A stretch of DNA of 64,000 nt from DHVE2 group archaeon (lineage in GTDB: Archaea > Thermoplasmatota > Thermoplasmata > Thermoplasmatales > Aciduliprofundaceae), in assembly GCA_027023265.1 (NCBI GenBank), contig JALVVV010000018.1:62001-126000 (forward strand), written 5' to 3'. This document shows positions 1-64,000 of this stretch, piece by piece. Position 1 is the stretch's first letter, and each line of letters starts with the position of its first letter. A program made the position numbers and the translations under genes. The notes beneath the pieces were generated by a model. The model did not search any database, was not told the origin of the DNA, and saw nothing but the letters and a program-made list of their open reading frames with translations.

Positions 1-846
1 CAGATAAGCAGGGAGACATACGAGGAAATATTGAAGAGATATATAGATGAAATTGAAGAAGAAAAAGTTGAGGAAGAGCATGAGAAAATTATAGAATCGG
101 AAGAGTATGAAAATTCCACTCCGGAAGGAGATGAGAAGACAACTGCTGAATACTTAGAAGAGAAAGTGTTTAAGAAGATAGATAGCAATGAAATTGAAAA
201 TAAAGCCGAGGATAAGCAGGGAAGAGATTATAAATGTGCAGGTGCTTGTACTATTCCTGCCGGTAGATATAACTACATATCGGCATCTGGGAGTGTTAAG
301 GTAACGGGAGACATAAGAGCGAAGAAATTATCTGTGGCTGGCTCTCTTCATTCTGATGGGAATATATGGGCAAATATTCTAAGTATTGGTGGAAGCGCCA
401 AGATAGATGGAAATGTTGTAAGCGAAGACATAAGCAGTGGAGGAGTTTTACATGCAAAGATGATTATGGGTGAGAGAATACGATTAGGGGGAGCCATAGT
501 TTTTGAAAAACTCAAAGGGGAAGATGTAAAGATTGAGGGAAGCGTTAAAGGGGTAAATTTGAAGGCTGAAAACTTAAAAATGAAAATTGATGGCAAGAGT
601 TCTTTGGAGAGAATTGTTGCAGAAAGGGTGGAGATAAGAAGTAAGAAAGGAGTGCTGAGAAAATTCCGTGGAACGATGAAAGTTGATGAAATCTTTGGGG
701 AAGAAATCTATGTGGAAAGCGCTAGGGCTAAGTTAATAAAAGGAGAGAAGGTCATAATAGGAGATAACTGCATCGTGGAGAAGGTTAAGGCAGAGAGGGT
801 AAAGGTGAGCAAGAAATCTAAGGTAGTGGAGGTGGTGAAAAAATGA
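1..846 (+). CDS. Bactofilin-like polymer-forming protein, 5' end outside window
   Basis: The frame is open from base 1 (it begins ISRETYEEILKRY), so the N-terminus lies outside the window and the TTG at 31 is probably not the start. The visible part has three sections. First comes a short helix resembling the C-terminal helix of SHOCT-type modules. Then there is a very acidic Glu/Lys linker over about 60 residues. From about residue 70 a run of short beta-strand repeats with glycine at regular spacing (GSVKVTGDI, GSLHSDGNI, GSAKIDGNV) continues to the end, which is the bactofilin (polymer-forming cytoskeletal) beta-helix pattern. Bactofilins form filaments or scaffolds at membranes. The downstream gene overlaps by ATGA and encodes a small membrane protein, so the two may work together at the envelope. 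The archaeal role is not established. Confidence 0.7.
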   Translation, partial: QISRETYEEILKRYIDEIEEEKVEEEHEKIIESEEYENSTPEGDEKTTAEYLEEKVFKKIDSNEIENKAEDKQGRDYKCAGACTIPAGRYNYISASGSVKVTGDIRAKKLSVAGSLHSDGNIWANILSIGGSAKIDGNVVSEDISSGGVLHAKMIMGERIRLGGAIVFEKLKGEDVKIEGSVKGVNLKAENLKMKIDGKSSLERIVAERVEIRSKKGVLRKFRGTMKVDEIFGEEIYVESARAKLIKGEKVIIGDNCIVEKVKAERVKVSKKSKVVEVVKK

Positions 847-1025
847 GAAATGGAAGATTTTCCACGGGAAGAATCCTAATAGGTTCCTTTCTCATAATAA
901 TAGGAGTGCTATGGCTTCTGGAAATGCTGGGCATAATAAAGTTCAACGTGTGCATCATTGGCCCCCTTCTCCTGATAATCGCAGGAATAGGTGTGATGTT
1001 AAAAAGGCCATGGGACATATGGTAA
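843..1025 (+). CDS. Small two-helix membrane protein
   Basis: A 60-residue protein with two hydrophobic segments (about 9-28 and 34-51) separated by a short turn, ending in basic and aromatic residues. The pattern of a glycine-rich first helix followed by PLLLIIAGIG resembles the small LiaF/DUF5668-type transmembrane modules. It starts with an ATGA overlap on the bactofilin-like gene, so the two are translationally coupled. A role as a membrane anchor or partner of the bactofilin-like protein is inference only. Confidence 0.7.
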   Translation: MRNGRFSTGRILIGSFLIIIGVLWLLEMLGIIKFNVCIIGPLLLIIAGIGVMLKRPWDIW

Positions 1026-1085
1026 AAATCCCAGTTAGGAAAAATATATAGTTTGACGTGCATTTAGCATATACACGGTGAGTGT

Positions 1086-2324
1086 ATGGCTACCCTCGGC
1101 AAGAACTTCTGGCTCTTCGTTACGGGAAGATTTATTTCGCAGTTTGGCTGGGCAGTGCAGGATGTAGCCATACCTCTCTACATTCTCGATAAAACGCACA
1201 GCGGTGGCATGATGTCCATATTCGTGCTTGCCGAGATGCTTCCATTTGCCCTTCTCCCCCTTGCGGGAGTGCTTAGCGATCGCTACAATCGCAAGCATAT
1301 GATGGTGGGATTCGATTTAATAAGAGGGGTGATTCTCCTCGCAGTTATTGCCTTTAACTTTCTATCCATCGGAGAGCTTTTATTGATAACCATCGTTCTT
1401 TCGTTTATGGGAGCATTTTTCAGCGCGGCAACCAACGCACTGTTTCCGGAGTTGGTGCAAGAGAAAGACCTGGAAAGAGCAAATTCGGTGTCATCAACAT
1501 TTAACATAATAGCGATGCTGGTGGGCCCGGCCATGGGGGGTTTTCTGTATGGCATTGGAAGAATCATGCTTCCTGTCTTGGTTAACGGCCTGAGCTTTTT
1601 TGGCTCGGGACTGTTTGAGATACTCATACGCTACGACTGGAAAACAAAGAAGATAACAAGTTCAAAAGAGCTTAAAAATGACCTGCGAGAAGGTTTCAAG
1701 TTTTTGAGGAAAAGCAAATACTTACTGGTAATAATGCTATTTGCACTGGCCCTAAACGCCTTTGGCCAACCATTCGGGGCCATTTTGCTGCCATATGCCA
1801 TAAGAGAGGTACTGAAATTTAGCAGCTTGGAGTTTGGAATTGCTGAAAGCGTATTCATGGGGGGTGCAATCGTCGGCAACATACTTATAGCATTGAAAAT
1901 CATAAAAAATCCCGGTAAACATATATTCCATAGCCTTTTTATAACAGGAATAGTTCTAATCTTTTTCATATGGTTACTATACCCTGTCTCACCATTCAAC
2001 CATTTTACCGCATATATTACTTTGATTTCCATATCTGCAATATGGGGTGCATCTATGGCACTTATGAACGTGCCAATTAACGCAAAAATACAGCGTGCCA
2101 TACCTAATGAACTTCGTGGACGGGTCATTTCGATATTTATGGTCTTGGCAAATGTGCTCACACCCATTGGAATACTTATAGTTGGGCCACTTTTAGATGT
2201 GTACCCAGCATGGCTCATTGCAACGGCAATGGGCATCACTATGTCAGCAATAGTTGCATATTTCTGGATAGAGCACAGGTACACATTGATTTCCGAGCCA
2301 GATACACCGCAAAAAGATAACTGA
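1086..2324 (+). CDS. MFS transporter
   Basis: A 412-residue polytopic membrane protein with about 12 hydrophobic segments. The conserved MFS loop 2-3 motif is visible near residues 60-75 (GVLSDRYNRKHMM), and a related motif appears in the second half (NELRGRVISIF). It resembles the EnrY/MFS_3-type exporters, such as macrolide-efflux-like carriers. The substrate cannot be told from sequence. The ATG at 1086 has GGTGAG just upstream (1077-1082), and an A/T-rich TATA-like stretch lies at about 1040-1050, so it is probably its own transcription unit. Confidence 0.85.
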   Translation: MATLGKNFWLFVTGRFISQFGWAVQDVAIPLYILDKTHSGGMMSIFVLAEMLPFALLPLAGVLSDRYNRKHMMVGFDLIRGVILLAVIAFNFLSIGELLLITIVLSFMGAFFSAATNALFPELVQEKDLERANSVSSTFNIIAMLVGPAMGGFLYGIGRIMLPVLVNGLSFFGSGLFEILIRYDWKTKKITSSKELKNDLREGFKFLRKSKYLLVIMLFALALNAFGQPFGAILLPYAIREVLKFSSLEFGIAESVFMGGAIVGNILIALKIIKNPGKHIFHSLFITGIVLIFFIWLLYPVSPFNHFTAYITLISISAIWGASMALMNVPINAKIQRAIPNELRGRVISIFMVLANVLTPIGILIVGPLLDVYPAWLIATAMGITMSAIVAYFWIEHRYTLISEPDTPQKDN

Positions 2325-2347
2325 GAAAAAAACAGCAAAAATTAAGA

Positions 2348-2614
2348 TTATATCAGGGTTACTTCATTTACCACAACACCCTGCACATTCTCTATTCCAC
2401 CCAAAATTTCCTCTATTTTGTCCGTAACTCCACCCTCATCTTTCACTATTACCCTTACTATCAGAGCCTTTAAGCCAAATGCAATATCTTCCTCAGAAAA
2501 ATCATTTATTTTCGCAATATCCTTTAATTTCTCAGTAACATCATTCTTCATTTTTTCCAGGTCCACATCTACTCCCGTAGGCATTATTTTGTAAGTTATC
2601 AGCACATCACCCAT
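2348..2614 (-). CDS. ef1b: Translation elongation factor EF-1 beta (aEF1B)
   Basis: An 88-residue protein with the full archaeal EF-1 beta fold: the start GDVLITYKIMP, the central FGLKALIVRVIV strand and the C-terminal ending VVNEVTLI. It is the GDP/GTP exchange factor for EF-1 alpha. A strong Shine-Dalgarno site (GAGGTGAT) precedes the ATG. It lies 10 nt behind a Zn-ribbon protein gene, a common archaeal arrangement, so the two form an operon. Confidence 0.95.
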   Translation of the reverse strand: MGDVLITYKIMPTGVDVDLEKMKNDVTEKLKDIAKINDFSEEDIAFGLKALIVRVIVKDEGGVTDKIEEILGGIENVQGVVVNEVTLI

Positions 2615-2624
2615 TCAAATCACC

Positions 2625-2792
2625 TCACGGTCCTTCAAACCCGCAGTTGGGACACTTATAGGGTATACTTTGCTCCCTGCATCTATCGCACCTTGCAATA
2701 ATAGCACCGCAGTTAGGGCAGTGAAACACCACGGATCCTTCGCCAAGCCCTCTTCCGCAAGATGTACAGAATTCAATGTTCTCTTCTTCCAT
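2625..2792 (-). CDS. Zn-ribbon protein of the COG2888/HVO_2753 type
   Basis: A 55-residue protein with four CxxC knuckles (C9/C12, C25/C28, C35/C38, C47/C50), enough for two zinc sites. This matches the small archaeal Zn-ribbon family predicted to bind RNA and act in translation. The frame can be read back to 2840, but a TTTAAATA box at about 2812-2820 sits 23-27 nt from the ATG at 2792, so a leaderless start here is preferred; ATG 2804 is an alternative. It heads the operon with EF-1 beta. Confidence 0.85.
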
Positions 2793-2902
2793 GGCATAGG
2801 ACATGAGGAGGTTATTTAAAAAAATTGTGTTTTCAGGCAAGCCATTTCACGATATTAAAGAAAAATGCTTAAATAATAGCTGCATATACCTCGGTGATTA
2901 AT

Positions 2903-3187
2903 ATGAAGATGCCAAGGAAAATTAAAAGATATTGTCCTTACTGCAAGCGTCATACAGTTCATGTGGTTGAAAAAGTCAAGAAGAGAAAGGCAAGCGAGCT
3001 AAAAGCGGGACAGAGGAGATTCCGCAGGGTGACTGCAGGTTACGGGGGTTTCCCAAGACCAAGGTTTGAAGGAAGAGAGAAACCAACAAAGAGAATTAAT
3101 GTGAGATACAGATGTACTGAATGCAACAGAGCGCACACATCACCAAATATAAGGGCAAAGAAATTTGAACTGGTGGAGGTGAGATAA
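2903..3187 (+). CDS. rpl44e: 50S ribosomal protein L44e
   Basis: About 95 residues, beginning [15 protein letters not shown], with the paired CxxC zinc motifs (CPYC near the start, CTEC near residue 73) and the basic glycine-rich middle of L44e. The GTG at 2894 is part of a GGTGAT Shine-Dalgarno site, so the ATG at 2903 is taken as the start. It is followed after 2 nt by S27e, the usual archaeal pair. Confidence 0.95.
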
Positions 3188-3189
3188 CT

Positions 3190-3381
3190 ATGAAGGGAGG
3201 AAAATCCAAAAACATTGATAATTCTTTTGTAAAAGTTAAATGCCCTGATTGCGGTAACGAGCAGGTTATATTCCTGCGCGCGAGCACCGTAGTAAAGTGC
3301 CAGGTTTGCGGTGCCACAATAGCCACACCGACTGGTGGAAAGGCAGAGATAAGAGGAGAAATAGTAGAGGTGTATTCGTGA
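3190..3381 (+). CDS. rps27e: 30S ribosomal protein S27e
   Basis: A 63-residue zinc-ribbon protein with CPDC and CQVC knuckles and the typical ending EIRGEIVEVYS. It sits between L44e and eIF2 alpha. Its stop overlaps the GTG start of the next gene (GTGA), which indicates translational coupling. Confidence 0.95.
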   Translation: MKGGKSKNIDNSFVKVKCPDCGNEQVIFLRASTVVKCQVCGATIATPTGGKAEIRGEIVEVYS

Positions 3382-4142
3382 AAAGAGGATTTCCAGAAGT
3401 TGGTGAGCTGGTAATCGTTACCGTTAAATCAATAAAGCCATACGGGGCATTTGTCACTTTAGATGAATATGGAGGTAAAGAGGGCTTTATACACATAGGA
3501 GAAATTGCAACAGGGTGGATAAAATACATCAGAGACCACATTAGAGAAGGACAGAAGGTTGTTTGTAAGGTTCTCCGTGTGGATCCAGAAAGGGGGCACA
3601 TAGACCTTTCTCTGAAAAGAGTTAACGAGCACCAGAAGAGAGATAAGATACAGGAATGGAAAAACGAGAAAAAAGCCGAAAAGCTCTTTGAAATAGTGGC
3701 CCAGAGATTAAATAAAAAGGTTGAGGATTGCTACGAGGAATTTGGGTACTCACTGATTGATAGATTTGGCACGCTCTACGGAGCATTTGAAGAAGTGGCC
3801 ATAAACGAAGATGTTTTGGAAGAAGAGGGATTTCAGGGGGATTGGTGCAAGGTTTTCGAGCAGGTAGCAAAAGAGAACATAACCCCCCCATATGTTAAAA
3901 TTTCAGGATATGTGGAACTCGTGAGCTCTGCTCCAGACGGCATAGAGAGAATAAAAAAAGTGCTGTCGGATGCAGAGAGCGAAGAGGTAGTGATAACATA
4001 CCTGGGCGCACCTAAATATCGCATATATGTACAGGCGGAAGATTACAAAACAGCGGAGGAAATACTCAGCAATACTGCAAATAAAATAATTGAAGAGTTC
4101 AAGAAATTAGGCGGAGAAGGCGAGTTTCACAGAAGGTTGTAA
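3378..4142 (+). CDS. eif2a: Translation initiation factor aIF2 alpha
   Basis: A 254-residue protein beginning at the GTG that overlaps the S27e stop codon. An S1/OB domain (about residues 8-85; GAFVTLDEY, GFIHIGEI, ISLSLKR-like IDLSLKRV) is followed by the helical middle domain and the C-terminal alpha-beta domain (VVITYLGAPKYRI). This is the alpha subunit of the factor that delivers Met-tRNAi. An in-frame extension back to 3297 would lie wholly inside S27e and is rejected. The operon continues with Nop10. Confidence 0.95.
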   Translation: MKRGFPEVGELVIVTVKSIKPYGAFVTLDEYGGKEGFIHIGEIATGWIKYIRDHIREGQKVVCKVLRVDPERGHIDLSLKRVNEHQKRDKIQEWKNEKKAEKLFEIVAQRLNKKVEDCYEEFGYSLIDRFGTLYGAFEEVAINEDVLEEEGFQGDWCKVFEQVAKENITPPYVKISGYVELVSSAPDGIERIKKVLSDAESEEVVITYLGAPKYRIYVQAEDYKTAEEILSNTANKIIEEFKKLGGEGEFHRRL

Positions 4143-4144
4143 TT

Positions 4145-4318
4145 ATGCACACTCTGATAAGGAAGTGCACCTCATGTGGAAGATATACACTTCTTGAAAC
4201 TTGCCCATATTGCGGTTCAAAAACAGTAGAAGCTCTACCCCCAAAATTTTCTCCTGAAGATAGATATGGTAAATACAGAAGAATGCTAAAAAAAGAGGTG
4301 AAAGAATGGAACCAATAA
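4145..4318 (+). CDS. nop10: Ribosome biogenesis protein Nop10
   Basis: A 57-residue protein, MHTLIRKCTSCGRYTL followed by CPYCGSKTVEA and a PPKFSPEDRYGKYRR segment. This is the Zn-ribbon plus Cbf5-binding tail of Nop10. It is a component of H/ACA ribonucleoproteins with Cbf5, Gar1 and L7Ae, which make pseudouridines in rRNA. It starts 2 nt after the eIF2 alpha stop and overlaps the next gene by 13 nt. The eIF2 alpha-Nop10-PAC2 order is a common archaeal arrangement. Confidence 0.95.
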   Translation: MHTLIRKCTSCGRYTLLETCPYCGSKTVEALPPKFSPEDRYGKYRRMLKKEVKEWNQ

Positions 4319-5064
4319 TCGTAAAATTCATCGAAAAACCAGAGTTGAAAAATCCCGTGCTTGTTGAGGGATTACCAGGCGTGGGAAACGTAGGCAAGAT
4401 AGCCGCAGAGTACTTGAAAGAAAATCTTGACGCAAAACTCATGGTAGAGATATTCTCAAAATACTTGCCCCCACAGGTTCTCATGAAAGGCGATGGAACC
4501 ATGTACCTTGTTAGAAACCAGCTATGGTACTACAAAAACGAGAATGGTGAGCATGATTTAATTATTTTAGTTGGTGACTATCAGGGCATGAGCTCGGAAG
4601 GACAGTACGAACTCTCATACAAAGTTCTAGAAATTGTAAAGGAGTTTGGAGTTAATCTAATTTTCACGCTGGGAGGATACGGCACAGGACAGTTAGCTGA
4701 TAAACCAAGGGTATTTGGCGCAGCAACGAACATGGAATTGGTTGAGGAAATGAAAAAGTACGATGTCTATTTTTCAGAGACGGAGCCATCCGGAGGCATA
4801 GTTGGAGCAGCAGGTCTTCTTTTAGGACTGGGCAAGGAACTGTTCGGAATGGAAGGTGTTTGTCTCATGGGTGAGACTTCAGGATACTTTACAGATCCGA
4901 GAAGCGCATATTACGTTCTGGAAACGGTGAGAAAGTACTTCAACTTGAGCATAAATATGGAGGAACTGGAATTCCAATCAAACGAAATAGGCGAGATTAC
5001 CAATCAGCTAAAAGAAGAAGAGAATAAAGTTGAAAAGAAAGATGACCTGGGATACATTGGATAA
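4306..5064 (+). CDS. PAC2-family protein, predicted proteasome assembly chaperone
   Basis: 252 residues of the PAC2 fold: LVEGLPGVGNVGKIAAEYL near the start, a TLGGYGTG loop and a conserved GGIVGAAGLLLGLG segment. Archaeal members (PbaA/PbaB type) assist 20S proteasome assembly. The tail is a charged helix ending DLGYIG, with tyrosine third from the end. This is close to, but not exactly, the HbYX signal used to dock on the proteasome alpha ring. It overlaps nop10. A T-rich stretch follows at 5066-5083, a likely terminator. Confidence 0.85.
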   Translation: MEPIIVKFIEKPELKNPVLVEGLPGVGNVGKIAAEYLKENLDAKLMVEIFSKYLPPQVLMKGDGTMYLVRNQLWYYKNENGEHDLIILVGDYQGMSSEGQYELSYKVLEIVKEFGVNLIFTLGGYGTGQLADKPRVFGAATNMELVEEMKKYDVYFSETEPSGGIVGAAGLLLGLGKELFGMEGVCLMGETSGYFTDPRSAYYVLETVRKYFNLSINMEELEFQSNEIGEITNQLKEEENKVEKKDDLGYIG

Positions 5065-5103
5065 TCTTTTTAATTTTCTTTACCCACAAATGTGTATTAA
5101 CCC

Positions 5104-5110
5104 TTAAATA
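5104..5110 (+). promoter_or_regulatory. TATA box of fhs
   Basis: TTAAATA is centred 26 nt upstream of the ATG at 5133 and follows a T-rich run after the previous gene. The spacing predicts a leaderless message and favours ATG 5133 over the in-frame TTG at 5121. Confidence 0.6.
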
Positions 5111-5132
5111 GTAAAGATATTTGTCTTACTTT

Positions 5133-6743
5133 ATGAAACAAATAAAAGAAGTTGCAGATAATATGGGTATTAAGAGGATAATTCCTTACGGAAACAACAA
5201 AGCAAAGATCCCCCTTGAAGAGATATGGGAAAAAGAGCGCAGGGGTCGAGTAATACTTGTAACTGCAATAAACCCCACGCCATACGGAGAGGGAAAAACC
5301 ACAACTGCAATAGGAACAAGCATGGCATTCTGGAAGATAGGTAAAAAAAGCATAGTTACACTCAGAGAGCCATCTCTTGGCCCCGTATTTGGAATAAAGG
5401 GTGGAGGCACGGGAGGTGGCAAGTCCACAGTGGAACCAAGCGATGAGATAAATCTGCACTTCACCGGCGATTTCCACGCAATACAGGTTGCCCACAACCT
5501 TTTAGCGTCGGTCATAAACAATTCTATTTTTCACAAGGTAATGCCGGATATAGATAGAAAGAAAATACTCTGGAAACACGTTCTTGATCTTAACGCCAGA
5601 GAGCTCAGAAATGTAATAATAGGACTGGGAGACAACGGTGGAGCAATAATGGAAGATCACTTTGAAATCACATCTGCAAGCGAAATTTCTGCGATAATCG
5701 CTATGTCAAAGAGCTACGACGAAATGAAAGAAAGGCTTTCTAACATTCTGGTGGGTTTCAGAATAGATAAAACTCCGATATTCGCTAAAGATTTTAAAGT
5801 TGTGGGAGCAATGGCTGCAGTTCTCAGAGATGCCCTTCTTCCCAACTTGGTACAAACCTCAGAAGGCACACCGGCGGTAATCCATGCTGGGCCATTTGCA
5901 AACATTGCCCACGGCCACAATTCGTTACTGGCCGATGAAGTGGGCATGCGTTATTCAGATTACCTTGTAACGGAGGCAGGATTCGGCTCAGACCTTGGCG
6001 CAGAGAAATTCGTTAATATAGTGTCCAGAGAAGGAAACTTTGACATTAGCGGTGCAGTTCTGGTGGCCACGGTAAAAGCTCTAAAATATCATGGAGGCGT
6101 CAAAAAGAAGCATTTAGACGAGGAAAATGTAGAGGCAATGGAACGCGGATCTGAAAACCTCAGGAGGCACGTGGAGATAGTTCGCAAGCTGGGATTTGAA
6201 CCCGTTGTGGCCATTAACCATTTTCCGCAGGATTCAGAAAAGGAGCTTTCCAAACTACAGGAAATCGTGGAGGACTTGCATGTTAAGTTTGCGGTTAGCG
6301 AGGTATTTGCAAAAGGCGGTGAAGGAGCTGTGGAGATTGCAAAATACCTGGAAAATATAGAGCCACGCAAACCCAATTATATTTACAAGATAGAGGACGA
6401 TATAAAGGAGAAAATAGAGAAAATTGCCACAGAGATTTACGGAGCAGATGGTGTGAACTGGATGCCTAAAGCCAAGAAGGATTTAAAACTCGTGGACAAA
6501 CTTGGATTCAACGATTTCTACGTTTGCATGGCAAAAACACAGTATTCCTTAAGCGATAATCCCAAGCTTTTGGGTGCGCCCGAAGGATTTACCATTACCG
6601 TGAGAGAGCTCAAAATATCCTCTGGGGCAAGGTTCATAGTACCCCTGCTGGGCGATATATCCACCATGCCCGGACTGCCTACAAAGCCCGCTGCAGAGAG
6701 CATCGAGCTTACAAACGACGGAAAAATCGTAGGGCTAAAATGA
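5133..6743 (+). CDS. fhs: Formate-tetrahydrofolate ligase
   Basis: A 536-residue enzyme that activates formate with ATP to give 10-formyl-THF. The nucleotide-binding loop TPYGEGKTTTAIG is near residue 50, followed by REPSLGPVFGIKGGG and HAGPFANIAHG, and the C-terminal half ends with MPGLPTKPAA, all typical of the family. Length is close to bacterial enzymes (about 550). In many archaea C1 chemistry uses tetrahydromethanopterin, so this gene suggests folate use here. GlyA at 60.2 kb and the formyl-consuming purine pathway (purF at 58 kb) fit that. It is a single gene with its own promoter. Confidence 0.95.
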   Translation: MKQIKEVADNMGIKRIIPYGNNKAKIPLEEIWEKERRGRVILVTAINPTPYGEGKTTTAIGTSMAFWKIGKKSIVTLREPSLGPVFGIKGGGTGGGKSTVEPSDEINLHFTGDFHAIQVAHNLLASVINNSIFHKVMPDIDRKKILWKHVLDLNARELRNVIIGLGDNGGAIMEDHFEITSASEISAIIAMSKSYDEMKERLSNILVGFRIDKTPIFAKDFKVVGAMAAVLRDALLPNLVQTSEGTPAVIHAGPFANIAHGHNSLLADEVGMRYSDYLVTEAGFGSDLGAEKFVNIVSREGNFDISGAVLVATVKALKYHGGVKKKHLDEENVEAMERGSENLRRHVEIVRKLGFEPVVAINHFPQDSEKELSKLQEIVEDLHVKFAVSEVFAKGGEGAVEIAKYLENIEPRKPNYIYKIEDDIKEKIEKIATEIYGADGVNWMPKAKKDLKLVDKLGFNDFYVCMAKTQYSLSDNPKLLGAPEGFTITVRELKISSGARFIVPLLGDISTMPGLPTKPAAESIELTNDGKIVGLK

Positions 6744-6761
6744 TAAAGAAGATACACAATA

Positions 6762-6770
6762 CTTAAATAA
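6762..6770 (+). promoter_or_regulatory. TATA box of proS
   Basis: CTTAAATAA is centred 25 nt upstream of the proS ATG at 6791, which predicts a leaderless transcript. Confidence 0.6.
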
Positions 6771-6790
6771 TCTCTTATTTTTCTCCACGC

Positions 6791-8194
6791 ATGGAGCACA
6801 AGAAGGAAGATTTCAGCGAGTGGTACAACGAAGTGGTGGAATCCGCAGGGCTCGTGGACAAGAGGTACCCTGTAAAGGGGATGCACATATGGCGCCCTTA
6901 CGGCTGGAAGATAATGCACAACATAGATACTTATTTCAGAGAGATATTTACAGATTATTCTCACGAGGAAGTTAATTTTCCGCTTCTTGTCCCGGAAACA
7001 GAATTTAAAAAAGAGGCGGAGCATATACGTGGCTTTGAAGACGAGGTTTTTTGGGTCACGCATGGCGGGCTGGACGAGTTAGATATAAAATTATTGCTCA
7101 GGCCCACGAGCGAAACTGCCATGTATCCCATGTTCTCCCTGTGGATTCGCTCCCATGCTGATTTGCCTTTAAAAATATTCCAGATAGTTAACGTATTTCG
7201 TTACGAAACAAAGCAAACCCGTACTTTCATAAGAATGAGAGAAGTACATTTCTTTGAAGCACATACTGCACACAGAACATACGAAGAGGCGGAGAAACAG
7301 ATAAAGGAAGATATAGAGATATGGAAGAAAATAGCAAAGAAACTGGCACTCCCATACAAGATAGTGAAGAAAGCAGAATGGGACAAGTTCCCGGGAGCAA
7401 TATACTCCTTGGGTGTGGAAACCATCATGCCCTCTGGGAGAACTCTACAAATTGCCACATTCCACCAGTACGGGCAGAATTTCTCCAAGCCATATGACAT
7501 AAAATATCTCAAGGAAGACGGAGAGCACGAGTACGTGCATCAGACCACATTCGGAATGAGCGAAAGGCTTTTGGGAGCGATAGTGGGCATCCACGGAGAT
7601 GATCGCGGCTTAATCATCCCTCCCGAAATTGCGCCCATACAGGTGGTTATAGTTCCAATAGTCACCAAGAAGAAAAAAGAGGTACTTGAAGAATCCAAGA
7701 AGATACGAGATGAATTAAAAAAGTCGGGAATCAAGGTACATTTGGACGATAGGGACAATTACACTCCCGGTTACAAGTTCTATGACTGGGAGCTTCGCGG
7801 TGTGCCCCTCCGCCTGGAGCTTGGACCAAGAGACATGGAGAAGGGGCAGGTAGTTTTAGTTAGAAGAGACTCGCGGGAAAAGATTTCTGTATCTCGTGAA
7901 GAATACATAGGAAAAATAAAAACTGTTCTCTCAGATATTCAGGACAATCTTTATAATAGGGCCAAGGAAAAGATGGAACAGAAAATAGTAAATGTTGAAT
8001 CTCTTGATGAAATCAATAACGTTGAAGGCGTTGCAGCGGTACCTTGGTGTGGTTCAGAGGAATGCGGGCACGAAATAGAAGACAGAACTGAGAGAAAGAT
8101 AATTGGCTCACCAATAGAAGAAGGAGATGTGAAAAAATGCGTGATATGCGGAAAAGAAACAGGAAAAGTTGCCTTTGTGGCCAAGCCATATTAA
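6791..8194 (+). CDS. proS: Prolyl-tRNA synthetase, archaeal/eukaryotic type
   Basis: A 467-residue class II synthetase. Motif 2 ([22 protein letters not shown]) and motif 3 ([13 protein letters not shown]) regions are clear. The anticodon-binding domain follows (about 280-380), then the archaeal/eukaryotic C-terminal zinc domain with CGSEECG and CVICGK cysteines, ending in tyrosine as in this family. It charges tRNA-Pro. It is monocistronic and probably leaderless. Confidence 0.97.
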
Positions 8195-8217
8195 TTATAA
8201 TCTGATATTCCATTAAT

Positions 8218-8397
8218 TCATTCTTTCTTTTCCACTTTGGCAAGGATAACTCCTAAAACGCCAAAGGTCAACATTGTTACCGTTATTGAGTACAACCCCA
8301 CATCAGTCCATGCATTATACATAAACGCCCATGAGAAGTATATAATCAACCCGATAATTATTAGTATCCAGCTAAATATCCATATCCCACGATTCAT
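8218..8397 (-). CDS. Small membrane protein, unknown function
   Basis: A 59-residue reading frame on the minus strand, starting MNRGIWIFSWILIIIG and ending LAKVEKKE. Two clear hydrophobic helices (about 5-26 and 34-55) are followed by a charged tail. A TTTTTATATA box is centred 25 nt upstream of the ATG, the same spacing seen for other first genes here, so it is probably expressed leaderless and divergently from ribB. The overlapping plus-strand frame (8237-8503) has no protein-like features. I do not recognise the family. Confidence 0.65.
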   Translation of the reverse strand: MNRGIWIFSWILIIIGLIIYFSWAFMYNAWTDVGLYSITVTMLTFGVLGVILAKVEKKE

Positions 8398-8417
8398 AAA
8401 GGTGAATCTACCACGGG

Positions 8418-8427
8418 TATATAAAAA
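8418..8427 (-). promoter_or_regulatory. TATA box of the small membrane gene
   Basis: On the minus strand this reads TTTTTATATA, centred 25 nt before the ATG at 8397. Confidence 0.5.
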
Positions 8428-8499
8428 TTCCCGGCGTCATTTACTCTTTTTTGAGTATTTGGCGATAAATATTTATCGGCGGGCATCATCGCAAGGTTT

Positions 8500-9158
8500 G
8501 TGATTGAAAAAGCAATAGAGGAAATTAAAAAAGGTAATCCCGTGCTAATATTTGACGCAGAGGGAAGAGAGGAAGAGACGGATATTGTTTTTGCATCTCA
8601 ATTTGTAACACCTGAAAAAATAAGATTTATGAGAAAAGAGGGAGGTGGGCTTATCTGCACAACTCTCCCCATAAGAATTGCTAAAATATTCGGACTGCCG
8701 TACTTGCACGAGATATTCTACAAAAGTGGATACAAAATCTTCGACTACGTGTCTGAAAAAGTTAGATATGATTCACTTCCAGCGTTTTCTATAACAATAA
8801 ACCACGTGGACAACTATACAGGGATATCAGATATAGAGCGAGCAAAAACCATAGTAGAATTTGCAAAATTTGTGTCATCAGTGGAAAATATGGAAAATCC
8901 CATGGCCGAGTTTGGTAGCAGATTCATCTCTCCTGGCCACGTGCATTTGCTAATATCATCTGGACTTGAAAGAAGGAAAGGTCACACTGAGCTAAGCACT
9001 GCAGTCATGGAATTGGCAGGTGTGGTGCCTTCTGCTACCATAGTAGAGATTCTGGGGGATGATGGATATTCATTAAGAAAAAAAGATGCAATAAAATTCG
9101 CAGAATCACACAACCTGATATTCGTAGAGGGAAAAGATATCATCAAGAGGTGGCAAGA

Positions 9159-9171
<13 letters not shown>
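8500..9171 (+). CDS. ribB: 3,4-dihydroxy-2-butanone 4-phosphate synthase
   Basis: A 223-residue enzyme that converts ribulose 5-phosphate to the four-carbon precursor of riboflavin. The acidic metal-binding loop DAEGREEETD (about 18-27), GGGLICTTLP and the RRKGHTELS signature are present. The start is GTG at 8500, with an ATAAATATTTAT box at 8465-8476. It is the first gene of the ribB-ribL-ribC-ribH operon and overlaps ribL by 13 nt. The region aligned with RPGHxFPL in bacterial enzymes reads SPGHVHLL, a family variant. Confidence 0.93.
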
Positions 9172-10068
<897 letters not shown>

Positions 10069-10079
10069 GAGGTGAAAAA

Positions 10080-10496
10080 ATGAGCGATATAAAATTGGGA
10101 ATAGTGGTTAGCGAATTTAACTATGACATAACCATGATGATGCTGGAAAGGGCAAAAGCACAAGCGGAATTTTTAGGTGTGGAGGTAAAATACGTAGTCA
10201 AGGCACCTGGTACTTTTGATATTCCTCTCATGGTAAAGAAACTGTTAGAAAAAGATGTGGATGCAGTTGTAACCCTTGGTGCAGTCATTGAGGGAGAAAC
10301 AGAACATGACGAAATAGTAATGCAAAATGCTGCTAGGAAAATAGAAGATCTTAGTGTAGAATACGGAAAGCCAGTAACCCTGGGAATATCCGGGCCTGGT
10401 GAATCAAGATTACAGGCAGAAGCAAGAATAGAAAAAGCAAGGGACGCAGTAGAAGCTGCCGTTAAAATGGTAAAGAGATTACGAGAACTTAACTAA
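10080..10496 (+). CDS. ribH: 6,7-dimethyl-8-ribityllumazine synthase
   Basis: A 138-residue lumazine synthase. It carries [10 protein letters not shown] near the start, the [10 protein letters not shown] loop, [14 protein letters not shown] with the substrate-binding histidine, and [10 protein letters not shown] strong GGAGGTGA Shine-Dalgarno site precedes the ATG. It condenses the RibB product with the ribityl-pyrimidine and is the last gene of the riboflavin operon. Confidence 0.96.
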
Positions 10497-10539
10497 AGGT
10501 TGAGATAATTTTAAATATTTCTTTTTACTAATAATAAAT

Positions 10540-10665
10540 ATGACACTCCTCATACGAGGAAATCAAAGGTTCGTGAGAATATTCTTAGAATATGAGTACA
10601 TAGAAGAGATTGTAAAATACGAAGTTAGCATCACTGAGCAAATAAAAAGAGATAAAAATATTTAA
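10540..10665 (+). CDS. Possible small protein of 41 residues
   Basis: A short frame, MTLLIRGNQRFVR to KRDKNI, rich in Glu, Lys and aromatic residues and possibly helical. A TTTTAAATATTT box at about 10509-10520 sits 25 nt before the ATG, the leaderless spacing used elsewhere in this window. I do not recognise it. It could equally be a fragment of a decayed gene, since the next 450 bases look degenerate. Confidence 0.3.
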   Translation: MTLLIRGNQRFVRIFLEYEYIEEIVKYEVSITEQIKRDKNI

Positions 10666-10894
10666 ACTATTTTTTGAGAGAGGTTAAATACACGCAGATT
10701 GTGATTTTTTAGGGGCATATTCCTCTTTAGAATATTTTTACCCTGTAATCAGGAACTCTAATTTATAATTGCAAAGAAGATTTGTTATCATTAGTAGGAG
10801 TTGTTTACACCATTATAATGGTCATTTCTGAAATCTTTTGATTCATAATATCGTCTATTATTCGCCATTACAAGCAGGTTATATTTTTATTTAA
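10666..10894. other. AT-rich stretch without a recognisable gene
   Basis: All six frames are broken by stops. The stretch lies between the possible small ORF and the helix-hairpin-helix remnant, so it may be part of a decayed gene, but I found no convincing protein similarity in it. Confidence 0.5.
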
Positions 10895-11014
10895 AGACTA
10901 TTTGAATCATATGGAAGCTTAAATGGAATTTATCAGGCAACATCCAAAGAGAAGAACATAGTTCAATATATCGGTCGAAAAACCCCTAGAAGATTTTACA
11001 ATGACCAACATTGA
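10895..11014 (+). pseudogene. Possible remnant of a helix-hairpin-helix (XPF/Hef-like) nuclease domain
   Basis: One frame without a start codon reads RLFESYGSLNGIYQAT, then IGRKTPRRFYND, then a stop. This resembles the tandem HhH segment at the end of XPF/Hef-type nucleases (a LLEHFGSL..IY.AS...L..V.GIGRKTAERI pattern). The GIG turn is changed to YIG and the upstream frame is closed by TAA at 10892. No other part of such a nuclease is intact nearby, so this is at most a decayed gene fragment. Confidence 0.3.
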
Positions 11015-11111
11015 AAAATTTGTACAGCAGCCATTACAGAGTAAACGATTATCTAAAAACTTTCAAATCATATATAACATCCCTGTTGCATCATAAATGT
11101 CCGTGAAACGA

Positions 11112-11119
11112 TTAAATAT
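11112..11119 (+). promoter_or_regulatory. TATA box of the UPF0200 gene
   Basis: TTAAATAT is centred 25 nt upstream of the ATG at 11140, which implies a leaderless transcript. Confidence 0.55.
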
Positions 11120-11139
11120 GGCCTATCTTTTCACCCACT

Positions 11140-11691
11140 ATGGTTGTTATACTTCTTGCAGGCATGCCAGGAGCTGGAAAGGAGGAGTTTGTAAAAGTCG
11201 CCAAAAAAAAAGGTTATTCCGTGATAAGAATGGGAGATGTTGTTAGAGAATTTGTCTCATCTCAAGGGCTCAATTTGAATAATGATATCGTTGGAAAGAT
11301 AGCCAGTAAAGAAAGAGATAAGCATGGAGAGGAGATATGGGCAAAACGGGCGGTGGAAAAGATAAGAAAAATGAATACGAGCAAAATTGTTATTGATGGA
11401 ATAAGATGTCCCGAAGAAGTACAAGTATATAAAAAAGAACTGGGGGATGTCATAGTAGTAGGCATATTTGCCCCTCAACACATACGTTACAAGAGAATAT
11501 TAAAAAGGGGAAGAGAAGATGATGTTAAAACCTGGGATGAATTCATTGCAAGAGAGGACAGAGAGCTCTCATGGGGCTTGGGTAACGTGATTGCAAGAAG
11601 CGATTATATGATTTTAAATACTGGAACCCTTCAAGAATACTACGAAAAAGTAGGTAAGTTTCTAAAAGAAATAGAAACAGGGGATAAATAA
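11140..11691 (+). CDS. UPF0200-family P-loop nucleotide kinase-like protein
   Basis: A 183-residue P-loop protein with Walker A GMPGAGKEE at residues 8-16. IDGIRCPEEV fits the substrate/lid region, and RILKRGREDDVKTWDEFIARE is characteristic of the archaeal UPF0200 family. The fold is that of adenylate or dephospho-CoA kinases. The true substrate is not known to me. It stands alone between the gene-poor gap and a small ORF. Confidence 0.85.
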   Translation: MVVILLAGMPGAGKEEFVKVAKKKGYSVIRMGDVVREFVSSQGLNLNNDIVGKIASKERDKHGEEIWAKRAVEKIRKMNTSKIVIDGIRCPEEVQVYKKELGDVIVVGIFAPQHIRYKRILKRGREDDVKTWDEFIAREDRELSWGLGNVIARSDYMILNTGTLQEYYEKVGKFLKEIETGDK

Positions 11692-11745
11692 AGCAAAATT
11701 TTATATCCTAATAGTTATCCCCATATCACTTAAGAGGTGATTTGC

Positions 11746-11907
11746 ATGAGCAAACTGGCAGATGTAGAGATAGTTAGGGAGGGTGATCGATTCTACGGGC
11801 GCATTATAATGCCTGACGGTAGCGTAACCAAAATAGAGAGCGAAAGATTTGAAGAGATTTTGAATCAAATTGCCACTGAGTTGCAAGACAGGTTTGGATT
11901 CCTGTAA
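11746..11907 (+). CDS. Small protein of 53 residues, unknown function
   Basis: The frame runs MSKLADVEIVREGDRFYG, then a central PDGSVTKIESERFEE, ending RFGFL. AGGTGA at 11735-11740 lies 5 nt before the ATG and TTTTATATCC at about 11696-11705 can serve as TATA box, so both signals of a real gene are present. The composition suggests a small beta-sheet followed by a helix. I do not recognise the family. Confidence 0.65.
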   Translation: MSKLADVEIVREGDRFYGRIIMPDGSVTKIESERFEEILNQIATELQDRFGFL

Positions 11908-12095
11908 CCACATGGTTCCATCAATTTTATTTATAATTTAAAATTCCATTAAACATATTCTTTATTTTGTTAATAGTATAAGTTTACAAGTAAAACAAAA
12001 TAAATGCAATTTTAATAAAGTACACCGTGCAATGGCTAACTCCCACTTGTTAATAAAACCTGTAAATTTAAAAGCAAGTAAAACATGATAGAAAT
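11908..12095. other. AT-rich intergenic region
   Basis: About 190 bases without a plausible gene. The only signal is AATTTAAAA at about 12064-12072, 27 nt before the GTG of the next gene, which fits a TATA box. Confidence 0.5.
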
Positions 12096-13241
12096 GTGGA
12101 GACTACTGAGAAGAAAATAAGAACTGTTGTAAAATTGATTCGAAAAGGATATGACTGCAAAAAAATAGAAAAAAATATAAAAATTGGGAGTAAGATAGAT
12201 GAAGTCTGCGAGATTGCAAAGCTAAGAATACGCGCCAGAAACAAGTTTAGCATTCCATATCTGTACTTCGATGAATATGGACTCAGATATTCCACACCGG
12301 AAATTGTTGGGCAGTACAGGGCAAATAGAATCAAAGAAAAAACAATTGCCGACCTCAGTTGCGGGGTAGGACTACAAGCAATATTTTACTCCTTTACAAA
12401 CAGGGAAGTATTAGGTATTGACATATCTGAAAAAAGAATTAAGTATGCAAAACTCAACGCCAAGGCATACCACGCAAGTAATATTCGCTTTATCTCAGGA
12501 AATTCTCTGACCAAAGAAATATACGCCATAGTTAAGGATTATGATATATTGTATTCTGATCCTGCCAGAAATGAAACGGAAAATGAGAGAAGCTTAGAGT
12601 CTCTTTTACCCCCTCCTTTAAAAATTATGGAAATACATGGAAAAGAAAGAAACTACGTATTCGATTTACCACCGCAAATATCCCTCAAAAAAATACCAAA
12701 AACATGGGGTAAGGAGTTCATATCAATTAACGGTCGCATAAACCGGTTCACTGCATACATAGGAGATGCGAAAACGCATGACAGAGTTGCAGTAACTCTG
12801 CCCAAAGGAAAAATTTTCTGGAGCGACAAGGAGATTAACTGGAAATATTACGATAACTTGAAAATAAAAGAAATATTGTTAAGTGATTTTATTTACATTG
12901 TTGATGAATCTCTTTACTATAGCCATCTATTAGAAGAATTTTCGGAGGAAAGAGAGATAATCTATCTCCAAATTGGAAAAAGGAGAACGTTAGCCACGGG
13001 GAGCATGAAAAAGGACCCTTTCTTGCGCGCATTTGAGGTTATTTGCAAATCTTCATCACTTGAGGACATCATTCGCTGCATGAAAATGAATTCCATAGGT
13101 CAAGTTACGCTTAGATTTAAGGTACCCCCCGAAGAATACTGGAGCACGAGAAAAAAAATAGAAGAGAAATTGAATGGAGAGGTAAAAGGTTCTATTTTTC
13201 GCGTGGGAGACCTGTGGATAGGAACAAAAAATGTAACATAA
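12096..13241 (+). CDS. Class I SAM-dependent methyltransferase with C-terminal THUMP-like region
   Basis: A 381-residue protein. After a helical N-terminal part, a Rossmann methyltransferase domain starts near residue 88 (IADLSCGVGLQAIF), with the acidic loop VLGIDIS and the catalytic-region motif YSDPARNE. The C-terminal 60 residues (VTLRFKVPPEEYW) look like the THUMP-like domain that accompanies such enzymes. An RNA substrate is likely but unproven. The GTG start is supported by the A/T box 27 nt upstream. A 7-bp inverted repeat (13235-13254) overlaps the stop. Confidence 0.7.
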   Translation: METTEKKIRTVVKLIRKGYDCKKIEKNIKIGSKIDEVCEIAKLRIRARNKFSIPYLYFDEYGLRYSTPEIVGQYRANRIKEKTIADLSCGVGLQAIFYSFTNREVLGIDISEKRIKYAKLNAKAYHASNIRFISGNSLTKEIYAIVKDYDILYSDPARNETENERSLESLLPPPLKIMEIHGKERNYVFDLPPQISLKKIPKTWGKEFISINGRINRFTAYIGDAKTHDRVAVTLPKGKIFWSDKEINWKYYDNLKIKEILLSDFIYIVDESLYYSHLLEEFSEEREIIYLQIGKRRTLATGSMKKDPFLRAFEVICKSSSLEDIIRCMKMNSIGQVTLRFKVPPEEYWSTRKKIEEKLNGEVKGSIFRVGDLWIGTKNVT

Positions 13242-13373
13242 CATAGGTTATGTTTCATTATTTCGTTGTTTTCACGCATCACCATTTTTCAACAGTTTAG
13301 GGTGGGGTAAAAAACGAATAAATTGAAATCCGTAAGGTCGATAGAATTATTACCATCTTCCTCATATCTGTAG

Positions 13374-13823
13374 ATGATGAGCCTTGAAGACTACCATCGA
13401 TTAATATCCGATATTATGAGCTTTGATTCATTCGTAAAAGAGATTGAAAAGAGAAGGGATAGATATGGAGACCTATTGGATGATGAAGCGATTGGATACC
13501 TAATAGTTGATGAACTGGGCCGAAATCCGGGTAATAAAATGAAAATATCTGAGCTATATGATGGATTAAATGCAACCCTGGAGGTGGAAGTCACCAGCAT
13601 AGGTCCTGTAGAAAATATAAAAAATAAGCACAGGCTTGTAAGGGTGGGAATTTCTGATAACTCAGGAACATGCCAGCTAATATTATGGAACGAAGAAATA
13701 GATAAAGCCATGCCTGTTTTGAGAGTTGGAAAAAAAATTAAGATTATAAACGCATATGTAAAAGAAAATATGTACGGATTGCAGGTTAGCCTGGGAAAGT
13801 GGGGCATATTAATTGCAGATTGA
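13374..13823 (+). CDS. OB-fold single-stranded nucleic acid-binding protein (RPA/SSB-like)
   Basis: 149 residues. A helical N-terminal part (1-60) is followed by one OB fold (about 65-148) with LEVEVTSIGPVENI, RVGISDNSGTCQLILWNEEI and VLRVGKKIKIINAYVKE, the pattern of archaeal replication factor A-type OB domains. It probably binds single-stranded DNA. With a single OB fold and no zinc finger it is a short member and may act in a complex. It lies 40 nt before taw3. Confidence 0.75.
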   Translation: MMSLEDYHRLISDIMSFDSFVKEIEKRRDRYGDLLDDEAIGYLIVDELGRNPGNKMKISELYDGLNATLEVEVTSIGPVENIKNKHRLVRVGISDNSGTCQLILWNEEIDKAMPVLRVGKKIKIINAYVKENMYGLQVSLGKWGILIAD

Positions 13824-13872
13824 TTTAGTAGCCATAATAACTTAACAAATTATACTTAATAAGGTGAGACAT

Positions 13873-14451
13873 ATGATGGATAGAGAAAGCGCAATAAAAA
13901 AATATGAAAAAGCCAAAAATAATGGAGAAGTAGATAAAGATATAATATCTCTTTTGGACAAGATTAACTCTCTTTCTGAATACTACACCACAAGCAGCTG
14001 CTCAGGGAGAATAGCAATCATGGAAATCCCAGATATAGGAGACAAAAAAGGCTCTTCTTTTTTGGGGAAATGGCACAGTGAAATCGATTATGAAGATGTT
14101 AAAAAAGCGATAAAAAAATACAACAATGGATTCCTTTACTTTTTTGTGCAATCATCAATATACCATGTGGTAGCCCAGAACCCAGATGCCGCAGACAGAC
14201 TAATTCAAATTGCCAAAAATTGTGGGTTTAAATATTCATCAATAAGGGTCATCAAGGATCAGGGCATTTTGGTAGAAATATTAGGTACCGAGCACATGCA
14301 AATCCCCATGGGTTTAGATGGTAAAGTAAAAATTTGCGAAGAAGACATATTATTTTTTACAGACATAGCTAACATAATATTAAAACGCATAAAATCTAAG
14401 AATCGTTGTTTAGAGGAAAAAATCAGCTCCCTTCTTCTTTCCTCTTCTTAA
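13873..14451 (+). CDS. taw3: tRNA wybutosine-synthesis methyltransferase Taw3/Tyw3
   Basis: 192 residues with the TYW3 signatures: TTSSCSGR near residue 43, FLGKWHSE, VQSSIYHVVA and RVIKDQGILVEI. The enzyme N-methylates the tricyclic base at position 37 of tRNA-Phe during wyosine synthesis. AAGGTGA at 13861-13867 places the start at ATG 13873 or 13876. The 3' end overlaps the convergent rps17e gene by 29 nt. Confidence 0.92.
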   Translation: MMDRESAIKKYEKAKNNGEVDKDIISLLDKINSLSEYYTTSSCSGRIAIMEIPDIGDKKGSSFLGKWHSEIDYEDVKKAIKKYNNGFLYFFVQSSIYHVVAQNPDAADRLIQIAKNCGFKYSSIRVIKDQGILVEILGTEHMQIPMGLDGKVKICEEDILFFTDIANIILKRIKSKNRCLEEKISSLLLSSS

Positions 14452-14629
14452 TTTTCCAGTATCTTGTCACGTACCCCGCAAGCATATTCCTCAATCTCTT
14501 TGTCTGAACATCCGTAAGAGTGGATACTACCTTCTTATTGTGATCAAAATCCCCACTAAATTTATCATTATACTCGTCCACAAGCTCTCTCGCTATTCTC
14601 TTTATATTTGAAGGTCTAATGCTTCCCAT
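14423..14629 (-). CDS. rps17e: 30S ribosomal protein S17e
   Basis: 68 residues with the S17e core IKRIARELVDEY, DFDHNKKVVS and KRLRNMLAGYVTRY. It is convergent with taw3 and shares 29 bp with its 3' end. The lysine-rich tail (KIKKRKEEGS) is encoded in that overlap. Confidence 0.95.
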   Translation of the reverse strand: MGSIRPSNIKRIARELVDEYNDKFSGDFDHNKKVVSTLTDVQTKRLRNMLAGYVTRYWKIKKRKEEGS

Positions 14630-14727
14630 AATAAGCGAAATTTACTGCCTATTTATATACTTTTTCATTGCATGCAAGACAATATTGTTTATTAAATCAA
14701 CTAAATAACGTTCTAATATTAACAAAA

Positions 14728-15948
14728 TCAACATTTTGAAACAAAATCTGCCATCCCTCTTGCAACGGCAAAAACAGCCACGTAATCAGGAACGCACTCT
14801 TCCCCATCCAGAACATCAACATCAAAGGGAAGTTCTATTTTATTTTTAGTTATAATCTTACTTTCATGTATTTTAAATTCATCAGGAATTACATAGTTTA
14901 ACAAATTTTTAGGATTTAAAGGATTAAAGTCTTTAAACTCTTCATAAGATAATTTCTTAACCATAAAACCAGTCTTTCCGTGAATTGAACCTATAAATCT
15001 AATTAATCTATGTATATCTGTTGTTACTGGTTCATCAGTTTCACCTTTAATGCTAATCTTATTTTTAATATATTGAAGATAAATATCTCTCGGATAATCT
15101 TCCAAAATCTGTAGTTTTGTAGACTCATTACTGATAGCAAGATCCACTAATTTCATAGAATTTTTCTTGGTTTTCTTTAACATTTCAGAAGTAAGTATCT
15201 TTGACAACTTTTTGTTTTGAAGAACGGAATTGAATTCTTGAAATAAGCCCTCTTTTCCAAACTCCTCAAACAGCTCAAGAAGATATGCAGGATTGTTATG
15301 CATTATTTCCCGGGTAACTTTCCTGTACCACCCTCCAGCGCTTTCTGGATACAGCACATACTTCTTTCTTTTCTTTCTCCGATAATACTCATCTTCCACC
15401 TGGATAAACTTTAAAACATCCGCTCCCTCCCCTGTTATATAGTTTACTATTTCCCTACGCTCATCGCTTTTCAAAGGAAAAACATCATCGCGCCGGACAT
15501 AAATGTGAAACCCCCTGCCCCCTGAAAAAGTTATTACTATATCATCTTCATCAAAACCAAAATCATCGAGAATGAAATCCTTCACGAGACGGTACGCTTC
15601 TTTTTTTACAACACCCAGCATTTCCTTGTAACTCATGCCCTCGGTCTCAGGGATGTGGTCCGCATCCAAATCAAATATCAAGTCAGCACCCAACCACTTC
15701 TTTTCTTCCATACTTTTGTTTCCAGGATCCTGATAATATGCTGTGGAATAGTAGGCGTGACGCGGCACCTTTTCTAAAAAGAATAACTTTATCTCCTTCT
15801 TACTCTTAAAAGAGATATGCCTCATCATGTATTTCTTATCAAAAAATAGAAATCCGTATTCCCTCATTGTGAATCTAGGAGGTAAAGATATATCCGCATT
15901 CTTGTAATAACTCCGAAAACGCCCTATTAGGAATTCTTTATTTCCCAC
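14728..15948 (-). CDS. priS: DNA primase small (catalytic) subunit
   Basis: A 406-residue archaeal-eukaryotic primase. The metal-binding aspartates are in IFDLDADH (D93 and D95), and the substrate-binding FSGGRGFHIYV motif and the downstream RLIRFIGSIHGKTGF region are intact. It synthesises primers with PriL, which is not in the window. The start is GTG at 15948, with TTTTTAAATAT centred 23 nt upstream (15966-15976), hence probably leaderless. Confidence 0.96.
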   Translation of the reverse strand: MGNKEFLIGRFRSYYKNADISLPPRFTMREYGFLFFDKKYMMRHISFKSKKEIKLFFLEKVPRHAYYSTAYYQDPGNKSMEEKKWLGADLIFDLDADHIPETEGMSYKEMLGVVKKEAYRLVKDFILDDFGFDEDDIVITFSGGRGFHIYVRRDDVFPLKSDERREIVNYITGEGADVLKFIQVEDEYYRRKKRKKYVLYPESAGGWYRKVTREIMHNNPAYLLELFEEFGKEGLFQEFNSVLQNKKLSKILTSEMLKKTKKNSMKLVDLAISNESTKLQILEDYPRDIYLQYIKNKISIKGETDEPVTTDIHRLIRFIGSIHGKTGFMVKKLSYEEFKDFNPLNPKNLLNYVIPDEFKIHESKIITKNKIELPFDVDVLDGEECVPDYVAVFAVARGMADFVSKC

Positions 15949-16104
15949 GCTTAAAGATTACCTCCATATTTAAAAACTTTTTCAAAAGTTAAAGGGAAAA
16001 TTAGACAGATAACAAAAATCAAAATCGAAAATGCCCAGAATATACCCCGTGCAACCACAGGGTACATAACCGATAAAAGTGTATTTTGGGAAAAATCAAA
16101 GAAG

Positions 16105-16177
16105 TGCGGGTGCCGGGATTCGAACCCGGGTCAAAGCCGTGGCAGGGCTTCGTGATACCAGGCTACACTACACCCGC
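16105..16177 (-). tRNA. tRNA-Gly (GCC)
   Basis: The minus strand folds as a cloverleaf. Acceptor arms GCGGGTG and CACCCGC pair over 7 bp, the anticodon stem AAGCC/GGCTT flanks the loop CTGCCAC (anticodon GCC), and the T arm is CCGGG-TTCGAAT-CCCGG. There is no intron and no encoded CCA. A TTATATATC box lies about 40 nt upstream (16213-16224), so a short 5' leader is likely. Confidence 0.95.
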
Positions 16178-16310
16178 ATCGTTTCCAATTTCAGGGGGGT
16201 GATATCTCTTTTGATATATAAGGTTTTAGAAAGAGCCATGGAACACCAAACAACAATTTCACAAATTAAAAATAAAATATACATATAAAAATACTCAATT
16301 CAGAATGCAC

Positions 16311-18809
16311 TCAGGTAATTTCTCCGTTAGGATACGTGAAATCCCTTTTTATCTTTTCAATATCCTCCCTTATTTGCTCGTATCCAGTTACCCTGTAATA
16401 CTCTTCCAGGAAGTCAACAAGGGTAGATAAATTCCTATGTTTTTTAAGCCCCTCAATTACCCCCTCAAGATATGCCCAGTGCTCCTTTCCTTCCTTTGCA
16501 AGAACTATTACTTTCGCCATCCAAATCTCGTATTGATCATCTGAAAACTTTATCCTTACCACTCTCTCCATTTCTCCCAGTCCATCCTGACCAGTGCATC
16601 TGGCCAGCAAACCGTAGATGTGTGATGCCTCGTCTTCTATTCCCGCTTCCTTGTAGAGCTCTAACGCCTGCCTTGCAAGAGAAACGCAAGATTCCTCATC
16701 ACCCATAGCATAGTGCACCTTGGCAACATAATAATGAGCATCCAGCATATCGTATATATCTCCATACTTTTTTCCAAGCGCTATAGCCTCTTTAGCATAC
16801 TTCAATGCCATATCATAATAACGAAGCAGATAGTAAAAATTGGCAAAACGTATTCTTGCTGAAATCATAAACTTTATGCTTTCCATCTTCTCTGCGATAT
16901 CCATTTGCTTTTTCAGATATTTATACGCGTCTCTAAAGTTCCCAGCATGCATTAGGATGCTTCCCAGATTACCGTAAGCATAATTCATACCATCTACGTT
17001 ACCAGATAGAAAACTGTAATCAACACTTTTTCTATAAGACTCTACTGCATTGTAAAAATCACCCAAATACTCATACACTGCACCCAGATTATTATATACT
17101 GTAGCAAGTCCATCATAATCCCCCATGGACTCCGCTAACTCCAGACTTTTCTTAAAGTAATTCAAAGCACGATTGTGTTTGCCATTGTCATTATAAATTA
17201 TTCCAATGTTATTATACACCGCAAATATGCCTCTCTTATCTTTCAACTTCTTAAACAGTTTCATTGCCTTTCTATAGTACTCCTCTGCATAATCGTACTG
17301 CAACATACCCATATAGACATTACCAAGATTTTTATATCCAACGGCAAGTTCCCACAAATTACCCAATTTCTCGGCTACCCGTATATTCTTCTTCTGGAGC
17401 TTCATCGCTTTCTTGTAAAAACCCAGTCTCGCATAACAATCAGCCTCTATGCCATATGAGACCATATTAAGATACATATCTCCGCATTTCCTAACTTCTC
17501 TGGACTCCTTTATGGCATATTTTAGATCACCCATGTTCCTATGCACCCATGCACGTTCAAGTTCAGAAAATGAGTGAAGTTTATTAGCGTACCTCAAGCT
17601 TTTGTCACCGTTTCCAATCCTCGCCAAAGAAACAATAAGATTGGTGTATGTCCAGACCCTGAGAGAGTTATCATTACTCACATTCAATAAATTTTCAATG
17701 TGCTTCATGTAATATGTGGCAGATGAATAATCTTTTAGTTCCAGCGAATAATTCGCACAATCTTCAAGGTAAGGTATCGCCTTAGTCGCATTTTTTGCGA
17801 TAATATAATGTTTGGCAAGTTCATACTTTCGCTCCCAATTTGTGTAAAGTTTCATTTTTTCAATTGCCCTTGCAACACGAAGATGAGCACTTGCCTTATC
17901 TTCAATTCGTGAATACACAAACTCTCTAAACCTTGAATTCCTGAACAAATAGCCATCTCTTCCTCCAAAATTATACACGCTACGAAACTCTATAAGTATG
18001 CCCTTATCAACTAAAGAAGACAGATCATCATCATTCAAGTCATCAATTACAGATTCTAACAGAGTAGTAGGTATAAAATTACCTATTACAGAGCCGTACT
18101 TTAGAATTTCTCTCTCTTTATCCGTTAAAGAAGAGTACAAACACAGGTATCCATCTTTCTTACTTCTTACTAACTTGTTTTTGACCTTCCAACAATTTAT
18201 GAGAAGATCAAGGCTTTCCATATTGCCACCGGTTATTTTATAAACCCTTTCAATTTCCAAGGGCAGATGAGTACCTTGAATGTACTGCATCACTTCATCC
18301 GCATCAATATTTCCCAAAACAAAGACATCAGCAGAAGATGTCATAGCCAATTTTTCAATAAGGTTGTCAAGTTCCCTCCTTTCCGAAGTCGTTGGAAAGC
18401 TAACCACTATGAGAATTCCCGGGACTGGATGCACTGAGAAATACTCCACAAATTTAAGAGTAAGATTATCTGCATGCTGAGAATTACTGATAAGCAGAAT
18501 ACCCGGCGCAAATTTTGAAAGTGCCTCTTCAAACCTATTGAAAATTGTGTTCACTCCCGCCTTTGAATTAAATATCCCTGGAAAATACATCATAGATACT
18601 TTCCTTATAATTCCTAAGGGAATATACCTATCCTCTTCTTCACAGCGATAATATATCAAATTTAATTTCTTCATTTCAGCAAAATTACGAATTAACGTGC
18701 TTTTTCCGCTACCATCAGGACCCATTAAAAGTAAAAGAGCGCCTTTTTTGCCTTTAGATTCCCAGATATTATCCAATTTCCTCAAATCAGAGTCGCGAGA
18801 CACGAGCAT
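16311..18809 (-). CDS. Large P-loop ATPase with C-terminal TPR array
   Basis: An 832-residue protein. The N-terminal NTPase has Walker A GPDGSGKS at residues 30-37 and a hydrophobic ILLISNSQHAD strand where Walker B is expected. It is followed by a winged-helix-like middle, then about ten TPR units (repeated A..YY.KAM.L and NNLGAVYEYLGD patterns). The layout resembles MalT/AfsR-type STAND regulators, but I see no DNA-binding domain at the C-terminus. The start is set at ATG 18809, because TATATG (18832-18840) lies 27 nt upstream. The ligand and role are unknown. Confidence 0.75.
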   Translation of the reverse strand: MLVSRDSDLRKLDNIWESKGKKGALLLLMGPDGSGKSTLIRNFAEMKKLNLIYYRCEEEDRYIPLGIIRKVSMMYFPGIFNSKAGVNTIFNRFEEALSKFAPGILLISNSQHADNLTLKFVEYFSVHPVPGILIVVSFPTTSERRELDNLIEKLAMTSSADVFVLGNIDADEVMQYIQGTHLPLEIERVYKITGGNMESLDLLINCWKVKNKLVRSKKDGYLCLYSSLTDKEREILKYGSVIGNFIPTTLLESVIDDLNDDDLSSLVDKGILIEFRSVYNFGGRDGYLFRNSRFREFVYSRIEDKASAHLRVARAIEKMKLYTNWERKYELAKHYIIAKNATKAIPYLEDCANYSLELKDYSSATYYMKHIENLLNVSNDNSLRVWTYTNLIVSLARIGNGDKSLRYANKLHSFSELERAWVHRNMGDLKYAIKESREVRKCGDMYLNMVSYGIEADCYARLGFYKKAMKLQKKNIRVAEKLGNLWELAVGYKNLGNVYMGMLQYDYAEEYYRKAMKLFKKLKDKRGIFAVYNNIGIIYNDNGKHNRALNYFKKSLELAESMGDYDGLATVYNNLGAVYEYLGDFYNAVESYRKSVDYSFLSGNVDGMNYAYGNLGSILMHAGNFRDAYKYLKKQMDIAEKMESIKFMISARIRFANFYYLLRYYDMALKYAKEAIALGKKYGDIYDMLDAHYYVAKVHYAMGDEESCVSLARQALELYKEAGIEDEASHIYGLLARCTGQDGLGEMERVVRIKFSDDQYEIWMAKVIVLAKEGKEHWAYLEGVIEGLKKHRNLSTLVDFLEEYYRVTGYEQIREDIEKIKRDFTYPNGEIT

Positions 18810-18831
18810 AAAGAGAGATAGGCACAAAACA

Positions 18832-18840
18832 CATATAAAG
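18832..18840 (-). promoter_or_regulatory. TATA box of the P-loop/TPR gene
   Basis: The minus strand reads CTTTATATG, centred 27 nt before ATG 18809. It lies between the stop of thermosome (18866) and this gene, so the TPR gene can be transcribed independently. Confidence 0.5.
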
Positions 18841-18865
18841 ATTACTTAAAAAAAGGGGAGAAAAT

Positions 18866-20485
18866 TCACTCCTCATCGTTACCCATATCTCCAGATTTGC
18901 CTCCCTTGCTCTCGCCTTTGGAGGCAACCACATCGTCTATGCGCAGTATCATTATGGCAGCATCGGTAGCACTGTTTATTGCCTGCTTGCCAACACGGAT
19001 TGGCTCTATAACACCAATGGCTTCCATATCCTCTACCTTGCCACTGTAAACGTTTACACCGTGGGTAACCTTTCCATCCTTGTGAGCCTTGCGCAGCTGT
19101 ATCAGCATCTCAATGGGATCAAGCCCTGCATTCTCCGCGAGGCTCCTTGGCAGTATCTCCAGAGAATCGGCAAACTTCTCTATTGCAAGCTGCTCCCTGC
19201 CACCCACACTCGGTGCATACTCACGCAGTCTCAGGGAGAGTTCTACCGCGCTGGAACCTCCACCGGTCACGTACTTTCCATCTTCAATGGCCTTGGCCAC
19301 CACATAGAGTGAGTCCTTTATGCTCCGCTCAATCTCGTCAACCACATGTTCGGTACCTCCGCGTATCAGGATAGAAACGCTCTTGGGATTCTCGCAACCC
19401 ATAACAAAGGTCATGTGGTCATCACCTATCTTTCTCTCCTCCACCACTTTAGCGTGGCCAAGGTCCTCTGCGCTGAGATCATCAAGGTTAGTAACAATTC
19501 TTGCACCTGTTGCACGAGATAGTTTCTCCATATCGCTCTTCTTTACACGGCGCACAGCATATATGCCCGCCTTGGCAAGGAAATGCTGCGCAAGGTCATC
19601 AATGCCCTTCTGACAGAGAACTACGTTCGCGCCAGTGGACTTTATTTTATCAACCATATCCTTTATCAATCTCTCTTCCTGCTCAAGGAACTCGTGGATT
19701 GCATCCGGGCTCTTGATCTGGATGCTTGCATCTATTTCGGGCTTCTTCACTTCAAGGGCAACGTTTATGAGCGCAATCTTCGCATCCTCTACCTTCTTGG
19801 GCATTCCAGGATGCACTTTCTCTTTATCAAGAACAACACCATCTATCAATTCAGTATTGTCTATAGAACCACCCTGCTTCTTTATTATCTGTATTGAATC
19901 CACATCTGCAACCCACCTGTCACCCATCTTCTCCGCAACCCTCTTAACTGCCTTCACAGATATGTCACCTAAAAGGTCCTTTGCCATACTTGCACTTTTG
20001 CTGCTAAGTGCAGTAAGTGCAATTTTCTTCAAGACCTCTTCATTATCCAAATCGATAGGCTTTGCAATATCATCCAGTATCTCCTTGGCCTTCTCAGCAG
20101 CAAGTCTGTATCCCTTTGTAATTACCGTGGGATGCACGTTCTGGTCCACCAACTCCTCAGCATTCTTAAGCAACTCTCCCGCAAGAACCACCGCAGTAGT
20201 AGTACCGTCACCAACCTCCGTATCCTGGGTCTTGGCAACTTCCACCATCATCTTCGCCGCAGGATGCTCCACGTCTATTTCTTTTAAAATAGTAACTCCA
20301 TCGTTGGTTATTACAACATCACCAAGGGAGTCCACGAGCATCTTGTCCATTCCCCTTGGACCCAGAGTGGTGCGTACAGCATCGGCTATTGCCCTTGCAG
20401 CCGCTATGTTATTCTTCATTGCGTCCCTGCCCGTTTCCCTTTTTGTACCCTCCTTTAATATGAGAATTGGCTGTCCACCCATCAT
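18866..20485 (-). CDS. Thermosome subunit (group II chaperonin)
   Basis: 539 residues. It has [11 protein letters not shown] and [16 protein letters not shown], the ATPase loop [28 protein letters not shown] and a C-terminal Gly/Asp/Glu tail ([12 protein letters not shown]). It folds proteins in the cytoplasm as an 8- or 9-membered double ring. Shine-Dalgarno GAGGTGAT and TATA-like CTTTTTATA (20521-20530) precede the start. Codons are biased to G/C-ending ones compared with neighbours, as expected for a highly expressed gene, which also explains the long antisense frames. Confidence 0.97.
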
Positions 20486-20539
20486 TTTACATCACCTCAA
20501 TTCCCGTAAAAATATTCTTCTATAAAAAGCTTTCTGAAA

Positions 20540-20941
20540 CTACCTGTGATATGTAGTGCCCTTAAATCTCAATAAAGCACGGTATATCTGTTCCAGAAGA
20601 ACAAGGTATGCAAGCTCATGACGCATAGTCAACATAGATAATGATATCAAATATTTTCCTTTTTTCTGTTCTTCGGAAAAACCTTCGGGGGGACCCACGG
20701 CAAAACGTATAATTTTTCCGGATGCCGTATAATTCATTATTAGTCGGTAAAATTCCTCACTGTCCAGCATCTTTCCATGCTCATCAAGCAAAATAGTACC
20801 ATCTGCAAGAGCACCTCTAAAATTGATTCTGTATTTTATTCTTGCCATGCTGGAAATTCTGGACTCGTAAAATGATATCACTTCGCGATACTCCCTCTCT
20901 ACCCTTCCAAAACTGGTTATCTCTATCTTTATCGGAAGCAC
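20540..20941 (-). CDS. RlmH-like SPOUT rRNA methyltransferase
   Basis: 133 residues ending ISLSMLTMRHELAYLVLLEQ-IYRAL and YHR, the diagnostic tail of RlmH (ISLS.MT..H...R..LLEQ.YRA....G..YHR), which methylates pseudouridine 1915 of 23S rRNA in bacteria. The SAM-binding FAVGPPEGFSEE loop is also present, with VGPPEG where bacterial members have IGGPEG. It is shorter than the usual 155 residues. It is transcribed divergently from the radical SAM gene at 20996. Confidence 0.8.
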   Translation of the reverse strand: MLPIKIEITSFGRVEREYREVISFYESRISSMARIKYRINFRGALADGTILLDEHGKMLDSEEFYRLIMNYTASGKIIRFAVGPPEGFSEEQKKGKYLISLSMLTMRHELAYLVLLEQIYRALLRFKGTTYHR

Positions 20942-20995
20942 GAAAAGACGAAATCCTTATTACCATTTAAACATTGCCCACTCCAAGGTGATTTA

Positions 20996-22591
20996 ATGGT
21001 AGAGGTAGTTCTTACTACTGATAGAACAATGATGTCAAACCACCACCACAAAGAATTTCTGGGGTTTGGAACAACGGGCCCTCCTCTTATACTTCCAGAA
21101 AAAGCATGGCTATGGCTTTTTGCACCAAAAATGAAGGTGGTGGATAAGGTTGGGAGACCTTTGGAGGCTCCCTACGGTCTGCGTAAAATAGAAGCTAAGC
21201 TCATAGATGAGGGATTTGACGCAGCTATAATCGATCCGGATCATTTGCACAAGCATGTAGATGATGCAAAAGTACTGCTTCTATCACATCACGATTACTT
21301 CGGATTTGGGCCTCCATCAAGCACATTTGCGTCAATTTTTAAAACGGAAACCGTGAATGCGCGCTCCTTTGCTCGCCTGATGAACTCCGAACCTGTAAGA
21401 AAGATGAAAGAAAACGGAGTGAAAATAATTGCAGGAGGGCCAGCAGCCTGGCACTGGAAGTACAGGGAAGACAAGATGAAAGAGTGGGGTGTGAATACGG
21501 TGGTTGACGGAGAAGGGGAGCTTGCCGTGGGTGAGATAGTGCGAAAGGCATTAAACGGCGAGGAGCTACCAAAATTTGTGGACTTGAAACCTTCACAGTC
21601 TCCGAAAATTGAAGAGATATCCGAGATAAAGCTTCCCAGCGTTAATGGTCTTGTGGAAGTAATGCGCGGATGCCCTCGCGGATGCAAGTTCTGCTCTGTT
21701 ACCCTACGACCTTTAAGATACCTGCCTTTCGACAAAATTGAAAAGGAAATCCTTGTAAATGTTAGAAACGGCGTTGAAAACGGAATAATACACAGCGAAG
21801 ACGTTCTACTTTACGGAGCAAAGCCACCGTCATACATCATACCAAACGAAGAAAAACTTATAAAACTGCACAAGCTGTTTAAAAAGCATTACAAAAAAGT
21901 AGTATGGGCACATGCAAGTCTTGCCGCAATAGTGAAGGGACAGCAGGATTCTAAACTAATGGATAAACTTGCAGAGATTATAATTGATGAACACCAGTCG
22001 TGGTGGGGAGCCGAAATTGGCGTGGAAACCGGCTCACCGAGATTGGCGAAGATTATAATGCCCCAGAAAGCCAAACCATTCTCAACTGAAAACTGGCCTG
22101 AGATAGTTATTGAAGGCGCAGGAATAATGCAGGACGTGGGCATGGAACCAGCAATGACACTTATAGCAGGACTCCCCGAGGAGACTGAAGATGATATAAT
22201 AAAGACTTTGGAATTGGTAGATGACCTCTGGGATTTCAAGGCGATAATAATGCCCATGTTCTTCGTGCCCATGGGATTGCTTAAGGACAAAGATTGGTTC
22301 CAGGCATACGAACTAAGCGATATACACATGGAACTGTTAAAGAGATGCCTGACTCACGGAATAAGACAGGGAAAAAGAATTTTGAAAAATTACTTTGAAG
22401 AGCGCTGGTATGGAATGTTTCTCATGCCGTTCTACCACGTGTTCATTGACCTCATAGAGAGACAGGCAAAGAAACGGGGGTACATAAGCGAGCCGGGAAG
22501 CCACGTGGGCAAGAAGTTTGGAAAGTTAGACAAGGATAAGGTGATAAAGGAAAAAGGCGAGAACGTGGACTGGGACAAGACGTGCAGATAA
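20996..22591 (+). CDS. B12-binding-type radical SAM enzyme
   Basis: 531 residues. The N-terminal 200 residues form a cobalamin-binding-like Rossmann region (IIDPDHLHK, LLLSHHDYFG, KIIAGGPAAWHW, VVDGEGELAVGE), but the DxHxxG loop is not clear. The radical SAM CxxxCxxC is at C226, C230 and C233 (RGCPRGCKFC). The C-terminal part contains EIGVETGSPRLAKIIM and AGLPEETEDDI. The reaction is unknown. Enzymes of this type include the GDGT ring synthases of archaeal membrane lipids, which is one possible role in a tetraether-making archaeon, but nothing local proves it. It is a single gene. Confidence 0.8.
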   Translation: MVEVVLTTDRTMMSNHHHKEFLGFGTTGPPLILPEKAWLWLFAPKMKVVDKVGRPLEAPYGLRKIEAKLIDEGFDAAIIDPDHLHKHVDDAKVLLLSHHDYFGFGPPSSTFASIFKTETVNARSFARLMNSEPVRKMKENGVKIIAGGPAAWHWKYREDKMKEWGVNTVVDGEGELAVGEIVRKALNGEELPKFVDLKPSQSPKIEEISEIKLPSVNGLVEVMRGCPRGCKFCSVTLRPLRYLPFDKIEKEILVNVRNGVENGIIHSEDVLLYGAKPPSYIIPNEEKLIKLHKLFKKHYKKVVWAHASLAAIVKGQQDSKLMDKLAEIIIDEHQSWWGAEIGVETGSPRLAKIIMPQKAKPFSTENWPEIVIEGAGIMQDVGMEPAMTLIAGLPEETEDDIIKTLELVDDLWDFKAIIMPMFFVPMGLLKDKDWFQAYELSDIHMELLKRCLTHGIRQGKRILKNYFEERWYGMFLMPFYHVFIDLIERQAKKRGYISEPGSHVGKKFGKLDKDKVIKEKGENVDWDKTCR

Positions 22592-22602
22592 TTACAGTTT
22601 TA

Positions 22603-24039
22603 TTACCTTTCAAGCTGTTTTCTAATCATTTCTTCAACAATATTTAGAAACTCTTCCTCACTACCTCTGGGAATGGACGCCCCGGCGGCAATATTGTGAC
22701 CTCCGCCGCTGCCACCAACTTTTTCCGAAGCCTCCTTCATTATTACCGAAAAATCCACTCCTTTACTTATCAAAGAGCGTGGTGAGCGAACCGACACCTT
22801 TATGTTTCCATCCTCACTGTTCGCAAATGCAATTATTGGCAGCTCTTCCTTATCTTCGTTAAGGAGCATTGATGCTACTATGCCCACAATATTCTCGTTT
22901 ATTCTATCGCCAGCATGGAAGTACTCCAGGTACTTTCTCTTGGTTATACCTATTTCCCTGACAATATTAACACTGTTCACGAGATGCTTTCTGTGATTGT
23001 TTAGCATACTAAGCGCTTTTTTATAGTACTTATCTCTGTCACCAAGACACACATGAAATCCAATCTCCGCCTGCATATATCTACCGGTTGCATTTAGCAA
23101 AGTAGCAAATTCTTTTGCGTCTCTTAACGGAGTGCCGTGCTCCTCATTTACCAGCTCGTAAACTTCACCTATAAGTCGCTCTGCAAGCACGTGGCCGTAG
23201 CTCATACTCAAAATAAGCTTTACAAGCTCGCTTAAAATGAGTTTCTTCTCATCGTGAGTTAGGTCTATCCACCTGCGCCAGCGCTCTCTCTTTAGAGGAA
23301 TACCAAGTCTTGTCAGAAACCCGCGGCATGCACGGTCGTCACCGGTCAATGTTGGAAGTATTGGGTCTGAAGAGTACTGAAGCATCTTATACACAGGACG
23401 AGTCTCTCTGCCAAAGAACCGAGCATCAATGTGGTAATTTATGTAACCATGCTCCTTTGCTTCCCCCAAAATAAATCGATTAGTTCCAGTGAGCCTGAGA
23501 GCATCGCTATCCTGCATATCGCCAACTGCACCCACTATCGCAAGAGCACTTAAATCAACATTTCTCAAATCCAGTTCCCTTGCAACTAAATAAGTCACTC
23601 CTGCACCGCTTATGTCCACAGCCCCATCCTTGCCAAATAAATGGGGATTTAACTGCAAAACTTCACTCTTATTAACTTCCTCAAAAAAGGAGGTTAAGGT
23701 CTTCCTTGCATTCCGCGGAACTTCTGGAACTGTGGCACTTGGCACGTGATGGTCGGTAATTACCGCGTTCAGGCCGTACATTAAGTGAACCATCCCGCTT
23801 CCAAGGTCGGTAAACCACACGAGTGAAGGATTCTCGTTTTTAATCTCTTCAATTTTCTTCTCATCTAACTGCTTCACAAAATCTACCCTATACTCCTTCC
23901 CCAACCTCTCGAGTGCACGGGCAGCAATACTCCCCGAAGTTATGCCATCGGCGTCAATGTGAGAAACGATAACAACGTCATCCGCACCCTTAATTTTCCT
24001 TGCAAGTTCCGCCGCACGCTTTAAATATTCCGAATACAC
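22603..24039 (-). CDS. RecJ-like DHH single-strand nuclease (GAN/RecJ archaeal)
   Basis: 478 residues. The DHH catalytic domain has SHIDADG (D29, D31), a WFTDLGSG strand and VITDHHVPS. The C-terminal DHHA1 domain ends in GGSGGGHNIAAGAS. Archaeal members either act as a GINS-associated 5'-3' exonuclease (GAN) or as a 3' nuclease; which one cannot be decided here. It starts at GTG 24039 just after the T7 run that ends the IOR operon. Confidence 0.88.
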   Translation of the reverse strand: MYSEYLKRAAELARKIKGADDVVIVSHIDADGITSGSIAARALERLGKEYRVDFVKQLDEKKIEEIKNENPSLVWFTDLGSGMVHLMYGLNAVITDHHVPSATVPEVPRNARKTLTSFFEEVNKSEVLQLNPHLFGKDGAVDISGAGVTYLVARELDLRNVDLSALAIVGAVGDMQDSDALRLTGTNRFILGEAKEHGYINYHIDARFFGRETRPVYKMLQYSSDPILPTLTGDDRACRGFLTRLGIPLKRERWRRWIDLTHDEKKLILSELVKLILSMSYGHVLAERLIGEVYELVNEEHGTPLRDAKEFATLLNATGRYMQAEIGFHVCLGDRDKYYKKALSMLNNHRKHLVNSVNIVREIGITKRKYLEYFHAGDRINENIVGIVASMLLNEDKEELPIIAFANSEDGNIKVSVRSPRSLISKGVDFSVIMKEASEKVGGSGGGHNIAAGASIPRGSEEEFLNIVEEMIRKQLER

Positions 24040-24060
24040 AAAAAGAGGATACGAGGATTG

Positions 24061-24069
24061 TAAAAAAAT
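24061..24069 (-). terminator. Oligo-T terminator after iorB
   Basis: The minus strand reads GATTTTTTTA immediately after the iorB stop. Oligo-T runs are the usual archaeal termination signal, and recJ begins 22 nt further on. The same stretch may also serve as the A/T promoter element of recJ. Confidence 0.5.
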
Positions 24070-24073
24070 CTTT

Positions 24074-24655
24074 TCATTTTTTTATCGCTTGCTCTCCCAG
24101 CTCAAAAGCTTTGATGTTTATCTCGTGATGTCTTGGCGGGAATTTGTCCTTTATCGCAGCTATCACATGTTCTCTGTCCAAGGGAAACTCAGGCAATGCT
24201 GTAAGAGCACCCAACATGACTATATTCATAGTTATCACGTTACCAAGTTTGCGAGCTATTTCCGTGGCTTCCAGGGTATAAACATTTAATCCTTCCATAG
24301 CACTCAAAACTTCATTGACATCGGGATACTTTGCCTTGCCAAGAGAGGCAGTTATGGGCACTATTGGCTCGGTATTCACTACCACGGAACTGCCGGGATG
24401 CGCCTTGTGAAGCACGCGATAAGCTTCTACCGGCTCAAAGCCCACAATTATATCCGCCTCACCATCACCCACAAGGGTGCTATGCACATCACCAATATTC
24501 ATCTCTGTAACCACAATTCCACCACGCTGGGCCATACCATGTACCTCGCTCATGGTCACGTTCACTCCAGCTTTCAGCGCCGCAACTCCGATTATACTTG
24601 AAGCGGTTAGGACTCCTTGACCACCAACACCAGCAAAAACTATGCCCGTCTTCAT
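24074..24655 (-). CDS. iorB: Indolepyruvate:ferredoxin oxidoreductase, beta subunit
   Basis: 193 residues of the gamma-type domain of 2-oxoacid ferredoxin oxidoreductases: GVGGQGVLTASSIIG at the start, GMAQRGGIVVTEM and EPVEAYR. It works with IorA to decarboxylate aryl pyruvates from aromatic amino acids. It overlaps iorA by ATGA and is the last gene of the POR-IOR operon. Confidence 0.94.
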   Translation of the reverse strand: MKTGIVFAGVGGQGVLTASSIIGVAALKAGVNVTMSEVHGMAQRGGIVVTEMNIGDVHSTLVGDGEADIIVGFEPVEAYRVLHKAHPGSSVVVNTEPIVPITASLGKAKYPDVNEVLSAMEGLNVYTLEATEIARKLGNVITMNIVMLGALTALPEFPLDREHVIAAIKDKFPPRHHEINIKAFELGEQAIKK

Positions 24656-26535
24656 CTTATCACCTTCTTCTCAATGGCATTGAATGGGCAAATCGTCGCA
24701 CACACTCCGCAGCCATCACAAAGGGCATCATTGATGTAAACCCGCTCTTTTCCATCTTCATCAACTTTTTTGAATATGGCCGCGCATGCAAGCCAGTCAG
24801 AGCAAAGACCACACTGCGTACACTTGTCCTGATTGATTTCGTAGACCCACCATTCATTCTGCTTTCTGCGACGGGCATCCCAGAGAAGCGCACACTCTCT
24901 CTTCGCTATAATCACAGATATGCCCTCATGCCGCAGAGCATCTTTGAAAGCATTAATTGTCTCCTGTACGTTGTACGGGTCAACGGTGCGCACCCAGTCA
25001 ATCCCTATTCCACGAACCAGCTTTTCAATGTCCACATAAGGCGCCTTTTCGCCCATTCCGTTCATGGGCAATCCGGGATGAGGCTGGTGCCCGGTCATTG
25101 CTGTGGTACGATTATCAAGAATCACGTAAACCAAATCGGCATTGTTGTGATACGCATCAATCAGACCGGGTATTGCTGCGTGGAAGAAGGTGGAATCTCC
25201 CACAAAACCTATGACCTTCTGGTCAGTCGCCTTGGAAAAACCAACGGCTGCACCAATACTTGAACCCATGCACAGAAGGTAATCTGCCATCTCGTATGGT
25301 TTCTGTATACCAAGAGTGTAACAGCCAATATCAGTGGTTATTATTGCATCTTTAATCTTCAACTGCCTCAGTGCCATCATGGCTGCATAGTAAGTGGCTC
25401 TGTGGGGACAGCCGGGGCAGAGAACGGGAGGCCTGGATGGGAGTTCTATTTCCTTTGCCCTGTAACTATTATCGCTTATCTTCAAATCCAAAATCTTTCC
25501 AAGAGCAGTTTTGACCACATCAACGTTGTACTCATAAGCACGCGGGAAATACCCATCCAGCTTTCCATAAATGGGCACATTTATATTGTGCAGCTGCGCA
25601 AGAACCCTTGTATTCTCCTCAAGATACGGCTCTAACTCTTCCACAACGATTACCTTATCCACCGAGCTTATAAACTCCTTTACAAGGGCATCTGGGAATG
25701 GGTGAGTAAATCCAAGCTTGAGTATATTCGCATTTATGCCCAGGGATTTGACAACATCTGCCACGTAATTGTAAGATACGCCACTGGTGATTATACCTAT
25801 CTTTCCCCCGTGAAGCTCAATTCTATTTAGCGGGGATGAATTTGCAAGCTCCTTCGCTTTTTCCATCTTCTCAAGCAGTTCCCTGTGCATTCTTCTGGCA
25901 TTTTCTGGCACGGGCACATATCTATTTGGGTCTTTTTCAAAGTATCCCTTGCCCCTTTTTTTACCCAGCTCCCCGTATTCCACGATACCCCGAGCATGGT
26001 TGACCCTCGTGGTCGTGCGGAAAAGCACGGGTAATTTGAGTTTCTCTGACAATTCAAAGGCCTCTTTCATAAAATCTTTCATTTCCTGGGGACTCGATGG
26101 TTCTACCATAGGAATATTGGCGAGCATGGAATAGAGCCTGTTATCCTGCTCATTTTGAGAAGAGTGCATTGATGGATCATCGGCAGTTAGAACCACCAAC
26201 CCTCCGTTGGTACCCACATAAGCAGTGCTCATAAAGGCATCAGCAGCTACGTTGAGACCCACATGCTTGAAGAAAACAAGAGCCCGGAGACCTGAAGCAG
26301 ATGCAGCCGCACTGGTCTCCATCGCAACCTTTTCATTCGTAGAAAACTCAAAGTAAAGTCCTGCTTTCTTTGATATGTAAAAAAGTACATTGCCAATCTC
26401 GCTCGAAGGAGTTCCAGGATAGGTACTCGCAAAATCCACCCCTGCTTCCAGGGCACCCCTAACCACCGCCTCGTTACCCAGGAGAAACTCCTTTCTCCCG
26501 GGCTCGTCGGCAAGTATATTCTCGTATTTCGGCAT
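24652..26535 (-). CDS. iorA: Indolepyruvate:ferredoxin oxidoreductase, alpha subunit
   Basis: 627 residues. The pyrimidine-binding domain opens with LLGNEAVVRGALEAGVDFASTYPGTPSSEIG, the central TPP domain has GDSTFFHAAIPGLIDA and NRTTAMTGHQPHPG, and the C-terminus carries two 4Fe-4S motifs (CTQCGLC and CDGCGVC). It oxidises aryl pyruvates to aryl acetyl-CoA with ferredoxin as acceptor. ATG 26535 is preferred over GTG 26541, because AGGAGG lies 7 nt before it. The GTG would overlap the porB stop. Confidence 0.95.
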   Translation of the reverse strand: MPKYENILADEPGRKEFLLGNEAVVRGALEAGVDFASTYPGTPSSEIGNVLFYISKKAGLYFEFSTNEKVAMETSAAASASGLRALVFFKHVGLNVAADAFMSTAYVGTNGGLVVLTADDPSMHSSQNEQDNRLYSMLANIPMVEPSSPQEMKDFMKEAFELSEKLKLPVLFRTTTRVNHARGIVEYGELGKKRGKGYFEKDPNRYVPVPENARRMHRELLEKMEKAKELANSSPLNRIELHGGKIGIITSGVSYNYVADVVKSLGINANILKLGFTHPFPDALVKEFISSVDKVIVVEELEPYLEENTRVLAQLHNINVPIYGKLDGYFPRAYEYNVDVVKTALGKILDLKISDNSYRAKEIELPSRPPVLCPGCPHRATYYAAMMALRQLKIKDAIITTDIGCYTLGIQKPYEMADYLLCMGSSIGAAVGFSKATDQKVIGFVGDSTFFHAAIPGLIDAYHNNADLVYVILDNRTTAMTGHQPHPGLPMNGMGEKAPYVDIEKLVRGIGIDWVRTVDPYNVQETINAFKDALRHEGISVIIAKRECALLWDARRRKQNEWWVYEINQDKCTQCGLCSDWLACAAIFKKVDEDGKERVYINDALCDGCGVCATICPFNAIEKKVIR

Positions 26536-26537
26536 GC

Positions 26538-27437
26538 TCACTCCTCCTGTGAGCAGCGTTCTTTCTTGAGAAGCGCTTTCCAGTTCTCATCCACGTTCTT
26601 CTGTATCATCTCTATTTCATCTTCGGTAAGGTGCCTGAATCTTCCCTGCAATCTTAGGTACTCTTTGACGGGCTTGGGATTCTTAGGCTTGATTGAAATC
26701 TTGTACTTTCCGTTTATGACCTCGTAAAGCGGAAACATATTGGTCTGCACCGCAAGCCGGGATATTTCCACGGTTTTATCCGGAGGATGTCTCCAGCCGG
26801 TTGGGCACGGAGAAAGAATCTGGAAGAACTTGGGGCCCTTGATTTCCTTCGCTCTCTTCAATTTTGCAATCATATCCTCTGGATACGCTATGGTCGCAGT
26901 TGCCACGTAAGGAATATTGTGTGCCACCATAATCTCAGCCACGTTCTTTTTCGGTTCCCATTTGTACATTCTCTTCTTTCCCCCAGGGGTAGTGGTAGTC
27001 CATGCACCCATGGGCGTTGAACCGGACCTTTGAATTCCTGTGTTCATGTACGCTTCGTTATCGTACATAATGTAAAATACGTTGTGTCCTCGCTCCATTG
27101 CAGCACTGAGCGCCTGCAAGCCGATATCTGCCGTACCACCGTCTCCTGCAAAGCCCACCACATTAACATCTTCTTTACCCATAGCGTCCAAAGCCTCTCT
27201 TATTCCGGATATTGCCGCCCCAGTTACCTCGAATGCAGTGTAAAGGAGAGGAACATCAAGTGTGCGGTGGGGATAAACCCCCGGAATCACCGCCCAGCAG
27301 CAAGCAGGAATCGACAAAATCGTATTCTTGCCAAGGGCTTTAAGCACGTATCTCATTGCAATTGTAGCACCGCAACCCAGGCAAGCGGTATGCCCGGAAA
27401 GCATGTGCTCCTCTTCAGGTATGGTTAATTTCTTCAT
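26538..27437 (-). CDS. porB: Pyruvate/2-oxoacid:ferredoxin oxidoreductase, beta subunit
   Basis: 299 residues. It has the TPP-binding GHTACLGCGATIAMRYVL and CCWAVIPG cysteines of the proximal 4Fe-4S site, GDGGTADIGLQALSAA and MYDNEAYMNTGIQRSG. The ATG at 27437 overlaps the porA stop (TGATG) and has GGTGG 5 nt upstream, so the longer frame to 27473 is not used. Pyruvate is the likely substrate, but a branched-chain 2-oxoacid (VOR) cannot be excluded. Confidence 0.93.
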   Translation of the reverse strand: MKKLTIPEEEHMLSGHTACLGCGATIAMRYVLKALGKNTILSIPACCWAVIPGVYPHRTLDVPLLYTAFEVTGAAISGIREALDAMGKEDVNVVGFAGDGGTADIGLQALSAAMERGHNVFYIMYDNEAYMNTGIQRSGSTPMGAWTTTTPGGKKRMYKWEPKKNVAEIMVAHNIPYVATATIAYPEDMIAKLKRAKEIKGPKFFQILSPCPTGWRHPPDKTVEISRLAVQTNMFPLYEVINGKYKISIKPKNPKPVKEYLRLQGRFRHLTEDEIEMIQKNVDENWKALLKKERCSQEE

Positions 27438-28624
27438 CATGACCACCTCTCGTCTCCTTGAAGACCAACCCATTCAACTTCCTTATCCACCACTCCATCC
27501 TTTGCCACACTAAGCATATCATCAAATACCTTCTCAATTATCCTCGGTGTTATATCTCTTCCTCCAAGTCCCATCACATAGTTCTTAACAGGAATATCAG
27601 CATGGCCGTAAAGCACAGACTTTGTCTCCGCGAACAGGTCAGCGCCAGGGCCGAAAGAATAGCTACGATCCACAACACCAATCATCTTTGCGCCCTTCGC
27701 AATCTTTCTTAGCTCTTCAGCAGGGAAAGGTCTGAAATAACGAACCCGCGCCACACCTACTTTTTTACCTTTCTCACGCATCCTGTCAACAACGTCTTTT
27801 GCAGTGGAGCCAATGGTTCCAATGACAACCATAACTGCGTCGGCATCCTCTGTTTTGTACTCCTCAACGAATGGAGCGTATTCACGTCCAAACACCTGGT
27901 TGTACTCCTCAACCACCTTGCGTATCTCACTGCGAGCATCTTCCATTGCAAGAGCCATCTTGTAGCGGAACTCCATGTAAGGGCCCTCAGGCATTATAAG
28001 AGAGCCAAATCCCGCAGGTTCGTCGGGGTCAAGCTTGAAAGCAGGTTCGTACTCCCCTAAGAAATCATCTACCTTTTTCTGCTCTGGTATATCTACTCCC
28101 TCCGATGTGTGAGAAAGTATAAATGCATCCTCTATCACCATCGTTGGAAGGAGTATATTGTGCTTTTCGGCAATTTTGTAAGACATAATTATAGAGTCAA
28201 GAACCTCCTGATTATTCTGCGTGTAAACCTGTATCCATCCAGAATCTCGCTCTGCCATGGTATCCAGCTGGTCCGTCCAAACACTCCAAGGCGGGGCCAT
28301 GGCACGGTTAACCACACTCATCACTATGGGCAACCTCGCACCGGAAGCCCACATTAGAACCTCGTGCATCAAAGCAAGGCCATGGGCGCTCGTGGCCGTG
28401 TATGTTCTCACACCGGTGTTCTGCGCGGCAATACAGGCAGCCATGGCAGAATGCTCGCTCTCCACACGAATGTATCTGGCGTCCATCTCTCCATTTGCGA
28501 TAAATGCAGCTATCGTTTCAATTATACTTGTTTGAGGTGTTATGGGATATGCCGCTATGACCTTTGGCCTTGACAAACGGGCACCCCACGCTGCCGCTTC
28601 GTTTCCCGTGAGTATTGCCTTCAT
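27437..28624 (-). CDS. porA: Pyruvate/2-oxoacid:ferredoxin oxidoreductase, alpha subunit
   Basis: 395 residues beginning MKAILTGNEAAAWGA, with AAYPITPQTSIIE, ESEHSAMAACIAAQ and ATSAHGLALMHEVL, the pyrimidine-binding domain of POR alpha chains. The start overlaps the porD stop by ATGA and the end overlaps porB, so porG-D-A-B are strictly coupled. Confidence 0.94.
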   Translation of the reverse strand: MKAILTGNEAAAWGARLSRPKVIAAYPITPQTSIIETIAAFIANGEMDARYIRVESEHSAMAACIAAQNTGVRTYTATSAHGLALMHEVLMWASGARLPIVMSVVNRAMAPPWSVWTDQLDTMAERDSGWIQVYTQNNQEVLDSIIMSYKIAEKHNILLPTMVIEDAFILSHTSEGVDIPEQKKVDDFLGEYEPAFKLDPDEPAGFGSLIMPEGPYMEFRYKMALAMEDARSEIRKVVEEYNQVFGREYAPFVEEYKTEDADAVMVVIGTIGSTAKDVVDRMREKGKKVGVARVRYFRPFPAEELRKIAKGAKMIGVVDRSYSFGPGADLFAETKSVLYGHADIPVKNYVMGLGGRDITPRIIEKVFDDMLSVAKDGVVDKEVEWVGLQGDERWS

Positions 28625-28947
28625 TCTTCATCACCCTCCGCGGACTCTTCCAGCACAAGTTCTATGGCTTTGGCTGGGCATTCATTTGCGCATATTCCAC
28701 ATCCCTTACAGAAATCGTAATTTATTTCAACGGTGTCAAATTTGCTCAGTGCTTCCTTCGGTGCAGCATGGGCATCCGGGGACGCAAAGTAAATAGCCGC
28801 GTCCGGGCAGAACTTCCAGCATATGTAGCAGCGAATACATTTTTCGTAGTGGATAACCGGCCTGAATGTTCTCCACCCGCCGGTCTTGTTCTCGGTGCTC
28901 GGCACCTTTGCAATTGGAGTAGGATCCTCTGGTAACAATACAGACAT
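28621..28947 (-). CDS. porD: Pyruvate/2-oxoacid:ferredoxin oxidoreductase, delta (ferredoxin) subunit
   Basis: 108 residues with two 4Fe-4S motifs, CIRCYICWKFCP and CKGCGICANECP, carrying electrons from the TPP site to external ferredoxin. A 32-residue extension precedes the first cluster, as in other PorD chains. The ATG follows directly on the porG stop (TAAATG), with GGAGGTGAT inside the last porG codons. Confidence 0.94.
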   Translation of the reverse strand: MSVLLPEDPTPIAKVPSTENKTGGWRTFRPVIHYEKCIRCYICWKFCPDAAIYFASPDAHAAPKEALSKFDTVEINYDFCKGCGICANECPAKAIELVLEESAEGDEE

Positions 28948-29508
28948 TTAATCACCTCCCATATTTACACTCTCATACGCGTCCTTCGCCGCCTGCGCAT
29001 TCTCCTCCTGCTTTGCAGGTGCAGACTCGCGAATTGCATCCATTACCGTTTCTATCTTAACCAGCCCACTAACTCTGGCAAATGCACCCAGGATAGCAGT
29101 ATTCACTATGGGTGCGGTTTGCGAGCCGAGATGGTGCTTTATCGCAATGGTAGTTGCATCAACGGTCGCCACATTTTTAAATTTAAGCTCATCTTGCATT
29201 TCTTCAGGACTCTTTACCGTATTAACCAGCACGTACCCGTTCTCCTTCATGCCCTTGAGAACATCCACAGCCGAAATTAGAGATGGGTCCAGAACGATCA
29301 CATAATCCGGCTCGTATATCTGATACTTTGCCCTTATTGGTTTCACATCCATTCTCGTGAACGCGGTCACCGGTGCTCCTCTTCTTTCCACGCCATAATA
29401 CGGGAACGCTGATACGTACTTTCCCTCCATGAAAAACGCTTTTGCGAGGATTTTTGAGGCCACAACAGAGCCCTGTCCACCTCTTCCGTGAAAACGAATC
29501 TCGTACAT
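28948..29508 (-). CDS. porG: Pyruvate/2-oxoacid:ferredoxin oxidoreductase, gamma subunit
   Basis: 186 residues beginning [21 protein letters not shown], with [18 protein letters not shown] and VLDPSLI, typical of POR gamma. GGTGAT 4 nt before ATG 29508 sets the start; the open frame extends to 29538 without support. It follows a small Cys-containing protein after 45 nt. Confidence 0.94.
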
Positions 29509-29553
29509 TCTATCACCACGGGATAATTGCGTTATCATATTTATTGCCTTTCC

Positions 29554-29775
29554 TCACTCAAGCTTTTCTCCACATATCCCCCAGCACTTTCTGTTTCTAC
29601 CGCATGCTTCCTCTATTCTCTCGCTCCACAGCCGCAAATCATCTATCCCATACTTTTTTTCAAATTTTTTTCCTACGGAGTTCACCAGTACCACAAAACC
29701 GTCATCTTCTTCTTTTAACACTTCTCCAAAGGCAAGCTCTGGAATAACATAAACTTTCTTTCCTTCATACGCCAT
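29554..29775 (-). CDS. Small cysteine-containing protein, unknown, leading the POR operon
   Basis: 73 residues. The first 45 form an all-beta, SH3- or KOW-like pattern (KKVYVIPELAFGEVL, DDGFVVLVNSVGKKFEKKYG). The end has three cysteines (ACGRNRKCWGICG) that could bind metal. GGTGAT precedes the ATG. It lies 45 nt before porG on the same strand and may be co-transcribed, suggesting a link with the oxidoreductases. I do not recognise the family. Confidence 0.65.
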   Translation of the reverse strand: MAYEGKKVYVIPELAFGEVLKEEDDGFVVLVNSVGKKFEKKYGIDDLRLWSERIEEACGRNRKCWGICGEKLE

Positions 29776-29805
29776 TCAATCACCGCCGAGTAATTGCAAT
29801 GAAAA

Positions 29806-29877
29806 TTAAAAATGTTGCCACACAAAAATGTAAATCTTCCGAGCATTGCTCAAAAATGTACCGTCACATTAAAATGT
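29806..29877. promoter_or_regulatory. Four copies of (A/T)AAAATGT between divergent genes
   Basis: The octamer AAAAATGT occurs at 29808-29815, 29824-29831 and 29852-29859, and TAAAATGT at 29870-29877. All are in the same orientation in the 123-bp space between the POR operon and the disulfide reductase gene. The last copy overlaps the probable TATA box of the plus-strand gene. They may be binding sites of a regulator acting on one or both units. Confidence 0.35.
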
Positions 29878-29898
29878 GGGCACATATATCACCCAACC

Positions 29899-31179
29899 AT
29901 GATTGCGATTATCGGACTTGGAACAGGAGGGCTTTACGCGGCAAGATGGATAGCAATGCATCGCAGAAGCGAAAAAATTGTCATCATTGAAAAAAGGGAT
30001 TACGAAACATATTCACCATGCTCGATTCCAATGGTTGTGGAAGGGAAGATTAAACCGGAAGATATTGTGCATCCATTTCCAAGAAGCAGAAATGTTGAAA
30101 TACTGCTCTCTCACGAAGCCGTGGAGATAGACCCTTTGGAAAAGAAAATAAAAGCAAAAGACCTAAAAACAGGGGAGATAAAGGAAATAAAATATGACAG
30201 GTTAATATACGCCCCGGGAGCAAGGCCGTGGGTACCCCCGATAAAAGGTGCCGATAAAAAAGGAGTGTTTACAGTACGCACTGTGGAAGACGCTGTGGCA
30301 ATAAGCAAATATGCCGAAAACGCGAAAAAAGCGCTCGTGGTGGGAGCTGGAGCAATAGGAGTTGAAATGGCACATGCTCTGAGAATGAGAAATTTAGAGG
30401 TGACCATCGTGGAGATGATGGAACATGCCTTTCCAACAGCCATAGACAGGGACATGGCAAAATACGTTGATGAGAAGCTCATGGCTGAGGGAATTATCAC
30501 AAAATACGGAGCAAGGGTGGAGGAAATCACCGGCAACGAAAGAGTTAGCGGGGCAATAATAAACGGAGAAAAAGCGGATTTTGATATGGTAATAATGAGC
30601 ACGGGTGTTAGGCCTGAATCATCTCTTCTAAAAGGCAAAGTAAATTTAGATGAACGGGGATTCATATTAGTGGATGAAAAAATGAGAACATCTGATGAGA
30701 ACATTTATGCAATTGGCGACTGCGTGAGGACCCCGTATGGAGTCATACAACTGGCAACAACCGCACTTAACCAGGCAATAGTGGCGGCAATCAATGCAAC
30801 CGGGGGCGAGGCAGTATTGAAAAAACCCAACGGAGCTTTTGTATCCGCGTTTGGAGATTACGAGGTGGCCAGCGTTGGTACATCTGGAAAAATCACGGGC
30901 AGGGGTTGGAGTCGTCTGAACCCGTACAGTAACGAGAAAATAGTCATGAAAGTATTTGTGGATGAAGATGGAACAATAACGGGAGCTCAGGCAGTTGGAA
31001 AGGGTGCATCTTCAAGAATAGATATTGTTTCGGCGCTCATGAGAAATGGTGGAAAAATCTGGGACCTTGCGTACATGGAGAAAACATATTGCCCGGAAGT
31101 TTGCGAGCTCTACGACGTGATTAAAATAGCGGCTGAAAATGCCATGCGAAGAATGAAAATAGAAAAATACGAGGTCTGA
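29899..31179 (+). CDS. FAD-dependent CoA-disulfide reductase / NAD(P)H oxidase-like protein
   Basis: 426 residues from ATG 29899 (MIAIIGLGTGGLYAARW). The FAD Rossmann motif is at the N-terminus, a single redox Cys41 sits in YSPCSIP, the NAD(P)H motif VVGAGAIGVEMAH is near 150, and YAIGDCVRTP binds the flavin. The C-terminal dimerisation domain completes the fold. One active-site cysteine fits CoA-disulfide reductase or peroxide/oxygen-reducing NADH oxidase; sequence alone does not separate them. A longer frame back to 29812 lacks support. It is divergent from the POR operon. Confidence 0.85.
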   Translation: MIAIIGLGTGGLYAARWIAMHRRSEKIVIIEKRDYETYSPCSIPMVVEGKIKPEDIVHPFPRSRNVEILLSHEAVEIDPLEKKIKAKDLKTGEIKEIKYDRLIYAPGARPWVPPIKGADKKGVFTVRTVEDAVAISKYAENAKKALVVGAGAIGVEMAHALRMRNLEVTIVEMMEHAFPTAIDRDMAKYVDEKLMAEGIITKYGARVEEITGNERVSGAIINGEKADFDMVIMSTGVRPESSLLKGKVNLDERGFILVDEKMRTSDENIYAIGDCVRTPYGVIQLATTALNQAIVAAINATGGEAVLKKPNGAFVSAFGDYEVASVGTSGKITGRGWSRLNPYSNEKIVMKVFVDEDGTITGAQAVGKGASSRIDIVSALMRNGGKIWDLAYMEKTYCPEVCELYDVIKIAAENAMRRMKIEKYEV

Positions 31180-31229
31180 GGAAAAATTTTTATTCTTTAA
31201 AATAATACACTTGTAAGAGGTGGTTTAAA

Positions 31230-31604
31230 ATGCCAATTCTCAACAAGAAAAAGATCAAGCACACCGAAAGTTATAAAACCAGGGAGCCAAGAAAATATAT
31301 TGATTTGAATGAGTACGATACGGGAATGGATGCGGCCGCCACCGGTCCTGTAATAAGAGTTGCCGAGATTTATCGCTATGAAGATGTGAGAAAACTCTCG
31401 GATATAATTTATAACGGTGACGTTCTCATGATTGATTATTCATCCATCGCTAACGATGATCTCACTCTTAGAAGAATAATAAGCGAGTTGAAGAGCATAG
31501 CGAAAGACGTGAATGGAGACGTTGCAGGTATCGGAAGGAGCTTTCTTGTAGTTACCCCGACAGGTATGAAGATTTCCAGAAAGAAAATTAAGGGGCTCTC
31601 CTGA
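31230..31604 (+). CDS. sepF: Archaeal SepF-like cell division protein
   Basis: 124 residues: a short basic N-terminus (MPILNKKKIKH) that may target the membrane, an acidic linker, and the SepF core (GDVLMIDYSSI, LKSIAKDVNGDVAGIG, FLVVTPTGMKI). SepF anchors FtsZ to the membrane in many archaea. AGAGGTGG precedes the ATG. A short T-rich stretch after the stop separates it from the convergent NAD kinase gene. Confidence 0.88.
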   Translation: MPILNKKKIKHTESYKTREPRKYIDLNEYDTGMDAAATGPVIRVAEIYRYEDVRKLSDIIYNGDVLMIDYSSIANDDLTLRRIISELKSIAKDVNGDVAGIGRSFLVVTPTGMKISRKKIKGLS

Positions 31605-31607
31605 TTT

Positions 31608-32699
31608 TTATTCCAATTTCATCATTTTGTATTTTCCATAACCTACGAGTACACGATAATAGCCCCTCAAAAAATCGCCTTCTTCAATGTCCATTTTCAG
31701 TTTGGGGATGGAAGATATTTTTAATGGCGTAGCCACGATAATTATGTTTTCCTTGCCTATTCTCCTCAAGACCTCGATGCTTATTTGCTGGTTACCTCTG
31801 CCGAACACAAATCCCTGTGTCCCAATCGGAGTAACAACAAGCTTTGCTCTTGGATACCTGTCCAGCAAATCTAAAATTCCCCTTTCATCCAAATCCACAC
31901 CCACAAGATGCCCGTTGAAATAAGCATCCACGCCCAAGAGCGTTTTATTCACTCCCAATTTCTCCGCAATTTTCGCAGTTGTGGTTCCGGCACCAAGTAT
32001 GTAAAGGGTATCCGGCTCAACAATCTCGGAGAAGTATTCCCCTATAACCTCCTTATCTTCCTCGTCTTCATAGCCGTACTCCGTCTTGCTGCTCTGCACC
32101 AAGCTCTCAACGTACGGGGTTTTTGCAAATCCGAAGAGCTTTATCTTCAATGTATTGCGCCGGTATGCATCTTCATCAATATCTAAAATTTCAGCGTCCT
32201 TAATTTTAGTTTCCCCAGTTATGTATCTGTAAACAAGCTCTCCGCATGAAGCAGGGGTATTGCAAAAAACTGCGGAGTACATCTTAACTCCACTCGGTAC
32301 CCCTACTATCAAAACCGAAGACCCCACCACATCTGCAACATCTCTTGCAGTACCATCCCCGCCAACAAATATTATCAGTTCCGCCCCGTTTTTCACCATA
32401 TTCCTGGAAGCATTTTGCGTATCCTCACGACTTGTATTTTCTGGAGCATCATAAATAACCCGATATGCAAAACCGCACTCTTTCACAAAATCTTCACCCA
32501 TATCGCCACTGGGAACGAGAAAAACAATATCTTCAACTTTAAAGGATTTGAGAGTTTTTAAAAACTGTCGGGCCCTCTCTGGGGCGACTGGCTTGGCACC
32601 GCGCCTAATTGCTTCTTCGTAAACACCGTCTGTACCTTTCAACCCAACTCTACCGCCCATTCCTGCAATGGGATTAACTAAAAATCCTATTCTTTGCAT
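31608..32699 (-). CDS. ATP-NAD kinase family protein (COG3199 type)
   Basis: 363 residues. It begins RIGFLVNPIAGMGGRVGLKG and carries the kinase motif FVGGDGTARDVAD near residue 100, a LGVDAYFNGHLVGVDL segment and VTPIGTQGFVFGRGNQQ. The family phosphorylates NAD or is related to it by fold; the activity here is unproven. The start overlaps the end of ksgA by 26 nt, with GAGGTGGTGA as Shine-Dalgarno site. Confidence 0.85.
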   Translation of the reverse strand: MQRIGFLVNPIAGMGGRVGLKGTDGVYEEAIRRGAKPVAPERARQFLKTLKSFKVEDIVFLVPSGDMGEDFVKECGFAYRVIYDAPENTSREDTQNASRNMVKNGAELIIFVGGDGTARDVADVVGSSVLIVGVPSGVKMYSAVFCNTPASCGELVYRYITGETKIKDAEILDIDEDAYRRNTLKIKLFGFAKTPYVESLVQSSKTEYGYEDEEDKEVIGEYFSEIVEPDTLYILGAGTTTAKIAEKLGVNKTLLGVDAYFNGHLVGVDLDERGILDLLDRYPRAKLVVTPIGTQGFVFGRGNQQISIEVLRRIGKENIIIVATPLKISSIPKLKMDIEEGDFLRGYYRVLVGYGKYKMMKLE

Positions 32700-33393
32700 C
32701 TTTCACCACCTCGCAAATTTGCTCGGGCGTTAGCTCTTCAACCCGTTTATCGCCGTAAACAACCTCGCCCAACACATTCCTTATTTTCTTGCGCCTCTGC
32801 TGAAAAAGCAGGCGAACCACGGTCTCCAGCAATTTTTTATCCTCGCAAAATCTGGGATTTCTTAAAATCTTAACAATCGCAGAATCCACCTTCGGTACTG
32901 GCCTGAAATTGCCCCTTTTAACTATTTTCAAAATCTCGGCGTATCCATAGTAATAGGTCATAACACTCAATCTCCCGTATTTTTTTGAGCCCGGAGACGC
33001 AACCATGCGCTCGCCAAACTCCTTCTGAACCATCAAAACGCCTTCAGAAAAATTGCAATCCAATAACTTAAACAGAAGAGGTGAAGAAATATGGTATGGG
33101 AGATTAGCAACTACCTTCGTGAATCTCGGAAATTCTAATTTGAGTGCATCCCCGCATAATAATAACAGAATTCCTTCTTTAATTTCCCTTTTAAACTTAA
33201 CATTCAGGTACTCGCAAAGTTCCCCATCAATTTCCACTGCCACAACCTTTCCAAGTTTCACAAGTCTCTCGGTAAGAATCCCACGCCCCGGTCCAATTTC
33301 CAGAATTATATCTGCTGGTGTCACCCTAACACTATTCACAATAAAATCCGCTATGTTTCCGTTTATCAGAAAGTTCTGGCTGTATCGAGGCAC
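32674..33393 (-). CDS. ksgA: 16S rRNA adenine dimethyltransferase KsgA/Dim1
   Basis: 239 residues from GTG 33393: MPRYSQNFLING, SAM motif EIGPGRG (32-38), the NLPYHISSPL catalytic motif and the RPVPKVDSAIV segment. It dimethylates the two adenines of helix 45 in 16S rRNA. The open frame extends 33 nt upstream, but an AATATTTAA-type box (33411-33423) is centred 24 nt before the GTG, so a leaderless GTG start fits better and matches the family N-terminus. Confidence 0.95.
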   Translation of the reverse strand: MPRYSQNFLINGNIADFIVNSVRVTPADIILEIGPGRGILTERLVKLGKVVAVEIDGELCEYLNVKFKREIKEGILLLLCGDALKLEFPRFTKVVANLPYHISSPLLFKLLDCNFSEGVLMVQKEFGERMVASPGSKKYGRLSVMTYYYGYAEILKIVKRGNFRPVPKVDSAIVKILRNPRFCEDKKLLETVVRLLFQQRRKKIRNVLGEVVYGDKRVEELTPEQICEVVKDAKNRIFS

Positions 33394-33410
33394 AAAGAGG
33401 TATACTCGCA

Positions 33411-33423
33411 AAATATTAAAAAG
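33411..33423 (-). promoter_or_regulatory. TATA box of ksgA
   Basis: The minus strand reads CTTTTTAATATTT, centred 24 nt upstream of GTG 33393. It lies inside the upstream extension of the frame, which argues against that extension. Confidence 0.5.
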
Positions 33424-33451
33424 CAATGCAAAGAATTTGCGATCTAAATTT

Positions 33452-34000
33452 TTACTTTGCCACGAAAATCTTGTACTTTTCGTATCTGTGCTGCAGCTCG
33501 TAAACTATGCGATTTGCTATGAGCTTCTCGGGATGATGGGGCAATTTTACCCTCTCTGAAAGGTCTTCAAATGACTTGAACGGCCCCTTTTTCCTCTCAT
33601 CCAATATTGCCCACATGGTCTTCTTCCCAAGTCCCGGGAGAAGTTCCAGCATGTGCAATCTCGTGGTTATCGGACCAGCTTCGTTGAAAAACTTCAGGAA
33701 GAAATCTTCTCTGGCCTTGATTATTTCTTCAAGGACGTAAGGAAGCTCGGCCTTGGCCGCGTTTGTGAGCTCGTCAAAAGCAATTCTGCGCTTCACATGA
33801 AGTATTTTCTCCCTTTTGTCCTTATCCTTTCCTATATACACCCGCTCTCCAATAATTAGAGAGACGTTAGGCTTGGGGATAAGCTCAAATAACTTGAACT
33901 CAGTTTCACCGATTGCTATGGCAAGAGGAGTTCTCTTAAAGCTTTTTTCTTCAATCCTTCCCTGAGGTAAAAAATCCAAAACATATGCATAATCTTCCAA
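33452..34000 (-). CDS. DUF655 protein, predicted RNA-binding (COG1491)
   Basis: 182 residues: an N-terminal OB-like part (YAYVLDFLPQGR) and a C-terminal helix-hairpin-helix region (LELLPGLGKKTMWAILDERK, then FKSFEDLSERV). DUF655 genes are commonly found next to rpl21e, rpo4 and ksgA in archaea, as here. The function is not established. It starts 13 nt after rpo4. Confidence 0.9.
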   Translation of the reverse strand: MEDYAYVLDFLPQGRIEEKSFKRTPLAIAIGETEFKLFELIPKPNVSLIIGERVYIGKDKDKREKILHVKRRIAFDELTNAAKAELPYVLEEIIKAREDFFLKFFNEAGPITTRLHMLELLPGLGKKTMWAILDERKKGPFKSFEDLSERVKLPHHPEKLIANRIVYELQHRYEKYKIFVAK

Positions 34001-34013
34001 CTTTCACGCCCCC

Positions 34014-34331
34014 TTAAATGTATTTAGCCACAATGTCCAGAATTTCCTTTATTTGCTCAGGGGGAAGAACTATCTTCTCTTTGGCGTATATGGCTCGCAC
34101 CTGGTCGGGACTGGTGGGCAGTATGTCCGCTATTTTCACGGCATGTCTCTCATCAACGAAATCAAGAGCCATTAGCTCGTCCACCAGCTTTAGAGTATCA
34201 TCGAGGCTGAGCACCACAAACTCTTCCGCATGACCCAGGGCTGCTTTTTGCAAAGGGCTAAGCTCTTCCCTTTTCTCATTTTCTTTTATAAGAATGTCCT
34301 TTACCTCCGCCAAGGTAAGGTACCTTCTCAT
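34014..34331 (-). CDS. rpo4: RNA polymerase subunit Rpo4 (F)
   Basis: 105 residues from ATG 34331 (MRRYLTLAEVKDILI), with the helical HRDC-like core LVDELMALDFVDERHAVKIADILPTSPDQVRAIYA of Rpb4 homologues. It pairs with Rpo7 in the stalk of RNA polymerase. The frame extending to 34382 would run into rpl21e and is rejected. It lies directly after rpl21e. Confidence 0.93.
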   Translation of the reverse strand: MRRYLTLAEVKDILIKENEKREELSPLQKAALGHAEEFVVLSLDDTLKLVDELMALDFVDERHAVKIADILPTSPDQVRAIYAKEKIVLPPEQIKEILDIVAKYI

Positions 34332-34332
34332 T

Positions 34333-34638
34333 TTACTGCACCTTCTCGACGGAAATCTTCCTGAGATGCACAGGATGCACAATCAGGATTTTCTCAAGGC
34401 CACCATCCTTTATCTTGAGCTTGTAGCAATCCCCCTGCATACCCACTATGACTCCAGTCCTTCCCTGGAACCTGTGGTGCGGAAATCCGTAATGCTCCGA
34501 GGGGTTTATAACCACTGCAGCGTAATCGCCCTCTTCAAACTTGGCAAGGTACCTTCTGATTGGAGGAAGGCCTTTCTCCCTTACCTTTTTGGTCATCTTC
34601 TTTCTCGAATTTGCCCTTGGACCATGTGACATCTTCAT
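34333..34638 (-). CDS. rpl21e: 50S ribosomal protein L21e
   Basis: 101 residues with SHGPRANSRKKMTKK, the basic IRRYLAKFEEGDYAAVVINPS and HHRFQGRTGVIVG typical of L21e. AAGGTGG 5 nt upstream selects ATG 34638 rather than the longer frame to 34659. It is the first gene of the L21e-Rpo4-DUF655 set. Confidence 0.96.
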   Translation of the reverse strand: MKMSHGPRANSRKKMTKKVREKGLPPIRRYLAKFEEGDYAAVVINPSEHYGFPHHRFQGRTGVIVGMQGDCYKLKIKDGGLEKILIVHPVHLRKISVEKVQ

Positions 34639-34861
34639 AGGAACCACCTTAAACTGCAAGGGTATAAAATATTTACCATATATAACTTTTCCTTGGCTTC
34701 AGGGAAAAATAGATTTGTTTATTAAAAAATTAATGTTTTTTGGAAACTATGATACAAACTAAACTGCCTTATCTCTAATTTACCACTATAGTGAAAATAA
34801 AAACACCACGGACCATAAGAGCATCGACACCTTTAAATCGTTATGCTCATTCAGGAACTTC
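34639..34861. other. Divergent intergenic region between rpl21e and moaA
   Basis: About 220 bases, AT-rich. Near its left end an A/T box (ACCATATATAAC, about 34674-34685) can drive rpl21e. Near its right end CTTTAAAT (34831-34838) is centred 27 nt before the GTG of moaA. I saw no gene in it. Confidence 0.5.
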
Positions 34862-35800
34862 GTGAAAGACAGATACGGTAGAGAAGTTAAGAGCATAAGG
34901 GTATCGGTTACCGAGAGATGCAATTTAAAGTGCTTTTACTGTCACAGGGAAGGAGAGTGGCACGAACACGTAAATGAGATGAAACCCGAAGAAATTGAAA
35001 GAATATTGAGAATTGCCAGAAGACTGGGAATAAGAAAGGTTAAATTCACAGGAGGGGAACCTCTTGTTCGAGGGGATATTGTGGATATTGTGAGCAGGGC
35101 ATCGGCAATAATGGATAAAGATGTCTCCCTTACAACTAACGGAACTCTTTTAAAAAAATATGCAAGAGAGCTTAAAGATGCTGGGTTGATGAGAGTAAAC
35201 ATAAGCCTGGATACATTGAGAGAAGAGAAATATCTCAGGATTACGGGATTGCCCCTGCTAAAGAATGTCATTGACGGGATATACGAAGCTGTGGAGCTAT
35301 TCAACCCGGTTAAACTGAACTTCGTTTTAATGAAAGGCTTGAACGATGATGAGGTGGAAGACCTGATTCGCTTCTCCTCGGATACAGGAACCGTCCTTCA
35401 AATAATAGAGCTGGAAGCACCCGTGGAGAGAGAAAAGGATGATTTCTTCAGAAAGTATCATCTAAATCCAAAATTCATAGAGGAGCATTTAGAGCAGGTT
35501 GCGGAAAGGGTTGTGTACAACGAGCTACATCACAGAAAAAGATTTGTATTTGATTTTTCAGGTAAAAAAGCAGAGGTGGAAATAGTGAGACCCATGCACA
35601 ACAGCGAATTCTGCATGAACTGCACCCGCATAAGACTTACAAGTGATGGAAAGCTAAAACCATGTTTGCTAAGAGATGATAACTTGGTGGAGCTTCTATC
35701 ACCTATGAGAAATGGAGCGAACGATGAGGAACTTCTTGAATTATTCAAAAGAGCAATCATGCTACGAGAACCATACTGGAAGCCAGAAAACTTAAAATGA
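34862..35800 (+). CDS. moaA: GTP 3',8-cyclase MoaA-like radical SAM protein
   Basis: 312 residues. The radical SAM motif CNLKCFYC (C20, C24, C27), the KFTGGEPLVR strand, ISLDTL and a second cluster motif (FCMNCTRIRLTSDGKLKPCL) near the C-terminus are all present. It makes the first intermediate of molybdopterin/tungstopterin from GTP. The family usually ends in GG; this protein ends NLK and lacks the di-glycine tail. It starts at GTG 34862 with the TATA box CTTTAAAT 27 nt upstream. Confidence 0.9.
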   Translation: MKDRYGREVKSIRVSVTERCNLKCFYCHREGEWHEHVNEMKPEEIERILRIARRLGIRKVKFTGGEPLVRGDIVDIVSRASAIMDKDVSLTTNGTLLKKYARELKDAGLMRVNISLDTLREEKYLRITGLPLLKNVIDGIYEAVELFNPVKLNFVLMKGLNDDEVEDLIRFSSDTGTVLQIIELEAPVEREKDDFFRKYHLNPKFIEEHLEQVAERVVYNELHHRKRFVFDFSGKKAEVEIVRPMHNSEFCMNCTRIRLTSDGKLKPCLLRDDNLVELLSPMRNGANDEELLELFKRAIMLREPYWKPENLK

Positions 35801-35822
35801 TAGGATACCATGGCAAGAAGCA

Positions 35823-36626
35823 ATGAAAATAACCCTTGACTCGACCCTGCTGCTTATGCTAATTTTTCTGTTTATAATCATTGCAGTAGAGGTAGGTACT
35901 CTGAAAATAGATTACACGATAATATATCCCAACTACCATCCAGAGGTGGAAGCCCCACCGGGATCGCAGGTTGCTTATGGAAACTACTCATGGATTTTCA
36001 TATCTCTTTTTTACGGTATAATTGTGGTTGGAATTATAGGGGCAATACTGATGCGCAGAAAGTTGAAAGATAGGATTTTGGAAGATGTAATATCCAATCT
36101 TATCGCTCTTGTAATAACAGTTGGCATATTTATGGGAGTGATTTTCCTTTCAAACAAGGTTAGCATAAACACAGGTGGAGAAAGTGCAAAACCGGTGGGC
36201 GGATTTCCCGTCAGCCTGGTTATTTTTTACGCAGCATTCATATTCATGATTGGTGTTTTATTCTACGCGATTCTGAGAAACATCAAAGTTGAGAAAAAGG
36301 AAATAGTAGAGAAAAAAGATGCGAAAAAGTACGTAGAACAGGCAATATACTCCGTAAAGTTAGGCGAAGATGTCCGCAGTTCCATACTGAAAGCATACTT
36401 GGAGCTGGAGAGGATGATTAGAGATATGAGAGCATCTGAGAAAAGGCATTACACTCCCAGAGAATTTGAAAGATTTATCATAGAAAATTTCAAAGTTTCC
36501 AGAGAGCCTGTGGAAAAGCTTGTGGGTCTCTTTGAAACTGCAAGGTACAGCACTCATGTGATGACAGAAGGGCAGAGAAACGAAGCCCTAAAAGCTCTGG
36601 AGGTCATAAAAAATGAAATATCTTAA
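35823..36626 (+). CDS. Membrane protein with DUF4129-like C-terminal domain
   Basis: 267 residues. It has an N-terminal hydrophobic helix (9-26), further membrane helices at about 58-76, 95-115 and 130-152, then a cytoplasmic helical domain (ILKAYLELERMI, HYTPREFERFI, VEKLVGLFETARYSTH) matching DUF4129. These domains accompany MoxR, DUF58 and transglutaminase-like genes. It is first gene of a five-gene operon and overlaps the next by 14 nt. Confidence 0.75.
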   Translation: MKITLDSTLLLMLIFLFIIIAVEVGTLKIDYTIIYPNYHPEVEAPPGSQVAYGNYSWIFISLFYGIIVVGIIGAILMRRKLKDRILEDVISNLIALVITVGIFMGVIFLSNKVSINTGGESAKPVGGFPVSLVIFYAAFIFMIGVLFYAILRNIKVEKKEIVEKKDAKKYVEQAIYSVKLGEDVRSSILKAYLELERMIRDMRASEKRHYTPREFERFIIENFKVSREPVEKLVGLFETARYSTHVMTEGQRNEALKALEVIKNEIS

Positions 36627-37152
36627 ACTAATCGGAAAATTCATCATTTATGCCGTGGTACTCATAATAATCATAGCGGGAGTAACACTTTTGATGGGTA
36701 TATCGCTCGGCATAGACATATACCTTCTTTACATTTCAATCCTTGCAGTACTGTATTTTCCCATACTATTCATAAAAGACGCATGGCCCAGAGAGACGAA
36801 GAAAGGATATGATGACCCGGAGATAATAAAAGACAATGATGTTAAAGTGGCCAATGACATCGCTCATTTTAAAGATATCGTGAACAAAGCGATAAATGGC
36901 AGTCCCATAGCCCAGAGGGATGTGGAGATGCGCCTTCTGAACATGGTAGATATAGATCTGAAAATCCGCTTCGGACTCAGCAACAAAGAGTTAACGGCCA
37001 ACATGGAAAACGGCAAGTTTTTAAAGAAGTATATGGGAAGTGCGGGAGAGGTTGTTGCCAGAATTTACAGGAGAAGGCATGACCTTACAAACCCCGTGCC
37101 AGGGGATAAGTTCAAAAAGGAGATTGAGGCAATTTTGGAGGCGATAAGATGA
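36613..37152 (+). CDS. Membrane protein, unknown, in the MoxR/DUF58 operon
   Basis: 179 residues: two membrane helices (about 7-29 and 33-55) followed by a charged, helical cytoplasmic domain of 120 residues (DIAHFKDIVNKAINGS, EMRLLNMVDIDLKIRFG). Proteins like this sit between the DUF4129 protein and MoxR in archaeal clusters. It overlaps both neighbours. I do not recognise a named family. Confidence 0.7.
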   Translation: MKYLKLIGKFIIYAVVLIIIIAGVTLLMGISLGIDIYLLYISILAVLYFPILFIKDAWPRETKKGYDDPEIIKDNDVKVANDIAHFKDIVNKAINGSPIAQRDVEMRLLNMVDIDLKIRFGLSNKELTANMENGKFLKKYMGSAGEVVARIYRRRHDLTNPVPGDKFKKEIEAILEAIR

Positions 37153-38081
37153 ATGAAAAGGTAGAAGACATACTTAACGAGGTGAAGAAGGTAATAGTGA
37201 ACAAAGACGAGGTTTTGAGGCAGGTCATGTACGCCATACTTGCAGGGGGACACATACTTTTTGAAGATAACCCCGGCCTCGCAAAAACACTCATAGCCCG
37301 TTCATTTTCTCAGGCAATAGGCTTTGATTTCAAAAGAGTGCAATTCACCCCTGACCTTTTACCAAGCGATATAACTGGCACGTATATCTACGATAGAAAA
37401 AGTGGCGAGTTTAAGTTCATGCGCGGCCCCGTTTTTACCAATTTGCTCCTTGCAGATGAGATTAACAGAGCACCCCCGAAAACACAGGCTGCGTTGCTCG
37501 AAGCAATGCAAGAAAAGCAGGTAACCGTAGAGGGCACAACTTATCCTCTAAACGAACCATTCGTTGTCATAGCCACTCAGAATCCAATAGAATATGAAGG
37601 TACTTATCCCCTTCCAGAAGCGCAGTTGGACAGGTTTTTGGTAAAGCTAAGCGTTGGATATCCAGATTTCCAGGGAGAGATGGAAATTCTAAAAAGAAGA
37701 ATCAGGTGGAGAAAGGATGAAATCAAGTTAGGACAGGTGGCAAGCATAGAAGATATAATGGAGATGAGGCAAGAAGTTGAGACAGTGTTCATAGAGGATG
37801 ATGTTTTAGACTATCTCCTCAGGATAGTTAGAGCCACAAGGGAAAACGCACAGGTGGAAGTGGGAGCATCACCCCGGGGTTCCATTGCAGTGATGAAACT
37901 GGCTAGAGCAAGAGCCTACGTTCTTGGCAGGGACTATGTCATACCTGATGATGTGAAGGAAGTTACACGCATTGCTCTTGTACACCGTATCATTCTTAAA
38001 CCGGAACCGTGGATAAGAGGTGTAAGGCCGGGAGACGTGATAGAGGACATACTGAAAAAGATACCGGTACCAAAGGTGTAG
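37149..38081 (+). CDS. MoxR-family AAA+ ATPase
   Basis: 310 residues. The Walker A loop is the MoxR variant (EDNPGLAKT, with Ala before Lys), Walker B is LLLADEINRAPPKTQAALLEAMQE, and sensor-1 lies in IATQNPIEYEGTYPLPEAQLDRF. The C-terminal AAA lid is complete. MoxR ATPases act as chaperones in assembling metal or cell-surface complexes, usually with the adjoining DUF58 (VWA-like) protein. It starts inside the previous gene (ATGA). Confidence 0.93.
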   Translation: MNEKVEDILNEVKKVIVNKDEVLRQVMYAILAGGHILFEDNPGLAKTLIARSFSQAIGFDFKRVQFTPDLLPSDITGTYIYDRKSGEFKFMRGPVFTNLLLADEINRAPPKTQAALLEAMQEKQVTVEGTTYPLNEPFVVIATQNPIEYEGTYPLPEAQLDRFLVKLSVGYPDFQGEMEILKRRIRWRKDEIKLGQVASIEDIMEMRQEVETVFIEDDVLDYLLRIVRATRENAQVEVGASPRGSIAVMKLARARAYVLGRDYVIPDDVKEVTRIALVHRIILKPEPWIRGVRPGDVIEDILKKIPVPKV

Positions 38082-38083
38082 CC

Positions 38084-39259
38084 ATGCACACCCGTTTATT
38101 CCACGCGTTTTTGCTTTATTCGGTTGTCCTTCTGTTTTTAGGGCTTTTACTTCAATCACCAGTACCCATATTTGCAGCAATCCCGCTCCTGTGGATTATG
38201 GTAATGGCTCACCTATTCAGGTTTGAACCGGCCTCCGTTAAAAGAACCCATGAAAACAGGAGGTACGTGGAGGGCGATAAGCTAACTGTAAGATATGAAG
38301 TAAAAGGCCATGGGTACTTCGAAATAAAGGATGAGTTAGGCACGATCTCCGGCTTTGCTGAGAGCTCTAGAAAATTTAAAAGAAAAATAAATCTTGATGA
38401 GTTTGGCATAATCAAGCTGGAAAACTTAGAAATTATATCCGAAGACATCGGTGGAATGCAGGTAGTTAAGAGAATAATACGGGGAAAGGGAGAAATAAAA
38501 ATATACCCGAAAATCGAATACGTGCGCAAGTTTGTAATTAAGCCAAAAAGAACCAGAAGCTTGCTCGGAGATTACCATTCTCGAAGAAAGGGACTGGGAA
38601 TGGAATTCTCGGACATAAGAGAATATAATCCCGGGGATTCCATGCGATGGGTCAACTGGAAAGCCACGGCAAGAAAAAACAAGATGATGGTAAACGAGTA
38701 CGAAAGCGAAAGGTCAGGAGATGCTGTAATCCTCTTAGACGTGCGCAGGTTCTACAAGGGCAGTGAAGAGTACGGAAAAATGCTAAGACACTCGGTAAGA
38801 GCCGCGGCCACACTGGTTACATACCTGTCCAGAACAAAGAACCGTGTGGGATTTGTGCTTTTGGGTGAGACCGTGGACTGGATATATCCAACTTACGGAA
38901 AAAGAGCGCTTTATCTGGTCTTGGAAAAATTGCTACACACGAAAAGCAGGAAGCTCAGCCACATACCTTTTGAATACGCAAAATTCATAGTGTCCAGATT
39001 TTTCCCTCCAAACTCCTTTGTGATACTAATATCACCACTTCTTTCATGGGACATTGACGATGCCATCGTGGAGCTCATGGCGAAAAATTACGATATACTG
39101 GTCATATCCCCTTCGCTTATCACCGAAGACAGCGATTTTGCCACCGAAATTTTAAAAGCTGAGAGATACGTGAGACTGCGTAGATTGAGACTGTATGCCA
39201 CAGTCGTTGACTGGAACGTTGAATATCCACTAACCAAGGTGCTCATGGTGATGAGATGA
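38084..39259 (+). CDS. DUF58 protein (VWA-like), membrane-anchored
   Basis: 391 residues from ATG 38084. Two membrane helices (about 5-42) are followed by a beta-rich region and the DUF58 core DIREYNPGDSMRWVNWKATAR, then a VWA-like fold (VILLDVRRFY). It is a typical partner of the MoxR ATPase just upstream (2-nt gap). An in-frame extension to 38009 would lie inside moxR and is rejected. It overlaps the next gene by ATGA. Confidence 0.9.
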   Translation: MHTRLFHAFLLYSVVLLFLGLLLQSPVPIFAAIPLLWIMVMAHLFRFEPASVKRTHENRRYVEGDKLTVRYEVKGHGYFEIKDELGTISGFAESSRKFKRKINLDEFGIIKLENLEIISEDIGGMQVVKRIIRGKGEIKIYPKIEYVRKFVIKPKRTRSLLGDYHSRRKGLGMEFSDIREYNPGDSMRWVNWKATARKNKMMVNEYESERSGDAVILLDVRRFYKGSEEYGKMLRHSVRAAATLVTYLSRTKNRVGFVLLGETVDWIYPTYGKRALYLVLEKLLHTKSRKLSHIPFEYAKFIVSRFFPPNSFVILISPLLSWDIDDAIVELMAKNYDILVISPSLITEDSDFATEILKAERYVRLRRLRLYATVVDWNVEYPLTKVLMVMR

Positions 39260-39750
39260 AAATGATGAAAAATAGGAGTTTAGCGTATGTATATCTTGCC
39301 ATATATTACATTCTCTCACTTGCGATTACTCCACCGTCGGTGTTCTTCCTTTCTGTGATCCTGATTTCAGTATCACTGGGATTCGTGGCACTGTACTGGT
39401 ATATAAAAGATGAACTTTTATTTTACACATACATCCTTTTCTCCATGTTCGTTGTTATCGTACCTTTTTCAGCAATGCGAAACATTGATGCGATGGCCCT
39501 TGCAGTCATGTACACATTCATGGCACCCCTTCTATTACACATAATTGCAATACACTTTTCCAGGTACGGCAAAGCTACGAAAAACACGTACCTCGTATAT
39601 CTATCTTCACTTCCCCTTTCCCTGGTGCTCGCGTACATGGTAATTTACCTTAACGTTGCGGGGAACGCGTACGTAATAGCAGCTCTGATTTTTGGAGTGA
39701 TTATAATTTACTACCTACTATTAAAAGAGTCACTCTTTAAATCTGAGTAA
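39256..39750 (+). CDS. Polytopic membrane protein, unknown, last gene of MoxR/DUF58 operon
   Basis: 164 residues with five to six hydrophobic segments and few polar loops. No catalytic motif is visible. Coupling by ATGA to the DUF58 gene suggests it belongs to the same membrane complex. Its 3' end overlaps the convergent pelA gene by 21 bp. Confidence 0.7.
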   Translation: MKMMKNRSLAYVYLAIYYILSLAITPPSVFFLSVILISVSLGFVALYWYIKDELLFYTYILFSMFVVIVPFSAMRNIDAMALAVMYTFMAPLLLHIIAIHFSRYGKATKNTYLVYLSSLPLSLVLAYMVIYLNVAGNAYVIAALIFGVIIIYYLLLKESLFKSE

Positions 39751-40719
39751 CGCTGCAACACCTCCCAAATTTTCAAGCATTTTTCCTTTTTCATGAGATG
39801 TGCTAATTATGTGGATTTTTGCACCTGTTTCACGGGCAAGGTTTAGCATATTTTCAAATTTTCTGTACTTTGTATCGGAAATCAAAAGAGTGGCCACCGC
39901 GCCCATGTTCAAATACTTCTCCACTTCACCGGGTCCATACGCGTAAAGTCCTTCTTTCTTTATCTCTTCTAACAACCTGTCCACCAGCTTCTCTTCCTTG
40001 GATACTCTGCTTTCCACCAGTAACCTATTAAGTGAGGATTTAAGAGCCTCGTGAACGCCACGCATATCCCCATGAGAAGCCTGTACCACACTGTAGTTCT
40101 TTAGCTCATTACCCGCAAATTTTATGAAATCTTCCTTGTAAAATCCGGGTCCTAAAATCACAAGTGGATACTCATCGCTTCTTATGCTCTTGAGCGTTGA
40201 AAGAACCTCTCCAAAAAATTCTTCGTCCTCATCTCCCCTCTTCCTTATTGACGCTATTCCCTGTATCCCGTATGCTCTCAACACTGCAAAAGTTGCCAGC
40301 CCATGTTCAAGTCCTAAAAAATACACCTGTGGCCTCTCTGCGTTTTTCACCGCTTCATCGAGCATCTCCCTATCTTCTCTGCTCCAATAGGTTTTCACCA
40401 CGGAAACCTCATCTCCAACCCCCACGTTAATGGCCTGATACAAACCCACAACATCCTCAGGACCTGCCTTTATCTTGCCCGATATCCTCAAACGGTCTGA
40501 AAAATCCTGAAACTCTATTTTTTCCACTGCTATTCCAACCCTCATTCGTTTCCTAGCAGTTTTTTTTGCCCTCTGCATATCTCCACTTCTTTCCTCCTTT
40601 CTGAATACAGTACCAAACACCAAATCACCAGGAGAAATAACGTTTTTCAAGTACCACAAATCATCAATATTATCCACGTAAATCCTTATCTCGTTCCTCT
40701 CCTTTTCTTCTATTTTCAT
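39730..40719 (-). CDS. pelA: Pelota/Dom34 mRNA surveillance protein
   Basis: 329 residues with three domains: N-terminal Sm-like domain (DDLWYLKNVISPGDLV), central eRF1-like domain (VVQASHGDMRGVHEAL) and C-terminal domain ending GGVAALLRF. It rescues stalled ribosomes with aABCE1. GGTGAT 5 nt upstream selects ATG 40719. The start lies 50 nt inside the upstream Mut7-C gene, so the two are coupled. Confidence 0.95.
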   Translation of the reverse strand: MKIEEKERNEIRIYVDNIDDLWYLKNVISPGDLVFGTVFRKEERSGDMQRAKKTARKRMRVGIAVEKIEFQDFSDRLRISGKIKAGPEDVVGLYQAINVGVGDEVSVVKTYWSREDREMLDEAVKNAERPQVYFLGLEHGLATFAVLRAYGIQGIASIRKRGDEDEEFFGEVLSTLKSIRSDEYPLVILGPGFYKEDFIKFAGNELKNYSVVQASHGDMRGVHEALKSSLNRLLVESRVSKEEKLVDRLLEEIKKEGLYAYGPGEVEKYLNMGAVATLLISDTKYRKFENMLNLARETGAKIHIISTSHEKGKMLENLGGVAALLRFKE

Positions 40720-41167
40720 AGGCATCACCAATAGCAAGCATTATTTCATTCTTTATCCTTTCTGTATGAGTACCGTACCAGTATATTCTTTTACAAACAG
40801 GACACATATAAAATTCTTCGTGATGAGAATATACATAATCGGGAACCTTTCCAAAAACATCACCTTTGGGCACTTTAAACAGCAGAGAATTGCAAACAGA
40901 GCAACGGGTGAGCATTCTTTCGGCGGTTAACCCAAAAAAACCAATCACCTGCCGCAATTGCTGGCGATAATCCTCACTTTCCACATACAATCCCCCGCTA
41001 CGCCGTGCAAGCTCTTTATCCCTTGTCAGAATTACTCGGCCATCTTTCCTGGCAATTTTCAGTATCTCATCATCACTCATATCACCAGAAGGATAATATG
41101 TATCATAACCCATAAATCGTAGATACCTTGCAAGTTTTCCTAACATATGGTCAGCGAGAAACTTCAC
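40670..41167 (-). CDS. Mut7-C (DUF82) PIN-like RNase domain protein
   Basis: 165 residues. The N-terminal PIN-like part has KFLADHMLGKLARYLRFMGYDT and ILTRDKELARR (acidic residues D6, D50), and the C-terminal zinc ribbon has CSVC and CPVC. Mut7-C proteins are predicted RNases. The 50-nt overlap with pelA suggests a shared role in RNA quality control; this is inference. Confidence 0.85.
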   Translation of the reverse strand: MKFLADHMLGKLARYLRFMGYDTYYPSGDMSDDEILKIARKDGRVILTRDKELARRSGGLYVESEDYRQQLRQVIGFFGLTAERMLTRCSVCNSLLFKVPKGDVFGKVPDYVYSHHEEFYMCPVCKRIYWYGTHTERIKNEIMLAIGDAYENRRKGEERDKDLRG

Positions 41168-41315
41168 AAAGAGGTAATGGACATCTGATTTTTAGTTTTA
41201 TCGTGCATCTAAAGTTAGACATCAATAATTCACAATCACCACAAATAACCCGCGGATATCCCCCTCCAATTCCAATAAAAAGGTTTATCTCAAAATTAAA
41301 CATTCACGTGATAAC

Positions 41316-42842
41316 ATGAGCATTATTGACAAAGTGATATCGCAAGTTGAAAATATGCGCGTGCCATTATGGCTTCTCATACTAATTATAATCGCGGTAG
41401 GAAGCCTCACAGGATACCTCGAATACCTGTTTTTTAATTACCATCCCGCATCAATACTATCCTTCCTTCAAACGTCATGCTCATACTACATAATGATGTT
41501 CATGTTCGTGCTTTTGTCCATGAAAGTAATCACTGGAGAAAAAATTGAAAAAATAACCTCTGCACTTTCAGTAGCAGTTCCTGTAATATTACTGCCACCA
41601 ATAATAGATAAATTCGTATTCAACAGGAGCTCACCGTACTTGCAACCAACACCGCAAACTTGGGCAAACATGGCACTTAGTTTCTTGCAGAGTAACCCGG
41701 AATCTTATTATCACGGACACCAGGTTGCTTTTGGAATTTTAATCATCATGATGGCCATCTACATATATGCAAAAATTAAGAATTTAAGCGTCATTCAAAG
41801 GATTTCCATCGCGATTTCATCTACATTCACCCTCTACATAATGATCATGGCCATAAGTACCCCAGAAATCTGGCCAATATATCACGTACTGTATTGCAAC
41901 TGCCCGAGCGATTATTTTGCCATGGAATACAAAGATATAGCGTATAATTTCGTGTACGTAGTTTTAGCATCGGTGTTTTTCTGGCTTGCTATAATTGTGG
42001 AAAATCCAAAAAAGGTAGAAAAATTGATGGCAGATGCATCACCCCCCAGGATTCTTCACTTCTCGTTAATGTACGTTCTTGGTTTTTTCGTGCAACTAAA
42101 TTTTCAGGGTTTGCCTGAAATATATTTCAGGGGAAATATTCTCACTCTTCTAATTGGTATTCTCTCAGCGGCAAGCGGGTGGGCATTCGTCGTGGCAATC
42201 AACAACTACTACGACAAAAAGGATGATGAGATAACAAACTCTTACAGGGGCCTTGCCTCAGGAAAATACACGGACATTAACATAAAAGAGTTCATGATTC
42301 TTGCTCTCGTTACAGGCGCTTATACCGCTCTGGTAATTGGAGAAACTGCATTTCTAATTTACATATTGTTTACATTTTTAGGATTTCTATATTCCTATCC
42401 AAAAATATACTTGAAAAAATATGGCACTAAAACCATAATCATTGGTCTTGGCTCATCACTTCTATTTGCAATGGGATACTTCTCCCCATGGTACCCACAT
42501 CTGGCAGCAGCAAATACAAGGTTCTGGATATATTTCATAGTGCTATTCATTGCGTTCTCAGCAGGAAGTGTTATGAACGACTTGAAAGACGTGGAGAGTG
42601 ACAGGAAAAGGGGAACCATAACTATATTTACTATATTCGGAAAGAAAAACGGCAAGATAGCCGCGGCGGGATTATTGTCAATCGCTTTTTCATTACCCGC
42701 TGTGCTCGCACCCAGGGTCGCCATTGCATTCTTTGCTCTTGCAGCCATAGGCGCATTTTTCCTGTTCAAAGAGAAGGTGAAGTACATATACCTGGTTTAT
42801 TTTGGCGAGTACTTTCTGATTCTACTGTTTCACTCATTGTAA
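41316..42842 (+). CDS. UbiA-family prenyltransferase with extra N-terminal membrane domain
   Basis: 508 residues, far longer than a standard UbiA enzyme (about 280-300). The C-terminal half has both Asp-rich motifs, NNYYDKKDDE from residue 296 and NDLKDVESD from residue 421, so it should bind prenyl diphosphate with Mg. The N-terminal 210 residues hold about six helices with no motif I know. Archaeal UbiA enzymes make membrane lipids (DGGGP synthase), quinones or haem O. The substrate here is open. Confidence 0.8.
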   Translation: MSIIDKVISQVENMRVPLWLLILIIIAVGSLTGYLEYLFFNYHPASILSFLQTSCSYYIMMFMFVLLSMKVITGEKIEKITSALSVAVPVILLPPIIDKFVFNRSSPYLQPTPQTWANMALSFLQSNPESYYHGHQVAFGILIIMMAIYIYAKIKNLSVIQRISIAISSTFTLYIMIMAISTPEIWPIYHVLYCNCPSDYFAMEYKDIAYNFVYVVLASVFFWLAIIVENPKKVEKLMADASPPRILHFSLMYVLGFFVQLNFQGLPEIYFRGNILTLLIGILSAASGWAFVVAINNYYDKKDDEITNSYRGLASGKYTDINIKEFMILALVTGAYTALVIGETAFLIYILFTFLGFLYSYPKIYLKKYGTKTIIIGLGSSLLFAMGYFSPWYPHLAAANTRFWIYFIVLFIAFSAGSVMNDLKDVESDRKRGTITIFTIFGKKNGKIAAAGLLSIAFSLPAVLAPRVAIAFFALAAIGAFFLFKEKVKYIYLVYFGEYFLILLFHSL

Positions 42843-42874
42843 AGATTGCAGGTAAATGTCGGAGATAAAAAATA

Positions 42875-44098
42875 CTAAGAAGAAAGGCTATTAAGAACTT
42901 TACGAGTAGGAAACGCAATTACAAGCATAACAATACCAGAAAGGAAAATTACCGCTACTGAACCAAGCAAATCCACAAGGTATCCACCTGCCAAAATGGA
43001 GACCACATTAATTGCACCCCTAAATAAAGAACGCACTGAATAAAAACGACCCATTATGTTTCTGGGCACTGCTTTTTGGAAAATGGTCATGAACCCATCC
43101 ATTTCAAGGGTAGATGCGAAGGTGGACATAACAATCAGAATGATAAACAAGCTTATTTTATAAAAATAAATAGAGAACAAAACAGGAATAATCGCAATAA
43201 GCATTGTTAAAATACCCTCGTACACCACAGAATTTACCGCATATTTATCTGCCATTTTTGGCTCTAAGAACCTGTGCATAATTAAAGGAACAATTACAAA
43301 TAGGAGAGCGCTTAGAGAGCTGTAAGCTCCGTAAATAAAAGAGGACATTTTCAACATATCGAAGCAGTATGGAATGTACGCAGGTGTCTTTGTGATAACA
43401 ACAAATGTGAATACCAAATCGTAAATCAGAATCAAGTGCAGAAGAGAAGGTCTCTTTTTTAGAACTTTGAAAATCTCGGAGTATTTTACATCTTTTTTAT
43501 CACGAACATCGCTAACCTCCGGAACTTTGGCAATAGCCCATAATATAAGTGCAATAATGTAGAATGCAAATACAATAAGTAGCGCCACGGAAAAAGAGAG
43601 ATACGCGTATAAATACGCTCCCAAAAGGTATGCAATAAAGTATGTGATTCCGATAGATATCACCCACAAATTGTTTGCGTACATTAGATTCACATCACCT
43701 ACAACACTGCGCACGGATATCGTGTAATCCACTCTAAAATAGCTCTCAAAAAACAAGAGAAGGGAGAAAACAGAGATGACCCATAACAAACTGCTTGCAA
43801 AACAAAGAGGAAACAGAGATAATATTGAGAGAGAAATGGCCAACAATCCTAATTTGTATTTAGAACTCCTATCTACTAGAGTGCCTACCACAGGCGATAG
43901 AAAAGAAGGAATTGCCGACATGAGCAGGTAAGGAATAGATGCCATTAACGCAGAACTGTAAGTATGCCACAATGATAAGAGAATGTACATCATAAATAGC
44001 CCTATACCAGTGCTCAGAGATATATTAGAAAAATAAATTGCAAAAAATTTGGCTGGCAGTTTAAATTTCAAAAACCACCACTCCTTGAAAAAATACAA
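42875..44098 (-). CDS. MFS-type membrane transporter
   Basis: 407 residues with 11-12 hydrophobic segments. The first intracellular loop (SPVVGTLVDRSSKYKLGL) is a degenerate MFS motif, and RNIMGRFYSVRSLFRG in the second half matches the repeated motif. The substrate is unknown. It is convergent with the UbiA gene and divergent from the H-NOX-like gene. Confidence 0.8.
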   Translation of the reverse strand: MYFFKEWWFLKFKLPAKFFAIYFSNISLSTGIGLFMMYILLSLWHTYSSALMASIPYLLMSAIPSFLSPVVGTLVDRSSKYKLGLLAISLSILSLFPLCFASSLLWVISVFSLLLFFESYFRVDYTISVRSVVGDVNLMYANNLWVISIGITYFIAYLLGAYLYAYLSFSVALLIVFAFYIIALILWAIAKVPEVSDVRDKKDVKYSEIFKVLKKRPSLLHLILIYDLVFTFVVITKTPAYIPYCFDMLKMSSFIYGAYSSLSALLFVIVPLIMHRFLEPKMADKYAVNSVVYEGILTMLIAIIPVLFSIYFYKISLFIILIVMSTFASTLEMDGFMTIFQKAVPRNIMGRFYSVRSLFRGAINVVSILAGGYLVDLLGSVAVIFLSGIVMLVIAFPTRKVLNSLSS

Positions 44099-44230
44099 CT
44101 ATTTCCTCCGTCACACCAGAACGCCATCTCACCCATTTTAACCATTCATATAATCAATAAGACAACATATTAAATTTGCGTTGAGATTTGAGACATGCTC
44201 CAAAATATTAAAAACAAATTTGCGGGAAAA

Positions 44231-44243
44231 CTTTTTAATATTA
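44231..44243 (+). promoter_or_regulatory. TATA box of the H-NOX-like gene
   Basis: CTTTTTAATATTA is centred 25 nt before ATG 44262. It supports this start rather than the upstream in-frame TTG at 44181. Confidence 0.55.
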
Positions 44244-44261
44244 TCTTTAATTCATGCAACT

Positions 44262-44798
44262 ATGCTTGGAATGATGATGACGGCTCTCGTTGAATACATA
44301 AAGTACAAAGGAGGCTCCTTAGAGATGGACAAACTGGAAAAGGAATACGGGGCACCCATAAAATTTCAGTGTGAGAAAAACTATCCCGAGGAGGATTTTG
44401 TTAGATTAGCTGCGTCAATTCGCAAGGTATTGGGCTGTACGAGCGAGGAGGAGGTTTGTGAATGCCAGCACCAGTTCGCAAAGTTCATGCACCAAATTAT
44501 TCTTAAAAGATATCCTGCCATAGTATCTAAATACAAAACTTATACAGATCTGCTTTCTAACATAAAAGAAGCTCACAGCCAGATACCCTTCATAAAGAAC
44601 TCGGAAAAACTATGGTCAGAGAGAAGAGGTGAAGACCTAATAATACACTACCGCTCCCCCACTAAATTTGACTGCTTTTTCGACGGCATGTTAAAGGAAT
44701 TCGCAAAGCAATATTCCACCAAAATTGAAATAAAGTACGAGAAAAAGATGACAAAAGGGGATGATGAGACTGTGGCTCTTGTGAGGATTATCAAGTAA
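44262..44798 (+). CDS. H-NOX (haem NO/O2-binding)-like protein
   Basis: 178 residues, the usual H-NOX length. It aligns from memory along its length with bacterial H-NOX. The start is MLGMMMTALVEYI; YPAIVSKYKTYTDLLSN is followed by IKEAHSQI, where His105 matches the proximal haem ligand. DLIIHYRSPTKFDCFFDGML matches the YxSxR haem-propionate region, with Y130 and S132 kept and the Arg replaced by Thr134. Extra cysteines (C37, C59, C66, C68, C138) are unusual. H-NOX proteins sense NO or O2 through haem. The partner is not clear: next is ahcY, on the same strand 30 nt away. Confidence 0.65.
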   Translation: MLGMMMTALVEYIKYKGGSLEMDKLEKEYGAPIKFQCEKNYPEEDFVRLAASIRKVLGCTSEEEVCECQHQFAKFMHQIILKRYPAIVSKYKTYTDLLSNIKEAHSQIPFIKNSEKLWSERRGEDLIIHYRSPTKFDCFFDGMLKEFAKQYSTKIEIKYEKKMTKGDDETVALVRIIK

Positions 44799-44828
44799 GG
44801 GTAAAATAATTGGACACCATGGGGGTTT

Positions 44829-46037
44829 ATGCAAGGCAAAGAAAAGCTCGAATGGGCAATGACCCACATGGACGTCCTCTCTGAGATAAGGGAAGAATTC
44901 TTAAAGAAAAGGCCTTTTAAAGGGCTGAAAATTGGCATGGCCCTGCACGTTGAAGCAAAGACGGGCATTTTGGCGCTTACCCTTCGGGACGGCGGAGCAG
45001 ATGTGCGCCTGGCATCATGCAATCCTCTGAGTACCGATGACGAAGTTGTGGAAGCGCTAAGAGCCGATGGATTAAATGTTTACGCCAGGAAGGGAGAAAG
45101 CAGAGAGGAGTACTACGAGAATTTGCACAAAGTTCTGGAATATGAGCCAAATATTATAATCGACGATGGCGGTGACCTTACTACATTGCTTCACGGTGAG
45201 TACTCACACATTGAAATCATGGGTGGCAACGAGGAGACCACAACAGGAGTTATGAGATTGAAGGTCATGGAGAAAAAGGGAGTGCTTCGTTTTCCAATGT
45301 TCAATGTAAATGACGCAAAGATGAAGCACCTCTTCGATAATCGCTACGGCACCGGCCAGAGCACCCTGGACGGAATCATGAGCGCGACGAATTTATCCAT
45401 AGCGGGCAAAACTGCGGTGGTAGCAGGCTACGGCTGGTGCGGACGGGGTGTGGCAATGCGCATGAGGGGCATGGGCGCTAATGTCATTGTTACGGAAATA
45501 GATGCAGTGAAAGCAATAGAAGCGCGCATGGACGGTTTTCGGGTAATGCCAATGATTGACGCAGTTAAAGAAGCGGATATTATTGTCACAACCACGGGAA
45601 TGAAAGACATTCTGAGAAAAGAGCATTTTAAAGAGATTAAAGACGGGTGCATTTTAGCAAATTCCGGGCATTTTGACAACGAAATAAACAAAAAAGATTT
45701 GGAAGAGATGGCAAAGAGCAGAAAGAGAATAAGAAAGTACGTGGAAGAGTTTAGCCTCGGTGATAAAAAAGTGTATCTCTTAGGAGACGGTCGGCTGATT
45801 AACCTGGTAGCCGGGCAGGGACATCCCGTTGAGATAATGGACATGAGCTTTGCCATCCAGGCTTTGACTGCCGAGTACATCGCATCTCATAACTCTCTCG
45901 CACCCAGAGTGTACCCCGTGCCAGAGGAAATTGACGAGCTCGTGGCAAAATTGAAACTCAAAGCAATGGGCATAAAAATAGACAAGCTTACAGAAGAGCA
46001 AAAAAGGTACTTGGAAGAGTGGAAAGAAGGAACATGA
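44829..46037 (+). CDS. ahcY: Adenosylhomocysteinase
   Basis: 402 residues. It has the substrate-binding [20 protein letters not shown] and [20 protein letters not shown], the NAD loop [13 protein letters not shown] and NSGHFDNEI, and the C-terminal tail ends near RYL. It hydrolyses S-adenosylhomocysteine left by the many methyltransferases in this window. It lacks the roughly 40-residue insert of some bacterial enzymes, as expected for archaea. Confidence 0.96.
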
Positions 46038-46039
46038 AG

Positions 46040-47101
46040 TTAATTCAGTTTCACGCGCTCTACCTGAAGCCTATCCCATGTGGGATACTCTTCCACTTCG
46101 TACGCATCCCAGGGGATTTCGAGAGCTATTTCTTCAAGTATGTAAGGAGAGATTTCCACTCTATTTCTCTCTCTGTTTATTCCCATTAAATTCTCCGGCA
46201 CCTGAAAATTCTCCCTGAGATACTGGTAAATTTCCTCTAAATTTTCGCCATGGATAACCCCCAAAATCAGAGTGGCATCGTCGGTGAGCTCCTCGTACTC
46301 CTTCTTGACATTTTTTCCTCTTCTCAGTAACCGCCGGCGCATCTGCACCCCATCCTTGAAAGAAGAGGAGCAATAATGAACAACTATGTCCCAATCCCTG
46401 TCCACAATTCTATATGCAACTTCTTCGCTGCCCTTGACCGCCGAAGACACGTCGTTTTTCGGCTCGTAGCCCCTCGCATTCAACTCGCGGTAATTGGTCT
46501 CCGAGAACTCGAGCTCATTTAGATTCACAAACACGCCTTTCTCGTTTGCGAATTTTACCAATTCCACCAGCTCTTTTTCCATGTCCGGAAGAACGGGAAC
46601 TTCAATGCCCACGCTCATGCCTGATTCGAGAGCCCAGTCAATTCTCTTCTCGTATATGCTTCCCAGCATTTTTGTCCAGAGCTGTGGAGGAGGGTGAAAT
46701 CGGATTTCGTCTAGACCCGCTGCGGATAATTTCTCTATCTTTTCTTTGCTTCCAGATGCAGTGTATAAGTGGATATGGTGCTCTTCCCCGAAATTATCCT
46801 TGAGAAGATGTATATAGTGCACCACGCGGTCCACCATCTCCATGGGGTCTCCCCCTGTTATTCCCGTGCCCTTCGCCTCTATGAGCCTCGCTTCTAAAAG
46901 AACATCTTCATCGCTGTGCACTGGCATCTCGTCCGCAAATACCACATCTTTATTCATTTTCTCTGCACTAAGAGGGCAGTAAAAGCACCCGGCATGGCAA
47001 ATTCCCGTCACAAATAGAACCATTTTAGCGCCTTCTTCGCATAGCTTGCAGCCTTCCACCACTGGTTTGTTGGTGGCAGAACCATTAGGAAGCAGAATCA
47101 T
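46040..47101 (-). CDS. Radical SAM protein (COG2108, PFL-activase-like)
   Basis: 353 residues from ATG 47101. Two cysteines (C18, C21) precede the radical SAM motif CHAGCFYC (C35, C39, C42). GITGGDPMEMVDRVVHYI, HHIHLYTAS and the HPPPQLW segment follow. The reaction is unknown. The open frame extends to 47146 and would add a false hydrophobic N-terminus, but the TATA box GATATATAAA (47121-47130) lies inside it, 25 nt before ATG 47101. Confidence 0.8.
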   Translation of the reverse strand: MILLPNGSATNKPVVEGCKLCEEGAKMVLFVTGICHAGCFYCPLSAEKMNKDVVFADEMPVHSDEDVLLEARLIEAKGTGITGGDPMEMVDRVVHYIHLLKDNFGEEHHIHLYTASGSKEKIEKLSAAGLDEIRFHPPPQLWTKMLGSIYEKRIDWALESGMSVGIEVPVLPDMEKELVELVKFANEKGVFVNLNELEFSETNYRELNARGYEPKNDVSSAVKGSEEVAYRIVDRDWDIVVHYCSSSFKDGVQMRRRLLRRGKNVKKEYEELTDDATLILGVIHGENLEEIYQYLRENFQVPENLMGINRERNRVEISPYILEEIALEIPWDAYEVEEYPTWDRLQVERVKLN

Positions 47102-47120
47102 AAAACAAGCAAGAAAAGCG

Positions 47121-47130
47121 GATATATAAA
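47121..47130 (-). promoter_or_regulatory. TATA box of the radical SAM gene
   Basis: The minus strand reads TTTATATATC, centred 25 nt before ATG 47101. It fixes a leaderless start. Confidence 0.55.
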
Positions 47131-47142
47131 CCATGCGACCTT

Positions 47143-47808
47143 TCAATCAACCCTGCCAAATGCCCAGAAAGTTGGTACGTAGAGCAAATTTCCGTATCCT
47201 ATATTCCCTTCCAAATTTAAAATCCTCTTTTCAAATTCAATCATTTCTATCATATCTTTATGTGATGTGATGAGAGGAACCGTACCCATCTCAAAATCGT
47301 CAAATAATTCGGAGAAAAGCCCGAAAAGATTGAGCCCCGCATCAGGATTCCCTCCTCTTTTCAATATAAACTCCCTGCTATTCTCTGCAAGACTTCTCAG
47401 AAATGAAGAATCGCATACCGCGCCGCTCCAGTACGGCTCGGCAAAAATGGCCACGTACTTTTTAGACACGCGACGCATTTCATTCAGGATAACCTTCGGC
47501 TCTTTGTTCCACATTAAAAGGTAATTACCGTAAACCAGATCGAAAGATTTATCAGGAAAAGGAATGCGCTTTGCGTCTCCAAAAAAAGCGTCCAAGCCCC
47601 GATTCTTTGCACAGTTCACCTCAGAAATAGCCGAGTCTATACCTGCAACATACTGTACGCCCTTCATATTTTCCATCACGTAACCACAACCGCACCCCAC
47701 TTCAAGGGCAGATGTGACACCACGCATACGGCCAAGCAGGTACCTGTGCCAGTTCTTCATCCACTCCGCCTGAGCTTTCTGCAAATTAACCGGAATCTCG
47801 CCGCTCAT
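47143..47808 (-). CDS. Class I SAM-dependent methyltransferase
   Basis: 221 residues with motif I ALEVGCGCGYVMENM, the acidic loop VAGIDSA, DAFFGDAKRIPFPDKSFDLVYG (UbiE/Methyltransf_11 pattern) and VILNEMRRVSKKYVAIFAEPYW. The substrate is unknown. It lies 41 nt upstream of the radical SAM gene, which has its own promoter. Confidence 0.8.
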   Translation of the reverse strand: MSGEIPVNLQKAQAEWMKNWHRYLLGRMRGVTSALEVGCGCGYVMENMKGVQYVAGIDSAISEVNCAKNRGLDAFFGDAKRIPFPDKSFDLVYGNYLLMWNKEPKVILNEMRRVSKKYVAIFAEPYWSGAVCDSSFLRSLAENSREFILKRGGNPDAGLNLFGLFSELFDDFEMGTVPLITSHKDMIEMIEFEKRILNLEGNIGYGNLLYVPTFWAFGRVD

Positions 47809-47954
47809 CGCGAGGGATATCCCTATCTATATTAACATTCTCGCCCACAGTCAGAAATGAACTGTGAACATTCATCACAAAATAGAATATGCACCGGCTC
47901 AACATTAAGAAGAAACATAGAAAAATATTTTATCCATAATCTCTTTTTAGAAGT

Positions 47955-48848
47955 GTGAAATGCATAATATGTGGGCGTGAGTCCTCAAAGCCCATATGCG
48001 AGGTCTGCTCCAAGGCAATCGCCATGGATTTTCCATTTATACTGCATAGAGGTATGGCGCTTAGCGATGAGAGCAGCAATTTAGATGATGAAAATACACA
48101 GCGTAGTATTTTATTTCAACGCGATTTACAAAGGCTTAACGAACTGGCAAAACGCGCCCTTAATGGAGAAGAAGTAAACTTTCTGCTTTTAGCGAGATAT
48201 GCACTACTCTTTCACGAGAAGTTCTCATTCTTCTTAAACAATTTTGAGCTGGGAGACAATTACTATTTGACTCTTGCAAAAAATTTTGCATCTAAAATAG
48301 AAGGAGATGATGGAAAATTTCTGCTGGCAAAAATACACGTGAACATGGGAGAGCTGGACGAAGCTGAGGAGATAATGAGCAAGATATGGAAAAAAGACAG
48401 GAAATTTGCCATGTTTTACGGAGAGATTTTGGTAAAGGGAGGTAAGTGGGGAAGAGCCATAGAGATTTACAATGAACTACTATCCAATTCCCCTGAGGAT
48501 GAAGAGCTGTGGATGATGATGGCTGATGCAATATGCGCATCTGGAAACTACGAAGAGGCAGAACGTGCATATTTAAGAGTGCTCCAGTATGACCAGAACA
48601 ACGCCCTTGCATGGTACAAGAGGGGAAAGTGCCTGATTAACGCAGGCAAATGGGGCGGTGCTCTGCAATCATTTCAGACAGCAACCAGAAAGGACCCCTC
48701 GTTGAAGGATGCATACGAGGAAATGCTGAAAATCCTGATGGACAGGGGAATGTACAGTAGAGCACTCGAAACACTCAAAAAGATGAAAGAAGCAGGATTT
48801 GACGTGGATGAGAGAATGGCAGAGGTGGAGGAGGCGATGCACTCTTGA
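47955..48848 (+). CDS. Zn-ribbon plus TPR protein
   Basis: 297 residues. An N-terminal zinc knuckle pair (CIICGRESSKPICEVC, residues 3-18) is followed by a helical region and five or so TPR units (ELLSNSPEDEELWMMMADAICASG and following). It starts at GTG 47955 and couples by a 4-nt TTGA overlap to the larger TPR protein. Probably a scaffold; no enzymatic motif is visible. Confidence 0.75.
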   Translation: MKCIICGRESSKPICEVCSKAIAMDFPFILHRGMALSDESSNLDDENTQRSILFQRDLQRLNELAKRALNGEEVNFLLLARYALLFHEKFSFFLNNFELGDNYYLTLAKNFASKIEGDDGKFLLAKIHVNMGELDEAEEIMSKIWKKDRKFAMFYGEILVKGGKWGRAIEIYNELLSNSPEDEELWMMMADAICASGNYEEAERAYLRVLQYDQNNALAWYKRGKCLINAGKWGGALQSFQTATRKDPSLKDAYEEMLKILMDRGMYSRALETLKKMKEAGFDVDERMAEVEEAMHS

Positions 48849-51271
48849 GTGTTTTGGAAAAACTGAAAAACATGCCCATTGGGGAGTTTTACCGCGTGTG
48901 CAATCGCTTAGTAAAGGAAATGGGATTTTTAGTCCGCACAGGCGTCTATCGCGATAATGAGGTAGTAATAGATGCCATCATGCCCGTACCTGGCGGAGAT
49001 ATAAGGTACATAATAATATTCGTAAGAAAGGATATACTTTACTCCAGCGATGTGGAAGATTTGATAGATTTCGAAACAATGCAGATAAGGTGGATGCTCG
49101 TAACAACAGGCACTGTTGATCCGGACGCAAAATCAAGGATACCACATAACATGGATGTCACCATCATGGATGGTGGAGACCTTGAAAGACTCGTGCTTGA
49201 GTTCGGTATATTGGAAGAAGAGTCAGATAAGGGGAGCTACCTTCCGAGTGCGGGGAAACTCGACGAGGAGCTTGACTGGGCAGAGGAGTTTCTGAAAAAC
49301 AAGAACTACGAAAAAGCGATGGAACACCTGGACAAAGCTCTGAAAATAAAGATTACATCCCGGGGTCTTAAGCTGAAAGCAAAGATTCTGGGTGAAATGG
49401 GAAAATACGATGAGGCAATAGAAATTCTAAAAAAAGTACTGGTTGAAGATGTAAGGGATGACGAGGCATGGTTCATACTTGCAAAGATTTTGGAAAATAT
49501 GGGTCGTGATGAGGAGGCGGAGGAGGCATACGCCCAGTGCGTAAGGTTCAACCCCAGAAATCTCAACTGCTGGCTAAACAGGGGAAACGTTCTTTTTTCT
49601 CAGGAAAAGCTCGATGAGGCACTACTGTGCTACGACAATGCCCTTAAAATAAATCAGAACCTCCCCGACGCATGGAATAACAGGGGAATAGTGCTCAAGC
49701 ACAAGGGAAAATACGATGAAGCGATGAGAAGTTACAACGCCGCACTCAAATATGACCCGGATTTCGCAAAGAGCTACCTTAACAAGGCCATTTTGTTCTA
49801 CGAGATGAGAAGGTATGAAGAGGCGGAAAACGAAGCTTATGAATATCTGAAAAGGGAGAAAAGCGATGATGGATACGTGCTTCTCGCAAATATATACCTT
49901 AAAAGGCAAATGATGAACAAGGCAGAGGAAATGGCAAGAAAAGCGCTCGAAATTAACCCTGGGAACGTGGAAGCAAGGGAAATTCTGAGAAAGCTCCACG
50001 GTGAAGAGGAAAGTGCGGCAAGTGAAGAGGTTAAAAGAGGAATAGCAGAAATACTATCCAAAATACCCAAGGATTTGGAAATTCCCCGCAAACTGCTAAA
50101 AGAGGCAAAAGAACTGTCTGAAGAGGGAAATCTAAAAGAGGCAAGGGAAAAGCTCTGGGAGGCAAGGGAGTGGATTAACAGGTACGTGGACGAGCAGGCA
50201 TCCAAGATGGCGCTTATAGAAGACATTATGGAAATCTCCACCGAAATTGGAGAAAAACCGCCAGATAACCTTGAAAATATGTCTTTAGAAGAGCTTAGAA
50301 ACCTGAGAAGCGAAATGATTATAAGAATAAGGAGAAACGGCATGGAAGACCGCACGAAAGAAAAGCTCCTAAAATCTCTGGATATCATACGAGAAGACAT
50401 GATTAAAGCAGGCATAATAAGTGATGATTTAGATTCACATATAGAAGAAACAAGGGCACTGATAAATGATGGAAAATTCTCAGAGGCCATTGAAAATTTG
50501 ATTAAAGTGAGCGCAAAGGTTGAAAGAAAGCATCTTGACGAGTTGAAAGAATATCTGATTAAAGATACCATAGAGCTCCTTTCAGATGCGGGAATGAAAC
50601 CACCTGATAATTTAGAAGATATGGATATGACCACCATTAGAGAATTAAGAAAAGAGGCTATTACAAAAATAAAAGAAAAGGGTGTGAAGAATAACAAAGA
50701 AGCAGGAGGAGACGTTGGAGACCTCAGGGGCATGGTTGCCGCATTGACAGGGGGTGCTATGAGCAGTGCCATGAGTAACAAAGCTCAAGGAAAGATAGAC
50801 CTCAAAGAAGAGCTAATAAGCGATATAAAAGAACTCTCTGAAATATCCGAGCGCGGTATCCCCGAAGAGCTTGGAGCGCTTTCCATTGAAGAACTTCGAA
50901 ATATAAGAAAATCCATAATAGAAGAGATAAAATCAGGAGCAAAAACAAATAATGAGCAAAAAATGGATTATCCTCGCGGGTTCGGGCAGATTTTGCTGGA
51001 GCTTGGTAAGACAGAAGAATTATTTAACAAAGATATAAACGAAGATGAGTTTCTTGCCAATGCACGGGGTATTACTTATTTTGAGAGAGGTGAATACGAC
51101 AAGGCTCTTGAGCAGTTCAAAAGGGCAGTTATACTTAATCCAGATTTTGAGGAGGCAGAATTTAACCTTGGATACACATTGCTAAAGATGGGAAGAAATG
51201 ATGAGGCTATGATCCATCTAAAGAAAGTTCATATGGAGAACATGCTTAAAAAGAAAAATCTAAATCCATGA
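48845..51271 (+). CDS. Mrr-like restriction-endonuclease fold fused to TPR repeats
   Basis: 808 residues. Residues 1-125 resemble a Mrr-type nuclease fold (VCNRLVKEMGF, VVIDAIMP with D43, then FVRK with K62, and VTTGTVDPDAKSR), but the usual Glu/Gln two residues before the lysine is Val60, so catalysis is doubtful. TPR units follow (about 150-385), then a long helical, Glu/Lys-rich part with three repeats of IPEELGALSIEELR type, and a last TPR pair (about 735-800). It starts at TTG 48845 (or 48854), overlapping the previous stop. The K+ channel gene begins 16 nt later. Confidence 0.65.
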   Translation: MSVLEKLKNMPIGEFYRVCNRLVKEMGFLVRTGVYRDNEVVIDAIMPVPGGDIRYIIIFVRKDILYSSDVEDLIDFETMQIRWMLVTTGTVDPDAKSRIPHNMDVTIMDGGDLERLVLEFGILEEESDKGSYLPSAGKLDEELDWAEEFLKNKNYEKAMEHLDKALKIKITSRGLKLKAKILGEMGKYDEAIEILKKVLVEDVRDDEAWFILAKILENMGRDEEAEEAYAQCVRFNPRNLNCWLNRGNVLFSQEKLDEALLCYDNALKINQNLPDAWNNRGIVLKHKGKYDEAMRSYNAALKYDPDFAKSYLNKAILFYEMRRYEEAENEAYEYLKREKSDDGYVLLANIYLKRQMMNKAEEMARKALEINPGNVEAREILRKLHGEEESAASEEVKRGIAEILSKIPKDLEIPRKLLKEAKELSEEGNLKEAREKLWEAREWINRYVDEQASKMALIEDIMEISTEIGEKPPDNLENMSLEELRNLRSEMIIRIRRNGMEDRTKEKLLKSLDIIREDMIKAGIISDDLDSHIEETRALINDGKFSEAIENLIKVSAKVERKHLDELKEYLIKDTIELLSDAGMKPPDNLEDMDMTTIRELRKEAITKIKEKGVKNNKEAGGDVGDLRGMVAALTGGAMSSAMSNKAQGKIDLKEELISDIKELSEISERGIPEELGALSIEELRNIRKSIIEEIKSGAKTNNEQKMDYPRGFGQILLELGKTEELFNKDINEDEFLANARGITYFERGEYDKALEQFKRAVILNPDFEEAEFNLGYTLLKMGRNDEAMIHLKKVHMENMLKKKNLNP

Positions 51272-51287
51272 TTAATATAGGGAACTG

Positions 51288-52232
51288 ATGGCTTTCACTT
51301 TAAAAAACAGAATCATACTCTTCGTTTTGATGGTCGTCTCTTATGTGCTCTTTGGCGTGCTGGGATACATACTCATAAGAATTTACGTGGAGCACCATCC
51401 TGCAAGTCTTACCGATGCTATATATTTCAGTGTGGCCACAATATCAACTCTGGGATATTATCCACCCGGGACAACTCTGACAAGCGAAATCGGTAAATGG
51501 TTCCACATAGCGTATCTCACCGTAGGACTGGGTGTCATCTTTGGCGGGATACAAACCGTAGTTGGACCGTGGCTGGAAATGAAAATAAAGAAGGCGGAGA
51601 AGGGATGGGGAAAACCTCTACCAAAAGATGAGCACGTGATCATATGCGGCAACAACGAGCTGACATCATACCTGACCTCAAAGCTCAAAATTTTAGGCAT
51701 TCCATTCGTTGTTGTGGACAAAAATCCCCCCGAGAACATGCCCCACGTGGAAGGTGATTGCTCGGAAATAGTGAACCTCAAAAAAGCAAACATAGGAAGG
51801 GCATCAGCGTTAATCGCTTTGAAAGATGACAAGGATAACGCCATAATAGCGCTAACTGCAAGAAACCTAAACGAAGAGTTAAATATAATATCCCTTGCAA
51901 ACTCCATGAAGAGTGAAGAGATACTAAAAAAATCAGGGGCTAATACGGTAATATCCAAGGATAAGGTCCTGGGAAGCACCATAGAGCTCTGGGCAAAGGG
52001 AGACTTCAAGTACGATATTTTCGCCTCATCGAACAGGTTACCCGTGAAAGAAAAAAGAATAAAAACCGCGCTGTCCGGCAAAAAAATTTCAGATTTGAGA
52101 TTCAGAGAGAAATACGGCACAATTTTAGCCGTTCACAGGGGTGACAGAGTAATTACGGACCCGGCCCCGGGATTCACGTTAAAAAGCGGAGATGTAGTTA
52201 TTTATGTACCAAACGAGGGTGATGCATCATGA
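51288..52232 (+). CDS. Two-helix potassium channel with RCK (TrkA-N/TrkA-C) domains
   Basis: 314 residues. Two membrane helices (about 9-31 and 70-92) flank a pore loop with filter T54-L55-G56-Y57-Y58. The canonical TVGYG has its last glycine replaced by tyrosine. A Rossmann RCK domain follows (HVIICGNNELTSYL), then a TrkA-C domain (KRIKTALSGKKISDLRF). The architecture is that of MthK. It couples by ATGA to a second RCK protein and sits 16 nt behind the large TPR gene. Confidence 0.88.
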   Translation: MAFTLKNRIILFVLMVVSYVLFGVLGYILIRIYVEHHPASLTDAIYFSVATISTLGYYPPGTTLTSEIGKWFHIAYLTVGLGVIFGGIQTVVGPWLEMKIKKAEKGWGKPLPKDEHVIICGNNELTSYLTSKLKILGIPFVVVDKNPPENMPHVEGDCSEIVNLKKANIGRASALIALKDDKDNAIIALTARNLNEELNIISLANSMKSEEILKKSGANTVISKDKVLGSTIELWAKGDFKYDIFASSNRLPVKEKRIKTALSGKKISDLRFREKYGTILAVHRGDRVITDPAPGFTLKSGDVVIYVPNEGDAS

Positions 52233-52798
52233 TCGTGTGCGGATACAACAGCATAACCAAAAACCTGAACGCAAAATTCATAGACCATAGCTTTGACGAA
52301 GAGAGAGAGAATTTCATATGGGGAAATCCAGAAGACCCGGAAACTCTGAAAAAAGCAGGTATAGATAAGGAAGATATACTAATAGCAGCTACAGACGATG
52401 ACAAAAGAAACATATACATAACGCTTTTAGCGAGAAATCTGAATCCATTCCTAAACATAGGGGTAATCCTAAAAAGAAGGGAGAACGTTGAAAAGGCATA
52501 CAAGGCCGGCGCCAATAATGTTTTGCTGGAGAGCGAAATAATTGGGAGAGAGATTCTAAATTCATTTCTAAATCCCAGAGCTGCAGAGCTGATTAACATG
52601 GTTATGTTCTCTGACACGGTTAACATGTATGCAATCCAGCTTCCAAGAATGTACGTGGGACGGAGGCTAAGAGACACAGACATAAGAGACAGAGTTGGCA
52701 ACGTTGTGGCAATTAAAAGGGGCGAGAAAATCATAAAGAATCCAGGCCCAAAAACACTACTGAAAAAGGGCGACGTACTGATTTTCTTCAAGAAATAA
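52229..52798 (+). CDS. Stand-alone RCK (TrkA-N/TrkA-C) protein
   Basis: 189 residues. A Rossmann half beginning MIVCGYNSITKNL is shortened: the GxGxxG turn is missing and only the second half (DILIAATDDDKRNIYITLLAR) is normal. The TrkA-C domain (MYVGRRLRDTDIRDRVGNVVAIKRG) is complete. It probably joins the RCK ring of the channel encoded just upstream, without nucleotide binding of its own. Confidence 0.85.
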   Translation: MIVCGYNSITKNLNAKFIDHSFDEERENFIWGNPEDPETLKKAGIDKEDILIAATDDDKRNIYITLLARNLNPFLNIGVILKRRENVEKAYKAGANNVLLESEIIGREILNSFLNPRAAELINMVMFSDTVNMYAIQLPRMYVGRRLRDTDIRDRVGNVVAIKRGEKIIKNPGPKTLLKKGDVLIFFKK

Positions 52799-52855
52799 AG
52801 GGAATTTCACAAATTTAAAATATTAAAACTGCTTATTACCTGCAGGTGCTTTCAC

Positions 52856-54037
52856 ATGGATAAAGAGGATGTGGACATTCTGGGATACGATTATGATAAG
52901 GATGAGTTGACGCGTCAGATCAGAGTGCTTGAAGATGAAAAAAGGTATCTGGAGTCAGAGCTCAGAAGGCTCCAGAATGAGATTAATAGGCTCAGAAAAG
53001 AAATTAGCAAAATGAAATCACCGCCCCTTTTGATGGGAGTTATAGAAGAAGTCATAGATAAAAACAGGATAATCGTACACAGCAGTGCTGGACCGTCATT
53101 TATTGTAACAGCATCCACGTTCGTATCTCCAGAGGAGCTGCGCCCAGGGAAGAGGGTTGCTTTAAACAAGCAAACTTTCTCCATAGTTCATACTTTACCA
53201 GAAATATATGACCCAGACGTTAGTGCTGCAGAGGTAATAGAAAAGCCAGAAGTTACGTATGATGATATTGGGGGTCTTGAAAAGCAAATAAGGGAAATAA
53301 GGGAAACCGTAGAGCTACCACTTCTAAAACCGGAACTTTACAAGAAAGTGGGTATTGAGCCACCAAAGGGAGTTCTGTTAGCAGGACCCCCCGGCACCGG
53401 AAAAACACTTCTGGCAAAGGCTGTGGCGCACCACACCAATGCCACATTCATAAGGACCGTAGGCAGTGAGCTCGTGAGAAAGTACATAGGAGAGGGGGCA
53501 AAACTTGTTCGCGACCTGTTTGCCCTTGCCAAGAAAAAAGCACCAACGATACTGTTCATCGACGAATTGGATGCCGTGGGTGCTAGAAGAATGGACATGG
53601 CAACCTCAGGAGACAGAGAAGTGCAGAGAACATTAATGCAGCTCCTTGCAGAGATGGATGGCTTTGAGCCGCTTGATAACGTGAAAATTATTGCCGCCAC
53701 CAACAGGCCAGACATTTTGGATCCGGCACTACTCAGGCCAGGAAGATTTGACAGAATAATACTTGTTCCATACCCCGATATGACTGCAAGGCTGGAAATC
53801 CTCAAGATACACACCAAAAACATGAACCTGAAGGACGTGGATTTGGAGCTAATAGCGAAGAAGACGGACGGTTTTAGCGGTGCAGACCTGAAAGTAATAT
53901 GCATGGAAGCGGGAATGTTCGCTATAAGAAACGAGCGCGACTACGTGGTGCATGATGACTTTGAGATGGCCATCAAGAAATTCCTACACGCAGATGAGAT
54001 TCGCAAAGAGAGCCCGTCCGAGCAGATGTTCGCGTGA
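52856..54037 (+). CDS. pan: Proteasome-activating nucleotidase PAN
   Basis: 393 residues: N-terminal coiled coil (about 15-55), OB fold, then the AAA+ domain with Walker [10 protein letters not shown], Walker [12 protein letters not shown], second-region-of-homology [17 protein letters not shown] and the lid. The C-terminus is QMFA. Phe in place of Tyr gives a HbYX-like M-F-A end that could still open the 20S gate. It unfolds proteins for the proteasome. herA starts within the last codons (GTGA). Confidence 0.94.
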
Positions 54038-54042
54038 TTGGA

Positions 54043-55533
54043 ATGAGCGAAGTAGATAGCATAGAAAAACAGGAGCAAGACAATCCAGGACTTAAAAAAG
54101 CAGGAGTCATTTACGGAGACGTAGGCACCACGGAGTTCACATGTACAATTACAAGCGCCAAAGTTGAGCAGGGAGATTACGTGCAGGTTTTGCACGAGAA
54201 GTTTGGATGGGTGCTTGGAAGAATAGATGAAATAAAAAGGAAAACCAATCTCACCGTGGACAAAGCGAAAGAATTGATGAATGGAAGTGATGTAGATATT
54301 CAGGAGACCATACTTGCAAAAGTGGTTGTCATAGGATATCGAGATGAAAAAGGACTTTTGCAGTATCCGAGAATTCCTTTCAATGTTGGAAGCATCGTCT
54401 ATCTGGCACAAGACGAGTTCATAAGAAAGGTAATTGGGTTAAAAGATATTGAAAAAAGCGGAGCTTACATTGGCAGATTGTTCAAACACAAGAACATAAG
54501 GATATACTTGGACATCAACATAATGGTACAAAAGCATGTAAGTGTTTTAGCCAAAACTGGAGCAGGAAAGAGCTATCTAACAGGAGTTTTAATGGAAGAG
54601 TTACTAAAAAAGGATGTCACTGCCATAATAATAGACCCGCATGGGGAGTATCCCTCTTTGAAGATACCTGCCAAAAAAACAAAAATCCATGATGAATTTG
54701 GAGTCACTCCGAGAGGCTACGCTTCAAAAATAAAAATATTCTCCCCGGATACCGAACTGAACGAAGCTAAACCCTTGAAATTTACCCTTGCCTCCATGAC
54801 TCCCCGAGAATTGATAAACCTCATGAGCCTTGATACGAGGCAGTTCCTGATTCCCCTTAGAAAAGCAATGGATTTGCTTAGAACATCTCGTCAGTTTTTC
54901 GATGTGAAGGACATAATTAGGGTTCTTGAAAGTGAGGATTCACCTACCCTTTCACCACTAATTGCACAGTTAGAATATCTATCGGAGATGGGCATATTTG
55001 CAAGAAAAGGCACGAGAATAGACGATATTGTAACCAAGGGCAAGGTTTCCATAATAAATCTCAGAGGAGTTGCTCCAGACATCCAGGAATTGGTAGTACA
55101 GAGGCTCTCCATGGCTTTGTTTGAGCTGAGAAAGAGAAATAAAATACCGCCTCTCATGTTAGTAGTGGAAGAAGCGCATAACTATGTGCCCCAGCAGGGA
55201 ATGGCCGCATCAAGTAAAATTTTAAGAACCATTGCAAGCGAAGGCCGCAAGTTTGGGCTTGGGCTATGCATAATCTCCCAGCGCCCTGCTAAAATAGATA
55301 AAAATGTGCTATCACAGTGCAACACACAAATAATACTACGCGTTACCAACCCAAATGATTTGAGAGCAATAGGTAATTCTGTAGAAAATCTAACAAAGGG
55401 CTCTTTGGAGGATATACAGAGATTGCCAATAGGCGTGGCACTCGTCACAGGGGGAAACATATCCATGCCTCTTTTTGTGGAAATAAGACCACGGGAGACA
55501 AAGCACGGTGGCGAGAGTGTGAAAGTAATCTAA
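54043..55533 (+). CDS. herA: HerA-type DNA translocase/helicase (HAS-barrel, DUF87)
   Basis: 496 residues. The N-terminal HAS barrel (about 15-140) is followed by the RecA-like ATPase with Walker A AKTGAGKSYLTG, IIIDPHGEYPSLK, Walker B LMLVVEEAHNYVPQ and the ISQRPAKIDKNVLSQCNTQIILR sensor/arginine region. HerA partners NurA in end resection, with Mre11-Rad50; none of these is in the window, so it could also be a HerA paralogue with another partner. ATG 54043 is preferred to GTG 54034, which forms part of the GTGAT Shine-Dalgarno match. Confidence 0.9.
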   Translation: MSEVDSIEKQEQDNPGLKKAGVIYGDVGTTEFTCTITSAKVEQGDYVQVLHEKFGWVLGRIDEIKRKTNLTVDKAKELMNGSDVDIQETILAKVVVIGYRDEKGLLQYPRIPFNVGSIVYLAQDEFIRKVIGLKDIEKSGAYIGRLFKHKNIRIYLDINIMVQKHVSVLAKTGAGKSYLTGVLMEELLKKDVTAIIIDPHGEYPSLKIPAKKTKIHDEFGVTPRGYASKIKIFSPDTELNEAKPLKFTLASMTPRELINLMSLDTRQFLIPLRKAMDLLRTSRQFFDVKDIIRVLESEDSPTLSPLIAQLEYLSEMGIFARKGTRIDDIVTKGKVSIINLRGVAPDIQELVVQRLSMALFELRKRNKIPPLMLVVEEAHNYVPQQGMAASSKILRTIASEGRKFGLGLCIISQRPAKIDKNVLSQCNTQIILRVTNPNDLRAIGNSVENLTKGSLEDIQRLPIGVALVTGGNISMPLFVEIRPRETKHGGESVKVI

Positions 55534-55665
55534 ATGCAGATTTTATTATTATAACTACACAACCCGCACTTTTATTTACATTGCAAAGGGTAACAAACGT
55601 CGAAAAATTCCCAATTTTCAGGTGTTAACAGGAAAACTTTATATTGTAGTGTGACAATATCTACC

Positions 55666-56277
55666 ATGGGTGAGTCCATGAAAATGAACCGCATTGTTCC
55701 GATACTGGTCATAGTGGCAATAATTGGAATACAAGCAATGGCAGGGGTTTCCAGCGCGGTTAGCTACGGTTACCACCCTGACCACCATTACAATTTTTCC
55801 ATGCTGAAGCCGGGAGACATAATATTCTGCTACAACCCGTGGATGGCATGGCTCCCCGGATACTGGACGCATGTGGCTATATTCGTTGGATATGACTCAC
55901 ACGGTCAGGGATGGATTATAGAATCTACTACCGGCTGGAATGGAGGACCAGCTGGCGTGCACTACTCAAAATTGCAGGAGCTTTACAAGTATCCTGTGAT
56001 AGCAATAGGAAGAGTTAAAGCGAGCCAGTGGGTAATACACCATGCCATAGCTTGGATTAAAACCAAGGTGGGAGACCCATACGACTACCACATATGGAAG
56101 AAGGAAGTGGACAACGGTAAGTTCTACTGCTCAGAGTTAGTATGGGCAGGATACTACGTTTACGGTGTGAACCTTGACAGGCATCCAGGATTCTCTTGGA
56201 AGTACCTGTGGGGAGTGGCACCACAAGAGATTTACGACAGTCACCATGTTGAAATAATAAGTATACAGTGGGCATAA
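55666..56277 (+). CDS. Secreted permuted papain-like (NlpC/P60, YiiX-type) hydrolase
   Basis: About 200 residues. A signal peptide-like helix (RIVPILVIVAIIGIQAMAG) ends near SSAVS. The catalytic pattern is the circularly permuted one: GDIIF and WTHVAIFVG supply the histidine first, and FYCSELVWAGYY supplies the cysteine later. Such enzymes cleave amide or lipid ester bonds; the target here is unknown. ACTTTATATTG (55637-55647) gives a leaderless ATG 55666, while GGGTGA favours ATG 55678 (4 codons shorter). It is rich in His, Trp and Tyr. Confidence 0.75.
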   Translation: MGESMKMNRIVPILVIVAIIGIQAMAGVSSAVSYGYHPDHHYNFSMLKPGDIIFCYNPWMAWLPGYWTHVAIFVGYDSHGQGWIIESTTGWNGGPAGVHYSKLQELYKYPVIAIGRVKASQWVIHHAIAWIKTKVGDPYDYHIWKKEVDNGKFYCSELVWAGYYVYGVNLDRHPGFSWKYLWGVAPQEIYDSHHVEIISIQWA

Positions 56278-56308
56278 TTTTATAATCTAATTTTTCATAA
56301 CTTTTTTT

Positions 56309-56602
56309 ATGACTAAAGAAATATCTGAGGAGATACTTGACCATTATTTTGAGGTTACAGATATTGCAATAAAAAAAGTGAAAATTGCAGCACCGGAGCA
56401 TTCACATCTGAGACCAATTGCGGAGGATTTTTTGAACATGGCAAAAGCATACTACAGCGATGCGCACTATTTCAGAAAAAATGGAGATTATCCCAGAGCA
56501 TTAGGTGCTATTTACTACGCTCATGCATGGCTTGATGCCGGCGCACGACTCGGACTTTTTGACGTTGGCGGGGACCACGAGTTATTTACTCTGGCAAAAT
56601 AA
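56309..56602 (+). CDS. DUF357 protein
   Basis: 97 residues, all helical, with FLNMAKAYYSDAHYFRKNGDYPRALGAIYYAHAWLDAGARLGL, the DUF357 signature. The fold is a small helical bundle of HEPN-like appearance, but the function is unknown. T7 just before the ATG and TTTTATAATC (about 56277-56286) give terminator and promoter signals. Confidence 0.85.
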   Translation: MTKEISEEILDHYFEVTDIAIKKVKIAAPEHSHLRPIAEDFLNMAKAYYSDAHYFRKNGDYPRALGAIYYAHAWLDAGARLGLFDVGGDHELFTLAK

Positions 56603-56606
56603 AAAC

Positions 56607-58007
56607 TCAAAGATTATTCACTGCCCGGTACAATCCCCCCACAGTTTTTATGATAACACCATCATTCCAAAGCCGCTGAAGGAGCCTGTATGTATCTTTT
56701 TCATATCCCCTTTCCCTGATTTTCTTATCAAAATAATCGTAGCTCCAACCACCGGGTTTAAGTGTATTAAGCTCTACCAAAGCCCTGTTTATCAGCATCT
56801 TCTCCCTGCTGCCCACATGCATGGAGTCTAATTTCAGCCTAACCTTTTTACCAATAACATCCTCTATTCTTTCAAATAGGCCAAGATACAACCTAACAGT
56901 TTCTTCAACAGGATCCCCATAACTCAAGCGCTCCATGGCATTTATCACCCTCGCTGCGTGCTCCCCAAAACCATTGATATCGCCCATGTCCATTATAATT
57001 CCAAGGTTCATGGCATCCACAATCAGAGGAAACTCCCTTTCAAGCTTCCACAGCAATTTAGATTTGACATTTTCGACGTAATACTCGTCAATCTCTGGAT
57101 TAGAAACGTGCTTTTCAAAAACATAGAATCCAAGGTCAAGATTGTACTCCTGCAAAAGCCCTGTATCTCCTATTTTAACTTCTTTTGCCGTCGGGAAGTA
57201 GGGGATATCTGAATACATTATAACAGATTTTGCCCTGACACTTGCCTCTGTAATCGCACTTTTTTCCCATGCCTTTGATTTTCTCATACGATAGTATTTG
57301 GATGCCTGTTTAGATATCATATGTGCATATCTTATCTTAAATCCTGCATCTACTTTAATTTGCATATCATCCTCATATGTCAGAGTAACTGTAACCTTTC
57401 CTTTTTTAAAAATGGGATTTAGAACGCCAACAATCTCCCTAAATCCAGAAAAATCCGTGGCGTATCCCTTTCTATTTGCCGATAAAACAGATATTGCGTT
57501 TCCTCCTATCCTGTTTGCATAGCTCGCAGAAGAGAGAAAATAAGCAGTGAAAATCTCACCTGCCAATCCATCAAAAGAGGAAACAATCATCTCACGAATT
57601 ATCTTGGGTCTCAATCCAGAATGCTCCATGGAGAAATACCTCTCAGGGAGCATGCTCTCCATTTTCTCAACAAACAAAAATCTACCACCAAGAGACGAGA
57701 ACATAGAAAGGTCATAAACTTTCCCAGTAATTCTCACCACTCTTGCCCTCTTCCTGTACGTTTTAGGGATAAGCACTGGCATTATAGGAAAATTATCCAT
57801 GGGAAAAGGGGTTATGCCCATTACGTCAAAATCACCACAAACCATTGAAAAACTCGGCCAGAGCGCATGGCGCAGTATATTTGCAGAAGGGATACTTACC
57901 AAGAACCCCTCCAATACTATTTCATCGCCAACCCTATCTGTGTCTTTCAAGAATCTGAATAAGTACTTATCCGATATCTTCGCTGGGAGATAATAATCAG
58001 AAATCAT
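56607..58007 (-). CDS. Large protein of unknown function, possibly a degenerate MCM-like protein with C-terminal winged helix
   Basis: 466 residues. The N-terminal third is beta-rich and OB-like (DEIVLEGFLVSIP, RVVRITGKVYDL). The middle contains IREMIVSSFDGLAGEIFTAY, loosely like the MCM ...SI.PSIYG.E.IK.A region, but there is no Walker A or B motif. Near 345-385 a helical segment (ARVINAMERLSYGDPVEETVRLYLGLF) resembles the MCM lid, and the end (YRLLQRLWNDGVIIKTVGGLYRAV) is a winged helix. The MCM link is a weak personal reading. It overlaps the upstream 85-residue gene by ATGA. Confidence 0.5.
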   Translation of the reverse strand: MISDYYLPAKISDKYLFRFLKDTDRVGDEIVLEGFLVSIPSANILRHALWPSFSMVCGDFDVMGITPFPMDNFPIMPVLIPKTYRKRARVVRITGKVYDLSMFSSLGGRFLFVEKMESMLPERYFSMEHSGLRPKIIREMIVSSFDGLAGEIFTAYFLSSASYANRIGGNAISVLSANRKGYATDFSGFREIVGVLNPIFKKGKVTVTLTYEDDMQIKVDAGFKIRYAHMISKQASKYYRMRKSKAWEKSAITEASVRAKSVIMYSDIPYFPTAKEVKIGDTGLLQEYNLDLGFYVFEKHVSNPEIDEYYVENVKSKLLWKLEREFPLIVDAMNLGIIMDMGDINGFGEHAARVINAMERLSYGDPVEETVRLYLGLFERIEDVIGKKVRLKLDSMHVGSREKMLINRALVELNTLKPGGWSYDYFDKKIRERGYEKDTYRLLQRLWNDGVIIKTVGGLYRAVNNL

Positions 58008-58261
58008 CTGTACACGCTATACTTATAAAGCAAGTCTATTAGCTTCCTGGATGTTCCCTCATCAATAACGCCCTCTTCTTTCTTTTTAAGGATGTAATCC
58101 CTCGCTTCTCTAATACCCATATTAGAGGCCTTCGCGTATATCGACCCCTTCAAAGCTCCCTGAACCCCCTCTGGCAAATCTTTCAAGAGCTGCCCAAGCA
58201 AGTACCTGAACTCATAATCCCTTCGCATATCCAGCTTTCTTCTTTTCACAGGCACCCCCAT
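58004..58261 (-). CDS. Small helical protein of unknown function
   Basis: 85 residues, basic N-terminus (VKRRKLDMRRDYE) and a helical body (YLLGQLLKDLPEGVQGAL, EARDYILKKKEEGVIDEG). No known motif. It is coupled by an ATGA overlap to the 466-residue unknown, so the two probably form a complex or share a pathway. Confidence 0.65.
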   Translation of the reverse strand: MGVPVKRRKLDMRRDYEFRYLLGQLLKDLPEGVQGALKGSIYAKASNMGIREARDYILKKKEEGVIDEGTSRKLIDLLYKYSVYR

Positions 58262-58322
58262 GAATTATGCCATAATATAGATTGCGGTTACCATAACACT
58301 AAAACATAGTCGTATTAAAAAA

Positions 58323-59762
58323 CTACTCAAACTCCTCAAGATCACACTGGTGCCGCACACTCTCTCCATCTATTTTAACGGGATACTTTCCTGTCAAACA
58401 TCCAAGACAGAGGTCATCAGCAGGTATGCCTATTGCATCAACAAGACCATCTATACTTATGTAACCTAAAGAATCCGCACCTATCAAATCCCTTATCTCT
58501 TCAATACTATGCTCCGCAGCAATAAACTGGTCCCTGGTTTTCATATCAATGCCAAGATAGCAGGGTGCAACTATAGGCGGTGAGCCTATCCTGAGATGCA
58601 CCTCCCTAGCACCAGAATCCCTCAGCATCTTCACTATTTTACGCATGGTATTCCCACGTACAATTGAATCGTCAACAAGAACTATTCTCCTGCCTTCAAC
58701 AACAGATTTGACCGGATTTAATTTCATGTTTATTTCCTTAACCCTGCTCTCCTGAGATGGCAGGATAAATGTACGCTCCACGTACCTGTTCTTCATCAAA
58801 CCCTCCGCATAAGGTATGCCACTTTCCTCCGAGAATCCTATGGCATGCGCACGTCCTGAGTCCGGTACGGGCACCACAAAATCTGCATTTACAGGATGCT
58901 CCTTCGCTAAATTTCTACCTATTCTCCGTCTCACATCATAAACACTTCTACCATCTATTATGCTATCTGCTCTTGCAAAATAAACGTATTCAAACATGCA
59001 GTGTGCCTTATGCTTTCTCTTGAAAACGTGATGAGTTAAAAACCCGGCAGGCGTTATTTCTACAATCTCTCCGGGCTCCACATCACGCAACATGCGCCCG
59101 CCCAGCGCGTTGAAAGCAACGCTCTCCGAAGCTACACCGTATCCCCCATTTATTTCCCCAAGAACCAGCGGCCGCAACCCAAATGAGTCGCGGATTGCAA
59201 ACAAGCGATTATCAACAAGCACCGCGAGGGAAAAAGAGCCACGCAATTTCTTAAAAGTCTCTTTTATTCCCTCGACTATTCCCCTCCGCGTTATCTCAAA
59301 AGATATTAATCTTGCAATCACCTCACTATCCGACCTCGTGGTAAAACCAGAGCCTATTGACCCCAAAAAAGACATGAGTTCTTTCACATTAACAATCTCC
59401 CCGTTGTGGGCAACCGCAATTTCATGGTTTATGGTATAAACGTAAATGGGCTGAGCGTTTTCCGCAACAGAACCTCCCGTGGTAGAGTACCTAACATGCC
59501 CGATACCAACACTCCCCTGCAGATAATTCAAATCCTCTTCACGAAAAACCTGATGCACTAAACCCATTCCCCTGACCATACGTATTTCATTATCGTATGT
59601 TGCAATACCAGCACTCTCCTGCCCTCTGTGCTGAAGCGCCCTTAAAGAAAAATAAATAAGCTCGGAGACGCCAGAATGGGCAACAAAACCGGCTACTCCG
59701 CAGTACTCATTTCTTTTTCTTTGCCCATGAATATGAGCGCATTCTCGGGGCAGGATACCCAC
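58323..59762 (-). CDS. purF: Amidophosphoribosyltransferase (purine synthesis)
   Basis: 479 residues. The Ntn glutaminase begins with CGVAGF at Cys21, which would become the catalytic N-terminal Cys after removal of a 20-residue propeptide; [13 protein letters not shown] follows. The PRT domain has the PRPP loop [13 protein letters not shown], and cysteines near the end (CYLGI, CLGC) fit the Fe-S type. The only start codon in frame near the N-terminus is GTG 59762, which lies inside rpl37e with GAGGTG 8 nt upstream, giving a 56-bp overlap. Confidence 0.93.
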
Positions 59763-59874
59763 AGTAAGAACACCTCTTGGTGTGTATATTGTATGAACGG
59801 TGCCCGCATCTTCTGCAAACGATATGAGTGTGCTTCTTGTTCCTTTTACCCATTGAGCTTGTTCCCTTCGTCAT
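59707..59874 (-). CDS. rpl37e: 50S ribosomal protein L37e
   Basis: 55 residues: [17 protein letters not shown], the zinc knuckles [10 protein letters not shown] and [10 protein letters not shown], and the ending [10 protein letters not shown]. This is a complete L37e. GAGGTGAT precedes the ATG and the gene lies 11 nt after the LSm gene, the standard archaeal pair. purF starts inside it in another frame. Confidence 0.95.
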
Positions 59875-59885
59875 TTTTCATCACC

Positions 59886-60113
59886 TCATGGTGGAGAGAT
59901 ATATATGACCGTATCTCCTCTAACAATTAAAACATTATGCACACCCTTGGATTCTCCCCCAATTATCTCTTCCGCATTTTTCAGCACGAGATTCATATGC
60001 TGGTCGTATCCATCCAAGACTCCTCTATATTCCTTCCCGCCTTTCATCGATACCAGGACAGGCTTGTTGAGGCTCTCGTGAAGTACATGTAAAGGCTTAA
60101 CCATCTCAACCAT
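59886..60113 (-). CDS. Sm-like archaeal protein (LSm)
   Basis: 75 residues with the Sm1 motif (KPVLVSMKGGKEYRGVLDGYDQHMNLVL) and the Sm2 motif (VLIVRGDTVIYI). It forms heptameric rings that bind U-rich RNA. The start is ATG 60113 or 60104. TTTAAATAGG at about 60148-60157 can act as TATA box for the LSm-L37e-PurF unit. Confidence 0.95.
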   Translation of the reverse strand: MVEMVKPLHVLHESLNKPVLVSMKGGKEYRGVLDGYDQHMNLVLKNAEEIIGGESKGVHNVLIVRGDTVIYISPP

Positions 60114-60211
60114 TTAAACCACAGCACTGAAATTCGCATCGCCTATTTAAATTTTGGGTTTCAGACAGGATTCATACACAAAGGTAATACTCAATCAAAC
60201 CATGAGGATTT

Positions 60212-61393
60212 ATGCGCACTCTAAAAATTATAGAAAAGCACGATGAATATAGGAAAGCAACAATTAATCTCCAGGCATCCGAAAACTATCTCATACCTGA
60301 AGTTAGGCAGGCACTTTCATCGGATATGGCCTCACGATATTCCATGGTTTTTGATGAAGAGGTTCACGGAACGATTGTGCACAACGCTTACGGCGGAACA
60401 AAGTATCAGGAAGATATAACAGAACTGGCTAAATCCCTATCCTCATCGGTATTTGGATTTGATTACACCTGCGTCAAACCAATATCCGGGCACATTGCGG
60501 CAATGTCTGTGTTAGTGGCCTTGCTAAACAAAGGGGACAGGATTATGGCCATTGCCCCGGAAGACGGTGGCTACGACGGATACTCGCAACCATACCTTCC
60601 AGACATGCTCGGCCTCAAGTACAAACCACTCATAATCGAAGAGATGCAATACATTCCCGTGGAGCAAATTATGGATTACAAACCAAATATGGTAATTCTT
60701 GGTGCAAGCTACATACTGTTCCCCTACAACCTCAGAGAAATTTTAGAAGTTTCAGAAGATATCGGTGCAAAAGTTGTGTACGACGCGTCACACGTGCTCG
60801 GGCTTATTCCCTCTGGATTTCAAGAAAACATATGGGATTCCCTTGTTGTTTACGGTTCAACACATAAATCCTATCCCGGTCCCCAGGGCGGCATAATAAT
60901 GAGCAACGACAAGGAAACTTTAAAAGCAATAGAGAGGAAGATGACATGGAGGACTCAGGACAACTACCACACCAACAGGGTAGCCGCCCTCGCCGCATCC
61001 TTAGAAGTTTTTTCAGATGTTGCAAAAGAGTACGGAGTAAGAGTTAGAGAGAACTCACAGACACTTGCAAGAGAGCTGCACTCCCATGGTCTTGAGATTC
61101 GCTATCCTCCAAAATTTACAATGAGCCATCAGATTCTCATAGATCAAAACTCGCTCATTAAAGGGTTCAATATGGACACGGTAAAGCTAAGCAATACATT
61201 GGAAAATAACGGAATTATTATAGATGCCGTCGGGAGAATAGGCACCGCAGAATTAACATGGAAAGGCTTTACCGTGGAAGATATGAAAGAAGTGGCATCT
61301 TTAATCATCTCGGCAATAAATGGAGACAACGTCATAGATAGTGTCAGAAAATTATCTGCCAAGTACAATGGTAAAACACTGGGAAAAGGTTAA
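60212..61393 (+). CDS. glyA: Serine hydroxymethyltransferase-like PLP enzyme
   Basis: 393 residues. INLQASENYLIPEVRQAL at the start, RYSMVFDEEVHG, YDASHVLGLIPSG and the PLP lysine K219 in STHKSYPGPQGG follow the SHMT pattern. It is 25-40 residues shorter than typical SHMT and the RYAEGYPG-like loop differs (SRYSMVF), so it could be a divergent form or a related aldolase. It would supply C1 units on THF, in line with fhs. Confidence 0.75.
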   Translation: MRTLKIIEKHDEYRKATINLQASENYLIPEVRQALSSDMASRYSMVFDEEVHGTIVHNAYGGTKYQEDITELAKSLSSSVFGFDYTCVKPISGHIAAMSVLVALLNKGDRIMAIAPEDGGYDGYSQPYLPDMLGLKYKPLIIEEMQYIPVEQIMDYKPNMVILGASYILFPYNLREILEVSEDIGAKVVYDASHVLGLIPSGFQENIWDSLVVYGSTHKSYPGPQGGIIMSNDKETLKAIERKMTWRTQDNYHTNRVAALAASLEVFSDVAKEYGVRVRENSQTLARELHSHGLEIRYPPKFTMSHQILIDQNSLIKGFNMDTVKLSNTLENNGIIIDAVGRIGTAELTWKGFTVEDMKEVASLIISAINGDNVIDSVRKLSAKYNGKTLGKG

Positions 61394-61397
61394 ATAT
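61390..61397 (+). promoter_or_regulatory. TATA box of xerA
   Basis: TTAAATAT is centred 25 nt before GTG 61419, supporting a leaderless GTG start and transcription separate from glyA. Confidence 0.55.
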
Positions 61398-61418
61398 TTT
61401 CAAACACATATCTGACAT

Positions 61419-62279
61419 GTGACTGACAAAAATATCAGCAAATACATAGAAAAAGAGGTTGAAGAATTTGAGGAATACATGAGAGGAGAGAAAAAAAGCG
61501 AGAACACTGTATCCGAGTATGTGCACTTTGTAAGGCAAATGCTTCAATTTACTCGAAAAAGGGTAGAGAACATCAAAGAGGGAGATGTGAAAAAGTACCA
61601 AATTTATTTATCAACCAAGATGAAATATTCAAAAAACACGATGTATCTGGCTTTGAAAGCAATAGGTGCGTATTTCAAGTTCCGAGGTAGAGACGATATC
61701 GCAAAGTCCATAAAGGCACCCAGAAGACCCAGACAGATGCCTAAATATTTAACAGAAGAAGAAGTTAGAAAACTGCTGGATGCTGCGAAAGACAGGCCAA
61801 GGGATTACGCAATACTCTCCCTTCTCGCGTACTCAGGGCTGCGCGTAAGCGAACTTTGCAACTTGAGGATAGAGGATGTTGATTTATCCGAGAGGGTGGT
61901 TTACGTACATTCCGGCAAAGGTGACAAGGATAGAATAGTTGTTATAAGCGAAAAGGCCGCTGAAGCAATAGAAAATTACATATTTTCCAGAGAAGATTCC
62001 CTTGAGTTCCTTTTTTCATCACAGAAAAGTGATAAGATAACAAGAGTTCAGGTTTTCCGAATAGTTAAAAAGTACGCTGGGAAGGCAGGTATAAAGAAAA
62101 ACGTGACTCCCCATGTGTTGAGACATACCCTTGCCACAACAATGCTAAGAAGGGGTGTGGACATACGATATATACAGCAATTTTTAGGGCACAGTAGCGT
62201 TGCCACAACACAGATTTACACCCACGTTGACGATAACGCACTAAAAAAAGTATATGACAAGGTCATGCAGGAGTACTAA
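61419..62279 (+). CDS. xerA: XerA-type tyrosine recombinase
   Basis: 286 residues with an N-terminal SAM-like domain (SENTVSEYVHFVRQML) and the catalytic residues R142 (GLRVSEL), K167, H232 and R235 (HVLRHTLAT), H258 (LGHSS) and Y267 (QIYTHV). It resolves chromosome dimers at a dif site. No phage or element genes lie beside it, which fits the housekeeping Xer of archaea rather than an integrase. Confidence 0.9.
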   Translation: MTDKNISKYIEKEVEEFEEYMRGEKKSENTVSEYVHFVRQMLQFTRKRVENIKEGDVKKYQIYLSTKMKYSKNTMYLALKAIGAYFKFRGRDDIAKSIKAPRRPRQMPKYLTEEEVRKLLDAAKDRPRDYAILSLLAYSGLRVSELCNLRIEDVDLSERVVYVHSGKGDKDRIVVISEKAAEAIENYIFSREDSLEFLFSSQKSDKITRVQVFRIVKKYAGKAGIKKNVTPHVLRHTLATTMLRRGVDIRYIQQFLGHSSVATTQIYTHVDDNALKKVYDKVMQEY

Positions 62280-62293
62280 CCTAAAGCGATGAA

Positions 62294-62301
62294 ATTAAAT
62301 A
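62294..62301 (+). promoter_or_regulatory. TATA box of the CARF-like/PIN operon
   Basis: ATTAAATA is centred 26 nt before GTG 62324. It indicates that the CARF-like, PIN and third gene form a transcription unit separate from xerA. Confidence 0.55.
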
Positions 62302-62323
62302 TTCAAAAAACATTTTATCGTTC

Positions 62324-62752
62324 GTGAAATACATATTCTTCGTTTCCAGAGAGCCGTGGTCGTCTTTCAACTCAGTATATGCATATATGAGAAATAAGAA
62401 AAAGTATCCTGATGAATTCCTGGCGTTATATTCGGAGCAGAAAAATATGGAAACGGTGGAGCGGATGCTTAAAGTGCTCCACAACACCATGAAAATTACA
62501 CTGAACTTAAAAAAAATAAAAATCTCGGAAGATAGGCTTGAAGAAATAGAATCTACGATAACAAAAGAGGTAAGCGAAGGGGATATCATTGATATCACCG
62601 GTGCAAGGAAGCTCATGATTCTATCACTGCTAAAAATTTCTGGAGTAAAGGTGAATGTAGTGTACCTGTACTTAAAAGATATGCGGTTTTCATCACTACC
62701 ATACATGGCAAGGCCAATTCAGAGCCAGGAGCTCCTGGAGGTCGTGATATGA
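62324..62752 (+). CDS. CARF-like Rossmann protein
   Basis: 142 residues. The first strand KYIFFVSREPWSSF, PDEFLALYSEQKNME and, most tellingly, DIIDITGARKLMILSLL (residues 87-103) follow the CARF pattern, in which a D/N-x-T-G-x-x-K-x-M loop binds cyclic oligoadenylate. GARK stands in place of the common GGTK. No effector domain is attached; instead the next gene, coupled by ATGA, encodes a PIN nuclease. There are no Cas genes in the window. Family assignment is by pattern only. Confidence 0.55.
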   Translation: MKYIFFVSREPWSSFNSVYAYMRNKKKYPDEFLALYSEQKNMETVERMLKVLHNTMKITLNLKKIKISEDRLEEIESTITKEVSEGDIIDITGARKLMILSLLKISGVKVNVVYLYLKDMRFSSLPYMARPIQSQELLEVVI

Positions 62753-63783
62753 TAATATCAAAAAACGAAATTTACATAGTACTTAACAACCAAGCTTTGA
62801 ACGGAAGAGACAAAATTGAATTTTTCTATCCTTTTTTGAACATAAAACTTTTTGAACTAAACATGAAAGATGGCACGATAAGCAACATAATAACTCGGCA
62901 TGATTTTGACAGCACAAGGAGAAGATACGCAAAGAGCGAATTTCTAAGAAAAGAATTGCCCAGCCACCACGATTTACTCGACATATTTTTATCTTCGGGA
63001 ATTTTGAAATTTGAAAACCAAGAAGAAATTGACGAGAACTTTGAGCTGCTGAGAAAATCTGTGGATGACCGCACCATTTACGTAAAACCTTTATTCATAG
63101 GAATAGACACAAACATAGCATACTACCGCATAGTATCAAGAAGAATAAAAAAGCAGTTCAAGTATGTAATTAGTGATATAGTAGTTGAAGAAATAGACGC
63201 TCGAATACACAGTAAGTACAATTCAAAAATGGTGTGGGAACTGGAGAAATTGCCGTACAAAACCGTGGCAGGAGAATTTGCAAATGCAAGTACAAAAGAC
63301 GCAAGAAAAGCTAAAAACGCCATGAACGAAATTTATTACATCACCAACGTACTGGACGCATTTAGAATCAACGGCACAACTGAAACAAAAGACAAGGAGA
63401 TCAGAGATAGGGAAATAGTCAAACAGTACCGACGATTTTCAAACGAAATAAACGTGGAAGTGGTAATGCTAACTGCGGATAAGGATATGGTTTTTCACGC
63501 CCAAGCAGAACAGCTAAGCTCCATATACTTCAAGCTGCCACACGCCCTAAAATCCCAGTACAATGTAGATTTGGAGACCATACCAAACATTATCTATGAC
63601 CTTGCCATAGTTTTTGGAGCGGTAAAACTGAATGCCACACTCATTCTGGGTGTATGGAGAGGTAAAACCTCCGAAGATTATTTTAACGAAAAACTAAAGG
63701 TATACAATCCGGAGGTTGACATGATTAAAGACTTGGAAATATGTAGGGGTGTTTTAAATGAACTTCAGAGAGATGAGAGCTAA
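62749..63783 (+). CDS. PIN-domain ribonuclease with N-terminal extension
   Basis: 344 residues. Residues 1-112 form an unassigned alpha-beta domain. The PIN domain follows with D120 (FIGIDTN), E147/E148 (VVEEIDARI), D220 (IRDREIV) and D244/D246 (LTADKDMVF), a complete acidic set for metal-dependent RNA cleavage. The C-terminal 90 residues are extra. It is coupled by ATGA to the CARF-like gene and overlapped by the next gene, so all three are made together. Confidence 0.75.
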   Translation: MIISKNEIYIVLNNQALNGRDKIEFFYPFLNIKLFELNMKDGTISNIITRHDFDSTRRRYAKSEFLRKELPSHHDLLDIFLSSGILKFENQEEIDENFELLRKSVDDRTIYVKPLFIGIDTNIAYYRIVSRRIKKQFKYVISDIVVEEIDARIHSKYNSKMVWELEKLPYKTVAGEFANASTKDARKAKNAMNEIYYITNVLDAFRINGTTETKDKEIRDREIVKQYRRFSNEINVEVVMLTADKDMVFHAQAEQLSSIYFKLPHALKSQYNVDLETIPNIIYDLAIVFGAVKLNATLILGVWRGKTSEDYFNEKLKVYNPEVDMIKDLEICRGVLNELQRDES

Positions 63784-64000
63784 GCTAATAGCCACCTACG
63801 GAAGGTTTGTATTTTTCCCAGATGACCCGGAAATCCCGAAAGTTATAAGCACAAGGGCATTCACGCACCTTGTAATTGAAAAAGAAAGCATAGTTGTTCA
63901 CTCTCTAAAACCATTAGAGGAACAATTGGAAGAAGAAATAAAAGAGAATTACGAGGTGGTTTACGAACCTCCGAAGCTTGAGGGAACATACTACGTAAGT
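63758..64000 (+). CDS. Unknown protein, 3' end outside window
   Basis: 81 codons are visible from ATG 63758 (MNFREMRAKLIATYGRF), with AGGGGTG 6 nt upstream; ATG 63773 is an alternative. The product has an alpha-beta pattern (FVFFPDD, HLVIEKESIVVHSL) and no motif I recognise. It overlaps the PIN gene by 26 nt and is the third gene of the CARF-like/PIN operon. Confidence 0.7.
   Translation, partial: MNFREMRAKLIATYGRFVFFPDDPEIPKVISTRAFTHLVIEKESIVVHSLKPLEEQLEEEIKENYEVVYEPPKLEGTYYVS

Follow-up and report, generated by a model that had tools for sequence, protein, structure and literature searches.

H-NOX family proteins with altered haem-contact and hinge residues in one genus of DHVE2 archaea

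The window analysed here, a stretch of 64,000 nucleotides from a DHVE2 group archaeon, encodes a protein that can be placed in the H-NOX family by profile and predicted fold, and that belongs to a drifted subfamily so far seen only in a single DHVE2 (Aciduliprofundum-related) genus. Judged by alignment, this subfamily lacks two sequence features of canonical haem-binding H-NOX: the complete YxSxR motif, in which the Arg is replaced, and the Pro together with the hinge glycines. H-NOX is a haem-based gas-sensing domain described from bacteria and animals. Haem anchoring in H-NOX is usually ascribed to the His and the whole of YxSxR, and signalling to Pro/Gly-dependent distortion and the hinge. 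A natural lineage that conserves His, Tyr and Ser only makes it possible to test separately what retaining haem requires and what signalling requires; the DHVE2 proteins likewise allow a test of what gas or redox sensing is like in vent archaea without haem synthesis.

Profile and predicted fold

The gene and its immediate surroundings are these:

42875..44098, minus strand: MFS transporter, the divergent neighbour (PF07690, E=6.4e-22)
44233..44240, plus strand: TTTTAATA, resembling a TATA box, 22-29 bp ahead of the ATG; a motif at least as frequent in the locus as expected by chance
44262..44798, plus strand: H-NOX (HNOB) single-domain protein, 178 aa (Pfam HNOB, AlphaFold2, Foldseek)
44829..46037, plus strand: adenosylhomocysteinase, AHCY (NCBIfam TIGR00936, E=2.8e-184), starting 30 bp after the H-NOX stop

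The reading frame opens with the ATG at 44262, which is the common alignment start of all relatives (MLG/MIG); with a start at the in-frame TTG at 44181, the protein could be longer by 27 residues. The HNOB profile PF07700 matched it at E=2.5e-15 and 57.2 bits, against a curated Pfam cut-off of 25.5 bits, over model positions 2-162 of 163. It was the sole Pfam family above cut-off, and it also matched all eight tested members of the DHVE2 clade. The closest PDB sequence was the H-NOX of Shewanella woodyi (E=2e-5). AlphaFold2, run with eight related sequences, returned a model with a pLDDT of 90.6 and a pTM of 0.86, and a Foldseek search of the PDB placed H-NOX structures, both bacterial and from the sGC beta domain, at ranks 1-46, with top scores of TM 0.82-0.83 (E 4.6e-11). 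The initial annotation had proposed an H-NOX-like protein from its length of 178 residues, His105 and a YxS as in bacterial H-NOX; all of these are present and aligned, and the profile and the predicted fold confirm the family assignment.

Altered residues across the clade

The residues of interest in the window protein are H105, Y130-x-S132 and T134, along with C37, C59, C66, C68 and C138. In an alignment of ten intact DHVE2 sequences with 16 canonical H-NOX, bacterial and archaeal, the proximal haem-ligating His (H105), the Tyr and the Ser are identical in 26 of 26 (10/10 DHVE2, 16/16 canonical). Invariant columns number only 15 of 178, and three of the four motif positions are among these (P ~0.002 under random placement). 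The fourth, the Arg of YxSxR, is R in all 16 canonical sequences and T or N in all ten from DHVE2, so that the Thr134 singled out earlier as replacing the Arg that contacts the haem propionates is real, and a clade-wide trait instead of the quirk of one gene. Lys135, next to it, is Lys in 9/10 DHVE2 sequences.

A similar pattern is found at the Pro and the glycines. The position of window L117 holds Pro in 16/16 canonical sequences and L, I or V in 10/10 from DHVE2; we take this Pro to be the residue that, in bacterial H-NOX, is in contact with the haem and distorts it. The first hinge (FG) glycine, G73, is G in 15/15 comparison sequences and A in nine of the ten DHVE2 proteins, while G146 has become E in nine of ten. 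The window protein and its orthologue retain the second hinge glycine, G142, where the other eight have Q or E.

The ten intact sequences form a single clade (support 100/100) whose stem measures 2.44 changes per column; long branches leave its exact placement among H-NOX unsure. Two close pairs show that these genes are under purifying selection, with a dN/dS of about 0.13-0.16 for L003/L011 and about 0.08-0.11 for L012/L013; between the window gene and its orthologue, dS is saturated for a formal dN/dS.

Compared with the bacterial stand-alone H-NOX of Shewanella oneidensis, S. woodyi and Nostoc, the DHVE2 proteins share length, fold (TM 0.76-0.83), proximal His, the Tyr and Ser of YxSxR and the N-terminal Gly3, but have T/N for Arg, L/I/V for Pro, Ala for a hinge Gly and a shorter segment from His to Tyr.

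Distribution in the genus, family and phylum

Relatives of the protein occur in DHVE2 group archaeon MAGs. A sensitive search found H-NOX copies in seven of the eight genomes of the genus, with at most three intact per genome, and no intact copy in ten other genomes of the family; the PF07700 tally had undercounted the genus, the alignment search adding copies in G001 and G002. The host genome of the window (1.64 Mb, 99% complete) holds three intact genes, namely the window copy, L003 (54% identical) and L001. G002 has one intact and one stop-broken copy, and G008 a marginal match only, with stops (E=6e-4). H-NOX copies are gained and lost inside the genus. The broken copy (L073, G002:C71:14208-14714, and L016) has six in-frame stops, and its counterpart in the window's genome is the intact L001.

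That the protein is unusual because it is archaeal, as first suggested, is not supported: canonical H-NOX are present in other Thermoplasmatota and in one haloarchaeon. Of 390 Thermoplasmatota genomes sampled, 17 had an HNOB match above cut-off; the strong matches (E 1e-29 to 1e-41) all lie outside the DHVE2 genus, and those whose sequence was inspected have the full YxSxR motif. The haloarchaeal case is a Natrinema plasmid protein, WP_226007972.1, annotated as 'heme NO-binding domain-containing protein'. In these canonical archaeal HNOB proteins YxSxR, the Pro and both Gly are all intact, and they cluster with bacterial H-NOX in the tree, whereas those of DHVE2 differ. H-NOX in archaea as such is therefore already known, and the novelty is the altered form of the DHVE2 lineage; our literature search found no paper on the biochemistry of archaeal H-NOX.

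In many Thermoplasmatota HNOB also gave weak matches, at about 20 bits, which we discarded; two that were inspected (L008, L009) are S1-domain proteins, presumably eIF2-alpha, which we take to be a recurrent, weak false match. The Natrinema gene itself overlaps a gene of the pyridoxamine 5'-phosphate oxidase family and has PAS-domain proteins on both sides (L080:3001-4658).

Haem supply

The DHVE2 hosts appear, from their gene content, unable to make haem. Profile searches of 18 family genomes, single-contig ones included, found neither HemB nor HemC (11/14 control genomes were positive), and no AhbD match above cut-off, a 311-bit hit in G000 falling short of the 500-bit threshold. Nor was there an above-cut-off match to cytochrome b in the family; no second haem protein was found there, cytochrome b being the one haem-protein family tested. 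A literature search on DHVE2 and haem returned nothing.

Would this make the protein haem-free? We dropped missing haem synthesis as proof of that, because the 14 other H-NOX-bearing Thermoplasmatota used as controls (G091 and G298 among them) are equally without HemB, the sampled hosts of canonical H-NOX resembling DHVE2 in this respect. Cytochrome b is present in 10 of those 14, which points to uptake of haem or to a route not yet recognised; since HemB is absent yet cytochrome b is found in most of these relatives, uptake without synthesis is plausible in the phylum, and scavenged haem is possible in DHVE2 hosts too. Missing synthesis merely deprives the protein of one ready supply. The 311-bit AhbD score belongs to a 508-aa radical SAM protein (L083:1384-2910) with counterparts in most family genomes.

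Proposed function and competing readings

Perhaps the protein is a stand-alone sensor or regulator of H-NOX fold, from a divergent subfamily, that holds haem or a similar tetrapyrrole on His105 with altered anchoring, a reading that we put tentatively at just short of an even chance. The cofactor would be taken from outside, Tyr130 and Ser132, perhaps with Lys135, would contact the propionates instead of Arg, and gas (NO, CO or O2) or a redox change at the iron would alter the protein surface, the glycine-hinge motion of bacteria probably being replaced by another output. Consistent with this are the HNOB match, the H-NOX fold, the invariance of His, Tyr and Ser, the three or fewer intact copies per genome, a dN/dS of about 0.1 in two close pairs, the adjacency to AHCY in three genomes, the presence of histidine kinases, and cytochrome b in most HemB-less H-NOX relatives. 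Against it count the loss of Arg (10/10), Pro (10/10) and hinge Gly (9/10), and a family with no HemB, HemC, above-cut-off AhbD or cytochrome b; also, L001, L003 and L004-L006 have no AHCY adjacency, which may thus be incidental. The earlier suggestion that the protein may bind haem differently is sharpened by the loss of Pro and hinge Gly and the absent haem-synthesis genes.

That haem-contact and hinge residues were lost in concert throughout the clade, that the stem is long (2.44 changes per column) and that neither haem synthesis nor cytochrome b was found in the family could also point to an H-NOX without haem, its fold re-used for another ligand or for regulation by protein binding, with His105, Tyr and Ser kept structurally or for the new ligand. 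A precedent is the sGC alpha subunit, whose pseudo-H-NOX domain does not bind haem (PMC8196705) and, like the DHVE2 proteins, combines the H-NOX fold with a damaged haem-binding motif. However, the sGC alpha subunit has lost its His or YxSxR, whereas the iron-ligating His is kept in 10/10 divergent DHVE2 copies, with Tyr and Ser intact, and these are free-standing proteins that, as aligned from MLG/MIG, have no pocket-blocking N-terminal extension. We regard this haem-free reading as a serious but somewhat improbable one. A sensor based on cysteine redox or zinc, comparable to the H-NOX of Vibrio cholerae or Caulobacter, is unlikely. Zinc and disulfide sensing by H-NOX is established (PMC7108781, PMC12329717), and the window protein shares with those proteins its fold and its richness in cysteine. 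All five cysteines are indeed there, as the initial annotation said, but they are common only to the window protein and its orthologue L010a (67% identity); C59 and C68 recur in L003, L011 and L010b, and in all other copies most of the five are missing, a patchiness on which we rejected a cysteine metal site as a family trait. They also lie away from the known zinc site: Shewanella C139, C164 and C172 align with window D137, K162 and T170, of which D137 and T170 are invariant in DHVE2 copies. Three cysteines with a His or Gln were not found at the positions of Shewanella C139/H161/C164/C172, and no DHVE2 copy has Cys at the three cysteine ligands, so these proteins do not fit the known zinc/disulfide mechanism; a private cysteine site in the window's subgroup is possible. 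We grade the haem, haem-free and cysteine readings in this way because strict conservation of His, Tyr and Ser is set against the concerted loss of haem and hinge residues. Finally, the first non-H-NOX structure in the Foldseek list, Thorarchaeal TRAPPC3, shares the superfold and raises a V4R/TRAPPC3-type ligand-binding or tethering protein in place of H-NOX. This reading is already disfavoured and very improbable indeed, with a TM of 0.53 against 0.82 for H-NOX, HNOB and not V4R as the only above-cut-off Pfam family, and the H-NOX His, Tyr and Ser retained; V4R/TRAPPC3 was the best match neither in structure nor in profile.

Gene neighbourhood

H-NOX and AHCY probably form an operon. The spacing of TTTTAATA would suit a leaderless archaeal transcript; a sigma-70 and terminator scan, not suited to archaea, stayed at chance level. 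The order H-NOX-AHCY occurs in three genomes (the window's, G001 and G007), with two tandem H-NOX genes before AHCY in G001. A radical-SAM gene lies divergent and upstream of H-NOX in G001 and G007, and likewise at L003 in the window's genome; in G005 and G010 it adjoins AHCY with no H-NOX between, and in G002, where this H-NOX copy is absent, the MFS gene directly adjoins AHCY. The simplest history would be an insertion between radical SAM and AHCY, followed by tandem duplication and then a split in the window's genome. Other copies are located elsewhere, by PEPCK, SRP RNA or HisS, and the AHCY link is therefore limited to one H-NOX subgroup.

If haem is held as proposed, the output could act on the SAH hydrolase, whose gene is probably transcribed together with H-NOX, or on a histidine kinase encoded at a distance in the genome. 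HisKA kinases are present elsewhere in the window's genome, and no kinase or c-di-GMP gene adjoins H-NOX, a further difference from the bacterial stand-alone proteins. Could the subfamily instead sense another ligand independently of haem, in hosts without haem synthesis, its AHCY-linked copies controlling SAH hydrolase and hence the methylation cycle? We consider this improbable.

Beyond AHCY in the window lies a radical SAM protein (46040-47146, minus strand), with a hydrophobic N-terminal stretch preceding it and no specific NCBIfam family above cut-off. In G005 and G003, the H-NOX copy has an archaeal SRP RNA gene a short way upstream (L004:2078-2390, L006:1079-1391), and the mechanical ORFs called there are not genes.
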